IMG/VR virus record: IMGVR_UViG_3300006641_000055
Coordinates: 1 to 41,237 of that record
Length of the DNA: 41,237 nt
DNA from: a virus
Reading direction: 5' to 3' (one strand)
A model generated the notes under the pieces. The model was not told the origin of the DNA. It searched no databases and was given only the letters and a program-made list of their open reading frames with translations. Made by a program: the position numbers and the translations under genes. Below are positions 1 to 41,237 of the stretch, in pieces. Position 1 is the stretch's first letter; every line of letters begins with the position of its first letter.

Positions 1-1
1 T

Positions 2-652
2 CGCGGGTATCGGTGGCGGCACCCCGTTCACGAAGTGATCACACCAGTCATCCCAGAGCATCAGGCGTGGGTCGACTTGCAGATCCATCACCACCCTGAT
101 CACTCCAAGAGTCGCAGTCAATACTTTCCGCTGCTGGAAACGGCTCGAGCCGAGGCGATGCATGACGATCGCACAGCGTTCTACTATGCGCGAGAACTGT
201 TCTTCCATCAGCGGTTGGACGAGGCGGCGGCAGAGTTTGAGCGTCATCTCGCCTTGCCAACTGCCGTCTGGAAACCCGAACGTGCTGCCAGCATGCGCTA
301 CATCGCCAAGTGTGGTGTCGAGCCGGAACGATGGTTCACGCTTGCAACACTCGAAGCACCTGATCGACGTGAACCGTGGGTCGATCTCGCACTGTGGGCG
401 TACCGGCAACAGGACTGGACACTTGTGATCCGCTGCTGTGAACGGGCTCTCACGATCGTCGAGCAACCACTTGAGTATCTGTGCGAGCCGGAAGCGTGGG
501 GGCACACTCCTCACGATCTGCTTGCAGTGGCTTACTACAACACGGGCAACATGACCAAGGCTCTCGATCACGCACAACAAGCGGTCGACCTGTCACCCGA
601 CGACGATCGCCTCACCAACAACCTGTCGCTGATCAGAACAGCAAGCGAGTAA
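2..652 (+). CDS. Glycosyltransferase with TPR tail, C-terminal part (cut by window edge)
   Basis: The frame is open from base 2, so the gene starts outside the window; the GTG at 35 is probably internal. The visible residues begin GYRWRHPVHE and continue with HHPDHSKSRSQYFPLLE, the pattern that follows the catalytic domain in phage and bacterial family-2 glycosyltransferases carrying TPR repeats. Helical TPR-like repeats follow (FYYARELFFHQRLDEAAAEF; AVAYYNTGNMTKALDHAQQA). Such enzymes are often found near phage structural genes and may glycosylate a virion or host surface component. The catalytic DXD region is not visible, so activity is inferred from the C-terminal half only. The stop codon TAA also supplies the first bases of a -10-like hexamer for the next gene. 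Confidence 0.7.
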   Translation, partial: RGYRWRHPVHEVITPVIPEHQAWVDLQIHHHPDHSKSRSQYFPLLETARAEAMHDDRTAFYYARELFFHQRLDEAAAEFERHLALPTAVWKPERAASMRYIAKCGVEPERWFTLATLEAPDRREPWVDLALWAYRQQDWTLVIRCCERALTIVEQPLEYLCEPEAWGHTPHDLLAVAYYNTGNMTKALDHAQQAVDLSPDDDRLTNNLSLIRTASE

Positions 653-655
653 GAT
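650..655 (+). promoter_or_regulatory. -10-like hexamer TAAGAT for leaderless gene at 662
   Basis: TAAGAT ends six bases before the GTG at 662, with no Shine-Dalgarno between them. Its first three bases are the stop codon of the previous gene. No -35 is evident. It belongs to a recurring pattern in this window. Confidence 0.4.
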
Positions 656-661
656 CGAGCC

Positions 662-934
662 GTGCCCGAGTTCGCCGCAGAACCCCAGATCGCTATCGCC
701 GTCCTGTTTGAGCGACTCGGTCATGTGATGGAGAAAGTGGACAACCTTTCCGCGAAACTGGACGCACAAGACAAGAAACGAACGCAAGCCCTCGAGGAAC
801 TTGAACGTCGAGTCGAGGCGATCGAGTCGAGTATGACGGGAGCCAAGTGGTTTCTCGCCGGCGTTGCTTGCGCTGGCGGTGCAGTTGGTGGCGGTATCGC
901 TGCCGGGCTTGCACGTGTCATCGGTGTCGCCTAA
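662..934 (+). CDS. Small coiled-coil protein with C-terminal membrane segment
   Basis: This 90-residue protein has a charged heptad-like middle (about residues 20-58, MEKVDNLSAKLDAQDKKRT and following) and a Gly/Ala-rich hydrophobic C-terminal segment (about 63-88, WFLAGVACAGGAVGGGIAAG) that reads as one transmembrane helix. The GTG start is chosen because a TAAGAT hexamer lies six bases upstream. It sits between the glycosyltransferase and tail-completion genes. Coiled coil plus one membrane helix is compatible with a holin or accessory membrane protein, but nothing specific identifies it. Confidence 0.6.
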   Translation: MPEFAAEPQIAIAVLFERLGHVMEKVDNLSAKLDAQDKKRTQALEELERRVEAIESSMTGAKWFLAGVACAGGAVGGGIAAGLARVIGVA

Positions 935-1368
935 TGGCCTACCTTGTCCTCGATCAACAGGCTCTCAACGACCTTCTCAGGGGACCGCAGGGGCCGGTCG
1001 CGCAAGACATCATGGTGCGCACCAACCGTGTCCTCAACACGGCACGCCGGCTCTGCCCTGTTGACGAAGGCACTTTGCGATCGTCACTCGCCAGAGAGAT
1101 GCGAACTGAGAACAACGAGATCGTGGGACGTGTCGGATCGAATCTGAAGTATGCGCTGTTCGTGCACGAAGGAACCGGGGTCTACGTCGGGCGAGGCCCG
1201 ATCACACCGAAGCGTGCACGAGTCCTCAGATGGCCCGTCAAGAACAACTCTGGCGCAGGCAGGCGACGCTACAAGAACGGGCAGACCGCCCAATACGCTT
1301 ACGCAAAGAGAGTGAAAGGCATGCCGGGTCGGCCCTTTCTGCGAAACGCGCTCGATGCTGGACGCTGA
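934..1368 (+). CDS. HK97 gp10-like tail completion/minor tail protein
   Basis: This 144-residue protein starts at the ATG overlapping the preceding TAA by one base. The pattern CPVDEGTLRSSL, then VGSNLKYALFVHEGTG, then a C-terminal MPGRPFLRNAL is characteristic of the HK97-gp10-like family, which finishes the tail or joins it to the head. Its place just before the chaperone and tape measure genes fits. The major tail protein normally found next to it is not visible in this window and may lie beyond the left edge. Confidence 0.8.
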   Translation: MAYLVLDQQALNDLLRGPQGPVAQDIMVRTNRVLNTARRLCPVDEGTLRSSLAREMRTENNEIVGRVGSNLKYALFVHEGTGVYVGRGPITPKRARVLRWPVKNNSGAGRRRYKNGQTAQYAYAKRVKGMPGRPFLRNALDAGR

Positions 1369-1376
1369 CTTGAGTC

Positions 1377-1387
1377 GGTGATAGAGT
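1377..1387 (+). promoter_or_regulatory. Extended -10-like element GGTGATAGAGT
   Basis: TAGAGT preceded by TGA (extended -10 form) ends seven bases before the ATG at 1395. The same 11-base motif, with one or two changes, recurs at 27251-27261 and 40851-40861, each time in a gap before a gene. Confidence 0.4.
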
Positions 1388-1394
1388 GACGTGC

Positions 1395-1760
1395 ATGACA
1401 CGTCAAAGAGCGTTCCAGACTGCTGCGGCACGTCGGCGCGCTAACCCGATCGAGTGGGTGATCGACGACGTGACAGTACGCCTCCGCGCCACTGTCGAAC
1501 TCGTCGAACTCGCCGCCCTAGTTGAAGTTCTGCAAGCCCCGCTAGAGGAAGGCAAGAGCGAGATCATCGCCGCAGACGAGAAGCGTCTTGTGCTGCTCGA
1601 CCTCGTGCGCACGTTCCTCGAGCCCGGCGCGATCGAGCACTTCAACAAAGTCGCCAACGACCTCGACTTCACGATCCTCTCCGAAATGACACAGGAGTTG
1701 ATTCTCGAATACACGGGGCAGGCAAACCCTACGCCGGCACCGTCGTCCTTGGATGGATAG
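1395..1760 (+). CDS. Tail assembly chaperone, short form (gpG-like)
   Basis: This 121-residue acidic helical protein lies immediately before the tape measure gene and is followed by an overlapping -1-frame extension, the standard arrangement of siphovirus tail assembly chaperones (lambda G and GT). It contains the typical EWVIDDVTVRLRATVELVELA segment. The start could be the GTG at 1386, but the ATG at 1395 is preferred because the TAGAGT hexamer then ends seven bases upstream. The chaperone is thought to coat the tape measure and recruit tail tube subunits. Confidence 0.8.
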   Translation: MTRQRAFQTAAARRRANPIEWVIDDVTVRLRATVELVELAALVEVLQAPLEEGKSEIIAADEKRLVLLDLVRTFLEPGAIEHFNKVANDLDFTILSEMTQELILEYTGQANPTPAPSSLDG

Positions 1761-2014
1761 TCCACAACTGGCAGCAGTTTGACGGCTGGTGCGCAAGTCG
1801 CGGAGTTGACCCGATCACACTCCCACCCGACCGTGCTTGCAACATGTATCTCTGGGCGATCAGAGAGAACGCAGGAGAGAAACAGTTGGAGGAGATCGAC
1901 CGTGCCCTCGAACCACCACGATCGTTCAGGCATGCCGGCGCACCCTCATGGTACGGTTCCGATGAAGATGCGTGGGCAGAGTTCTCTGCTCAGGTCACAC
2001 GCGCACGTCGTTAG
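1395..2014 (+). CDS. Tail assembly chaperone, -1 frameshift extended form (gpGT-like)
   Basis: Reading in the -1 frame past about base 1728 gives GTVVLGWIVHNWQQFDGWCA, then LPPDRACNMYLWAIREN, ending SAQVTRARR at the TAG in 2012-2014. The Trp-rich segment followed by a Pro-Asp-Arg motif is typical of the T part of chaperones. No good start codon begins this frame, so it is expected to be made by ribosomal slippage. Candidate slip sites are the GGGG run at 1715-1718 and G-GCA-AAC at 1721-1727. The exact site is not settled. Confidence 0.7.
1715..1727 (+). promoter_or_regulatory. Candidate -1 ribosomal frameshift site
   Basis: The zero-frame codons here are GGG CAG GCA AAC. The GGGG run at 1715-1718 allows single-codon slippage, and AAC can re-pair as AAA in the -1 frame. 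The zero frame ends 33 bases later at 1758-1760. Confidence 0.4.
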
Positions 2015-2016
2015 CG

Positions 2017-2022
2017 TAGGAT
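2017..2022 (+). promoter_or_regulatory. -10-like hexamer TAGGAT for the tape measure gene
   Basis: TAGGAT ends six bases before the GTG at 2029 and three bases after the chaperone stop. AGGA inside it could alternatively act as a weak Shine-Dalgarno. Confidence 0.4.
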
Positions 2023-2028
2023 AGGGCC

Positions 2029-4329
2029 GTGGCAAACGGGAATCTGGGCGAGGCCTATGTTGAGGTAAAGGCCAAGACAGACGGCGTAGCGAAAGAGATC
2101 AAAGACGGCGTGACCAAGCCTCTTGAGGAGGCGCAGGACGCTGCTGACGGTGTGGGCAAGAGGATCGACGGCGGGTTCAAGGCTGCCGGAAGTGCTGTCA
2201 CCGGGTTTGCACAGAAGGCGGCGATACCAGCAACGATCGCTCTCGGAGGGATCACGTTCGGGTTGAAGAAGGCGGCGATGGCTGCTTCCGACCTCAACGA
2301 AGAAACATCGAAGTCAGAACAGATCTTCGGTAGCAGTGCGAAGCAGGTGCAGGACTTCGCCAAGACTGCTGCCGACTCGATCGGACAGTCGCAAACACAG
2401 GCTCTTGCTGCTGCCTCGACGTTCGGCATCTTCGGCAACGCTGCCGGCCTCGGCGGGCAAGAGTTGGCAGGGTTCTCACAGAAGTTCACCGTCCTCGCGT
2501 CCGATCTTGCCTCCTTCAACAACACGTCTCCCGAGGAAGCGATCACGGCTATCGGGGCCGCACTTCGAGGCGAGTCAGAACCGATCCGTCGGTACGGCGT
2601 TCTGCTGAACGATGCCGGCCTGAAGCAGCAAGCCCTGAAGATGGGGCTGATCGACACGACGACCCAAGCCCTTACACCGCAACAGCGTGTCCTTGCAGCG
2701 ACCGAGTTGATCTTCCAGCAAACACAGAAAGCGCAAGGCGACTTTGCTCGTACTGCTGACGGGGCCGCGAACAGTCAACGCACCCTCAACGCACAGATGA
2801 CCGACGCTGCGACGAAGATCGGACAGTCGTTGCAACCGGCGCTGCGCGGAATCCTCAACCTGTTCACAAACCTTGCGACGTTCATCTCGAACAACACGAC
2901 ACTCGTGCTCGTCCTGACTGGTGTGATCGGCGGGCTTGCCGGCGCGATCGTCGGAATCAACCTTGCAGTGAAGATCTGGAAAGCGACGACTGAGGCGGCT
3001 GCTGTCGCGCAGAAGGTCTGGAACGCTGCGATGGAGGCGAACCCGATCGGGTTGATCGTCACAGCAGTCGTGTTGCTCGGTGTCGTACTTGTAGCGGCCT
3101 ACAAGAAGTTCGACGGTTTCCGTATCGTCGTCAACACGGTGATCAACGCTGTCATCGGGTATTTCGAGTTCATGGTCAACGCATGGATCAAGGCGATCAA
3201 CACTTTCACCGCCGGCATCAACAAGTTCACCGGCCTGTTCAAGTATGTCGGCATCAACATCGGAAAGATCGGAGAGATCGGAGAGGTGTCGTTCGGGCGG
3301 CTCGACACGTCAGTCAAGAAAGCGACTGGCAGCGCAGCCGACTTCAGAAAGGCCGAAGAAGCCGACAAAGCAGCGATCGAAGGCGCAGGTAATGCCGCAA
3401 CTACGACTGCCGGGGCGATGGACGATCTCGGTGGTAAGACGAAAGGGGCCGGCGACGCAGCAGACGCGGCAGCGAAGAAGATCAAGGATCTGCGCGACTC
3501 GTTCGGCAAAGGTTTCGAGGACACGTTGAAGCGTGCGGGCGACATGTTGCGTGCAGCGAAGGACGAGTTCTCAAAGTTTGCGGAATCGGTCAGCGATGCG
3601 ATCACAAAGTCGTTCTCGTTCTCGGAGGCGTATGACTCAGGCAAGGAGACAGGCAAAGGCTTCTTGACTGCCCTGAATGAACAGGCGGTGAAGGTCAAGA
3701 CGTTCGGTGAACTTGTCAACCGTCTGCTCGCTGCTGGCTTGTCACAGGACGCACTGCAACAGGTTCTTGCCGCCGGTGTTGACACGGGATCAGCGATCGC
3801 ACGTGAACTGCTCGCCTCGACAGACAACATCCTCAAAGCAAATACTCTCGCTGCTGATGTTGCCGCTATCGGAAGTCAAGTAGGCCTCAGTTCTGCTATC
3901 ACGTTCAAGCAAGCGGGTGTCGATGCAGGCACCGCCTTGGTCGCCGGCATCAACGAAACGATCAACAAATACAAAGTGAAACTCAAGTCGAAGAAACTGA
4001 GCGCCAAGCAGTTGAAGAAACTGCAAGAACAGTTCGCTGTCGATGTCGAGTTTGCGTTCTCAAACGTCCCGGCGATGGCATCGGGCGGTGTTGTCGGTTC
4101 TCCGTCGATGGCTTTGATCGGTGAGGCAGGCGCAGAAGCGGTGATCCCGATCACACGTCCCGCCCGTGCTCTCGACATCATGGAGCAAACAGGCCTCGCG
4201 GCTCTGGCTCGAGCCAACGGAGGTGCGATCGTGTCGATCGGTGCCGCGACGTTCATCGAACCGACAGATGCCGATCTGCTTGCGCAGAAGGTGCTTGCCG
4301 CAGAGAAGATTAGGACGTTCAACGCATGA
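2029..4329 (+). CDS. Tail tape measure protein
   Basis: This 766-residue protein is the longest tail gene, preceded by the frameshifting chaperone and followed by the distal tail protein. It has an Ala/Lys-rich helical N-terminus, a segment typical of tape measures (LNEETSKSEQIFG, then FGIFGNAAGL, then LSQKF-like and TQALTPQQRVLAATELI), hydrophobic stretches at about residues 290-315 and 338-358, and a C-terminal MASGGVVGSPSMALIGEAGA motif seen in many tape measures. Length predicts a tail of roughly 110-120 nm by the usual 1.5 angstrom per residue rule. The GTG start agrees with the upstream hexamer. Confidence 0.93.
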   Translation: MANGNLGEAYVEVKAKTDGVAKEIKDGVTKPLEEAQDAADGVGKRIDGGFKAAGSAVTGFAQKAAIPATIALGGITFGLKKAAMAASDLNEETSKSEQIFGSSAKQVQDFAKTAADSIGQSQTQALAAASTFGIFGNAAGLGGQELAGFSQKFTVLASDLASFNNTSPEEAITAIGAALRGESEPIRRYGVLLNDAGLKQQALKMGLIDTTTQALTPQQRVLAATELIFQQTQKAQGDFARTADGAANSQRTLNAQMTDAATKIGQSLQPALRGILNLFTNLATFISNNTTLVLVLTGVIGGLAGAIVGINLAVKIWKATTEAAAVAQKVWNAAMEANPIGLIVTAVVLLGVVLVAAYKKFDGFRIVVNTVINAVIGYFEFMVNAWIKAINTFTAGINKFTGLFKYVGINIGKIGEIGEVSFGRLDTSVKKATGSAADFRKAEEADKAAIEGAGNAATTTAGAMDDLGGKTKGAGDAADAAAKKIKDLRDSFGKGFEDTLKRAGDMLRAAKDEFSKFAESVSDAITKSFSFSEAYDSGKETGKGFLTALNEQAVKVKTFGELVNRLLAAGLSQDALQQVLAAGVDTGSAIARELLASTDNILKANTLAADVAAIGSQVGLSSAITFKQAGVDAGTALVAGINETINKYKVKLKSKKLSAKQLKKLQEQFAVDVEFAFSNVPAMASGGVVGSPSMALIGEAGAEAVIPITRPARALDIMEQTGLAALARANGGAIVSIGAATFIEPTDADLLAQKVLAAEKIRTFNA

Positions 4330-5204
4330 TCTACGTGAAAGAGGCGACGCTCGGAGAACTCGACTTCAACTCGATCACGGGTGTGATCCCGGTCGACTTC
4401 ACGATCGGGTGGCCGACAGTGCGCGAAGTCATCAACCCTCGCGCCTTGACTGACGGCGTGATCGACACGACAACCTACTTGGGGCAACGTGCTGTGACGT
4501 TGACGATCCGCTACAACCAGAAAGTCATGCCGACACAGGACTTGCTTGACTTGGTCACACCGTACATGTCGCCTCGTGTCCGGCCCCAGATCATCTGGAC
4601 GGTGCAGAACCCGACTGACGTGTGCCCGGCCTACGACGTGCGCCCGACCGACTACCGATCACTCGTTGTGCGCGGAGCCGACGCACCACTCGTCGTTGAC
4701 GGCCCCCGATACCTTTCGATGGTGTTGCAGTGGGTCGCGCAAGACAGTTTCACGTCGGCACTTGACCAAGTGTGCGGTGTTGCACGAGCCACAGGCTCCG
4801 AGGAGTTCGGTCGTCAGTACGACCTGATCTTCGATCGCGACTACCCATCCTCACCTGTGTACGGTGTCACGAACCTGACCGCTGCCGGCAACGCACCGAC
4901 CGACTGGACAGCAACGATCACGTCCGAGATCACCGACCCGCAGTTCGCGATCAACTCTGTCCTCGTGACGTTCACAGGACTGACACTGCTGTCTGGGCAG
5001 ACGATCATTATCGACACGCAAGAGCGCACGATGTTGCGCAACGGCGACCCGACTGACTCGGTGTACGGCTACACCAACTTTGCTGACTGGTCGTGGGACG
5101 ATCTGCGCATGGTGCCCGGCAACAACACACTCATCTTCGGTGGTGACGGCGCGGTTGGTGATCCCGCGATGACGGTCTGCTGGTATGACAAGTGGTTCAG
5201 TTAG
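4326..5204 (+). CDS. Distal tail protein (Dit-like)
   Basis: The 292-residue product overlaps the tape measure by ATGA, indicating translational coupling. The second gene after the tape measure position, the opening beta-rich part (VTLTIRYNQ) and the C-terminal beta-rich domain (INSVLVTFTGLTLLSGQTIIIDTQERTML) match the siphovirus distal tail family, which forms the hexameric ring at the tail tip. Assignment rests on order and fold-like pattern rather than on a catalytic motif. Confidence 0.75.
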   Translation: MIYVKEATLGELDFNSITGVIPVDFTIGWPTVREVINPRALTDGVIDTTTYLGQRAVTLTIRYNQKVMPTQDLLDLVTPYMSPRVRPQIIWTVQNPTDVCPAYDVRPTDYRSLVVRGADAPLVVDGPRYLSMVLQWVAQDSFTSALDQVCGVARATGSEEFGRQYDLIFDRDYPSSPVYGVTNLTAAGNAPTDWTATITSEITDPQFAINSVLVTFTGLTLLSGQTIIIDTQERTMLRNGDPTDSVYGYTNFADWSWDDLRMVPGNNTLIFGGDGAVGDPAMTVCWYDKWFS

Positions 5205-5207
5205 GCG

Positions 5208-6281
5208 ATGAGTGGTTTCCCGTATCAGATAGCGATCGGAGCGTCATCGGGCATGACACCCGAGCAGGTCGTGACTGTGTTCAACGACTGGCGGCTCGAC
5301 AAGAATCTTGATGACGGGTGCTCATTGTCGATCTCGATGCCCGGCAACTCTCTGCCCGGCGTGTTGATGAGCGAACTCGACACGGACGTGTGGATGTATC
5401 TCGATGGGACGTTGATCGAACGGTTGAGGATCGTCGCGATCGAACAGACGTGGGGGCCGCATGGCGAGAACTCGTTGAGTGTCACAGCAGCCTGCTATCG
5501 CCGTCTACTTGCAGGCCGGCACACGATGAACTCGCTGGTGATCGGGCCGTCGACGTTGGGGGCTATCGCACAGCAGTTGATCGTGCACACGCAAACACAG
5601 ACGAACGGAAACCTCCAGATCACTTACGGGACGAACACGACAACAGAGACAACTCAACGCGACTATGTGCCCGGCTCGAACATTCTGGAACTGATCACAA
5701 ACCTTGCTGCGACAGGCATCGGAATGGCGTGGTCGATCGACGAGAATCTTGTCTACTCAGCGAAGAACGCCAACGACTTCACAACAGCCCCTCAACCCGT
5801 CGAACTCGGCAACAACGCTCTCTCGCTCACTAAACCGTCGGGTGCGCAACAGTTCGCGAACGTCGTGATCGCAACCGGCGACACAAGCCAGACAACCGCC
5901 TACCAAGCGACCTCACCGACGTTGCCTACCGATACGCGAGGGCGATGGGAGCGGTACGCCTCGTTCCCGTCTGAAACTGTGCAAGGAAACGTGAACAGTC
6001 AGGCAGAAGGTCTGTTGCGTGACACGTTGAGCCCTCAGATCCAGTATCGGTTCGAGTTGGAGCGTGGACGATACTTGACCGACTCGAACTATGATCTCGG
6101 ACAGTTCATCACGATCGTCGAACCGCCACAGACAGTGCCCTCTGCCTCGAACTCGTCGATCCCGTTGCTGACGATCCCGGGCACGGCTGTCACGGCACAG
6201 GTCACGGCACAGACGTTGACTGTGACCGCCGCCGGCGACTTGACGATCGTGATGACCGCAGTAAGGACCTACCCAGAATGA
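5208..6281 (+). CDS. Tail hub / tail-associated protein (Tal-like)
   Basis: This 357-residue protein follows the distal tail protein with a three-base gap. The N-terminal part resembles baseplate hub proteins (SMPGNSLPGVLMSELDTDVWMY, then DGTLIERLRIVAIEQTWG, then NSLSVTAACYRRLLAGR), and a middle part (LVYSAKNANDFTTAP) continues the hub-like pattern. In siphoviruses this gene makes the trimer closing the tail tube and carrying fibres. No peptidase motif is visible, so no lytic role is proposed. Confidence 0.65.
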   Translation: MSGFPYQIAIGASSGMTPEQVVTVFNDWRLDKNLDDGCSLSISMPGNSLPGVLMSELDTDVWMYLDGTLIERLRIVAIEQTWGPHGENSLSVTAACYRRLLAGRHTMNSLVIGPSTLGAIAQQLIVHTQTQTNGNLQITYGTNTTTETTQRDYVPGSNILELITNLAATGIGMAWSIDENLVYSAKNANDFTTAPQPVELGNNALSLTKPSGAQQFANVVIATGDTSQTTAYQATSPTLPTDTRGRWERYASFPSETVQGNVNSQAEGLLRDTLSPQIQYRFELERGRYLTDSNYDLGQFITIVEPPQTVPSASNSSIPLLTIPGTAVTAQVTAQTLTVTAAGDLTIVMTAVRTYPE

Positions 6282-7264
6282 CACGCCCTCGCTCTACAAC
6301 CTCCGCACTTGACGACCTCGGCGCAACGATCGCCGGCATCAAGTCACGTCTCGCAGCGATGGAAGTCGTCGCGCACACGCCCTGCTCAGGCACAACGGGC
6401 CCCACAGGCCCGACCGGGCCGACAGGATCAACAGGCCCCACAGGTCCGACCGGCCCGTCGGGTCTGATCATTTGCACGTCAACAACTCGTCCCGGCTCGC
6501 CCGTCGAGGGCACCATGATCTACGAAACTGACACCGATCGCGTGATGATCTACAGCGGGACTGCGTGGGTAGGGATCACAACAGAGACGCTGACCGCGAA
6601 AGGCGACATCGTTGTCGGGCCCGGCGAGGCACGCATGTATGCAACCGCGGCAGACAACTTCAACCTGCGCACTAAGTCGAACTCGCCCAACCCGAACTTC
6701 TCTCTCGGGACACAGAACGGGTCCGGCACAGACGTGAACGTCCCGGTGTATTGGGAGAGCGACACGCTGCGTTTGCGCGGGTCGGGCACGTCGACATCGA
6801 GTGGCATCTACATCGACTCTGCTAACGTCCCACGGTACGCCTCTGCCCCGAACGTCTACGGATGGCACGCTGCAAACCAGCAACTCGGAACCGAGATGGT
6901 GATCGGAGCCTACGCACGCAACGGAGCCGGATTCGGTGGCGGCGCGTGGACATGGCTCGACATGGGATCAGTCACCGTGACGATCCCGACAGGCACTACC
7001 GTCATAGAAATGGTGTATGGCACGTCATTCTTCACGACGAGTGGTGGTGGGTTTCTGATCGGTATGTATTACACGGGCACAGGTGCGAGCACTCAGTTTC
7101 AGTGGTTCACGAACGAGGCCTACTCTCACAAGATCGTTGCCGGCACGATGGGCCTCGGTGTGTCGGCGGGGGTGGGCGATGTCGGCCTCCGTATCTACGG
7201 TCAAGGGATCACGATCCAGAGCGACAGTAATGACTCCTGCTATTTCACGGTGCACACGGTCTGA
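6278..7264 (+). CDS. Collagen-like tail fibre protein
   Basis: The 328-residue product overlaps the previous gene by ATGA. It has a short coiled coil (ALDDLGATIAGIKSRLAAME), then collagen-type Gly-X-Y repeats at about residues 40-65 (GPTGPTGPTG and so on, with the repeats mostly GPT), then a segment common after phage collagen repeats (STTRPGSPVEGTMIYETDTD) and a beta-rich C-terminal domain. The Gly-X-Y segment should form a trimeric stalk displaying the C-terminal head, probably a receptor-binding or capsule-facing domain. Confidence 0.8.
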   Translation: MTRPRSTTSALDDLGATIAGIKSRLAAMEVVAHTPCSGTTGPTGPTGPTGSTGPTGPTGPSGLIICTSTTRPGSPVEGTMIYETDTDRVMIYSGTAWVGITTETLTAKGDIVVGPGEARMYATAADNFNLRTKSNSPNPNFSLGTQNGSGTDVNVPVYWESDTLRLRGSGTSTSSGIYIDSANVPRYASAPNVYGWHAANQQLGTEMVIGAYARNGAGFGGGAWTWLDMGSVTVTIPTGTTVIEMVYGTSFFTTSGGGFLIGMYYTGTGASTQFQWFTNEAYSHKIVAGTMGLGVSAGVGDVGLRIYGQGITIQSDSNDSCYFTVHTV

Positions 7265-7587
7265 TGTCGTACTGGAACTACATTCCACAGATCCTTGATC
7301 CCACAGGACTGCTGCCTGTCGGCGTGCAGTTGAACGCTAACGGAGAAGTGACCTATGACTCGCTCATCTGGGGATCAGAGGAAGTCCCGAAACCGACTGA
7401 GGACGAGTTTGCCAAGGCGGTCGCGATCGCAAAGACCTTGACCTACCGGGATGATCGACGCAACGCCTACCCGCCTGTCATCGAGCAACTCGACATGATC
7501 TTCCACGACATCGACGAGTGGCGTGCCCGCATCCAAGCCGTCAAGGACCAGTTTCCCAAGCCAGTCAACGACGCAGAAGTAGAGTAG
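7264..7587 (+). CDS. Tail fibre accessory protein (unknown family)
   Basis: This 107-residue protein starts one base inside the preceding stop. Its C-terminal half (RRNAYPPVIEQLDMIFHDIDEW) matches a pattern that recurs in proteins beside tail fibres in many phages: Arg-x-x-Ala-Tyr-Pro, then Glu-Gln-Leu-Asp-Met and His-Asp. A fibre assembly or connector role is inferred from position. Its stop codon TAG forms the start of the -10-like hexamer for the next gene. Confidence 0.6.
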   Translation: MSYWNYIPQILDPTGLLPVGVQLNANGEVTYDSLIWGSEEVPKPTEDEFAKAVAIAKTLTYRDDRRNAYPPVIEQLDMIFHDIDEWRARIQAVKDQFPKPVNDAEVE

Positions 7588-7590
7588 GAT
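7585..7590 (+). promoter_or_regulatory. -10-like hexamer TAGGAT for gene at 7597
   Basis: TAGGAT overlaps the preceding TAG stop and ends six bases before the ATG at 7597. The internal AGGA could instead be a weak Shine-Dalgarno. Confidence 0.4.
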
Positions 7591-7596
7591 CACGGT

Positions 7597-9000
7597 ATGG
7601 CTGTGCAAGCACTGTGGCTCCAGAATCTTGACTATCCGGCCCGGTGGGACCGCACGGTGTTCGATCAACTGTGGTCGGAAGGCACCCTGACTACGACCTC
7701 GTTTGCTGTTGCTCAGAGTGCTACGCCGGCGATGACTGTGCAAGTCGCAGCGGGCACCGCTGTCGTGCAGGGTGACGATCAGGCGTTCCAAGGCAAGTAT
7801 CTGTGCCGTGAGGAGAACGCGACTACGGGTGTCGCGATCGCTGCGGCCCCCGGATCGGGAACACGCTACGACCTTGTCGTGTTGAAGGTCAACGATCCGA
7901 ACGCTGGCGGTGCGGCAGGAGACAACGCTGTGATCACAGTCGTCACAGGCACCGCCTCCGGCAGTCCTGTTGATCCTGCTGTCCCGAACAGCGCGCTCGT
8001 GCTTGCGCGAGTGACGGTCGCCTCGGGTACAGGCACCATTACCAACGCGATGATCACCGATCTTCGTGTTCCGGCACGTGTTGAGAACGCGACAGCCCCC
8101 GCCGGTTCGGTCATGCCTTACGCCGGCACAACTGCCCCGGCAGGATGGCTGCTGTGCGACGGCACCGCCTATTCGCAGACGATCTACGCATCGCTCTACA
8201 CAGTGATCGGCGGGACCTACAACACGTCAGCGGGACAGTCAGCACCGGCAGTCGGTACATTCCGTGTCCCGATCCTGACAGGACGTATCCCGGTAGGCCT
8301 TGATTCTGCGCAAACCGAGTTCGACACGCTCGGAGAGACAGGCGGCTCGAAGTCGTCTACTGCTTCTCACACGCACACGATGGCGCACGATCACGCGATC
8401 GACCACGACCACGGATCGTTCACGACCGCAGTCGCCGGCACGCACAACCATGCTGCAACATTCTCGCTGACCGCGGATAACGGCGGGACGCACACGCATG
8501 CGGTCACAAACACGCTCGGGATCGTGAACAACGGCAACCACACTCACAACATCTCAACGAACGCAGGCGAAGGTGCACACCAGCATCAGTTGAACGCCAA
8601 CCAGACCCCCTCTGGCACGCACGGTCACACGACGAACGGCACTCTCGCGTCCGGCCTCAACGGTTCGGGCGGTTCTACTTCGGCCTACACCAACTCTTTC
8701 GTCGCCGGCTATGAAGGCAAGCACACGCACAGTGGTGCGACGGACACGCAGGGTGATCACGGGCACAGCATTTCAGGCGGGATCGCAGTCAACTCAGGCG
8801 ACGGTTCTCACTCGCACAGCGTTTCTGGCAGCGTCTCTGTGACCGCGGGGCAAGGATCACACGACCACACGATCGACGTGCCGAACTACACCGGGACCTC
8901 AGGTGCCTCGTCAGCAGCGAACACGGGGGCTGGCAGCGTCGACGCGACCTCCGGCAACCTCCAGCCCTATCTCGTGCTGAACTACATCATCAAGTTCTGA
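7597..9000 (+). CDS. Tail collar adhesin with His-rich receptor-binding region
   Basis: The 467-residue product has an N-terminal beta-rich attachment region, then a phage tail collar domain at about residues 168-235 (AGSVMPYAGTTAPAGWLLCDG, then FRVPILTGRIPVG). From about residue 250 to 430 there are at least ten His-X-His pairs (HTHTMAHDH, HDHGSF, HTHAVTN, HSHSVSG, HDHTIDV). In T4 gp12 and similar fibre tips, such pairs chelate metal ions along a trimer axis, so a metal-threaded trimeric needle is likely. It ends with a conserved LQPYLVLNYIIKF motif seen in collar proteins. Confidence 0.85.
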   Translation: MAVQALWLQNLDYPARWDRTVFDQLWSEGTLTTTSFAVAQSATPAMTVQVAAGTAVVQGDDQAFQGKYLCREENATTGVAIAAAPGSGTRYDLVVLKVNDPNAGGAAGDNAVITVVTGTASGSPVDPAVPNSALVLARVTVASGTGTITNAMITDLRVPARVENATAPAGSVMPYAGTTAPAGWLLCDGTAYSQTIYASLYTVIGGTYNTSAGQSAPAVGTFRVPILTGRIPVGLDSAQTEFDTLGETGGSKSSTASHTHTMAHDHAIDHDHGSFTTAVAGTHNHAATFSLTADNGGTHTHAVTNTLGIVNNGNHTHNISTNAGEGAHQHQLNANQTPSGTHGHTTNGTLASGLNGSGGSTSAYTNSFVAGYEGKHTHSGATDTQGDHGHSISGGIAVNSGDGSHSHSVSGSVSVTAGQGSHDHTIDVPNYTGTSGASSAANTGAGSVDATSGNLQPYLVLNYIIKF

Positions 9001-9057
9001 TCACATTTCGACACGAACTTCGGTTAGTGTTCCCCACAGTATCCACAGGGAGGACTG

Positions 9058-9291
9058 ATGGGGCTTCTAGACGAAATGCGACAGGAGATGCCGCCACCGA
9101 AACACGTGTGCGGTGTCACCAAGGCGATCGAGCAGATGGACAAGAAAGACGCTGCCGATCTCGAGGCCGCTGTCGCTGACCAGACGATCATGGCGACAAG
9201 CATCAGTCGCGTGCTTGCACGTCGCGGGATCACCGTGAAACCTGACGCGATCAGACGACACCGCAAGAAGGACTGCGCCTGTGTCCGATGA
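9058..9291 (+). CDS. Small DNA-binding-like protein
   Basis: This 77-residue protein starts at an ATG with a clear GGAGG Shine-Dalgarno. It opens MGLLDEM, contains a helix-turn-helix-like stretch (TSISRVLARRGITVKPDAIRRHRKK) and ends in CACVR. The pattern resembles small phage proteins in which a paired-helix unit selects DNA. It overlaps the metallophosphoesterase by 11 bases. The gap 9001-9057 before it holds only the Shine-Dalgarno and a weak TAGTGT-like hexamer at 9025-9030. Regulatory role is inferred. Confidence 0.6.
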   Translation: MGLLDEMRQEMPPPKHVCGVTKAIEQMDKKDAADLEAAVADQTIMATSISRVLARRGITVKPDAIRRHRKKDCACVR

Positions 9292-10291
9292 GTACCGGCA
9301 GGAAGGCGTGATCGAGGATCTCGAGCGCGCACTGCGGGACGCACAGCGGCAGTTAGCGAAAGCGAAGCAGCGCACCGACGAACTTGTCGTCGTCACGCAC
9401 GACGCAGCGAAGGCGGCGATGCTTGCGTTGGGTGGGGTGCCGAAGTCGCCGGCCCGGGCACGATCGAAGTCGTCGAAGGGGCGCGAGGTGGCGTTGTGGC
9501 ATCTGACTGACTGGCAAGGGGCAAAGTTGACAACCTCGTACAACTCGAAAGTCATGCGCGATCGAGTGATGAAGTTCTGTGAGAAGGCAGCGACGATCAC
9601 CGAGATCCAGCGTGCTGATCACCCGGTCGACGATGTTGTGATCATGTTCGGTGGTGACATGGTTGAGGGTCTGTTCAACTTTCCCACTCAACCGTTCGAG
9701 ATCGACGCAACTCTGTTTGAGCAGTATGTGACCGTCTCACGCCTTCTTGTCGATGTCGTCCTGCACGCCCTCACCACTTACTCGCATGTGACTGTCGTGT
9801 CCGAATGGGGCAACCACGGCAGGATCGGCTCGAAGCGTGACAGCGTGCCGCGATCAGACAACGTGGACAGAATGTGCTACGAACTCGCACGGCAACTGCT
9901 TGCACACGAGAAGCGTGTGACGTGGCAGGAGTGCCCGGAGGACATACAGCGAGTCGAGATCGGGAACTACCGTGCGATCTTGATCCACGGTGACGAGATC
10001 GGGCGCAACGGGTTTGCCTCCCCGATGACGATCGTGAACCACGTGAACCGCTGGAAGTCAGGTGCATACAAGTGGGAGTTCCGTGACTGTTTCGTCGCGC
10101 ACTATCACACGCATGCAGAATGGCCTCTGGCTGACGGCCTCGGGACGGTGTACCAGACAGGCTCTACGGAATCAGACAACAGGTACGCTGGAGTCATGCT
10201 CGCCGCCTCCGCGACACCATCACAGCGTTTGCATTTCGTCGATCCTGTGAAGGGCCGGACGACCGCCTCGTACAAGGTGTGGTTGGACTGA
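9281..10291 (+). CDS. Metallophosphoesterase (calcineurin-like, exonuclease-type)
   Basis: The 336-residue product starts at a GTG inside the previous gene. After a coiled coil (about residues 10-50) it carries the metallophosphoesterase blocks in order: LWHLTDWQ near 72-79, FGGDMVEG at 123-130, WGNHGR at 176-181, LIHGDE at 235-239 and HYHTHAEW at 274-281. These are the metal ligands of the calcineurin/Mre11 superfamily. Phage members are often labelled DNA repair exonucleases, but substrate cannot be told from sequence. Location between tail and lysis genes is common in actinophages. Confidence 0.85.
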   Translation: MSDEYRQEGVIEDLERALRDAQRQLAKAKQRTDELVVVTHDAAKAAMLALGGVPKSPARARSKSSKGREVALWHLTDWQGAKLTTSYNSKVMRDRVMKFCEKAATITEIQRADHPVDDVVIMFGGDMVEGLFNFPTQPFEIDATLFEQYVTVSRLLVDVVLHALTTYSHVTVVSEWGNHGRIGSKRDSVPRSDNVDRMCYELARQLLAHEKRVTWQECPEDIQRVEIGNYRAILIHGDEIGRNGFASPMTIVNHVNRWKSGAYKWEFRDCFVAHYHTHAEWPLADGLGTVYQTGSTESDNRYAGVMLAASATPSQRLHFVDPVKGRTTASYKVWLD

Positions 10292-10292
10292 C

Positions 10293-10583
10293 ATGGACAG
10301 GCCTTTCGTTCGTATCGAGTGGGCAGATGCTCATGCACACGACGAGGACTCGTGGGTGTATTTGTCGAACGTCCCGGATCGAGGCGAGTATCTCGTGTCG
10401 TCGATCGGGCATCTTCTTGCTCTTGGTGACGGTGGGCAGACAGGGCACGTGTCGATCGCACAGTCGATCGGTGTGCGCGACGATGCCGGCGACCACATTA
10501 TCCACATCCCGGTCGGGATGGTGCGCAACTTGTGGGTGCTGAAAGGTCGACCGATCACACTCGAGAAACTTCTCGATCTGTAG
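10293..10583 (+). CDS. Hypothetical protein
   Basis: This 96-residue protein begins one base after the metallophosphoesterase stop. It is beta-rich and acidic at the start (FVRIEWADAHAHDEDSWVYL). No membrane segment, cysteine cluster or known motif is visible. Its TAG stop lies next to the -35 of a well-formed promoter at 10584-10612. Confidence 0.55.
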   Translation: MDRPFVRIEWADAHAHDEDSWVYLSNVPDRGEYLVSSIGHLLALGDGGQTGHVSIAQSIGVRDDAGDHIIHIPVGMVRNLWVLKGRPITLEKLLDL

Positions 10584-10612
10584 TTGACTTGTGCACCCGA
10601 CCCGACTAGGGT
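10584..10612 (+). promoter_or_regulatory. Promoter TTGACT-17-TAGGGT with GACCC/GGGTC inverted repeat
   Basis: The -35 TTGACT (10584-10589) and -10 TAGGGT (10607-10612) are separated by 17 bases. The -10 ends seven bases before the ATG at 10620, predicting a leaderless transcript. GACCC at 10599-10603 and GGGTC at 10609-10613 form an inverted repeat, reminiscent of the palindrome in the other strong promoters of this window. Confidence 0.65.
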
Positions 10613-10619
10613 CATGTGC

Positions 10620-10955
10620 ATGGCGATCGACGACTATCTCTTGATCACGGGAGAAGGTGTGCCCGTGTGCGAGGCCCACGTTCAACCGTACATCGACGAC
10701 CCGTTGACTCCCGCGACCACCGACGAGTATGCTGCGTGGCTCTCATCTCACGGAGCCCCCATGAGATGCCAGCGGTGTGTAGGAGTCGACGATGACGCGG
10801 AACGAGATCATGTGGTTGCTGACTTTCTTGGAGCGAACCGTTGCTCGTGGGGAGACAGAAACCGCGATGGTGATCAGGCTCCACTCGATCCTTTCCGAGC
10901 GTTTGCGGCTTACCTGTCGCACCCAAGTCACCGAGGCGACACTTCCGTCGGGTAA
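10620..10955 (+). CDS. Hypothetical protein with CXXC, overlapping the next gene
   Basis: The start at 10620 is chosen from the promoter spacing; an in-frame ATG at 10614 is possible. The first 50 or so residues have the GC-rich third positions of real genes and end with a CQRC motif. After about base 10775 codon use in this frame becomes atypical, while the frame starting at 10792 takes on coding character. Either the gene reads on through its neighbour, or an ancestral stop was lost. Function unknown. Confidence 0.5.
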   Translation: MAIDDYLLITGEGVPVCEAHVQPYIDDPLTPATTDEYAAWLSSHGAPMRCQRCVGVDDDAERDHVVADFLGANRCSWGDRNRDGDQAPLDPFRAFAAYLSHPSHRGDTSVG

Positions 10956-10962
10956 GATCTGA
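10792..10962 (+). CDS. Hypothetical small protein (alternative frame)
   Basis: This 56-residue ORF (MTRNEIMWLLTFLERTVARG, ending TLPSGKI) has an AGGAG Shine-Dalgarno at 10781-10785 and GC-rich third codon positions, unlike the tail of the overlapping frame. A stop at 10780-10782 in its own frame argues for a separate gene rather than a frameshift product. It is mainly helical, with no recognised family. Confidence 0.5.
   Translation: MTRNEIMWLLTFLERTVARGETETAMVIRLHSILSERLRLTCRTQVTEATLPSGKI
10953..10958 (+). promoter_or_regulatory. -10-like hexamer TAAGAT for gene at 10965
   Basis: TAAGAT overlaps the TAA stop at 10953-10955 and ends six bases before the ATG at 10965. No Shine-Dalgarno is present. 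Confidence 0.4.
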
Positions 10963-10964
10963 GC

Positions 10965-11453
10965 ATGAGTTTCTCAGACGTTCTTGCCAAGGCCGGCGTG
11001 CCCTACACGATCGACGTGCGCGCCCCTAGGCGGCCCGTGCCGGAGGCAACAGGAGTCGAGGTGACTGTTGCACAGTCCCCGCGTTTCGACAAAGTGATCT
11101 GGATCGCGACAAACAAGACTCCGATGCCGTTGGCGGTTGTCGACCGAAATGGTCGGGTATTGGTGCTTCGAGCCGGCGTGTTCGGTGAAGTGATCATGCA
11201 CGCCCCCGACGGTGTGTTGTCAGAGGCGCAGGAGTCAGTCAAGGCGGCGATCGCAAGCACGCCCAAGAAGGCGGCTCGAGCCGAGGCACCGCCCACTGAC
11301 ACCTCTCCCGACGTTGCCCCCGCGCAAACCGACGGAGAACCGTCGCAAACAGAAAGCGACGAGGACGCACCGGCCCCCAAGAAGAAGGCGACCAAGAAGA
11401 AGGTCGTCGTACAAGGATCGACTGACTCGATCGAGGTCGAGGTTTCAGAGTGA
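10965..11453 (+). CDS. Hypothetical protein with low-complexity Lys/Pro/Ala tail
   Basis: This 162-residue protein has a compact beta-rich N-terminal half (residues 1-90) and a disordered acidic then Lys-rich tail (PAPKKKATKKKVVVQ). The tail resembles those of some virion or DNA-associated proteins. Its position just before holin- and endolysin-like genes gives no clear role. The start agrees with the TAAGAT hexamer six bases upstream. Confidence 0.55.
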   Translation: MSFSDVLAKAGVPYTIDVRAPRRPVPEATGVEVTVAQSPRFDKVIWIATNKTPMPLAVVDRNGRVLVLRAGVFGEVIMHAPDGVLSEAQESVKAAIASTPKKAARAEAPPTDTSPDVAPAQTDGEPSQTESDEDAPAPKKKATKKKVVVQGSTDSIEVEVSE

Positions 11454-11641
11454 AACTGACGGTCGAACAGCGACGCATGATCGCGTCCTACCTGCGCTCA
11501 CTTCTTGCCTCTGCCCTCGCGACGTACACAGCGACGGGCGACATCAAGGCAACCCTGAACGCTCTGTGGGCCGCTGTGATCCCGACCGCGATGCGCTACC
11601 TCAACCCGAAAGACCCCGGATTCGGACGTAAGGCAGAGTAG
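11450..11641 (+). CDS. Holin-like small membrane protein
   Basis: This 63-residue protein starts at a GTG overlapping the previous stop. It has a hydrophobic stretch (SYLRSLLASALATYTATG and ALWAAVIPTAM) followed by a RYLNPKDPGFGR tail, a pattern common in small phage proteins placed directly before endolysin genes. The hydrophobicity is moderate, so one or two membrane helices are possible. A holin role is inferred mainly from being coupled by one base to the peptidase gene. Confidence 0.5.
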   Translation: MKLTVEQRRMIASYLRSLLASALATYTATGDIKATLNALWAAVIPTAMRYLNPKDPGFGRKAE

Positions 11642-12102
11642 TGGCCCGCCCTTACCCGTACTATCCGGCATGGGATGGTGGGAAAGCGAGCGCGCTGATC
11701 CTCAAGTGCGCTGACCTCTGCCAGCGACGATGGAAAGGATCACGCAACGTCGGGACTTATGTGAACCGTGACATGCGTGATCGTCCCGGCAACAAGAGCG
11801 TGCACGCGACCGGGTTTGCTCTCGATCTCAAGTATTACGACGAGACGCAGGCACGCGAGATCTGGGACTTCTTCGTCGTCAACTCTCTTGCGCTGAACGT
11901 CGCAGAAGTGCACTGGTACACCTACGGTAAGCATGGTGCCGGCTATCGCTGTTCGCGAGGTGAGGGCCGGCGGGGTGTGCGCATCTACAAAGACGCAGAA
12001 TCTTCCGCTGGTAAAGGCGGGCCGTGGTTGCACATCGAACTGGTCGACATGGATGTCGAGGAGTGGGAGAGGCGGTTTCGCGCTCTCAAACCGACTGCCT
12101 GA
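11641..12102 (+). CDS. Endolysin, M15-type D-Ala-D-Ala peptidase
   Basis: The 153-residue product starts at GTG. It has the zinc-peptidase pattern of the VanY/M15 group: SVHATGFALDLKY with His55 and Asp62, then PWLHIEL with His131 as third zinc ligand. Such enzymes cut peptide cross-links in peptidoglycan. There is no signal peptide or binding domain, so export would depend on a holin, consistent with the upstream membrane protein. A later gene (18431-18874) encodes a second, secreted wall hydrolase. Confidence 0.8.
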   Translation: MARPYPYYPAWDGGKASALILKCADLCQRRWKGSRNVGTYVNRDMRDRPGNKSVHATGFALDLKYYDETQAREIWDFFVVNSLALNVAEVHWYTYGKHGAGYRCSRGEGRRGVRIYKDAESSAGKGGPWLHIELVDMDVEEWERRFRALKPTA

Positions 12103-12122
12103 TCAACGCGATCGAAAGATGG

Positions 12123-12152
12123 TTGACCCCGACCCGGGTCGGGTCTTACGAT
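12123..12152 (+). promoter_or_regulatory. Promoter with palindromic operator in spacer
   Basis: TTGACC (12123-12128), an 18-base spacer containing the perfect palindrome CCGACCCGGGTCGG, and TACGAT (12147-12152). The -10 ends six bases before the ATG at 12159. The 35 bases 12119-12153 are identical to 36917-36951. Confidence 0.75.
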
Positions 12153-12158
12153 GACGAC

Positions 12159-12371
12159 ATGACATCAACAGCAACCAACAACGAGTGGACGATCGCATAC
12201 GTCGACCACAGACCGACGTGTGACTTCTGCGCTAAGACCGCGGTGTACGACGCAAAGATGACGCAAGGACCGTGGGCCTTCATGTGCGACGATCACTTCG
12301 GCAGTGAGTCGGACGGTCGCCTCGGCCTCGGTTTCGGACAGCGCCTCGTCGAGATCAGCGAGGTCAAGTGA
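12159..12371 (+). CDS. Small protein with CXXC and CXXH zinc-ligand pattern
   Basis: The 70-residue product starts at 12159, where the promoter predicts the transcript 5' end. It contains RPTCDFCAKTAVYDAK and FMCDDHFG, so Cys-X2-Cys and Cys-X2-His pairs could bind one zinc ion. This pattern is common in small actinophage proteins of unknown role. The gene overlaps the next by TGATG. A CAACAGCA motif falls inside codons 3-6. Confidence 0.65.
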   Translation: MTSTATNNEWTIAYVDHRPTCDFCAKTAVYDAKMTQGPWAFMCDDHFGSESDGRLGLGFGQRLVEISEVK

Positions 12372-12706
12372 TGAAGCACCGTGACGTGATCATCAAGTCG
12401 AAGGTCGTGTCGCCGGTCGGCGGCATGTATCAGCGACGCATGAACGACTACAAGGTGTTCTTCGTCGAGATCGACGGCAACCCGTGGAAGTCGCACGAAC
12501 AGACAAAGTGGGTCAAGCACGACATCGACCTCCTGCTCGACTTCGGGCACTACAACATCTTCGAGCGCATCCGCACTACCTACACAGTCGTCGACGGGAC
12601 GATCGTGTCACATACGACCAAGATCGACGATCGCGCCGAGCACCTCGCACTCATGGCGAAGCGCAAGTGCGCCAAAGAAGCCGGCCTCATCCCGAAGGAG
12701 TGGTGA
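12371..12706 (+). CDS. Hypothetical protein
   Basis: This 111-residue protein starts at the ATG overlapping the previous TGA; a GTG at 12368 is also possible. It is basic and mixed alpha/beta, with a Trp-Lys-rich centre (KVFFVEIDGNPWKS). No recognised domain. It is co-transcribed with the zinc-binding genes on each side. Confidence 0.55.
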   Translation: MKHRDVIIKSKVVSPVGGMYQRRMNDYKVFFVEIDGNPWKSHEQTKWVKHDIDLLLDFGHYNIFERIRTTYTVVDGTIVSHTTKIDDRAEHLALMAKRKCAKEAGLIPKEW

Positions 12707-12711
12707 TCACA

Positions 12712-13125
12712 ATGAAGCGTGCCTACCTGCCCGACGACACAGAAGTCACCCTCACTGACCTGTGTCACCTCGTCTACCAGATGTTCGGCGCACACGCCGT
12801 CGACGCGCTGATGCGCGCCACGATGCCGGACGACGTGATCTTCGCCCGTTGCGAACCGTGCGAGGACAACATGCCGCACCTGATCGGCCCTCGCGAAACG
12901 ATCTGTCTCGTCTGCTGTTCTGAGAACAAACCACTGAACATGATCACGATCGCCTCGACCGAATGTCCACGATGTCATGCACCGGCAGGCGAATGGTGCC
13001 AAACATCGGGCACCTACAGAGAGGACAACAAGCACAACTTCCATCCCGCGCTCGCACACGTCGAGCGCGAACGACTCGTCACGGAACACAACCGAGCGAT
13101 CAGAGCACGACGCTTCGAAGTGTGA
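12712..13125 (+). CDS. Multi-cysteine zinc-binding protein
   Basis: The 137-residue protein has three Cys-X2-Cys pairs: CEPC near residue 47, CLVC near 65 and CPRC at about 85, the last followed by APAGEWCQTSG and a downstream His. The CP-x-C-x-A-x-x-G-x-x-C arrangement is that of small phage zinc-binding modules associated with DNA. It probably binds nucleic acid; partner unknown. Starts five bases after the previous stop. Confidence 0.65.
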   Translation: MKRAYLPDDTEVTLTDLCHLVYQMFGAHAVDALMRATMPDDVIFARCEPCEDNMPHLIGPRETICLVCCSENKPLNMITIASTECPRCHAPAGEWCQTSGTYREDNKHNFHPALAHVERERLVTEHNRAIRARRFEV

Positions 13126-13132
13126 CGCACCC

Positions 13133-13150
13133 TTTCCGTACCATCGGAAA
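13133..13150 (+). promoter_or_regulatory. Inverted repeat TTTCCG/CGGAAA around TACCAT
   Basis: A perfect 6-base inverted repeat flanks TACCAT (13139-13144), a -10-like hexamer. The predicted transcript start near 13151 would place the CAACAGCA leader motif (13158) near its 5' end. No -35 is obvious. Confidence 0.4.
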
Positions 13151-13157
13151 CGTCAAC

Positions 13158-13175
13158 CCAACAGCAACCAAGGAG
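13158..13175 (+). promoter_or_regulatory. CAACAGCA leader motif with AAGGAG
   Basis: CCAACAGCAACCAAGGAG sits eight bases before the ATG at 13184. It is one of seven similar leader motifs in the window. Confidence 0.6.
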
Positions 13176-13183
13176 ACATCCAC

Positions 13184-13735
13184 ATGACATCAGAAGCCCC
13201 GGTCAAGGCGAAGAAGCCCAAGACCACCGACCCGACCACGGCCCTCGCCAACGTCGCAAACGAACTGCACCACATGATCAGCATGGTGTTCGAGGAAGGC
13301 ACGACAGACGAACTGGCGCGCCGGCTCGAACTCGCAACCCGCGCAAGCGGTCTGCTGAAGGACATCATCGACGCGATCGTCGAGAGCCTCGGCGCACGAA
13401 TGGAGGACGACACGATGACCGTCGCCGGCGTGGGCGTGTTCACACGTAAGCAGCGCACGTCGAGCGCATGGCTGACCGACGACTCAAAGGAGCAGATGTA
13501 CGACGACGCAGTCAGAGCGATCATCAAGCAGGTCGCTGTCGACAAGATGACCGGCGAACTTCACCAGCCACTCGCCAACGCTGTGCGCGAAACGTGGAAG
13601 CACATTACCGATGCGTTCTCGCTCGGCGCTGATCCCAAGACTGGTTTCCGCAAGACCCTCGGCCTCCGGCCCGACGAATACCGCACCAAGTACGCGACCG
13701 GGTACACGGTCACAGTTTCACAGGAGACGATCTGA
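13184..13735 (+). CDS. Hypothetical protein of the recombination operon
   Basis: The start is fixed by AAGGAG at 13170-13175. The 183-residue product is acidic and mostly helical, with a Lys-rich start (KAKKPKTTDP) and central helices (ELARRLELATRASGLLKDII). It lies directly upstream of, and one base from, the ERF annealing protein, where phages usually encode an exonuclease or accessory factor. I see no nuclease motif. Function unknown; a recombination or nucleotide-related role is only suggested by position. Confidence 0.6.
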   Translation: MTSEAPVKAKKPKTTDPTTALANVANELHHMISMVFEEGTTDELARRLELATRASGLLKDIIDAIVESLGARMEDDTMTVAGVGVFTRKQRTSSAWLTDDSKEQMYDDAVRAIIKQVAVDKMTGELHQPLANAVRETWKHITDAFSLGADPKTGFRKTLGLRPDEYRTKYATGYTVTVSQETI

Positions 13736-13736
13736 C

Positions 13737-14456
13737 ATGTGGCAGGCAACATCCGACTCGATCGCACAGATCGCCTGCGCACTGACGAAAGCACTCGGAG
13801 AACTGACAGACGTGCCGAAGGGCCGCGAAGCAAAGATCCCGACCAAGACCGGCAACTCGTATGCGTACAAGTACGCCGACCTTGCTGACGCGCTTCAGAT
13901 GGTGCGTCCGATCCTTGCCCGTCACAACCTTGCAGTCATGCAGAACGCATCGACCTCAGGCGACGACGTGTTGATCACGACGACGATTATCCACGAATCC
14001 GGCGAGTACGTCACTTTCGCGCCGTTGGCACTCGGTCAGGGCCGGACAGCGCAAGAGGCCGGCAGCGCGATCACCTACGGTCGTCGCTACCACCTGCTCG
14101 CCTGTCTCGGCCTCGCCGCCGACGACGACGACGGCGCAACCGCGGCCCCCCGCACTGAGAACAAGCCACAGCAACGCGCTAAGGCGCAGAGAGCAACGCA
14201 AACGAACGACCGCCCCGTGAGTGCCCCACAGGATCGAAGCGAGGCAGAGACGACGATACGCAACATTCTCGCGACGTTGCCCGCCGATCGTGCACGTGCT
14301 GTACGCGACAAGTTCCGCGCCGAGTTCGGAGCACTGAAGGACCTGCACGTCGATCGACACAGCGAAGCCCTCGACTGGCTCAACATCACGATCGCCTTCG
14401 ACAACCACGAGGACGACGAATGGGTCAAGGCGGCTCGAGCCGATGACCAAGAGTAG
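13737..14456 (+). CDS. erf: ERF-family single-strand DNA annealing protein
   Basis: The 239-residue product carries the ERF superfamily core: GNSYAYKYADLADALQMVRP near residues 38-57, then GRTAQEAGSAITYGRRYHLL and the DDDDG acidic motif near 125-130. ERF proteins anneal complementary single strands during recombination-dependent replication and DNA repair. The C-terminal third is Gln/Arg-rich and probably flexible. The start is preceded by an AGGAG Shine-Dalgarno in the end of the previous gene. It overlaps the next gene by 14 bases. Confidence 0.88.
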   Translation: MWQATSDSIAQIACALTKALGELTDVPKGREAKIPTKTGNSYAYKYADLADALQMVRPILARHNLAVMQNASTSGDDVLITTTIIHESGEYVTFAPLALGQGRTAQEAGSAITYGRRYHLLACLGLAADDDDGATAAPRTENKPQQRAKAQRATQTNDRPVSAPQDRSEAETTIRNILATLPADRARAVRDKFRAEFGALKDLHVDRHSEALDWLNITIAFDNHEDDEWVKAARADDQE

Positions 14457-14682
14457 GGTCACGCTCACGATCACCGTCGAGGTCGACGACACGATCATCG
14501 ACGCGCTGCCGGCACACGACAACGGCCCCCACGAACCACCGACATCAGGCATCGAACACGAAGCACTCATGCAACTGTCCGAACTGTCACACCAACTGTG
14601 GAACAACTGGCGACACATGCGTGCACGGCTCGATCATCTCGACTGGTCGATCGCAACGGTCGACGACGACGGAATCTTCTGA
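14443..14682 (+). CDS. Hypothetical protein
   Basis: This 79-residue acidic protein (start MTKSRVTLTITVEVDDTIID) has a beta-strand N-terminus, a His/Pro linker and a Trp-rich helical C-terminus (QLWNNWRHMRARLDHLDW). It overlaps the ERF gene. No family recognised. It is the last gene before the long non-coding region. Confidence 0.55.
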   Translation: MTKSRVTLTITVEVDDTIIDALPAHDNGPHEPPTSGIEHEALMQLSELSHQLWNNWRHMRARLDHLDWSIATVDDDGIF

Positions 14683-14689
14683 TACAAAT

Positions 14690-14721
14690 GCGGAGCCCCC
14701 GGTCTTCACCGAGGGCTCCGC
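14690..14721 (+). terminator. Strong hairpin, probable terminator
   Basis: GCGGAGCCC (14690-14698) pairs with GGGCTCCGC (14713-14721), and inside it CGGT pairs with ACCG around a CTTC loop. The stem begins seven bases after the stop of the recombination operon. There is no U-tract, as is frequent in GC-rich actinobacteria. Confidence 0.7.
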
Positions 14722-14727
14722 TCCTAC

Positions 14728-14744
14728 CCAACAGCACAGGAAGG
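14728..14744 (+). promoter_or_regulatory. CAACAGCA motif without an annotated gene
   Basis: CCAACAGCACAGGAAGG follows the hairpin. The first ATG after it (14762) opens only an eight-codon frame ending at 14788, so this may be a leader peptide or a relic of a lost gene. Confidence 0.4.
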
Positions 14745-14761
14745 CAACAGCACCCTACCAC

Positions 14762-14788
14762 ATGATCACGCCGGGCAAGGCCCGATGA
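14762..14788 (+). other. Possible eight-residue leader ORF
   Basis: ATG ATC ACG CCG GGC AAG GCC CGA TGA follows a CAACAGCA/AGGAAGG leader. It may be a minicistron or chance. No attenuator structure was proven. Confidence 0.2.
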
Positions 14789-14962
14789 CACCAATACTCA
14801 GATCGACGGCGTAGGTGGGTTCACTCAAACGAAACGGGAGGCCTCTTGCCGATCAGAGACAGACCGCTTAGTCGTTTGCCAGAGGCGTGAGAAACCTCGA
14901 CACGTGCAAACCACTCGATGACACGGGGCTCTGGTTGTGACGATGACATCGACGCGATGACA
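14783..14962 (+). repeat. Four CGATGACA iterons in non-coding DNA
   Basis: CGATGACA occurs at 14783-14790, 14916-14923, 14941-14948 and 14955-14962, all in the same orientation. The last two are 14 bases apart. Chance expectation for this 8-mer in the gap is far below one copy. Protein-binding iterons, possibly a replication origin, are suggested by their position after the recombination operon. Confidence 0.5.
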
Positions 14963-15151
14963 GTCACCTGACGCTGGCCTAGCAGACATCTAGGAGAGAG
15001 TGCGCGATCGCAGAGATGCGACGTGTGGCACGCCAGTCGTACCTGAGCCCTGTATCACTGCCCACAACCGTTCGTCGACCTCTCTCACCCTGACGAAAGG
15101 GGGCTAGGGGTATGCCTAAACTGAACCCGACCCGGGTCAGCAAGAAAGAAC
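14789..15151 (+). other. Non-coding region without a supported gene
   Basis: No convincing reading frame is present. Besides the iterons, it has a perfect CCTAG/CTAGG inverted repeat (14978-14994), a GCCTCT/AGAGGC pair around 14852-14893 and an ACCCGACCCGGGTC operator-like palindrome at 15126-15139. It may be an origin, a small RNA locus or a regulatory hub. Confidence 0.5.
15121..15140 (+). promoter_or_regulatory. Isolated operator copy before HNH gene
   Basis: CTGAACCCGACCCGGGTCAG resembles the palindrome-containing promoter at 12123, but the expected -10 position (15145-15150) reads AAAGAA. It ends 11 bases before the ATG at 15152, so it may be a repressor-only site. Confidence 0.5.
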
Positions 15152-15484
15152 ATGAAGCGAACACCCCTCACACGCAAGACACCCCTGAAACGATCAGGGC
15201 CCATCAAGACGAAGAAGAAAGCGAAAGGAGTACCGAAAGACCTCTACACAGAAGTCATCACACGCGATCGAGGATGCGTGGCACGCACGTTGATGCCAGA
15301 GATCACGTGTTGGGGCCGGCTCGACCCTCATCACATTCTTCGACGGTCGCAAGGGGGGCCAGACGAAGCGACTAATCTCATCACCCTATGCCGGGCACAC
15401 CACTCGGCAGTCCACGAACAAGTAGCACGGTCGATCACACTCGGCCTACTACGCAAACCAACAGCACAACAGGAGCAAACATGA
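15152..15484 (+). CDS. HNH endonuclease
   Basis: The 110-residue product opens with a highly basic segment (MKRTPLTRKTPLKRSGPIKT) and has the HNH core: DRGCVARTL, LDPHHILRRSQGG with paired His60-His61, NLITLCRAHH with Asn75 and His83-His84. Such phage proteins nick DNA, often for packaging or homing; here it is not beside the terminase. A competing overlapping frame at 15112 lacks any motif. The gene overlaps the next by ATGA-type coupling. Confidence 0.85.
   Translation: MKRTPLTRKTPLKRSGPIKTKKKAKGVPKDLYTEVITRDRGCVARTLMPEITCWGRLDPHHILRRSQGGPDEATNLITLCRAHHSAVHEQVARSITLGLLRKPTAQQEQT
15458..15475 (+). promoter_or_regulatory. CAACAGCA leader motif with AGGAG
   Basis: CCAACAGCACAACAGGAG lies inside the 3' end of the HNH gene, five bases before the ATG at 15481. 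Confidence 0.5.
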
Positions 15485-15702
15485 AAGCGAAAGAGATGAT
15501 CGGCATCCTTGCCGGCCTCGACCCCGACGAACAGATCATCGTCATGTGGTGGCAGCGTGAGGAGTTCACGCTCGACGACGACGGCGAGATCACACCCGAC
15601 ATGTGGCAGTCAGTCGTCACCGAATGGGAAGAAGAAGCACCCGCCGAGCAGTACGCATCAGAGTGCATCGAGCAGATGGTGTACGAAAGGCAGAACCAGT
15701 AA
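15481..15702 (+). CDS. Hypothetical acidic protein
   Basis: This 73-residue, strongly acidic, Trp- and Glu-rich protein (LDPDEQIIVMWWQREEFTLD) starts at the ATG after the AGGAG leader. It shows no cysteine pairs or membrane segment. High negative charge is seen in some phage DNA-mimic proteins, but that is only a possibility. Confidence 0.55.
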   Translation: MKAKEMIGILAGLDPDEQIIVMWWQREEFTLDDDGEITPDMWQSVVTEWEEEAPAEQYASECIEQMVYERQNQ

Positions 15703-16052
15703 TGGGAGCCTCCTTCTTCACGACCATCTCCCACGGCAACACGATCGGAGAAGCGTTCGACGAAGCAGTCAGGCGCGCACAGTACGACCACGGGCACAGC
15801 GGCTACACCGGCACGATCGCAGAGAAGCCCGGGTACTACGAGTTCACGTTCGAGAGTCTCGATCGTGCACTGGAAGTGCACCGCCTCTACAACGAATGGT
15901 CAGACGAAATGACCGAAGCGGAACGCCGTGACGCAGTCGGCGCAGAACTGTGGGACCGCATCACCGAGGTCTGTGAACAGAAATGGGACCCATGCGCGGC
16001 GATCAAGATCGACGACAACACGTGGGTGTTCTTCGGGTACGCCTCATGCTGA
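15702..16052 (+). CDS. Conserved hypothetical protein (YTGTIAEK family pattern)
   Basis: The 116-residue product starts on the last base of the previous stop. It begins MGASFFTTISHGNTIGEAFD and includes YDHGHSGYTGTIAEKPGYYEF, a block I recall from uncharacterised proteins of phages and bacteria. It ends in DDNTWVFFGYASC. Function unknown. Confidence 0.6.
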   Translation: MGASFFTTISHGNTIGEAFDEAVRRAQYDHGHSGYTGTIAEKPGYYEFTFESLDRALEVHRLYNEWSDEMTEAERRDAVGAELWDRITEVCEQKWDPCAAIKIDDNTWVFFGYASC

Positions 16053-16531
16053 ACGACCTGCCCACACTGTTCGACCTGCCCGACCCTCTACTGCCGGCCC
16101 TGCCTTACGGGAACACGTCAGGATGGTCAGGATCAGAAACAAGTCGCGCTCGAGCCGAACACGACGATCGCACCGGGCGCACCCGTGAACGGCAGCAAAC
16201 CGTCCTCACGTTGCTCAACGTCGCCGGACGCGAAGGCCTCACATGGCACGAACTGTCGAAAGCAACCGGGTGGCATCACGGGCAAGCATCAGGTGCACTG
16301 TCGACGATGCACAAACGGTACGTGATCAGCCGCCTCCGCGAGACAAGGAACAAGTGCGCGATCTACGTGCTGCCAGAGCACATAGACCACCGCCCCACCG
16401 ACGCATACAAACCGAACGTCTCGGCGCGACTGCTTCTCGAGATTCTGACCGAGATCGAGGACGATCTGCGGAACGGACGCAACGCACTCGCGATCGCACG
16501 CATCCAAGCCACCCGAAAGGAACTCGAATGA
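16046..16531 (+). CDS. Winged-helix DNA-binding protein
   Basis: The 161-residue product has a Pro-rich N-terminus, a flexible Arg-rich linker (RARAEHDDRTGRTRERQQ) and a winged-helix-like region at about residues 52-105: VLTLLNVAGREGLTWHELSK, HGQASGALSTMHKRYVI and a wing ending CAIYVLPEHI. The DNA contact helix would be HGQASGALSTMHKRY. A transcription or replication control role is inferred; it is a candidate to bind one of the operators in this window. Confidence 0.7.
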   Translation: MLNDLPTLFDLPDPLLPALPYGNTSGWSGSETSRARAEHDDRTGRTRERQQTVLTLLNVAGREGLTWHELSKATGWHHGQASGALSTMHKRYVISRLRETRNKCAIYVLPEHIDHRPTDAYKPNVSARLLLEILTEIEDDLRNGRNALAIARIQATRKELE

Positions 16532-16884
16532 ACCGTCCCGTGCACGTCCTCACTCAAGGCGACATCGAGAACATGATCCTCGCCCTGTCGCAAGAGATCG
16601 AGGACTCGACCTACACCTACAGCGACCTGTCCGACACGGCAGCGATCGCAGAAGCCGACTTCAAGTTCGCAGCGGCTCGAGCCATGATCGACCTTGCCGA
16701 CAAAGGCGCAAAGATGAACGCCCAAGAACGACAAGCACGTGTCGACGTGAGCGCGGCCCCTCAGTTCCGCGACTGGAAGATAGCGGAGGCACGCCGGCAA
16801 GCGATGAAAGAAATGCTGCTCAGTCTCCGTGCCCGACTTGACGCAACACGCACACTGTCTGCCAACGTGCGTCACCAGACCTGA
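16528..16884 (+). CDS. Hypothetical helical protein
   Basis: This 118-residue, almost all-helical protein (ENMILALSQEIEDSTYTYSD; LLSLRARLDATRTL) overlaps the previous gene by ATGA. Heptad-like spacing suggests a coiled coil. No family recognised. Confidence 0.55.
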   Translation: MNRPVHVLTQGDIENMILALSQEIEDSTYTYSDLSDTAAIAEADFKFAAARAMIDLADKGAKMNAQERQARVDVSAAPQFRDWKIAEARRQAMKEMLLSLRARLDATRTLSANVRHQT

Positions 16885-16906
16885 CCGACTACACTCGGCA
16901 AGAACT

Positions 16907-17149
16907 ATGACCGACAGCAAACCGACACTCGACGACCTTGATCGTCTCGAACGAACCATCTGCAAGGGCCTCGCCGCCTACGACGCACGCAACGATCTGA
17001 TCGTTTCGCTCGTCAAGGCCGGGCACAGACAGGCCGACATCGCACGACGCATCAACGCTGTGCGCAAGAAAGTCGGCGCACCACCCATCACCCCGGACGC
17101 GATCGCTGCAACGATCAAGCGTGTGGAGAAGAAAGACAGCGACACATAG
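16907..17149 (+). CDS. Small helix-turn-helix-like protein
   Basis: The 80-residue protein contains IVSLVKAGHRQADIARRINA, which reads as a helix-turn-helix (helix, Gly turn, recognition helix). The remainder is basic (KVGAPPITPDAIAATIKRVE). The start ATG lies 11 bases after a TACACT hexamer (16890-16895). It could regulate phage promoters. It is followed nine bases later by the next gene with a TAGGAG Shine-Dalgarno. Confidence 0.6.
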   Translation: MTDSKPTLDDLDRLERTICKGLAAYDARNDLIVSLVKAGHRQADIARRINAVRKKVGAPPITPDAIAATIKRVEKKDSDT

Positions 17150-17157
17150 GAGAACCC

Positions 17158-17556
17158 ATGACCGACCCGACAGCACTCAAGACATACACCTTCGCCGTGC
17201 TCTACAAGAACGACGCGATCGAAGTCGTCGTCGAAGCGAAACAAGAAGCAGAAGCGATGCGGTTTCTGTTCGAGAACACTGCCGACGTGCGCGCCGGCTG
17301 GACGATGATCATGCCGTGCTTCCAGACAACACTTGCATCGTCGAAGGACGTGCACAGAGGCACGATGGTCGCCGCCGCTGCCCGTCGCGCCTTCGTGCAG
17401 ATGGCTGACGGCAGGATCGGACGACTCGTGAGATGGGACACACCGAAGCGGCCCAAGACGGCGCGCATCGAAGTCAAACCCGGCATCCACCTCACCTTCA
17501 AGTGTGATCAGATCACAGCAGTCGACCTCCCACAACCGAAAGAAGTCACGGGATGA
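17158..17556 (+). CDS. Hypothetical protein
   Basis: The 132-residue product has an AGGAG Shine-Dalgarno just after the previous stop. It is alpha/beta, beginning with a beta strand (YTFAVLYKNDAIEVVVEAKQ) and ending KCDQITAVDLPQPKEVTG. No recognised motif. It overlaps the next gene by ATGA. Confidence 0.55.
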   Translation: MTDPTALKTYTFAVLYKNDAIEVVVEAKQEAEAMRFLFENTADVRAGWTMIMPCFQTTLASSKDVHRGTMVAAAARRAFVQMADGRIGRLVRWDTPKRPKTARIEVKPGIHLTFKCDQITAVDLPQPKEVTG

Positions 17557-18134
17557 ACATCGACAAGGCGTGCACGTTGATCCTGAACGAGTCGACAACC
17601 ATGTGGCAAACAGATGGGGCCGTCATGCCGACCGTGTTCGCGATCGGGCGAGACACGACCGTGTTCGCACAACCGTTCGATCCCAAAGGCTACGAGTTGC
17701 CGGCCCCCGCTCGAGTCGCGTTCCACTCCATGACGGCTCGAGCCGTTGACGCACAGATCGTTGGACAGATCGCAGAAGTGTTCGCACAGACAAGAGGTGC
17801 CGATGAGGAGGCACCGTGCGAGGGCGAACTTGCCGACTGCGCCGATGTCGACCCGTCGATCAAGACAGCGATCTGTGTCGAGGCTTACGACATGAAACGT
17901 GATCTCTCGCGCCTCTACATCGCTCGTCTCGACTTGTCGGAACAAGGCGAACCGCAGTGGTATGTCACGATCCACCACGAACCGTCCGACGACGTAGGCA
18001 TGATCCTGAGACGTGTCGCCGGCTACAAGCGTGAAATGAAAGACAGGCCCTCGATGGGCACACTCGTGCACGAGGCCTTCTTGATGCGGTGGGTGTGCAT
18101 CGAGATGCGCACTAAGGAGGAACTCAACCTATGA
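17553..18134 (+). CDS. Hypothetical protein
   Basis: The 193-residue product is acidic with a mixed alpha/beta pattern and several Cys residues (ACTLIL, EAPCEGELADCADV, AICVEAY) that do not form an obvious zinc site. Overlaps neighbours by four bases each side. Function unknown. Confidence 0.55.
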   Translation: MNIDKACTLILNESTTMWQTDGAVMPTVFAIGRDTTVFAQPFDPKGYELPAPARVAFHSMTARAVDAQIVGQIAEVFAQTRGADEEAPCEGELADCADVDPSIKTAICVEAYDMKRDLSRLYIARLDLSEQGEPQWYVTIHHEPSDDVGMILRRVAGYKREMKDRPSMGTLVHEAFLMRWVCIEMRTKEELNL

Positions 18135-18259
18135 CCACCGAACACGACGCGATCATCCGCGACCTGCAAACGTCAGTCGATCGTCTACGCGAAGAACTCG
18201 AGCAAACACGACGCAAACTCGAGGAAGTTATGAAAGAGCGTGAGACAGATGAGCAATAA
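18131..18259 (+). CDS. Short coiled-coil protein
   Basis: This 42-residue ORF (MTTEHDAIIRDLQTSVDRLR, then EELEQTRRKLEEVMKERETD) is a clear amphipathic helix with Leu heptads. It overlaps the previous stop by four bases and has GGAGG (18116-18120) nine to ten bases upstream. It is too short for a globular domain; it may be an oligomerisation or adaptor peptide. Confidence 0.55.
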   Translation: MTTEHDAIIRDLQTSVDRLREELEQTRRKLEEVMKERETDEQ

Positions 18260-18434
18260 CTGTCTCAACGACGTGTCGATCGCGCAAGCATCGACTAAGG
18301 TCAACATGACCAACCGACGCAGTAGCACGCAAGGACGTGCACGATCAGGGCTGATCGAACAGCCGGGCCTGCGGGCCGGCAGTCCCTACTTGGGACGTTC
18401 GTGGGGCCCGACGAGCGAGAGAGCGAGCAGTTGA
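18249..18434 (+). CDS. Hypothetical small basic protein
   Basis: Two starts are possible: ATG at 18249 inside the previous gene, or ATG at 18306, four bases after a TAAGGT hexamer. Either way the product ends RSGLIEQPGLRAGSPYLGRS and then WGPTSERASS, basic and Gly/Ser/Pro-rich. No family recognised. The stop overlaps the TTG start of the secreted hydrolase. Confidence 0.4.
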   Translation: MSNNCLNDVSIAQASTKVNMTNRRSSTQGRARSGLIEQPGLRAGSPYLGRSWGPTSERASS

Positions 18435-18874
18435 GACGACTCATGGGAATCATGGTGTGCTTGTCGATCATGTCAGTACCAAGTAATGTGCAAGCACGCG
18501 GGGTCTTTCACGGCCTCGTGATGCCTTCGGGGTTCTACAAGACCCTCGCCCGGTGCGAAACCGGGACACGTGCCGACGGCACCCTCAGATGGGATCATCA
18601 GTCGAGGTCGTACACAGGTGGATTCGGAATCGCTCGCGGAACATGGCAGCGGTGGTCGAACACGTCGAGTGCACGAAACCAGACACCCAGATACCAAGCA
18701 GAGGTCGTGGACAACATCGCTTTCAACGGGTTCACAGAGTCAGACGGATCGTTCGTGTGGCCTGTTGGTCCGTGGGGGTGGGGCGCGATCCGGCACGGTT
18801 GCATGGGCCTCGATCGAATGATCTGCAACAGCAAGCACCCGAAGGTGCAGAAATGGAAAGGGCGATGCCCATGA
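18431..18874 (+). CDS. Secreted Rpf/transglycosylase-like wall hydrolase
   Basis: Starting at TTG gives a classic signal peptide: MRRL, a hydrophobic core (MGIMVCLSIMSV) and a VQA cleavage site near residue 22. The mature part contains LARCETG, RSYTGGFGIARGTWQRWS, and a C-terminal segment with WPVGPWGWGAIRHGC. The Cys-Glu-Thr followed by a Gly-Phe-Gly-Ile core resembles the resuscitation-promoting/transglycosylase lysozyme fold of actinobacteria, with the Glu in CETG as catalytic acid. ATG 18443 is an alternative start but loses the two Arg residues. Confidence 0.7.
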   Translation: MRRLMGIMVCLSIMSVPSNVQARGVFHGLVMPSGFYKTLARCETGTRADGTLRWDHQSRSYTGGFGIARGTWQRWSNTSSARNQTPRYQAEVVDNIAFNGFTESDGSFVWPVGPWGWGAIRHGCMGLDRMICNSKHPKVQKWKGRCP

Positions 18875-19041
18875 GGACAGAAGCAGACCCGACGATCGCA
18901 GCGCGCATCCCGAAAGCGCACTACGACGCACTTGCCAAGTTGGCAGAACAGATGACACAGGACGGCGAGAAGAAGGTGAAGCGGTCAGACCTGATCCGGG
19001 TCGCTGTCGCACAGTTCCTCCGCATGCCGATCGAGGACTGA
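18871..19041 (+). CDS. Ribbon-helix-helix DNA-binding protein
   Basis: The 56-residue product has one beta strand (TIAARIPKAHYD), a helix (ALAKLAEQMTQDG) and a second helix (KRSDLIRVAVAQFLRM), the ribbon-helix-helix order of CopG/Arc repressors. GGAAAGG at 18855-18861 favours the ATG at 18871. It overlaps neighbours at both ends. RHH dimers bind short palindromes or direct repeats, so it is a candidate for the AGAGTC array or palindromic operators of this phage. Confidence 0.7.
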   Translation: MRTEADPTIAARIPKAHYDALAKLAEQMTQDGEKKVKRSDLIRVAVAQFLRMPIED

Positions 19042-19226
19042 TGATCGCCCCCGCCGACGTGCCCGTCGTGCACTGGAGGCGCGAGGTTCATCGGGCACGC
19101 ACCGGGCTCTATGTCCGTGTCGACCTCTACCTCGACGAACGATCAGGCAAACCAGTCCTGTTGCTTGCATCAAGCACGCACAAGGCCGGGCTGTGGGAAC
19201 CGATGGGCCTTGTCGTCGATGCTTGA
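19041..19226 (+). CDS. Hypothetical beta-rich protein
   Basis: This 61-residue protein begins at TGATG. It is beta-rich (LYVRVDLYLDERSGKPVLLL) and ends VDA. Overlaps the nuclease start by eight bases. No known family. Confidence 0.55.
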   Translation: MIAPADVPVVHWRREVHRARTGLYVRVDLYLDERSGKPVLLLASSTHKAGLWEPMGLVVDA

Positions 19227-19527
19227 GAAACAACTTGCTGCCCAAGTCGAGTACCTGCTCAACGTCAACGGCTGGCTCTGGAAACACGATCAACCCGGCA
19301 TGGTGCCCGGAGGCGGTGTACGCACGATCTTCAAGGGCTACCGTGGATTCCCCGACTACATAGCGTTCCGGGGCCGGCGAGCGATCGTGATCGAACTCAA
19401 GTCAGACAAAGGTCGACTGACCGAAGGACAGAAGAAATGGCTCGCGGCAGCAGCCGAGGCAGGACTCGAGGCCTACGTATGGAGGCCCAAGGACTTCGAC
19501 ACAGTCAGAAAGGTGCTCCGTCCATGA
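19219..19527 (+). CDS. VRR-NUC domain nuclease
   Basis: The 102-residue product contains the VRR-NUC (PD-(D/E)XK) core: GYRGFPDYIAFRG with catalytic Asp, then AIVIELKSDKGRLTEGQKKW with Glu and Lys in the ELKS motif. A Gln near the start (AAQVEYLL) and the GQKKWLAA helix are typical. Stand-alone VRR-NUC enzymes of phages are thought to resolve branched DNA. It lies in an operon with small proteins upstream of the modification genes. Confidence 0.85.
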   Translation: MLEKQLAAQVEYLLNVNGWLWKHDQPGMVPGGGVRTIFKGYRGFPDYIAFRGRRAIVIELKSDKGRLTEGQKKWLAAAAEAGLEAYVWRPKDFDTVRKVLRP

Positions 19528-19604
19528 CCGACCTGATCAGCCAAGCCATCATGCTTCTCGCTATCTTCTGCGCCGGCGCGTGGGCAGGACGGTCACTCAA
19601 ATGA
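19524..19604 (+). CDS. 26-residue membrane peptide
   Basis: MTDLISQAIMLLAIFCAGAW and AGRSLK: one hydrophobic helix with a basic end. It overlaps both neighbours by four bases (ATGA), which argues for translation. Role unknown. Confidence 0.5.
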   Translation: MTDLISQAIMLLAIFCAGAWAGRSLK

Positions 19605-19777
19605 ACGACTACCCGTTTCTCGTGTCCGAAACCTGCACCATCTGTGGGCACAACTGCATCGCGATCGTCGAACTCCTTGCCGCCGGCCCCGACACTCGAG
19701 GCGAGTTGATCAGGATCAGGTGGGAAGAAGAAATGACAGTCCTCGACGCATGTGTGCACGCCATCGCAGAAACCTGA
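19601..19777 (+). CDS. Hypothetical protein with CXXC
   Basis: This 58-residue protein has ETCTICGHNC near its start, giving Cys-X2-Cys and a third Cys. The C-terminus has one further Cys. It may bind zinc. It overlaps the previous gene by ATGA. Confidence 0.5.
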   Translation: MNDYPFLVSETCTICGHNCIAIVELLAAGPDTRGELIRIRWEEEMTVLDACVHAIAET

Positions 19778-19788
19778 GTCGGCAAACG

Positions 19789-19797
19789 TGGTATGGT
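19789..19797 (+). promoter_or_regulatory. Extended -10 TGG-TATGGT before the modification operon
   Basis: TGGTATGGT (TGN plus TATGGT, 19792-19797) ends nine bases before the ATG at 19807. The promoter before the portal (TGGTATCGT, 33065-33073) is nearly identical. No -35 is clear. Confidence 0.5.
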
Positions 19798-19806
19798 GAC
19801 AGGTAC

Positions 19807-20601
19807 ATGGCACAGGAGCAAACACGCGATCTGCTGAGACAGAACAGCGAACTAAGACATCATCGGATCTGGAACTGGACGATTCCAGCATGGTTCGTTG
19901 AGTTGCCGAACGGTGCAAGATTCCACACCTGCCCACAAGCCGGTGCATGTGCACAAGTGTGTTATGCGAGAAACGGCACCTACCGCTTCCCGGCAGTCGC
20001 AGCGGCTCACTTACGCAACCTCATGCTCTACCTCGATGATCGACACGCATGGATTGAGGCGATGCTTGCAGAACTGATGCGTAAGAAGTTTCGACCAACA
20101 AGCCATCCTCGTGACCTGCCGACAACAAACGACCGATGGCTCGATCGGTGGTCATCACACGGCGGGGCAGCAGTACGCATACACGACAGCGGCGACTTCT
20201 TCTCTCACGACTACTTGGTCGACTGGCTGCACGTAGCACGTCTCACGCCGGACGTGCTGTTCTATGCCTACACGAAAGAGATCGACTTATTCAAGAACAT
20301 TCTCGATCCTGCGATCGTGCCACCGAACTTTCGTTATCTGTTCTCAACTGGTGGCCTACAAGACGACATGATCGAACCAGACATAGATCGGCACGCCGAC
20401 GTATTCGCCGATGAAGGCGCGATCGTTGCGGCAGGATACCAAAGCCAGAGCGCATCTGACCTGCTTGCTATCTTTCTCGGCACGACTATGATCGGCATAC
20501 CAGCGAACAGAATCCCGCAGTTCGTCAAGAAGATGAACGGACGACGGTTCTCGGAGATGGGACAAGCAAGACTGCACAGGAGACACGATGATCGCAGATG
20601 A
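19807..20601 (+). CDS. Gp88-like protein, first gene of the modification operon
   Basis: The 264-residue product resembles the phage Gp88 group: an N-terminal block HTCPQAGACAQVCYARNG with Cys42, Cys48 and Cys52 (C-X5-C-X3-C), a helix RFPAVAAAHLRNLMLY, then VRIHDSGDFFSHDYLVDWLH and DVLFYAYTK. The spacing could hold an iron-sulfur cluster or zinc ion. The function of the family is unknown. The gene overlaps the dpdA-like gene by 14 bases, implying coupled expression and a possible role in 7-deazaguanine modification. Start chosen after an extended -10. Confidence 0.65.
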   Translation: MAQEQTRDLLRQNSELRHHRIWNWTIPAWFVELPNGARFHTCPQAGACAQVCYARNGTYRFPAVAAAHLRNLMLYLDDRHAWIEAMLAELMRKKFRPTSHPRDLPTTNDRWLDRWSSHGGAAVRIHDSGDFFSHDYLVDWLHVARLTPDVLFYAYTKEIDLFKNILDPAIVPPNFRYLFSTGGLQDDMIEPDIDRHADVFADEGAIVAAGYQSQSASDLLAIFLGTTMIGIPANRIPQFVKKMNGRRFSEMGQARLHRRHDDRR

Positions 20602-21880
20602 CCTACGGACGCTTGCCGTCCCGATCGACAAGTTGCACACCCTCGACGGCAACCCGAGGCGCGGCAACGTCGCAGCGGTGAAGCAGTCCTACGCACGGTT
20701 CGGACAACGCAAACCGATCGTCGCACGACGCGACGGCACAGTCATCGCCGGCAACCATCAACTCATCGCCGCCCGTGAACTCGGGTGGGCAGAGATCGCA
20801 GTCGTGTGGGTTGACGACGACGACACGACCGCCAAGGCGTTTGCGCTCGCAGACAACCGTGTCGGTGATCTCGGCACCTACGACAACTTCGACCTCGCAG
20901 ACATGCTGCAAGAAGTCGCAGTCGATCCCGAACTGTTGATCGCAACCGGCTACACCGCACAAGATGTCGAGGATCTGCTTGCACAACTGACGACCGACGA
21001 ACAAGGCGCGAAGGATCAGATCGACAACGCTGACCCCGCCGACGACGACTCGTTGACGCACAACATCGACGTGTTCTTCAACGCCTCCCCGATCCTCGGC
21101 AAGATCAGCACGGCGATGGGTTTCATGCCCGGGATCATCAGCCGTGCCGTCTCTCCCTCGTACCTTGCGCAAGTCGAAACGCTCTCACTCGACATCAACT
21201 TCGTCGACAACGAGTTCAAGGAGTACGATCACGACAAGCACGTCGAGGCGGTCAAGACCTTGAAACCTCGCTATGCGACCGTCCGAGACATAATGACTCG
21301 GACGCAGTGTGAACAGGCCGGCATCGACTTCTACGACTTCGACGACATCATCGGGATGGCAGAGGACGTGCAGCAGTACGCAGAGAACGTGATCATCGTC
21401 CCAAAGTATGACTGTCTCGACCAGATTCCCGACAAGTTCATGCTCGGCTACTCGATCCCAACCGCCTACGGTGCGACACCGATCCCGATCGACCGATACA
21501 GGGGCCGGCGTGTGCACTTGCTCGGCGGCAACTGGAAACGACAGCGCAACGCACTCGGCATCCTCGGAGAAGATGTGATCTCATTAGATAACAACCATCT
21601 GATGAACATCGCACGATGGGGCCTGTGCTACACACCCGAAGGCGGCTCGAAGGAAGTCGCCAAGACGATGCCCGGGTTCTACGGCAACGTCGTCGCGATG
21701 ATGCTGTCGATGAGCGCGATCGTCGCAGACCTGTCCCGCGCCGGATGTCGAGTCAACGGGCGCACGTTCATGTCGAAAGAGACAAGCGTGGACGGCGACA
21801 CCTTGCGTCTCCCGTCCAAGAGCCTCGACTTTGATCTATCAGAACACGTGACACGAGGAGAAGGAGACGAAGATGAGTGA
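20588..21880 (+). CDS. dpdA: ParB-DpdA fusion, DNA guanine transglycosylase
   Basis: The 430-residue protein has a ParB-like N-terminal domain (about 1-130: NPRRG at 22-26, VIAGNHQLIAARELG at 52-66) and a C-terminal tRNA-guanine-transglycosylase-like barrel. The latter shows LDINFVDNEF near 201, KPRYATVRDIM near 226, VIIVPKYDC near 268, RRVHLLGG at 307-314 (the HxLGxG-like loop) and SLDNNHLMNIARWG at 332-345. Asp334 is a candidate nucleophile. DpdA enzymes swap guanine in DNA for preQ0-type bases. Followed by queF, queC, queD, queE and folE. Confidence 0.8.
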   Translation: MIADDLRTLAVPIDKLHTLDGNPRRGNVAAVKQSYARFGQRKPIVARRDGTVIAGNHQLIAARELGWAEIAVVWVDDDDTTAKAFALADNRVGDLGTYDNFDLADMLQEVAVDPELLIATGYTAQDVEDLLAQLTTDEQGAKDQIDNADPADDDSLTHNIDVFFNASPILGKISTAMGFMPGIISRAVSPSYLAQVETLSLDINFVDNEFKEYDHDKHVEAVKTLKPRYATVRDIMTRTQCEQAGIDFYDFDDIIGMAEDVQQYAENVIIVPKYDCLDQIPDKFMLGYSIPTAYGATPIPIDRYRGRRVHLLGGNWKRQRNALGILGEDVISLDNNHLMNIARWGLCYTPEGGSKEVAKTMPGFYGNVVAMMLSMSAIVADLSRAGCRVNGRTFMSKETSVDGDTLRLPSKSLDFDLSEHVTRGEGDEDE

Positions 21881-22268
21881 CTACATGCTCGGTCGCGAGG
21901 TTGACGAGTCAGAGATCGGACAGTTGACCCCGATCCCGTTGCGGGAACAGTTGATGGTGTCGTTCCAAAGCCTCGAGGTGCAAGCACTGTGCCCGGCAGT
22001 CGCCGGCATCCAACCCGACATCTACGACTGCACGATCACGTTCGTTGCCGACGTGTCGGTCGAGTCGAAGTCACTGAAACTGTGGCTCACCACCTTCCGC
22101 GACCAGCGAATCTTTGCGGAGGATCTCGCGATCGAGATCGGCAACAAGATCATCGACCTCGGTGTGCAAGCAGAACGCACGATCGACGCGATACAGATCG
22201 TGCTTGTCCAGAACATCCGAGGCGGGATCGTCGAAACCGTCACATACCAGATAGGAGAACCCAGATGA
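21873..22268 (+). CDS. queF: QueF-like 7-cyano-7-deazaguanine reductase
   Basis: The 131-residue protein has LCPAVAGIQPDIYD with catalytic Cys40 and Asp49, the QueF signature ESKSLKLW (64-71), TFRDQRIFAED with Glu83, and RGGI near 116-119. QueF reduces preQ0 to preQ1 with NADPH. Cys to Asp spacing is nine residues rather than the usual seven, and the His before the Glu in the FHE motif of B. subtilis QueF is Ala here. Length is a little short of the single-domain type. The full signature favours reductase, not the amidinotransferase QueF-L. Overlaps dpdA by eight bases. Confidence 0.78.
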   Translation: MSDYMLGREVDESEIGQLTPIPLREQLMVSFQSLEVQALCPAVAGIQPDIYDCTITFVADVSVESKSLKLWLTTFRDQRIFAEDLAIEIGNKIIDLGVQAERTIDAIQIVLVQNIRGGIVETVTYQIGEPR

Positions 22269-22966
22269 CCAACACGGTTGCGATCGTGTCAGGAGGCATG
22301 GACAGTGTGGCACTTGCGCACGTCCTCGCCCACCAAGGCCACTCACTGCACCTGTTGTCCGTCGACTACGGACAGCGACACAAGAAAGAGATCGACTTCG
22401 CAAGCAGATGTGCGCAACGGCTCGAAGCACGACACTCGATCGTCGACCTGTCCTCGATGACACGACTGATCGCCACGTCATCGCTCACGGGCGACACGAC
22501 CGTGCCGGACGGTCACTACGCCGAACTGACCATGAAGCAGACAGTCGTCCCGAACCGCAACATGATGATGCTGTCCTGCGCGGTCGCAATAGCCGTCTCC
22601 GAAGATGCCGACTACGTCGCAACCGGGGTGCACGGCGGTGATCACTTCATCTACCCCGACTGCCGGCCCGAGTTCATCGCGGCGGCAAGCGCAGCAGCGT
22701 TGATCGGTATGACCGGCATGCACAAGAACTTCAAGGGGATCATCGCCCCGTTCGTGCACCGCGACAAGGCAGCGATCGCGTCAGAGGGCGACAAGGTTGG
22801 TGTCGACTGGACAGAAACATGGTCGTGCTACAAGGGCGGCGACCGTCACTGCGGCAGGTGCGGCACGTGTGTCGAACGAGCAGAAGCGTTCCATCTCGCC
22901 GGCGTGATCGACCCGACCGACTATGAGGACACCGAGTTCTGGAAAGCGCAGTGTGGTGTCGCATGA
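22265..22966 (+). CDS. queC: 7-cyano-7-deazaguanine synthase
   Basis: The 233-residue product has the PP-loop VSGGMDSVAL near residues 8-17, SVDYGQRHKKE, NRNMMMLS near residue 98 and GVHGGDHFIYPDCR. The zinc site is SCYKGGDRHCGRCGTC (about residues 188-203). QueC makes preQ0 from carboxydeazaguanine using ATP and ammonia. Starts on ATGA overlap with queF. No Gat domain is fused, so it resembles the standard cellular enzyme. Confidence 0.93.
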   Translation: MTNTVAIVSGGMDSVALAHVLAHQGHSLHLLSVDYGQRHKKEIDFASRCAQRLEARHSIVDLSSMTRLIATSSLTGDTTVPDGHYAELTMKQTVVPNRNMMMLSCAVAIAVSEDADYVATGVHGGDHFIYPDCRPEFIAAASAAALIGMTGMHKNFKGIIAPFVHRDKAAIASEGDKVGVDWTETWSCYKGGDRHCGRCGTCVERAEAFHLAGVIDPTDYEDTEFWKAQCGVA

Positions 22967-23379
22967 TCGCAACCGTCGAACGGTATGTCGACATCGACGC
23001 AGGGCATCGAGTGGCCCGCCACGAGTCGAAATGCTCGAACCTGCACGGACACCGCTACCGCCTCACCGTCAACGTCGCCGGCCCCGTCAAGACCGACAAC
23101 AGCCCCGAACACGGCATGGTGATCGACTTCTCACGCATCAAGACCGCCCTCATGGTCATCCACGACCAGTGGGATCATCGGTTTCTAGTCGGTGACGACG
23201 ACCCGATCGCGCACGACCTTCGCGCCTTGCCCGGCACGATCGTCCTCCCATTCCAACCGACAGCCGAGAATCTCGCCGCGGAAGCCGCACGACAACTCAG
23301 CGACCTTCTCGCACCGCTGCACGTCGTCTCGGTCGAAATACAAGAAACAACCTCGTGCACAGCAAAGGTGACATGGTGA
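22963..23379 (+). CDS. queD: 6-carboxytetrahydropterin synthase
   Basis: The 138-residue product has the QueD pattern: DAGHRV with His15, KCSNLHGHRY with Cys24, His28 and His30, then DFSRIK, WDHRFL and PTAENLA, and a C-terminal IQETTSC with Glu. These form the zinc site and catalytic Cys-His-Asp relay. It converts dihydroneopterin triphosphate to carboxytetrahydropterin. ATG at 22963 overlaps the queC stop by ATGA. Confidence 0.92.
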   Translation: MIATVERYVDIDAGHRVARHESKCSNLHGHRYRLTVNVAGPVKTDNSPEHGMVIDFSRIKTALMVIHDQWDHRFLVGDDDPIAHDLRALPGTIVLPFQPTAENLAAEAARQLSDLLAPLHVVSVEIQETTSCTAKVTW

Positions 23380-24128
23380 CTCTCACATTACTTCCCGATG
23401 ACTCCCCGACGCTCACCGTGTCCGAGGTGTTCGGCCCGACGATCCAAGGCGAAGGACGATCACAAGGTCGCGCCGTCGTATTTCTGCGTCTCGGCCTCTG
23501 CAACCTCGACTGCTCATGGTGTGACACACCGTTCACATGGGACTGGACAGGCAAGAACGGTGTCGCCTACGACAAGACCGTCGAACTCGACCGCATCTCG
23601 GTCGACACCCTTGTCGAACACCTGATCGAACGCTGTGCCGGCGTAGTCAACCGCATCGTCATCTCAGGCGGTGAACCGATGATCCAGCAGAAACGGCTCG
23701 AACCACTCATCGCGATGCTTGCACAAGTTGGGATCACGGTCGAGATCGAAACGAACGGCACGATCGCCCCTGATCAACTTCTGCACTGGCAGAACGTCGT
23801 CTCCTACAACTGCTCACCGAAACTGGCAAACAGCGGAGTCGATCGAGAAGCACGCATCAACCAAGAAGCCCTTGACACCCTCGCCCGCCTCGACACGACC
23901 TTCAAGTTCGTGATCGCCGGTCCCGACGACATCGAAGAAGTCGAGGACTACATCTACCGGCACCTCCCGAACGTCGCCCCGCACCGCATCTACGTCATGC
24001 CCGAAGGCACAACAGCCGACCGCATCACCCCTCACCTCCCGTCGATCATGCGCACAGCAGCAAACAACGGATGGGGAATCTCACCACGCTTGCACGTACT
24101 CGCCTACGGAAACGAAAGAGGCATCTAA
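23373..24128 (+). CDS. queE: 7-carboxy-7-deazaguanine synthase (radical SAM)
   Basis: The 251-residue product has GPTIQGEG near 21-28 and the radical SAM motif LCNLDCSWCDTP (Cys43, Cys47, Cys50), then GGEP, ETNG and SPKL motifs. QueE turns carboxytetrahydropterin into carboxydeazaguanine. ATG 23373 is chosen because AAAGGTG lies just upstream and the N-terminus (TVSEVFGPTIQGEG) then has normal length; GTG 23355 is possible. It overlaps queD by seven bases. Confidence 0.93.
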   Translation: MVTLTLLPDDSPTLTVSEVFGPTIQGEGRSQGRAVVFLRLGLCNLDCSWCDTPFTWDWTGKNGVAYDKTVELDRISVDTLVEHLIERCAGVVNRIVISGGEPMIQQKRLEPLIAMLAQVGITVEIETNGTIAPDQLLHWQNVVSYNCSPKLANSGVDREARINQEALDTLARLDTTFKFVIAGPDDIEEVEDYIYRHLPNVAPHRIYVMPEGTTADRITPHLPSIMRTAANNGWGISPRLHVLAYGNERGI

Positions 24129-24694
24129 TGAACCCACCCACAGACGCGATCGTCGACCTCCTCACCTACATCGGTGAAGACCCCACCCGCGACGGCCTCC
24201 TCGACACACCCGCCCGTGTATGCAAGGCGATGCGAGAAATGACCGCCGGCTACCACCTCGACCCCGCCGTCATCCTCTCCAAGACCTTCGACGTTGATCA
24301 CGACGACATGATCGTCCTCGCCGGCATCAACTACTGGTCACTGTGCGAACACCACATGCTCCCATTCCACGGACAGGCCACCGTCGGCTACATCCCGAAG
24401 AAAGGCGCACGCATCGTCGGCCTCTCGAAACTGGCCCGCCTCGTCGACTGCTACGCGAAACGCCTCCAAGTGCAGGAACGCATGACCAACCAGATCGCCA
24501 CAGCGATCGAAACCCACCTCGACCCCGCAGGCGTAGGCGTAGTGATCACAGGACACCACTCCTGCATGCAAGCACGCGGAATCCAAGCCGCCGGCACGAT
24601 GATCACGTCCTGCATGACAGGCGTACTCCACAACGACTCAGCGGCTCGAGCCGAGTTCCTCTCTATCAGTCACGCACGCCCATCACTAGGATGA
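24128..24694 (+). CDS. folE: GTP cyclohydrolase I
   Basis: The 188-residue product has RDGLLDTPARVCKAM near residues 21-35, WSLCEHHMLPFHG with zinc-binding Cys and His (about 70-82), VGLSKLARLV, the QERMTNQIA helix and TGHHSCMQARG with the second zinc Cys. It converts GTP to dihydroneopterin triphosphate, the first step to preQ0. It shares one base with the queE stop. Supply of the pathway precursor inside the operon suggests modification on a large scale. Confidence 0.93.
   Translation: MNPPTDAIVDLLTYIGEDPTRDGLLDTPARVCKAMREMTAGYHLDPAVILSKTFDVDHDDMIVLAGINYWSLCEHHMLPFHGQATVGYIPKKGARIVGLSKLARLVDCYAKRLQVQERMTNQIATAIETHLDPAGVGVVITGHHSCMQARGIQAAGTMITSCMTGVLHNDSAARAEFLSISHARPSLG
24687..24692 (+). 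promoter_or_regulatory. -10-like hexamer TAGGAT before terminase
   Basis: TAGGAT overlaps the folE stop and ends six bases before the ATG at 24699. AGGA could also serve as a weak Shine-Dalgarno. Confidence 0.4.
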
Positions 24695-24698
24695 AAGC

Positions 24699-25301
24699 AT
24701 GGCGGCAAACAAAGCCCCGAGCAAGACAACCACACGCAAACCACGACCCAAGAAGGCCGTGACACCCGCGATCGTCAACAAAGGCGGCAGACCCACCGCC
24801 CTCACACGCGACATCGAGGAACGCATCATCTCAGCAGTCCGAGGCGGCTCCTACCTCGACGACGCAGCAGCCTACGCCGGCATCAGCGAACGAACCCTCT
24901 ACCGCTGGATGCAGAAAGGCAGAGACGCGCTTGCAGCCGAAGAACACGGGTACGAACTCACCGATCAAGAACGACAGTACGGACAGTTCTGTCAGGCTCT
25001 ACTAAAGGCCCGGGCCGACGCAACGATCCGCAACGTCACCCTGATCCAGAACGCCGCCCAGAACGGATCATGGCAAGCAGCCGCATGGTTCCTCGAACGC
25101 ACCAACCCGCGCAAATGGGGCCGGCACGAGACAGTCGAGATCGAAGGCATCGACCGCGACACCCCGACAACCCGATCGGACATCGCCCTCATGCTCGACG
25201 AACGCATCGCCCGTATCCGTGAACGCACCGTGATCGACGTGGACGAGACACCCGTCGAGGACAAGAAACCACAGGCGCGCAAACTTTCTGTCGCCAAGTG
25301 A
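24699..25301 (+). CDS. terS: Terminase small subunit
   Basis: The 200-residue product has a Lys/Arg-rich N-terminus, the GGRPTALTRDIEERI start of small terminases, a helix-turn-helix (YLDDAAAYAGISERTLYRWM) near 55-75 and an oligomerisation region (FLERTNPRKWGRH near 133-145). It binds packaging-site DNA and activates the large subunit, whose gene overlaps by GTGA. The C-terminus is charged and probably contacts that subunit. Confidence 0.87.
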   Translation: MAANKAPSKTTTRKPRPKKAVTPAIVNKGGRPTALTRDIEERIISAVRGGSYLDDAAAYAGISERTLYRWMQKGRDALAAEEHGYELTDQERQYGQFCQALLKARADATIRNVTLIQNAAQNGSWQAAAWFLERTNPRKWGRHETVEIEGIDRDTPTTRSDIALMLDERIARIRERTVIDVDETPVEDKKPQARKLSVAK

Positions 25302-26701
25302 CGATCCTCAACCGCCCGTGGGAAGCCCTTTCCGACGCTGAGAAAGCGATCATCTCGGGCGAGATCGACAGCATCCGCAAAGACCTCACCCCCGAGGCAG
25401 AGGAGTTCCTCGCCTACATGTGGTCGTTCTGGTGTCGCCCCAACCAACGCCGGCCCGAAGGCATGGGCGTGTCACACCGAATCTGGATGCTGATCGCGGG
25501 CCGCGGATTCGGTAAGACCAAGACAGGCGCAGAGACAACCCGCGAGATGATCGAACACGCCGGCAGGATCGCCCTCGTAGGCCCGACAGCAGCCGACGTG
25601 CGCGACGTTATGGTCGAAGGCGAGTCAGGCCTACTGTCCGTGTTCCCCGCCTCACAGCGACCCGTCTACGAACCGTCCAAGAGGCGCATCACCTTCCACA
25701 ACGGTGCGATCGCAACCCTGTTCTCAGCCGAAGAACCCGAACGCTTGCGCGGGCCCCAGCACGAGTGGGCATGGGGAGACGAACCGGCCTCATGGGTACG
25801 AGGCGAAGAAGCCCTCTCAAACCTGCTGCTCGGTTTGCGTCTCGGCAAGACCCCGTGGGCGATGATGACAGGCACCCCGAAACCCGCCCGCTGGCTCCGT
25901 GCCCTGTCACAGCGGCCCGACACGATCGTCACGACAGGCTCTACCTATGACAACGTGGCAAACCTCGCGCCCGGATTCGTCGACGACGTGCTTGCACGCT
26001 ACGAAGGCACACGCATCGGCAGACAGGAACTTCACGCTGAGTGGTTGGACGACATCGAAGGCGCACTCTGGGTAGAACGCATGATCGACGCAACACGCCT
26101 CGACGGGTTCGACATCAAGGAGCCCTACCGAGCGATCAACGGCTGGCTAGAAGCCGAGGGCCGGCCCCCAACGATCGACCGTCGCCCGTGGCGCATCATC
26201 GTCGCCGTCGACCCACCCGCAGAAACCGCCGAGTGCGGCATCGTTGTCGCAGCAGCCCCGATCAACGGCAGAGCCGGAGTCGATCGAGCCGTCATCCTTG
26301 AGGATGCAAGCACGACAGGCAGACCCGAAGAATGGGGTGCCGCAGTCGCGTCAGCCGCCCGACGATGGAAAGCCGAGCGCGTGATCGTCGAATCCAACCA
26401 AGGAGGAGACATGGTGCGGGCCACCATCCACGCCGTCGACCCGAACCTGCGAGTCGAGAAGATCAGCGCACGACACTCGAAGGCGGCTCGAGCCGAACCT
26501 GTCTCCGCGCTGTACGAACGCAAACTCGTCCACCACGCCGGCTTCTTCCCGATGCTTGAGTCCCAGATGATCTCTTGGGTGCCCGGCGAGTCGAAGTCAC
26601 CTGACCGCATGGACGCGCTCGTGCACGCGATCGCCTCCCTCTTGCTTGCACACCCCGTCGCACGTGCTACTGTCTCCTCACCAACGCAAAGGAGGATCTG
26701 A
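25298..26701 (+). CDS. terL: Terminase large subunit
   Basis: The 467-residue product has Walker A AGRGFGKTKTG (67-77), a Walker B-like HEWAWGDEP (155-163), and the motor coupling TGTPK. The nuclease part follows with IVAVDPPAET near 303, VIVESNQGGDM, and the final DRMDALVHA with an Asp. It cuts and pumps DNA into the prohead. GTG start overlaps terS. No headful-versus-cos decision is possible from sequence alone. Confidence 0.95.
   Translation: MTILNRPWEALSDAEKAIISGEIDSIRKDLTPEAEEFLAYMWSFWCRPNQRRPEGMGVSHRIWMLIAGRGFGKTKTGAETTREMIEHAGRIALVGPTAADVRDVMVEGESGLLSVFPASQRPVYEPSKRRITFHNGAIATLFSAEEPERLRGPQHEWAWGDEPASWVRGEEALSNLLLGLRLGKTPWAMMTGTPKPARWLRALSQRPDTIVTTGSTYDNVANLAPGFVDDVLARYEGTRIGRQELHAEWLDDIEGALWVERMIDATRLDGFDIKEPYRAINGWLEAEGRPPTIDRRPWRIIVAVDPPAETAECGIVVAAAPINGRAGVDRAVILEDASTTGRPEEWGAAVASAARRWKAERVIVESNQGGDMVRATIHAVDPNLRVEKISARHSKAARAEPVSALYERKLVHHAGFFPMLESQMISWVPGESKSPDRMDALVHAIASLLLAHPVARATVSSPTQRRI
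26642..26673 (+). promoter_or_regulatory. Possible promoter TTGCAC-16-TACTGT
   Basis: TTGCAC at 26646-26651 and TACTGT at 26668-26673 lie inside the end of the large terminase gene. Transcripts would start near 26680 and include the strong AAAGGAGG (26688-26695) of the next gene. Confidence 0.4.
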
Positions 26702-26814
26702 TGAGAGGCCCGTATTACCACGACCCGAACGACTACAAGTACGACGACAAGAAGACCCGCGTCTGGATCGCGTACCTGATCATCGTCCTATTCGCAGTCG
26801 CGCTCCTCGCATGA
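26701..26814 (+). CDS. 37-residue membrane protein
   Basis: A strong AAAGGAGG precedes the ATG. The product has an acidic/Tyr-rich N-terminus (MRGPYYHDPNDYKYDDKK) and one hydrophobic helix (VWIAYLIIVLFAVALLA). Small membrane proteins of this kind next to terminases are common and uncharacterised. Overlaps the next gene by ATGA. Confidence 0.6.
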   Translation: MRGPYYHDPNDYKYDDKKTRVWIAYLIIVLFAVALLA

Positions 26815-26900
26815 AAGTTCCACCGATGCTTCTTCTTGCCGGCTCGATCGTCGTCTGCGTCTCCTACGTCGCCGTCGTCCTGTGGTGGCTTACACGATGA
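26811..26900 (+). CDS. 29-residue membrane peptide
   Basis: MKVPPMLLLAGSIVVCVSYV, then AVVLWWLTR: one transmembrane helix. It is translationally coupled to both neighbours by ATGA overlaps. Confidence 0.5.
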   Translation: MKVPPMLLLAGSIVVCVSYVAVVLWWLTR

Positions 26901-27184
26901 CCGCATACCGCCTTCTCGTCGCGTCTCTTGCGACGTATCGCCTCACCCGCCTGTTCACCGCAGACAAGATCACCGAACGCATACGCGAGGCGCTGATCGC
27001 CCGATCCGACTTCTTCGGCTACCTGATCACATGCGACTGGTGTCTGTCGATCTGGATCGCGCCGGCCCTCTCCTCGATCGTGATGACGACCGACACGACG
27101 ATCATCGACATCGCTGTGCACGCACTCGCCCTGTCAGCCGCGACCGGCCTCATCGCAACCGTCGAGAAACGTCTCGACACCTGA
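26897..27184 (+). CDS. DUF1360-like membrane protein
   Basis: The 95-residue product reads LLVASLATYRLTRLFTADKI, then DFFGYLITCDWCLSIWIAPA, then a second hydrophobic region (IDIAVHALALSAATGLIA). The ATYRLTRL opening and Cys-X-Trp-Cys block are the signature of DUF1360 proteins, small membrane proteins of phages and bacteria with unknown role. Coupled by ATGA to the preceding peptide. ATG at 26897 is chosen; an in-frame GTG at 26882 would overlap more. Confidence 0.65.
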   Translation: MTAYRLLVASLATYRLTRLFTADKITERIREALIARSDFFGYLITCDWCLSIWIAPALSSIVMTTDTTIIDIAVHALALSAATGLIATVEKRLDT

Positions 27185-27242
27185 ACACCGCGAAATAGTC
27201 AACGAAATAGGGTCTAACTCGACGGTCAAGAAATCCGGGTGG

Positions 27243-27261
27243 TTGACAGAGGTGATACACT
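27243..27261 (+). promoter_or_regulatory. TTGACA and extended -10 element before gene at 27324
   Basis: GGTGATACACT (27251-27261) is an extended -10 (TGA-TACACT). TTGACA at 27243-27248 is only seven bases away from it, so it is not a matched -35 for this -10. The 140-base gap 27185-27323 otherwise holds only the leader motif. Confidence 0.45.
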
Positions 27262-27298
27262 AACAACGTGGGATCGAGCCATCGACTCCACACACAAC

Positions 27299-27318
27299 CC
27301 AACAGCAACCCAAAGGAG
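27299..27318 (+). promoter_or_regulatory. CAACAGCA leader motif with AAAGGAG
   Basis: CCAACAGCAACCCAAAGGAG lies five bases before the ATG at 27324, about 35 bases after the predicted transcript start. Confidence 0.55.
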
Positions 27319-27323
27319 CAACG

Positions 27324-27536
27324 ATGAAGGTGCATGGACGCATCCTTGATCGCGGCACCGAGGTGAGCATTCGGAACGAGCGCGGAAGGTTCCGTTTCGT
27401 CGAGGTCTTCGACGGCGACGGCAGCGGCACCTTCTACGGCGGGCCCCAAGGCCACGAGATGTTCCGATCCTTCCACCTCGACCGCATCAAGACAGTTCAC
27501 AGCAAGAACAAGACCCGGGCGAACGTCGAGGGCTGA
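27324..27536 (+). CDS. Conserved small phage protein, unknown
   Basis: This 70-residue, beta-rich basic protein has RNERGRFRFVEVFDGDGSG, then GGPQGHEMFRSFHLDRIKTV, a pattern I recall from small proteins of actinophages with a Gly-Gly-Pro-x-Gly-His element. Function unknown. Two bases separate it from the metalloprotease gene. Confidence 0.6.
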   Translation: MKVHGRILDRGTEVSIRNERGRFRFVEVFDGDGSGTFYGGPQGHEMFRSFHLDRIKTVHSKNKTRANVEG

Positions 27537-27538
27537 TC

Positions 27539-28285
27539 GTGAGTCAGACAAGATGGAAGTGCCCCGACTGTGGGCACGGGCTTCTCGCACCCGAGCGGCC
27601 CCGCAAGAACGACGTGCGACGATACTGTCTGCCGTGCTCTGGGAAGAAGGGTGTGCTGGTCGAACGCATCGCCCCACGCCTCGAAGCAGCGCGAGCAGCC
27701 GCGAAGGTCAAGCAGGCCGAGAAGGAGAAGAAGGCGAGGGCGGTCGCGGCAAGCAAGCGTGCGCCCGAGAAGGCAGCCGAGGCACGGGCCCGGCAACGTC
27801 AACGCATCTTCGACACCGAGGCCGATCGCATCTGGAAGTTGATCGAGGAACACGTCGGGCGACGACTCGGCGGGCGACCTCGCATCGACATCGCAGTCGC
27901 CCGACAGCACTACGTCGGTGCGTCCGGCCTCGGCAGTCGATCACGGGCACGCATCGTCCTCGGCAAGTACGAGACGGGAGGCAAGGCCGGCGTGGTCGGA
28001 GGTGAGTGGGTGTGGAACGTGCTTGCGCACGAACTCGTCCACGGCGCGCTGCACACGACCCACAAGGATCGAGAAGGTGCCCACGGGCGACACTTCTACG
28101 AGTGCCTCAGGTACGTCGCTGAGAAGCGGTGGCGCATCAGGGTCACCGGCTGGCATCAGATCAACGGGTACACCGACACGTCCCACTCGTGGGGCTACAA
28201 GGTCGACGACATCATCGTCGCCTCCTTGCGAGCCGCCAAGGTCGTCAACTTCGAGTTCCCACCGATCGCAGTACGCGAGGACTGA
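27539..28285 (+). CDS. SprT-like metalloprotease with N-terminal zinc ribbon
   Basis: The 248-residue product has an N-terminal zinc ribbon (CPDCGHG and CLPCSG), a long charged helix (about residues 45-88, Lys/Ala/Arg-rich), and a peptidase core with VLAHELVHGALHTTHKDREGA (HELVH near 162-166) and HGRHFYECL. SprT-like proteins cleave DNA-protein cross-links in cells. The zinc ribbon is at the wrong end compared with the usual C-terminal one. The role in infection is unknown; capsid or host protein processing are possibilities. Confidence 0.75.
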   Translation: MSQTRWKCPDCGHGLLAPERPRKNDVRRYCLPCSGKKGVLVERIAPRLEAARAAAKVKQAEKEKKARAVAASKRAPEKAAEARARQRQRIFDTEADRIWKLIEEHVGRRLGGRPRIDIAVARQHYVGASGLGSRSRARIVLGKYETGGKAGVVGGEWVWNVLAHELVHGALHTTHKDREGAHGRHFYECLRYVAEKRWRIRVTGWHQINGYTDTSHSWGYKVDDIIVASLRAAKVVNFEFPPIAVRED

Positions 28286-28323
28286 CCGGCCCCCCACCTA
28301 ACCCCACCCCCACCGGGGATCGG

Positions 28324-28336
28324 GCCTTAGAACGCA
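28324..28336 (+). repeat. GCCTTAGAACGCA repeat, copy 1
   Basis: Lies in the gap 28286-28452, which holds no gene. An identical 13-mer is at 29028-29040, and both gaps open with a CTGA-(T)CCGGCCCC block right after a stop. Confidence 0.6.
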
Positions 28337-28415
28337 AGCGACGCACCTCTGCTCGCCTGCTGTAATGCCGGCCTGCCGCCGTCTGAGGTTCGACTTGTCG
28401 ACGATCACGAGATGG

Positions 28416-28445
28416 TTGACCCCGACCCGGGTCAGGTGTGATGAT
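28416..28445 (+). promoter_or_regulatory. Palindrome-spacer promoter, copy 3
   Basis: TTGACC (28416-28421), 18-base spacer with CCGACCCGGGTCAG, and GATGAT (28440-28445). The -10 ends seven bases before the ATG at 28453. Confidence 0.65.
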
Positions 28446-28452
28446 CACATCC

Positions 28453-28779
28453 ATGACAACAGCACAGATCAACTACACACTCACCCCGCACTTCATCGAG
28501 CAAGCAGGGATCGACCCGAACACGACAGTCGTGTCATGGCGATCACTCACTCGCGATGAGGCCCTGTTTCACCTTGCGTTCTACGCCAACATCACGACCG
28601 ATGATCTCGACCGCGCACAGTTCGGCATCGGTGCCTACGTTCTGTCGAACGGGATGGAAGTGACGTACTGGCAGGTCAACGATGAGGTGCGGCCCTACGA
28701 CATCACGATCTTCGGTCAGGTCGACAATACGACGATGTTCTCACTCGCCAAGTCGCCGGTGATCATGGAGGTGAAGTGA
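28453..28779 (+). CDS. Hypothetical protein
   Basis: The 108-residue product starts where the promoter predicts the transcript 5' end; ACAACAGCACAG follows the ATG. It is alpha/beta (NYTLTPHFIEQAGIDPNTTV, then DEVRPYDITIFGQV). No recognised family. It shares one base with the next gene (TGATG). Confidence 0.6.
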   Translation: MTTAQINYTLTPHFIEQAGIDPNTTVVSWRSLTRDEALFHLAFYANITTDDLDRAQFGIGAYVLSNGMEVTYWQVNDEVRPYDITIFGQVDNTTMFSLAKSPVIMEVK

Positions 28780-28982
28780 TGAGTGCCCCGTCATTCCACT
28801 ACCTTGTCGAGTTCGTGTCAGCGACCAGCGGCTCGATCACATACACCATCGTCTCGACCACACCTGACCTCGATCACAACGTCGTCAGCGATCGCGCCGA
28901 GAAAGAACTCGTCAAGATCTGGGGAGCCGAGATCCCGTCCGAGTATGCCGTCGTCAACGTCACAGTCGAAGCGTGCGAGTAG
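28779..28982 (+). CDS. Hypothetical protein
   Basis: This 67-residue, beta-rich protein (FHYLVEFVSATSGSITYTIV) ends YAVVNVTVEACE. Coupled to the previous gene by one base. No known family. Confidence 0.5.
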   Translation: MSAPSFHYLVEFVSATSGSITYTIVSTTPDLDHNVVSDRAEKELVKIWGAEIPSEYAVVNVTVEACE

Positions 28983-29027
28983 AGACTGATCCGGCCCCTA
29001 TGCGCACCCACCCGACGATCGTCTCGC

Positions 29028-29040
29028 GCCTTAGAACGCA
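29028..29040 (+). repeat. GCCTTAGAACGCA repeat, copy 2
   Basis: In the 248-base gap 28983-29230. Matches 28324-28336 exactly. Both copies lie upstream of a palindrome-spacer promoter, about 90 and 140 bases away. Confidence 0.6.
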
Positions 29041-29110
29041 GCAGACGCGCACTGATCTCCGTCATCTGACGGGAAACCACCGCCCCTCCCCCTCACAGGG
29101 CGGGATGAGT

Positions 29111-29149
29111 CGGGGCCCGGACGTGTACCCCCTGCACGACCGGGCCCCG
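29111..29149 (+). terminator. Perfect 10-base stem hairpin
   Basis: CGGGGCCCGG (29111-29120) and CCGGGCCCCG (29140-29149) pair perfectly, with inner GTG/CAC pairing around a small loop. Each arm also contains a GGGCCC palindrome. It is upstream of the promoter at 29167, so it probably ends transcripts from the gene pair 28453-28982. Confidence 0.6.
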
Positions 29150-29166
29150 TACTCGATCATCAACGG

Positions 29167-29196
29167 TTGATCCCGACCCGGATCGGGTCTTACGAT
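29167..29196 (+). promoter_or_regulatory. Palindrome-spacer promoter, copy 4
   Basis: TTGATC (29167-29172), 18-base spacer with CCGACCCGGATCGG (one mismatch), TACGAT (29191-29196). Predicted transcript start near 29203 is followed at once by the CAACAGCA leader. Confidence 0.7.
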
Positions 29197-29203
29197 CAGC
29201 GAA

Positions 29204-29222
29204 CCAACAGCACAACAAGGAG
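29204..29222 (+). promoter_or_regulatory. CAACAGCA leader motif with AAGGAG
   Basis: CCAACAGCACAACAAGGAG begins right at the predicted mRNA 5' end and finishes eight bases before the ATG at 29231. Confidence 0.6.
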
Positions 29223-29230
29223 ACAGTCAC

Positions 29231-29509
29231 ATGTCAGTCATTACCCAACACCAAGTCAGGTGCGATCGTTGTCATCGCGCCGACACGGTCGGATGGAGCA
29301 ACGAGGAGAACGCACTCAACTTCGCGAAGGTGCGCGGATACGAACAGGTCGGTGAGCACCACCTGTGCCTCCCGTGCGTCGAGGTCGTGAAGTGCGCAGG
29401 CCGGCCCGTCGAAGGCGTGACCAAGTGCTTCTGCGGCGTGAAGTATTGGAACTTCACGACCGACACGACGTTCGTGTGCGCATCCTGCGGAGAGAAGTAC
29501 CGCCCATGA
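29231..29509 (+). CDS. Zinc-ribbon protein
   Basis: This 92-residue protein has four Cys pairs: CDRC near residue 11, CLPC near 46, CFC near 67 and CASC near 84. The pairs CDRC/CLPC and CFC/CASC would make two zinc sites. HHLCLPCVEVVKCAGR links them. A nucleic acid or protein-binding role is likely but unproven. Overlaps the next gene by ATGA. Confidence 0.65.
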   Translation: MSVITQHQVRCDRCHRADTVGWSNEENALNFAKVRGYEQVGEHHLCLPCVEVVKCAGRPVEGVTKCFCGVKYWNFTTDTTFVCASCGEKYRP

Positions 29510-29787
29510 GCAAGCGCACATTCCAGTCGACGACGAAAGTCGTGTACCCCGACGGGGGGCCGGCATACGACAAGATCGACGTGTTCTCGATCCCCGACGA
29601 CGAGTTCCCGTGCGACACGTGGCCCGCCCTCACCCCTGACGAGCAGTACGACTTCCTCAACAACAGCGGATACTGGATCAAGGGCTGGCACGAGATCACG
29701 CCTGAGCAGGACGCATGGATCGACGATCACCAGAGTGCACAAGGCGCACAGACGGAGACGTGCGTGATGATGCAGGAGGTCAACTGA
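29506..29787 (+). CDS. Hypothetical protein
   Basis: The 93-residue acidic protein is rich in Asp, Trp and Tyr (DEFPCDTWPALTPDEQYDFL). It shows no cysteine pairs forming a zinc site. Coupled to both neighbours. Confidence 0.5.
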   Translation: MSKRTFQSTTKVVYPDGGPAYDKIDVFSIPDDEFPCDTWPALTPDEQYDFLNNSGYWIKGWHEITPEQDAWIDDHQSAQGAQTETCVMMQEVN

Positions 29788-30227
29788 TGTTGGTACAGCA
29801 AGTCGAGATCGACGCGACCCGTCGACTCATCTTCATCGACGCACCGACAGACATCGACGACGTGCCGGCCTACGACATCGACGTGATCACCGTGGTCGGG
29901 ACGTGCACGATCGTGACACTCGACATGCCGGCGGGTTTGCGCACGCACATCCAGCGGGCGATCGACACGTGGCGCACAGTGGGCGCGATCGACGTGCGCA
30001 TCGCTGTCGGTGCGGTCGTCAAGATGCGGTGGTTCGGGACCGAGGAGATCGTGACCAACTACGTGTCGTTCGGACAGTACGACGAGGACAAGGACATGGA
30101 CTCCTTCGGTGTGCCGGACGACGAGATCGTCTACTACTGCTTCGGCGGTGAGGACGAACTGAAAGCGATGATCGGATCGACCGATCACTCGTTCGAGATC
30201 TACGACTACGAGGTGGTGTACCGATGA
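29787..30227 (+). CDS. Hypothetical acidic protein
   Basis: The 146-residue protein starts after GGAGG inside the previous gene. It is strongly acidic (DEDKDMDSFGVPDDEIVYYC) with beta-rich N-terminal half. No family. Overlaps the next gene by ATGA. Confidence 0.55.
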   Translation: MLVQQVEIDATRRLIFIDAPTDIDDVPAYDIDVITVVGTCTIVTLDMPAGLRTHIQRAIDTWRTVGAIDVRIAVGAVVKMRWFGTEEIVTNYVSFGQYDEDKDMDSFGVPDDEIVYYCFGGEDELKAMIGSTDHSFEIYDYEVVYR

Positions 30228-30394
30228 AACAGAAGATCAAGATGTACGGGATCGTCCTGACTATCCCGCTGTCATGTTTCGTGTACGACCGGGAAGTCAA
30301 GTCGTACAGCGACCTGCTTGCCGGCGTGGGCGCGACCGTGCTTGGTGCGTTTCTGTCGTGGCTGATCATCGACGAAATGGACGGCACTCGATGA
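30224..30394 (+). CDS. 56-residue membrane protein
   Basis: Two hydrophobic segments are seen: MYGIVLTIPLSCFV and LLAGVGATVLGAFLSWLII, separated by YDREVKSYSD. Two-helix hairpin topology resembles small holins or superinfection proteins, but there is no direct evidence. Four-base overlaps on both sides. Confidence 0.5.
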   Translation: MKQKIKMYGIVLTIPLSCFVYDREVKSYSDLLAGVGATVLGAFLSWLIIDEMDGTR

Positions 30395-30633
30395 CATGGC
30401 GTATCCGACAGTTCGCGATCGACGACTGCCTCCCAGACCACCGCATGAACGTGAACATCTGGTACGAAGGCACCGTGCTCGACGGCGCTGTGCACGTCAC
30501 CAACCCTCCCGAACACGTCGAGGACGAGGGGCACGAGTGGTTCCGAACCCGGGCCGGCACGTTCATTTGCCTGTCCTCGATCGACCTCGAGTTCGATGAC
30601 GACGGTGGAAACATGATCAAGGTGCCGGCATGA
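30391..30633 (+). CDS. Hypothetical protein
   Basis: The 80-residue acidic protein (MNVNIWYEGTVLDGAVHVTN) is beta-rich. ATG overlaps the previous stop. No known family. Confidence 0.5.
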   Translation: MTWRIRQFAIDDCLPDHRMNVNIWYEGTVLDGAVHVTNPPEHVEDEGHEWFRTRAGTFICLSSIDLEFDDDGGNMIKVPA

Positions 30634-30812
30634 CACACCTCGATCGCATGATGGAACGACTCGTCGACGCGCACAAGGCCCTCGTGGACGCACAAACCCA
30701 CGCAGACGCATGGGACAGACAGATCGGGCGCAAGATCGACCCGGCACGATGGAAGGTCGACGACTTGATCAACGAACTGATCGCACAGAACAAAGGGGCC
30801 GGCGATGCTTGA
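30630..30812 (+). CDS. Hypothetical helical protein
   Basis: This 60-residue helical protein (MERLVDAHKALVDAQTHADA, then WKVDDLINELIAQNKG) could form a coiled coil. Overlaps both neighbours. Confidence 0.5.
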   Translation: MTHLDRMMERLVDAHKALVDAQTHADAWDRQIGRKIDPARWKVDDLINELIAQNKGAGDA

Positions 30813-30951
30813 CCGTTGCACATGTCGACCGACGAGCATCGAACCGTGCTCATACTGCGACTACGCCTCGGTGTTCTGTGTCGAGTGCCATCACGAGAAC
30901 TGTCCCGACGACTGCTTCTGTGACTGCAACGAGAACAGCGAAGAAGAATGA
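30805..30951 (+). CDS. Cysteine-rich small protein
   Basis: The 48-residue product has ten Cys: CTC, CSYC, CVEC, then CPDDCFCDC near the end, plus two His. More than 20 percent Cys suggests two or more zinc ions. The Shine-Dalgarno is the GGGGCC-like region in the previous gene, so translation start is coupled. Function unknown. Confidence 0.5.
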   Translation: MLDRCTCRPTSIEPCSYCDYASVFCVECHHENCPDDCFCDCNENSEEE

Positions 30952-30954
30952 TGC

Positions 30955-30983
30955 TTGCGCATGTCGTCGTCGGATGTCATACT
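30955..30983 (+). promoter_or_regulatory. Promoter TTGCGC-17-CATACT
   Basis: TTGCGC (30955-30960), 17-base spacer ending TGT, CATACT (30978-30983). Predicted transcript start near 30990 is immediately followed by the CAACAGCA leader. Confidence 0.5.
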
Positions 30984-30990
30984 CACGATC

Positions 30991-31007
30991 TCAACAGCAC
31001 AAAGGAG
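30991..31007 (+). promoter_or_regulatory. CAACAGCA leader motif with AAAGGAG
   Basis: TCAACAGCACAAAGGAG begins at the predicted mRNA 5' end and ends five bases before the ATG at 31013. Confidence 0.6.
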
Positions 31008-31012
31008 CCGGC

Positions 31013-31282
31013 ATGACCGACTTTCACGATCCCCGATGGCAGTTCAGCGTCGGGTTTGACCCTGACACACTGCGCGAAGAAGGCCACGAGTCGACGACAC
31101 TCGCCGGGCACACGCACGAGAACGGCACGAACGTCGCAGAGTTTCTGCGCACGTGCACACAGGAGGACCTGTTGCAGATCGCAAACGACTGCATCGCGAG
31201 TGACAACTTCTGGAAGCACTACTGGAACACGATCATCGTCGCCACCCTTGACCGCATCACAGAGAACGGAGCAAACAAGTGA
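31013..31282 (+). CDS. Hypothetical protein
   Basis: The 89-residue acidic protein (VGFDPDTLREEGHESTTLAG) is preceded by AAAGGAG. Contains several His residues (HTHENG) but no metal motif. Overlaps the next gene by GTGA. Confidence 0.55.
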   Translation: MTDFHDPRWQFSVGFDPDTLREEGHESTTLAGHTHENGTNVAEFLRTCTQEDLLQIANDCIASDNFWKHYWNTIIVATLDRITENGANK

Positions 31283-31680
31283 CCACCTACAACGTCCACA
31301 TGACCAAGCGGTACAACATCGAGGCAGACAGCGGTTCTGACGCGATCGACATCGCCGAAGTCGCAAGCACCAACCCGATCGACCTTGAAGGTGTCGAGTT
31401 CGAGGGATCACAGGCCTCGATCGTGCCGGACGACGGCCCCCTCAACGGCGTGCACATGACTTTCGACGAGTGGGCGCACTACGGCTGGCGGCACGGATGG
31501 TGCAGCCCTGTCGTCTGTGAAACCCACGACGGCCTCCCGATGTCAGACGACGAGGCCTCCGAGGACGAACCGTGCCTCCATCTGATCAGGGTGTACGAGT
31601 CGCCTGAACACAAGGCAGCGATCGAAGCGGATCACGCACCGGCCTCATGGCGAGCAAGCAACCAAGGGTGGAAGGCATGA
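31279..31680 (+). CDS. Hypothetical acidic protein
   Basis: The 133-residue GTG-started product is highly acidic and contains HMTKRYNIEADSGSDAIDIA near the start. The DNSKTYTV-like opening resembles short beta/alpha repeats in other small genes here (17158), but identity is low. Function unknown. Confidence 0.5.
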   Translation: MTTYNVHMTKRYNIEADSGSDAIDIAEVASTNPIDLEGVEFEGSQASIVPDDGPLNGVHMTFDEWAHYGWRHGWCSPVVCETHDGLPMSDDEASEDEPCLHLIRVYESPEHKAAIEADHAPASWRASNQGWKA

Positions 31681-32000
31681 TCAACGTCGACAGATACTCA
31701 CACGAGGCGATCGAGTTGCAGTTGTACCTCGAGAACGACAACGCAGCATGGCACGCCTACTACCTGCCGGTATGCCGCACGCTCGCCCGCAAGCACAACC
31801 GCGGAGAGTTCAACCGTGACCTCGGGATCAAGGCGATGCGCCGGTGTGTGGACAACGCCGCCAAGCAATACAACCTCGAACACGGGTCGATGACGACCGC
31901 ATGGCACGACCTGTTCCCGAAAGGCGACCGCGATCGTGTCGCAGAACACTTGGTCGACAGGTTCCTCGATGCACTCAGGGCCGGATGCCCGTTCTGGTAG
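31677..32000 (+). CDS. Hypothetical protein
   Basis: The 107-residue product is helical with an Arg/Lys-rich middle (LARKHNRGEFNRDLGIKAMR) and ends RAGCPFW. The pattern resembles small actinophage proteins of unknown role. Its TAG stop overlaps an extended -10-like TGGTAGATT (31995-32003). Confidence 0.55.
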   Translation: MINVDRYSHEAIELQLYLENDNAAWHAYYLPVCRTLARKHNRGEFNRDLGIKAMRRCVDNAAKQYNLEHGSMTTAWHDLFPKGDRDRVAEHLVDRFLDALRAGCPFW

Positions 32001-32003
32001 ATT
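31995..32003 (+). promoter_or_regulatory. Extended -10 TGG-TAGATT
   Basis: TGGTAGATT ends 11 bases before the ATG at 32015. TAG is also the stop of the previous gene. Confidence 0.35.
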
Positions 32004-32014
32004 CGGTGCCCACG

Positions 32015-32239
32015 ATGGGCAAACCGAGCAAGACCTTTGATGCGCGTCGCCTGCTCGACCTGTTCGACGACGACCTCGACGACGAAACCATCGGCGCTGC
32101 CCTCGGTGTGGGCCGCTCGACGATCAACAAGTGGCGCAACGGGCGGTCGTGTGACCTCAGCATCTATCGAGCCGACTCGCTTGCGATCAGAACGGGCCGG
32201 CACCCGTGCCTCGTGTGGCCTGAGACGTGGTGGGACTGA
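32015..32239 (+). CDS. Helix-turn-helix DNA-binding protein
   Basis: The 74-residue product has DDETIGAALGVGRSTINKWR, a clean helix-turn-helix (Gly-Val-Gly turn, Arg-Ser-Thr recognition helix), followed by NGRSCDLSIYRADSLAIRTG. The size suggests a Cro/Xis-like regulator. It lies 0.7-1 kb upstream of the AGAGTC array and is a candidate to bind it or the palindromes. Confidence 0.75.
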   Translation: MGKPSKTFDARRLLDLFDDDLDDETIGAALGVGRSTINKWRNGRSCDLSIYRADSLAIRTGRHPCLVWPETWWD

Positions 32240-32259
32240 ACCCTGCAACACCCTTGCCT

Positions 32260-32265
32260 CATACT
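32260..32265 (+). promoter_or_regulatory. -10-like hexamer CATACT for gene at 32272
   Basis: CATACT ends six bases before the ATG at 32272, and CTGAAC at 32237-32242 is 17 bases upstream. CCAACAGCCC falls within codons 4-7. Confidence 0.45.
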
Positions 32266-32271
32266 GATCCC

Positions 32272-32913
32272 ATGACAAACCCAACAGCCCATCCTGTGTT
32301 CTTCTCGGTCGACGTGGAAACGACCTCGACCTCACCCTTCGACGGTGAACTTCTGACCGTCGGTATCCAACCTGTCGTAGTACCCGCGACCTTCGCTGCC
32401 GGCTTCCTGTGGGATGAAGCCGAACAGTATGGACCCGGTTTGCATGTCGCGATCGACTGCACGCACGTCTACTCCGAGTGGTTCAAGACGATCCACGATC
32501 ACGCAAGCACGCTGTCGTGGTGGTTGCGTCAGAATCAGCAAGCACAAGACGCAGCGTGGCGCGACACGTCGATCGAACGACTGCCCGAAGTGACAGCAGC
32601 CGAGCGGATCATGGATTTCGTCGAGGACGTGTGCCCGGCGTTCAGCGACCGAGTGTTCGTCGGGAACCCTGTCTCCTTCGATCGCCCGTGGATCGACCGA
32701 CTGTTCATGCACGCCGGCTACCCGATCCCGTTCTCTCACAGGACGCTGTGCTTGCGGTCGATGAGGTTTGGGGCGACACGATCAGGCGGTTGGGGGCCGG
32801 AGCGCGTCTTACACGACCCGCTGATACCCCACCACGCTCTGCACGATGCACAGGCGCAGGCAGACGACCTGATCGACATCTTGCGACTCCGAGAACATCC
32901 AACTGACTCTTGA
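32272..32913 (+). CDS. DEDD-type 3'-5' exonuclease
   Basis: The 213-residue product has FFSVDVETTSTSPFDGELLTVG (Asp and Glu of motif I near residues 13-15), GNPVSFDRPWIDRLF (Asp of motif II) and HHALHDAQAQADDL (His and Asp of motif III). This is a RNase-T/Rv2179c-like DEDDh nuclease. It could degrade RNA ends or repair DNA ends. The stop codon lies inside the inverted repeat starting at 32903. Confidence 0.8.
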   Translation: MTNPTAHPVFFSVDVETTSTSPFDGELLTVGIQPVVVPATFAAGFLWDEAEQYGPGLHVAIDCTHVYSEWFKTIHDHASTLSWWLRQNQQAQDAAWRDTSIERLPEVTAAERIMDFVEDVCPAFSDRVFVGNPVSFDRPWIDRLFMHAGYPIPFSHRTLCLRSMRFGATRSGGWGPERVLHDPLIPHHALHDAQAQADDLIDILRLREHPTDS

Positions 32914-33020
32914 GAGTCAGCAAGATCCGCTAAGAGTCAGGCCGCATCTCGAAGATTCACGCCTCACCAGAAAGAGTCGACCCGGATCTAGCAAGAGTGA
33001 TCGGATCTAGCAAGAGTCAT
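32903..33020 (+). repeat. Six AGAGTC-type sites spaced 19-21 bases apart
   Basis: AGAGTC or one-mismatch versions start at 32913, 32933, 32953, 32973, 32994 and 33013, so the sites lie on one face of the helix. Adjacent bases give a loose 20-base unit (AGAGTCA, then GATCTAGCA-like, the latter twice exactly near 32984-33013). At the left end CTGACTCT-TG-AGAGTCAG (32903-32920) is a perfect inverted repeat. Too short and degenerate for CRISPR. It lies before the portal gene. Confidence 0.75.
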
Positions 33021-33045
33021 CCCGACTGACGCAACCCGAGTCGGG
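33021..33045 (+). repeat. CCCGACT/AGTCGGG inverted repeat
   Basis: CCCGACT (33021-33027) and AGTCGGG (33039-33045) form a 7-base inverted repeat with an 11-base loop, between the array and the portal promoter. Confidence 0.5.
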
Positions 33046-33064
33046 CACACGCACAGCACAAGTC

Positions 33065-33073
33065 TGGTATCGT
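33065..33073 (+). promoter_or_regulatory. Extended -10 TGG-TATCGT for portal gene
   Basis: TGGTATCGT ends seven bases before the ATG at 33081. No -35 match exists, which fits control by an activator bound to the upstream array. Confidence 0.55.
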
Positions 33074-33080
33074 AAGCACG

Positions 33081-34925
33081 ATGCCTGACCGCCGTCGACG
33101 CTCCCGCCTGCCTGCAACCAACTCTCTTGTCGCAGCAGCACAGATCATGGTTTCTCCGAACGCCGAAGTGCGACGGGCAAACATCGTGTCACACCACACG
33201 TGGCAGAACCTTGCGTGGGACTACTACGACGACATCGGTGAGTTGAGGTTCGGGATCAACTGGATCGCGAACGCGATGTCCCGTGTCAACCTCGCCGCCG
33301 CGATGCCGCCCCGCATGACAGGTGACGAACCCACCCTCCTCGACCCTGACGACACGACGTTGACCCCGGGACAGCGACGTGCGATCGAGATCGTGTCAAC
33401 GATGGCAGGCGGCCCGGCAGGGTACGGGCAACTCATGTCCTCTTTCGGTTTGCACCTGTCAGTCGCCGGCATCGGCTGGCTAGTCGTCGAACCACCCCTC
33501 GGTGATCCGATCAGCGACACGTTTACCTCATGGGAAGTTCTCTCGACCGACGAGATCAGGTCACGCGAGGATCAGATCGAGATCAGAGTCGCAGAGCGCG
33601 AATGGCGACCCGTTCATCCCAACGCTGTCGTGATGCGCATCTGGCGCAGACACCCACGCCGATCATGGCAACCAGACGCACCGACCCGAGGCGTATTGAC
33701 CGTGCTGCGCGAGATCGACCTTCTCTCAAAGCACATCCAAGCAACCGCACAGTCACGTCTCGCAGGGGCCGGCCTCCTTGCGATCCCGTCCGAGGCCGTG
33801 TTCCCCCCGGGACAGGGCCCACAGTTGTCGGCAGGTGTCGATCCTGACGACGAAGACATCACAGCCCCCGAGGACACGTTCGTCGACACCCTCGTCGACG
33901 CGATGACTGTCCCGCTGAACGATCGCGGATCGGCTGCCTCTGTCGTTCCCCTCGTGATCAAGGTGCCCGGCGAACTTGTCGACAAGATCAAGCACCTGTC
34001 TTTCGCCACACCGTTTGACGATCGTGTGCAGAGCCTTCTCGATCAGGCGATCAAGCGTCTCGCACTCGGCCTCGACATACCGCCCGAGATCCTGACCGGG
34101 ACAGGCGCGATGAACCACTGGGGTGCATGGCAGGTACAAGAAGAAGCGATCACGATGCACGTCGAACCGCTGTCCGAGACAGTCGTGCATGCCCTCACAC
34201 TCGGGTTCTTGCGTCCGGCCCTTGCCGCAGAAGGTTTCGATCCCGACGAAGCAGTCGTCTGGTACGACACATCCGATCTGCGCACACGTCCCGACCGCAC
34301 CTCCTCCGCGCTCGAGGCCTACGATCGCTTCGAGTTGTCGAACGTCGCACTGCTGCGAGAGATGGGCCTGTCGGTCGAGGATCTCCCGACAGACGACGAG
34401 AAGCGTGACCGCATCATCTTGTCGCTGATCGAGAAAGTCCCAACCCTTGCCCCGACACTTCTTTCCGAACTCGACATCGTTGACGTGCCCGTCCCGGTGC
34501 CAGTCGAAGCGCCGGCCCCTGCACCCGCCCCAGAAATACAGGCTCCAGAACGTGCCTTGCCGGCGACACAACCGACAAGCGTGAGCGCAGCCCTGCTTGC
34601 TGCGTGCGACATCATCGTGCACAGAGCCCTCGAACGCGCCGGTGCCCGCCTTCGTTCCGCTGCCGGCAAAGGCATGGCAGGAGGAGCAGCCGCGATCGAC
34701 TGTCCCGACCCGTCACGTCTGCACACGATCATCGACGCGACCGCGCACACCGATCTCACAACACTGCTCGACGGTGCGTGGACGCTTGTGCCCGACGTTG
34801 CTGAACGGTACGGCTACGACGCAACCGATCTGATCGACGTGCTCGACACGTACACCCGGGCCCTACTCGCCGCAGGACAAGAGCACAGGCATGGTCGCCT
34901 CGCCGTCGCCCTCGGCACTGCCTGA
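33081..34925 (+). CDS. Portal protein
   Basis: The 614-residue product starts at the ATG positioned by the upstream -10. After a basic N-terminus it shows AWDYYDDIGELRFGINWIAN and later LSKHIQATAQSRLAGAGLLA, then FDDRVQSLLDQAIKRLALGL-type helices and DIPPEILTGTGAMNHWGAW near 333-352, a characteristic portal motif. The C-terminal part has a Pro/Ala-rich linker (VPVPVEAPAPAPAPEIQAPE) and a helical tail. Portals form the dodecameric DNA entry ring. It overlaps the MuF gene by 35 bases. Confidence 0.87.
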   Translation: MPDRRRRSRLPATNSLVAAAQIMVSPNAEVRRANIVSHHTWQNLAWDYYDDIGELRFGINWIANAMSRVNLAAAMPPRMTGDEPTLLDPDDTTLTPGQRRAIEIVSTMAGGPAGYGQLMSSFGLHLSVAGIGWLVVEPPLGDPISDTFTSWEVLSTDEIRSREDQIEIRVAEREWRPVHPNAVVMRIWRRHPRRSWQPDAPTRGVLTVLREIDLLSKHIQATAQSRLAGAGLLAIPSEAVFPPGQGPQLSAGVDPDDEDITAPEDTFVDTLVDAMTVPLNDRGSAASVVPLVIKVPGELVDKIKHLSFATPFDDRVQSLLDQAIKRLALGLDIPPEILTGTGAMNHWGAWQVQEEAITMHVEPLSETVVHALTLGFLRPALAAEGFDPDEAVVWYDTSDLRTRPDRTSSALEAYDRFELSNVALLREMGLSVEDLPTDDEKRDRIILSLIEKVPTLAPTLLSELDIVDVPVPVPVEAPAPAPAPEIQAPERALPATQPTSVSAALLAACDIIVHRALERAGARLRSAAGKGMAGGAAAIDCPDPSRLHTIIDATAHTDLTTLLDGAWTLVPDVAERYGYDATDLIDVLDTYTRALLAAGQEHRHGRLAVALGTA

Positions 34926-36660
34926 CCCGCAGAACCGCGATGCCGTCGAGGCATGGCTGATCGAGCAGGAGCAGAACCTCGCTGATCTTCTTGCGCGCCG
35001 TCTCACGAAGATCGTGCGCGAGGCGTACAACCAGTTCATCGGCACACTTCACGAAGATGACGTGATCACAGCGGCGACTGGTGACGTGTTCGTGTTCGAG
35101 TCGATCGTCCCACGATGGAAAGTCATCGTCAACACGGATCTCGTGCCTGAACTAGAACGCATCTACATGTCGGGCGCGATCAGCGCATACACCTACGCAC
35201 CGACCACCGATCAAGTCCCGCCTGACGAGATACGAGGATGGGCAAACGTGATCAACACGCAAGCAGTCGAGTACGCAGCAACGTCAACCAACCGCCTCGT
35301 CAGCGTGGGAGATACCGTCTACAACATGATCCGCGACAAGACCTCAAAGTCGATCGCAGCAGGAGATTCCGTCGAAGATCTGAAGAAAGGCATCGAACAA
35401 GTCGCCGGCTTCTCAGAGTTCCGCGCTGATGTCGTCGCACGCACCGAAGTCGGGATGGCGTACTCGCAGGGCGACTACGACGGCATGCTTGCGCTCGGAG
35501 AGTACGGGCCAGTAGAGAAAGAGTGGCTCGCGACGGGCGGCCCCCGCACACGCAAGTCCCACCGTGAGGCAGACGGTCAGGTCAGGCCGTTCGATCAACC
35601 GTTCGATGTCGGGTCTGCCCAACTGATGTTCACACGTCAGCCGGGCGCACCAGCGAAAGAAGTGATCCAGTGCCGGTGCACAACGCTCTACCATTTCGAG
35701 GGAGATACACGGCGAGACGGCTCGATCGTCACACGCGAGAAGCCGGTCACGACTGCGAAACCCACATCAGTAGCAACAGGTCGGGCACCTTTCGAGTCAG
35801 CGTCGCAAGGTGTTGCACATCTGCGGCAAACACACGCCCACGTCGCGTGGGAAGGCATGGATGACTTCGATCCTCGCTCGATGGACATGATCGCCGACTG
35901 GGCAGACGACATGGCGAAGTCGTACCCCGAACAGTGGGCACGCATGACTTATGTCGGAAGTCAAGACGCTGACCATGTGCTCGCCAACGGCAAGAAGGTC
36001 GAGAAATACGCCTTCGGACGAAACACCTACGCACACGCCTACACGTCGCGAGCGACATCGAGTGGGCAAGGCATTATCGGGATCAACCCTGAATGGGGCC
36101 GCAACTATGAGGCGTGGGCAAAGTCATGTGCATCAGGTTTCAAGGATGGATGGTCGTTCTACGAGACACCGTTCGACTTGATGACTCACGAGTTCGGACA
36201 CATCTACGACGGACTGCTCACGCGACAAGTACGCGATGTTGCTAAGACCCTGAACCCGAAGCGCCCGGTAGCGGCACTTGGGCCGGGCACGATCGGCAAG
36301 TTCGGCACATACACAGACCTTCGCGACTGGTTGACGCGACTGTACGGCAAGAAGAACATGCCGGGATGGGGATCACGATACGGCGCTAAGAACGAGTTTG
36401 AGTCGTTCACAGAGTCGTTCCTCGCACGTCACAAAGGCCTTGACACGCCGGCTCGAGGGATCATCAACGCACTCGATGAGGCAGCGCGATCGCTCGTCGC
36501 TCTTGGCGACGACCTTGTAAGCAACGCGACTGATGCGCTAACGTCGATGGAGAACATCGAGCGCATCCTCGACAACAACGGGATCACTGCTCGCCCCACT
36601 GGATGGAAGACGACGATCAAGTCGCTCAAAGACAGAATCAAAGAGGCAGCAGCACCATGA
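34891..36660 (+). CDS. MuF head morphogenesis protein fused to lethal-factor-like metallopeptidase
   Basis: The 589-residue product has an N-terminal MuF/SPP1 gp7 region (about 1-270: ARTEVGMAYSQGDYD, then ADGQVRPFDQPFDVGSA and CRCTTLYHF). The C-terminal third has DLMTHEFGHIYDG (HEFGH at 433-437) and NEFESFTESFLARH, where Glu508 could be the third zinc ligand. The HEFGH ... FxEF spacing resembles anthrax lethal factor-type peptidases. MuF proteins are injected with DNA, so the peptidase may act on a host target. It overlaps both neighbours. Confidence 0.78.
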   Translation: MVASPSPSALPDPQNRDAVEAWLIEQEQNLADLLARRLTKIVREAYNQFIGTLHEDDVITAATGDVFVFESIVPRWKVIVNTDLVPELERIYMSGAISAYTYAPTTDQVPPDEIRGWANVINTQAVEYAATSTNRLVSVGDTVYNMIRDKTSKSIAAGDSVEDLKKGIEQVAGFSEFRADVVARTEVGMAYSQGDYDGMLALGEYGPVEKEWLATGGPRTRKSHREADGQVRPFDQPFDVGSAQLMFTRQPGAPAKEVIQCRCTTLYHFEGDTRRDGSIVTREKPVTTAKPTSVATGRAPFESASQGVAHLRQTHAHVAWEGMDDFDPRSMDMIADWADDMAKSYPEQWARMTYVGSQDADHVLANGKKVEKYAFGRNTYAHAYTSRATSSGQGIIGINPEWGRNYEAWAKSCASGFKDGWSFYETPFDLMTHEFGHIYDGLLTRQVRDVAKTLNPKRPVAALGPGTIGKFGTYTDLRDWLTRLYGKKNMPGWGSRYGAKNEFESFTESFLARHKGLDTPARGIINALDEAARSLVALGDDLVSNATDALTSMENIERILDNNGITARPTGWKTTIKSLKDRIKEAAAP

Positions 36661-36917
36661 CCACAACAGCCCCGCCCATGTGCAACTACTGTTCTCGTTT
36701 CCGGCCCGAGGAGTGGGCGTGCGATGCCTTCCCCGACGGAATCCCCGGCGCACTCGACCTCGGTGGGGCCGATCATCGACTCCCGCTGCGAGGCGATCAC
36801 GGGATTCTGTTCCGACCGCGAGACGCTGCGGCTCGAGCCACAGTCGACGATCTTTGGGGGCCGGAACCTCAGAAGTATGAAGGCCCGATGACGATCGAGG
36901 ACGTGTCAGCCGAGTAA
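36657..36917 (+). CDS. Small conserved protein with CXXC
   Basis: The 86-residue product starts on the MuF stop. CNYCSRFRPEEWACDAFPDG then LGGADHRLPLRGDHGILF is a pattern recurring in small phage proteins near MuF genes. Three Cys residues could bind zinc. Likely a head accessory or small cargo protein; role unproven. Confidence 0.6.
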   Translation: MTTTAPPMCNYCSRFRPEEWACDAFPDGIPGALDLGGADHRLPLRGDHGILFRPRDAAARATVDDLWGPEPQKYEGPMTIEDVSAE

Positions 36918-36920
36918 TGG

Positions 36921-36950
36921 TTGACCCCGACCCGGGTCGGGTCTTACGAT
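36921..36950 (+). promoter_or_regulatory. Palindrome-spacer promoter, copy 2
   Basis: Same as 12123-12152: TTGACC, 18 bases with CCGACCCGGGTCGG, TACGAT. It ends six bases before the ATG at 36957. The 35 bases 36917-36951 are identical to 12119-12153. Confidence 0.75.
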
Positions 36951-36956
36951 GTCGGT

Positions 36957-37133
36957 ATGGCAACAACCAACAGCACAGTCAACGAACCGATGTCCGACCC
37001 GACAGAGGTTCTGAAGAACATCAACGACTCGATCACGGTCGCACGTCGCATCGGTGACATCGAACACGTCAAGTACCTCAAGGGCATCCGTGAGCAGATC
37101 ACTTCGATCTGGAATGCGCAGTGTGCACGATGA
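36957..37133 (+). CDS. Hypothetical small helical protein
   Basis: The 58-residue product starts at 36957, where the promoter predicts the 5' end; CCAACAGCACAG follows within codons 4-7. It is helical (VLKNINDSITVARRIGDIEH) and basic near its end. Embedded in the head gene cluster but with an accessory-type promoter. Function unknown. Confidence 0.55.
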   Translation: MATTNSTVNEPMSDPTEVLKNINDSITVARRIGDIEHVKYLKGIREQITSIWNAQCAR

Positions 37134-37420
37134 GCGCGCTCAGGTTCGACACGCAAACAACATCGGGCGATCCTGTTCAGGTTGTGATCGTCCGGCCCGG
37201 TGACAACTACGGGCGGTCAGCGGTGAACAACAGCGACCGACACCTGCTCGAGTTTCGTCTCGGTTGGGCGTGCTTCCAGTATCACCTCGGGACGTTCATC
37301 ACTCGCGGCACGCGAGGCCTGATCCTCGACGGTGGGCAAGCAAAGCACACGACGATCGAAGCGTCCGAGATGGACAAGATCAGCACGTTTGTCATCGAGT
37401 ACGTCGAAGCGAAGATCTGA
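37130..37420 (+). CDS. Hypothetical protein
   Basis: The 96-residue alpha/beta product (HLLEFRLGWACFQYHLGTFI, ending STFVIEYVEAKI) overlaps the previous stop by ATGA. No known family. Confidence 0.5.
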   Translation: MSALRFDTQTTSGDPVQVVIVRPGDNYGRSAVNNSDRHLLEFRLGWACFQYHLGTFITRGTRGLILDGGQAKHTTIEASEMDKISTFVIEYVEAKI

Positions 37421-37421
37421 G

Positions 37422-37706
37422 ATGATCACCGCAGGACGAATCCGCGCAAACAAAGTGAGGGCCGGCGCACTCATCGCAACGCACAACGGTGAGCCCTACA
37501 CCGGCACGAACCCGCAGGTCTGGATCAGAGTCGTGCACGTCGACAGAGGCATGTTCGTGCGCCTCACACTCGCAAACAAGCGAGTGGTGCGTGTGATGCC
37601 CAACAAGGTCGTGATCGTCGCGCAAACCGCAGCAGACGATCGCTCACAGGATCGTGAGGCGACCGCCTCTCGACAAACAACAACAGCACAAGGAGCAGAA
37701 CAGTGA
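37422..37706 (+). CDS. Hypothetical basic protein
   Basis: The 94-residue protein has a beta-rich, Lys/Arg/Val-rich core (FVRLTLANKRVVRVMPNKVV) resembling small nucleic-acid-binding barrels. The C-terminal residues are encoded by the CAACAGCA leader of the next gene, so the true C-terminus may be incidental. Overlaps the next gene by GTGA. Confidence 0.5.
   Translation: MITAGRIRANKVRAGALIATHNGEPYTGTNPQVWIRVVHVDRGMFVRLTLANKRVVRVMPNKVVIVAQTAADDRSQDREATASRQTTTAQGAEQ
37680..37695 (+). promoter_or_regulatory. CAACAGCA leader motif with AAGGAG
   Basis: ACAACAGCACAAGGAG lies seven bases before the GTG at 37703, inside the previous gene. Confidence 0.5.
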
Positions 37707-37969
37707 CGAAGGACAGCAAAGTGGAGTGGGTGACGCGACTGCCGCACAGCCGCGAGGCCTACGCAAGCACCGCAGAGTTCGTGGAGATCATAAAGTCCCG
37801 GCCCGGGGTCTGGGCCGTCTACAAGCGGTACTCAGGCGAGCGCAAGTGGTCGAACCGCACCACCTACGCCAAGAACTACCCGGGAACCGAGTGGGAGATG
37901 AGGATCGTCAGAGGCAAGACGGTTGTCTACGGTCGGTGGGTCGGCTCGAGCCGTAAGAGGTCGAAGTAA
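37703..37969 (+). CDS. Hypothetical basic protein
   Basis: The 88-residue GTG-started product contains FVEIIKSRPGVWAVYKRYSG and ends VGSSRKRSK. Basic and mixed alpha/beta; may bind nucleic acid. Preceded by AAGGAG. Confidence 0.5.
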   Translation: MTKDSKVEWVTRLPHSREAYASTAEFVEIIKSRPGVWAVYKRYSGERKWSNRTTYAKNYPGTEWEMRIVRGKTVVYGRWVGSSRKRSK

Positions 37970-38172
37970 TGGAAACCGCAAGCAACAGCATCGACGGCGT
38001 GTTCGCACTGATCATCATCTCCACCTTCCTCGCCGGGCACGCATGCGGGATCTACTCAGAGCGTGCAGACAGCGCACGCTATGGTCGTCTGCGTGCACGT
38101 CGATCCCACCCCGCAGGACGCGATCGGTACAAGCCCGTCCGACACAGCCGATCCCACTACAACCGCGCCTGA
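37969..38172 (+). CDS. Small membrane protein with basic tail
   Basis: The 67-residue product has one hydrophobic helix (VFALIIISTFLAGHACGI) and a very basic His/Arg/Ser tail (RLRARRSHPAGRDRYKPVRH). The second half overlaps the next gene by up to 92 bases, so the tail codons are constrained by another frame and may be atypical. Confidence 0.45.
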   Translation: METASNSIDGVFALIIISTFLAGHACGIYSERADSARYGRLRARRSHPAGRDRYKPVRHSRSHYNRA

Positions 38173-38377
38173 CACGATCATCACGGAGGCCGGCCCCCTC
38201 TCCACAGGCGACGTATTCGGCGTGTGGGGTGAGCGGGGCCGGTTCACCATGCGAGGCCTCAACCGAGACGGCTCGATCGCAGCGTGGGGAGGACGCATCG
38301 GGTACGAGAAGCATCGCGACTTCCGATCGACGCACGTGCGACGACTTCATCGCCCTAAGAAAGCACGACCAGAGTAG
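38081..38377 (+). CDS. Hypothetical protein, frame overlapping the membrane gene
   Basis: The 98-residue product starts at ATG 38081; GTG 38063 is an alternative. It has an Asp/Thr/Pro-rich opening, then VFGVWGERGRFTMRGLNRDG and GRIGYEKHRDFR and a basic tail. Third-position use looks more typical than in the overlapping membrane gene. Its TAG stop is part of the next hexamer. Confidence 0.5.
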   Translation: MVVCVHVDPTPQDAIGTSPSDTADPTTTAPDTIITEAGPLSTGDVFGVWGERGRFTMRGLNRDGSIAAWGGRIGYEKHRDFRSTHVRRLHRPKKARPE

Positions 38378-38380
38378 ACT
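38375..38380 (+). promoter_or_regulatory. -10-like hexamer TAGACT for head protease gene
   Basis: TAGACT overlaps the previous TAG stop and ends six bases before the ATG at 38387. No Shine-Dalgarno exists in the six-base gap. Confidence 0.45.
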
Positions 38381-38386
38381 GCCCGC

Positions 38387-40645
38387 ATGCCCCTCGGCCC
38401 CTACAAGGACTTCGACGACTGCGTGCGCAAGAACAAGGACAAGCGCAACCCAGAGGCTTATTGCGGCTCACTCGAACGTGACATCAACCCGGCGAGCACA
38501 GACGATGGTACTGTACCTCGAGTGCGTTTCCAGATAGTTCCGATCATCGACGATCAGTTCGTCGCCGGCGGTGATCCTGCGATCATCGTCGACATCGACG
38601 GAACACTTCTAGGACGTGACAACACCCCGATCGAAGGTCGAGTCGAAGCAGTGAACGCTCTGCCGGGCCGTATGTTCGTGGTCACGGGTCGCCTCGAAGC
38701 AGACAGGGAAAGCACGGCAAATGCCTTGTCAGAAGCAGGTTTGCGCAGTCACACTCTGATCATGCGCAAGGACGAGAACCAACACGTGCCGGCGTTCAAG
38801 CGTGCAGAGGCAGAACGACTGCTCGAAACTTACGACGTGACAACAGCGGTCGACAACGATCCAGACGCTCGTCGTGAATACAAGGATCTCGGTATCGAGG
38901 CGATGTCGCCCGGCGACATGAAAGGTGCAGCAAGCATGACATCCACAACCAGCAACACGCTGTCCAACGTGTCGATCGAGATCGAGATCGAGGACGACGA
39001 AATGATGCCAGAGGCAGAGATGCCCGAGGAAGGCGCACCGATGGAAGGCGAGGAGTTTCACACGATGCTCGTCGTCGAAGGCGTGTGGACAGGCGACGGA
39101 CGGTACATAGAGGAAGGCGCGCTCGGCTGGCGTGACCTCCCGCTGCCTCTGATGGCGACCGATCGCACGACCGAGGGACACATGAACGCGGTCCTGATCG
39201 GCAACCTTGGCAGGATCGAGCGCAAGGGCCGCGAACTGCACGCCTACGGCACGTTCGTGCAAACCGACGATCCTGAAGTCATGCGCCTCCAGAACCTTGT
39301 GCGCAAAGGCGAACTGCGCGGAGTATCCGTCGACCTTGATGCGATGCAGTACGAAGTCGTCGTCCCGCCGATGCCCGAAATGCCGGTCGAGGAAGTCGAC
39401 AACGAAGGCAACACCGTCGTGCCGATCGAAGACATGAAGATCCGAGTGACCTCTGCACGGATCATGGGCGCAACCGTCGTGCCGTTCCCGGCCTTCCAAG
39501 AAGCGTTCATCGAGTCGATCGCGGCCCTGACCGCCTCGACGATGATCCTCGACACCGTGACCGGGTGGATGCAGACGTTCGCCTCCTACGACGACATCGA
39601 CTTCACCCCGCCGCAAGCAGCACGCGACGAAGCAGAACGAGGCCTCGCATGGCGTGACGAACACGGGCGCGGAGGCACCGAGGTCGGTGTGGCACGTGCA
39701 CGAGACATCAAGAACGGCAAGGCCCTCTCACCGACAACGATCAACCGCATGGTTTCCTACTTCGCTCGTCACGAAGTCGACAAGCAAGGACAGGGCTGGT
39801 CGACCGGCGAGGACGGGTATCCAAGTGCCGGGCGCATCGCATGGGCCCTGTGGGGCGGCGATCCCGGTATGGCATGGGCAAACAAGGTGAAGAAGCAGAT
39901 GGAGTCACGCGACAAGCGTGGGTCGATCGTCGCATCAGGCGAGATGCCCGCTTCTCCTGTGATCCCGCCCGCCTCATGGTTCACCAACCCGAACCTCACG
40001 GCCCCCACCCCGATGACCGTCGACGACGACGGACACGTCTACGGGCACCTCGCCGTCTGGGGTACTTGCCACGTCGGATTCGCTGATCGCTGTGTCGAAC
40101 CGCCTGCAAGCATCACGAACTATGCGCACTTCCTCACCGGCGAGATCATTCTCGACGACAACACACGCAAGCCAGTCGGACAGATCACCCTCAACGGAAA
40201 CCACGCACCGCACAGCGCGAACGCCTCTCAAACCGCCGCCCACTATGACAACACAGCAACCGCTGTCGTCGACGTGACGATCGGCGAAGACGAGTATGGG
40301 ATCTGGGTTACCGGCGCGCTCCGACCCGGCCTCGACCCTGTGATCGTGCGAACCTTGATGGCATCTGACGTGTCAGGCGACTGGCGACGCATCGGCGGCA
40401 ACCTCGAACTCGTCGCGATCCTCGCCGTCAACGTGCCCGGATTCCCGAAGATCAGAGTGAAAGAAGCCGAAGGCCTCGTCGCATCTCTCTCCTTGCCGGC
40501 GTTCAACGGCCTCCCGACCGACCTCACAGTCGATCTGATCGCAGAACGCATCGGACGATCAAAGCAGACCCGTATCGCGGAACTCTCCCGCCGTGTCAAC
40601 CGCGACCGTGTGCAAGCACTTGTCGCACGTGTGAAAGGCGCATGA
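38387..40645 (+). CDS. Multidomain prohead protease with HAD phosphatase domain
   Basis: The 752-residue product opens with DFDDCVRKNKDKRNPEAYCG, common in capsid proteases. A HAD-like domain follows (about 62-180: IIVDIDGTLLGRD with Asp69 and Asp71, VVTGR, VDNDPDAR). Next is an S78-like protease region (about 225-380: LGWRDLPLPLM, LRGVSVDLD, SARIMGATVVPFPAF). Then a VGVARARDIKNGKALSPTTI block with FARHEVDK and WALWGGDPG, and a C-terminal HVYGHLAVWGTCHVGF ... VNVPGFPKIRV region. An internal ATG at 38936 with AAAGGTG upstream could give a shorter protease form. Confidence 0.82.
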   Translation: MPLGPYKDFDDCVRKNKDKRNPEAYCGSLERDINPASTDDGTVPRVRFQIVPIIDDQFVAGGDPAIIVDIDGTLLGRDNTPIEGRVEAVNALPGRMFVVTGRLEADRESTANALSEAGLRSHTLIMRKDENQHVPAFKRAEAERLLETYDVTTAVDNDPDARREYKDLGIEAMSPGDMKGAASMTSTTSNTLSNVSIEIEIEDDEMMPEAEMPEEGAPMEGEEFHTMLVVEGVWTGDGRYIEEGALGWRDLPLPLMATDRTTEGHMNAVLIGNLGRIERKGRELHAYGTFVQTDDPEVMRLQNLVRKGELRGVSVDLDAMQYEVVVPPMPEMPVEEVDNEGNTVVPIEDMKIRVTSARIMGATVVPFPAFQEAFIESIAALTASTMILDTVTGWMQTFASYDDIDFTPPQAARDEAERGLAWRDEHGRGGTEVGVARARDIKNGKALSPTTINRMVSYFARHEVDKQGQGWSTGEDGYPSAGRIAWALWGGDPGMAWANKVKKQMESRDKRGSIVASGEMPASPVIPPASWFTNPNLTAPTPMTVDDDGHVYGHLAVWGTCHVGFADRCVEPPASITNYAHFLTGEIILDDNTRKPVGQITLNGNHAPHSANASQTAAHYDNTATAVVDVTIGEDEYGIWVTGALRPGLDPVIVRTLMASDVSGDWRRIGGNLELVAILAVNVPGFPKIRVKEAEGLVASLSLPAFNGLPTDLTVDLIAERIGRSKQTRIAELSRRVNRDRVQALVARVKGA

Positions 40646-40815
40646 TCATGGGATGCGGATGCCGTAAGAAGTCAGGAACCGACGCACGCACGTCGACAAG
40701 CGCAGGCAAGTATCAGGTGTGGCGATCAGGATCGTTCACAGGCAGGACGTTCACGTCACTTGTCTCCGCACAGGCCTACGCCGACAGGATCGGCGGCGAG
40801 GTTCGCGAGTCCTAG
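40642..40815 (+). CDS. Small head-associated protein
   Basis: The 57-residue product (MIMGCGCRKKSG, then KYQVWRSGSFTGRTFTSLVS) overlaps the protease stop by ATGA. MGCGC openings followed by a beta-rich FTSLVSAQAYAD region are common in small proteins between protease and capsid genes of tailed phages. ATG at 40648 is an equally good start. Role unknown. Confidence 0.6.
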   Translation: MIMGCGCRKKSGTDARTSTSAGKYQVWRSGSFTGRTFTSLVSAQAYADRIGGEVRES

Positions 40816-40850
40816 AAAGTTTCCGCAAGTGCTTCCAAAGTGAGCACAGC

Positions 40851-40861
40851 GGTGATACAGT
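40851..40861 (+). promoter_or_regulatory. Extended -10-like element GGTGATACAGT
   Basis: TGA-TACAGT lies about 100 bases before the capsid-region ATG at 40961. It matches the motif at 27251-27261 in ten of eleven bases. The long leader contains the hairpin at 40871-40893. Confidence 0.45.
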
Positions 40862-40870
40862 CACACCAAG

Positions 40871-40893
40871 CCGTCGAACGCCTAGCGCGACGG
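40871..40893 (+). other. Leader hairpin CCGTCG/CGACGG
   Basis: CCGTCG (40871-40876) pairs with CGACGG (40888-40893), with CGC/GCG inside. It may protect or regulate the long capsid mRNA leader. GCCCGGGC follows as a palindrome near 40900. Confidence 0.4.
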
Positions 40894-40960
40894 TGCGATG
40901 CCCGGGCCGCGCTCGGTCGCAGTTTCCTACGTACCCAAACACCCCGAGGAACCGACCGAA

Positions 40961-41237
40961 ATGAACACCCAGATTCCCGCAGACATCAAGGACATCAGCG
41001 ATGAGGACATCGCCAAGATCGAGGCAGAACTCGTCGCAGAGTTCGACGAGGTCGTCGACGCAGGCACCAACGATGTCGTGCTTCTGACCGCGATCGCAGA
41101 GGCGATCGAAATGATCCGCGCCGAGGCAGCGAACCGCGCCACGGCCCGCGCCGAGGCAGCCGAGAAGGTCGCCGCGCTCGCAGAGCGTGTGCACGTCTCC
41201 GCTGACCCAGAGGACGACGAGGACGGCTCCGACGAGG
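40961..41237 (+). CDS. Scaffold or major capsid protein, N-terminal part (cut by window edge)
   Basis: The frame is open from ATG 40961 to the end. The visible 92 residues are acidic and helical (EDIAKIEAELVAEFDEVVDA, then AEAANRATARAEAAEKVAAL, then DEDGS). An acidic coiled coil at this place, after the protease and a small head protein, fits either a scaffolding protein or a major capsid protein with an N-terminal scaffold (delta) domain. The capsid fold itself lies outside the window. Confidence 0.65.
   Translation, partial: MNTQIPADIKDISDEDIAKIEAELVAEFDEVVDAGTNDVVLLTAIAEAIEMIRAEAANRATARAEAAEKVAALAERVHVSADPEDDEDGSDE

Follow-up and report, generated by a model that had tools for sequence, protein, structure and literature searches.

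Genes of the preQ0 pathway grouped with a DpdA have been described in 65 viruses, a few of them with an incomplete set (Hutinet 2019, PMC6884629). In the DNA of the halovirus HVTV-1, about 30% of G is dPreQ1, and no DpdA was recognised in this virus in 2019 (PMC6884629). HVTV-1 and HCTV-1, both with archaeal hosts, carry a DUF6610-type protein, QueF, QueC, QueD, QueE and FolE within one region broken up by other genes, and no DpdA1; in HVTV-1, the DUF6610-type protein (gp69) is encoded directly after folE. The Rosebush-type cassettes of mycobacteriophages and Gordonia phages (Godines, Quesadilla and Sour) have the order ParB, transglycosylase, QueC, QueD, QueE, FolE and terminase. Here, the transglycosylase is DpdA1, the ParB is unfused, there is no QueF, and the base in Rosebush DNA is dPreQ0. 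Streptococcus phage Dp-1 combines a DNA transglycosylase with a QueF, QueC, QueD, QueE and FolE operon, and its DNA was measured to contain dPreQ1 at ca. 1.7% of G.

The stretch of DNA analysed here (the window, 41,237 nucleotides) is the linear viral record IMGVR_UViG_3300006641_000055, from which terminal repeats are absent. Six overlapping ORFs on the + strand (20588-24694) code for a ParB-DUF6610 fusion, QueF, QueC, QueD, QueE and FolE, with the terminase genes directly downstream. The sequence-only reading had seen in these genes the motifs of DpdA and of the five other enzymes, and the ORFs and the profiles of QueF, QueC, QueD, QueE and FolE bear this out, but not so for the first gene. 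The preQ0 pathway (FolE, QueD, QueE and QueC) is present in full with its catalytic motifs. QueC (22265-22966) and FolE, the GTP cyclohydrolase I (24128-24694, with a likely start at 24128 in an ORF open from 24071), pass their equivalog cut-offs, with 175.4 bits for TIGR00364 (cut-off 150.3) and 209.3 bits for TIGR00063 (cut-off 181.6), respectively. QueC also matches a profile at 6e-57 and the structure 2pg3 at 1.9e-26, and FolE a profile at 8.6e-67 and GTP cyclohydrolase structures down to 9.3e-54. QueD, the 6-carboxytetrahydropterin synthase (22963-23379, alternative start at 22951), has the Cys, HGH, DH and Glu motifs and matches PF01242 (1.4e-28) and solved QueD homologues, falling ca. 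1 bit short of TIGR03367 (88.3 bits, cut-off 89.25). The radical SAM 7-carboxy-7-deazaguanine synthase QueE (23370-24128, alternative start at 23355) contains the CxxxCxxC motif and matches the QueE PHROG (8.8e-59), 5tgs (2.7e-20) and, below its cut-off, TIGR03365 (6.9e-32). The same gene order is found in contig L042, with 48 to 67% protein identity gene by gene, and pairwise dN/dS values against it, which are rough estimates, range from 0.25 to 0.59 across all six genes. An Rfam search found no preQ1 riboswitch upstream of the operon. A complete operon including FolE had been considered uncommon, a view that does not hold, given the Rosebush-type cassettes in equal order and the 65 viruses already on record (Hutinet 2019, PMC6884629).

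The gene overlapping the start of the operon, GP88 (19808-20601), was considered as a pathway enzyme and discarded. It is carried by ca. 246 Mycobacterium phage records and adjoins capsid genes in Gilgamesh, and is therefore not specific to the cassette. GP88 is also located near the cassette in contigs L028, L063 and L064.

The first gene of the operon (20588-21880, + strand) encodes a ParB-like N-terminal domain (residues ca. 1-150; ParB-like PHROGs down to 7.9e-38) followed by a DUF6610 domain (residues ca. 157-390; PF20314, 9.6e-39). Rather than showing the DpdA motifs once attributed to it, this protein is a ParB-fused DUF6610 of the HVTV-1 gp69 type, without detectable sequence relation to DpdA1. 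No TGT or DpdA motif was recognisable in it with all the profile libraries searched, and a DpdA1 profile gave no hit anywhere in the record. PF01702 (the tRNA TGT family) had no match in the record at E<=1 and matched in 14 of 14 control genomes. Since neither the profile-profile comparison of DUF6610 with DpdA1 nor the comparison with solved TGTs by sequence alone was significant, structure was used instead. The model of the C-terminal domain (pLDDT 93.9, pTM 0.90) adopts a TGT-like (beta/alpha)8 barrel fold, and 49 of its 50 best Foldseek matches in the PDB are TGTs (TM on query 0.42 to 0.62); with the full-length model, the matches are to ParB as well as TGT structures. Homology to HVTV-1 gp69 extends across the DUF6610 domain (1e-15), the shared domain being 31 to 32% identical to those of HVTV-1 and HCTV-1. 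It is on this predicted structure and on gp69, and not on sequence motifs, that we consider gene 1 a candidate DNA-guanine transglycosylase of the gp69 type, the sole candidate within the record. Asp207 (codon 21206-21208, + strand, in an F-V-D-N motif), Asp234, His310, Gly313, Gly314 and Asp334 (codon 21587-21589, + strand, in an S-L-D-N-N motif after the HLLGG strand) are invariant among 18 relatives. In the model, Asp334 is at the end of strand 330-334. Judged by strand order, Asp207, Asp234 and Asp334 are plausible candidates for TGT catalytic residues; Asp207 may be the counterpart of a TGT active-site Asp, and Asp334 would correspond to the nucleophile Asp280.

Gene 1 falls in a well-supported clade of bacterial-virus proteins. 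Elsewhere, DUF6610 is carried by 77 plasmids, mostly haloarchaeal, and in bacterial genomes by two MAG contigs only. Pfam lists the domain as of unknown function, and mycobacteriophage proteins bearing it are annotated as “ParB-like nuclease”. The transglycosylase of HVTV-1 presumably belongs to DpdA4, reportedly named by Cui et al. 2023 as the DpdA subfamily of archaeal viruses; should DpdA4 be confined to such viruses, the clade from bacterial viruses would not be part of it.

The QueF homologue (21873-22268, + strand) is a single T-fold domain, with a modest hit that exceeds the PF14489 cut-off (3.1e-9, 37.4 bits against 27.3) and a score below the cut-off of the preQ1-synthase equivalog TIGR03139 (47.9 bits against 86.9). 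According to alignments with the QueFs of B. subtilis (PDB 4f8b) and Dp-1, it retains Cys40, Asp49, Glu83 and the motif ESKSLKLW (64-71), i.e., the features that define QueF (Cys55, Asp62, Glu97 and the NADPH-binding QueF motif; PMC5372742), which are kept in all the QueFs found. The usual His beside the substrate-binding Glu, present in B. subtilis, Dp-1, HVTV-1 and HCTV-1, is replaced by Ala82, and most phage QueF relatives have Ala, Gly, Cys or Asn at this position. Two residues are inserted between Cys40 and Asp49, as in the close relatives L042 and L043. A pattern scan returned no close QueF relatives. With the His missing and the score under the equivalog cut-off, preQ1 as the product is therefore a prediction. 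On the other hand, QueF is present on every DUF6610 contig with QueC, which makes dPreQ1 the best prediction for the phage base; six DpdA1-only cassettes are without QueF. The proposal that the phage makes dPreQ1 thus stands as the likeliest outcome, given the QueF homologue, and not as an established one.

Compared with the systems described above, the window looks like a Rosebush-type cassette in which DpdA has been replaced by a ParB-fused DUF6610 and to which QueF has been added. The Rosebush-type ParB is homologous to the ParB domain of the window (E values from 1e-45 to 1e-64), a domain that is absent from the transglycosylase of HVTV-1 and HCTV-1. The Mycobacterium phages Funsized, Rinkes and Knocker have a ParB-DUF6610 fusion (37% identical and annotated solely as “ParB-like nuclease domain protein”) followed by QueF, QueC, QueD, QueE, FolE and terminase, but they carry a DpdA1 gene between QueF and QueC, absent from the window, and their QueF has Cys at the position of the His. 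Dp-1 differs in its canonical QueF with His, its QueT transporter, the lack of ParB and a DpdA1 at the opposite end of the operon.

The preQ0 pathway, the QueF homologue and the transglycosylase candidate together make 7-deazaguanine modification of DNA, as the sequence-only reading had it, the best reading of the operon. We propose, with a probability of about 0.68, that it makes a 7-deazaguanine, most likely preQ1, and installs it in the replicated DNA of the phage itself. What we see is homology, the order of the genes, the predicted fold, conserved residues and co-occurrence; from these we infer the product, what ParB does and all the catalytic steps, as follows. FolE, QueD, QueE and QueC would convert GTP to preQ0, which the QueF homologue would reduce to preQ1 through a thioimide at Cys40. 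The TGT-fold barrel of DUF6610 would then swap guanine for preQ1 in double-stranded DNA via a covalent intermediate, with Asp334 as the putative nucleophile, and it is probably the ParB-like domain fused to it that recruits the enzyme to the DNA. With dPreQ1 in place, many restriction enzymes of the host would be blocked.

With the same machinery, the base could still be other than preQ1, namely dPreQ0 or an amide, amidine or formyl derivative, if a QueF without the His fails in the four-electron reduction or is active only to a minor extent. Ala82, the insertion shared with L042 and L043 and the score below the preQ1-synthase equivalog point in this direction, and QueF and QueF-L are hard to separate by sequence (Hutinet 2019, PMC6884629). 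However, the QueFs of HVTV-1 and Dp-1 were predicted by HHpred to be QueF-L and yet gave dPreQ1 (Hutinet 2019, PMC6884629), the defining features of PMC5372742 are intact in this QueF and in all phage homologues, and the constant company of DUF6610 and QueC would be odd if the QueF step were useless. We regard a different base as unlikely.

The eukaryotic TGT has a non-catalytic subunit, and DUF6610 could similarly be a targeting or partner subunit, the true transglycosylase being a DpdA located outside the record or in the host. Being linear and free of terminal repeats, the record may be incomplete, and another transglycosylase could lie beyond its ends. Funsized, Rinkes and Knocker do have DpdA1 plus ParB-DUF6610, and in these phages DUF6610 could serve another purpose. 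Invariant Asp residues in 18 of 18 relatives are, however, unlike a dead subunit, DpdA1 is absent from nearly all DUF6610 contigs in the stretch or record examined, and HVTV-1, with a complete genome and dPreQ1 in its DNA, has DUF6610 and no DpdA1, all of which makes a mere partner role rather improbable. Least probable by far is that preQ1 is made to raise queuosine in host tRNA. The same enzymes serve that pathway, and such a role was proposed for phages that encode the pathway and lack DpdA (Hutinet 2019, PMC6884629), but this operon includes a protein in which a transglycosylase fold is joined to a ParB-like domain that binds DNA, no tRNA TGT (PF01702) is encoded in the record, and the same transglycosylase domain is found in HVTV-1, whose DNA contains dPreQ1.

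The chemistry proposed for the operon is known, and what stands out is a candidate transglycosylase of an unusual type, which had been associated with viruses that infect salt-loving archaea and in this phage is fused to a ParB-like domain. A more tentative idea, which we consider possible but would not favour, is that in bacterial viruses the ParB-DUF6610 proteins form a transglycosylase subfamily that has gone unrecognised and accepts no base but preQ1, which would explain why QueF is obligate. This subfamily would have spread by ousting DpdA1 from preQ0 cassettes of the Rosebush type as it fused to the ParB domain already resident there, a domain that would clamp or deliver the enzyme on DNA. 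DUF6610 gains a likely function, and the HVTV-1-type transglycosylase is extended to many viruses of bacteria. A simple, testable rule follows, by which DUF6610 with the preQ0 pathway goes with QueF and probably with dPreQ1, and the cultivated phages Funsized, Rinkes and Knocker are suited to testing it. The best protected DNA in an earlier survey was the dPreQ1 DNA of HVTV-1 (Hutinet 2019, PMC6884629), and phages of this kind would therefore be expected to resist many restriction enzymes.

The record of 41,237 bases is linear and has no terminal repeats. Six plus-strand ORFs, each overlapping the start of the next, occupy 20588-24694, exactly the coordinates that the sequence-only reading had given for its six-gene operon, and profile matches confirmed this observation. 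Upstream of the ATG at 20588 lies a Shine-Dalgarno-like GGAG, and the small (from 24699) and large (from 25298) terminase subunits follow directly, in that order. Judging by profile matches, there is no doubt about the predicted identities of QueC, QueD/PTPS, QueE and FolE; alignments to solved structures (QueC 2pg3, QueD homologues, QueE 5tgs and GTP cyclohydrolase I) covered the catalytic motifs. The match of QueF was weaker than those of the other pathway enzymes, yet above the Pfam cut-off. A gene for a GP88-family protein (19808-20601, plus strand; PF17338, 7.6e-49), which carries a C-x5-C-x3-C motif, runs 14 bases into the operon. GP88 genes are likewise found close to the cassette in the DUF6610-bearing viral loci L028, L063 and L064, yet are common in unrelated mycobacteriophages.

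The first gene had been taken for DpdA from its motifs, but it is not recognizable as such by sequence: the tRNA-guanine transglycosylase (TGT) profile PF01702, positive in 14 of 14 control genomes, matched nowhere in the record, and neither did a profile of DpdA1, the transglycosylase type of phage Rosebush. The N-terminal 150 residues of its product belong to ParB-like families (PHROGs) and residues 177-353 to the Pfam domain DUF6610. Profile-profile comparison of DUF6610 with DpdA1 was not significant, so that their relation is visible in structure only. AlphaFold2, given only the C domain with 18 window and viral-contig sequences as input, yielded a model (pLDDT 93.9, pTM 0.90) that had TGTs as 49 of its 50 best PDB matches (TM-scores on the query, 0.42-0.62). 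The full-length model matched ParB N-domains first and TGT next; in a viral library, it matched a Caudovirales protein annotated as ParB and a protein of HCTV-1. Asp207 (FxDN), Asp234, His310, Gly313, Gly314, Ser332, Asp334 and Asn336 are invariant in 18 relatives, and strand and motif order, taken without superposition, suggests that Asp334 is the counterpart of the TGT nucleophile. As a query, the DUF6610 domain alone retrieved proteins of three mycobacteriophages (E 6e-40 to 1e-41) and, at E 2e-13 to 1e-15, of HVTV-1, HCTV-1 and related haloviruses. Cui et al. 2023 reportedly later named an archaeal-virus subfamily DpdA4, to which the HVTV-1 protein may belong; no mention of DUF6610 or DpdA4 was found in the literature searched. 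The DUF6610-type protein of HVTV-1, gp69, is encoded directly downstream of folE in the 7-deazaguanine cluster of a virus in which about 30% of G was measured as dPreQ1 and DpdA was not found (Hutinet 2019, PMC6884629). In our view, DUF6610 is very likely (probability about 0.85) the DNA transglycosylase. In the window, a HELVH motif protein (27539-28285, plus strand) resembles SprT-like peptidases by eye and has no PHROG match; HVTV-1, too, carries a SprT-like gene not far past gp69, at a distance of a few genes.

The strongest sequence argument for dPreQ1 is co-occurrence. QueF is present in every contig with DUF6610 and QueC, in about 13 distinct bacterial-clade lineages and the haloviruses (some by whole-record checks), and the same profiles found none in six of six DpdA1 cassettes (Godines, Quesadilla, Sour, Finch, Sonali and CAjan). 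Rosebush and CAjan DNA carries dPreQ0 (PMC6884629). DpdA1 and QueF do occur together in a few phages, such as Dp-1 and Mufasa8. The window QueF keeps Cys40, Asp49, Glu83 and the motif ESKSLKLW, i.e., the Cys, Asp, Glu and QueF motif that define the enzyme in PMC5372742. The His of the B. subtilis, Dp-1 and HVTV-1 enzymes is replaced by Ala82, at a position that in this phage group is as a rule Ala, Gly, Cys or Asn. A two-residue insertion following the Cys is probably tolerable, because that of HVTV-1 QueF is much longer. The score against TIGR03139 (47.9 bits, cut-off 86.9) is a real warning. Taken as a whole, the account in which preQ1 is the base seems likely, at roughly two chances in three. 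Among the phage QueFs (that of the window, with codon 82 at 22116-22118, and the homologues in L002, L004 and L019-L067), those with His have a Cys three residues on (FHEDC), which is missing in those with Cys, Ala, Gly or Asn; whenever the His position is Cys, the counterpart of the protective Cys99 of B. subtilis is missing. Four viral contigs (L033, L034, L035 and L077) have DUF6610 and QueF and no QueC in the record, and may take preQ0 from the host.

Two scans of IMG/VR gave 23 and 63 DUF6610-domain loci. In the maximum-likelihood tree, the window falls inside a 39-row clade (support 99/96) that includes the mycobacteriophage proteins, with halovirus proteins apart, and many of its members have the ParB-like N domain. 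The nearest relatives are L042, which shares all six genes and their arrangement and continues with a TerL homologue (protein identity 48-67%; rough dN/dS 0.25-0.59), and L043, where gene order is likewise kept and QueD is divergent. Terminase relatives, tail genes and the mycobacteriophage clade members point to a bacterial host. A large ORF (38387-40645, plus strand) matches head maturation protease/portal families and has an N-terminal stretch like polynucleotide kinase. DUF6610 proteins were also found on 77 PLSDB plasmid records, mostly haloarchaeal and annotated as DUF6610 only (e.g., NZ_CP085325.1, 21637-22170); these are possibly plasmid DNA transglycosylases.

In Godines (Rosebushvirus), Quesadilla and Sour, the left-end order is ParB, DpdA1, QueC, QueD, QueE, FolE and terminase, with a stand-alone ParB homologous to the window N domain (E 1e-45 to 1e-64), whereas in the Mycobacterium phages Funsized, Rinkes and Knocker (L002, L016 and L017) the series runs ParB-DUF6610, QueF, DpdA1, QueC, QueD, QueE, FolE and terminase. 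A complete operon with FolE, regarded as uncommon by the sequence-only reading, is therefore ordinary. From these two gene orders, the window resembles the common cassette after fusion of DUF6610 to ParB, gain of QueF and loss of DpdA1, a direction that we infer; the phages with two transglycosylases look like an intermediate or combined form. Having ParB-DUF6610 and DpdA1 within one operon, Funsized, Rinkes and Knocker could use them for different bases or as a heteromer.

In phages, ParB-like folds often occur as fusions with DNA methyltransferases, and they bind a variety of NTPs (PMC12704722); PMC12783734 calls their role next to the base-modification enzymes of phages unknown. Since DUF6610, transglycosylase, queuosine and deazaguanine are not among the terms of the former survey, and the literature searched is likewise silent on DUF6610, it is we who infer that the gene 1 ParB domain would serve in DNA loading. 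In its GNHQ motif, the position following GxH holds Gln; some relatives have Arg there, others Thr or Val, and nucleotide binding by this ParB domain may therefore not be conserved. Of the earlier interpretation, the reading as a 7-deazaguanine pathway for DNA modification is supported, and the DpdA sequence identity and the rarity of the operon are not. The pathway and the kind of modification were already known; in viruses of bacteria, the transglycosylase type and the fusion to ParB are what make this variant new.
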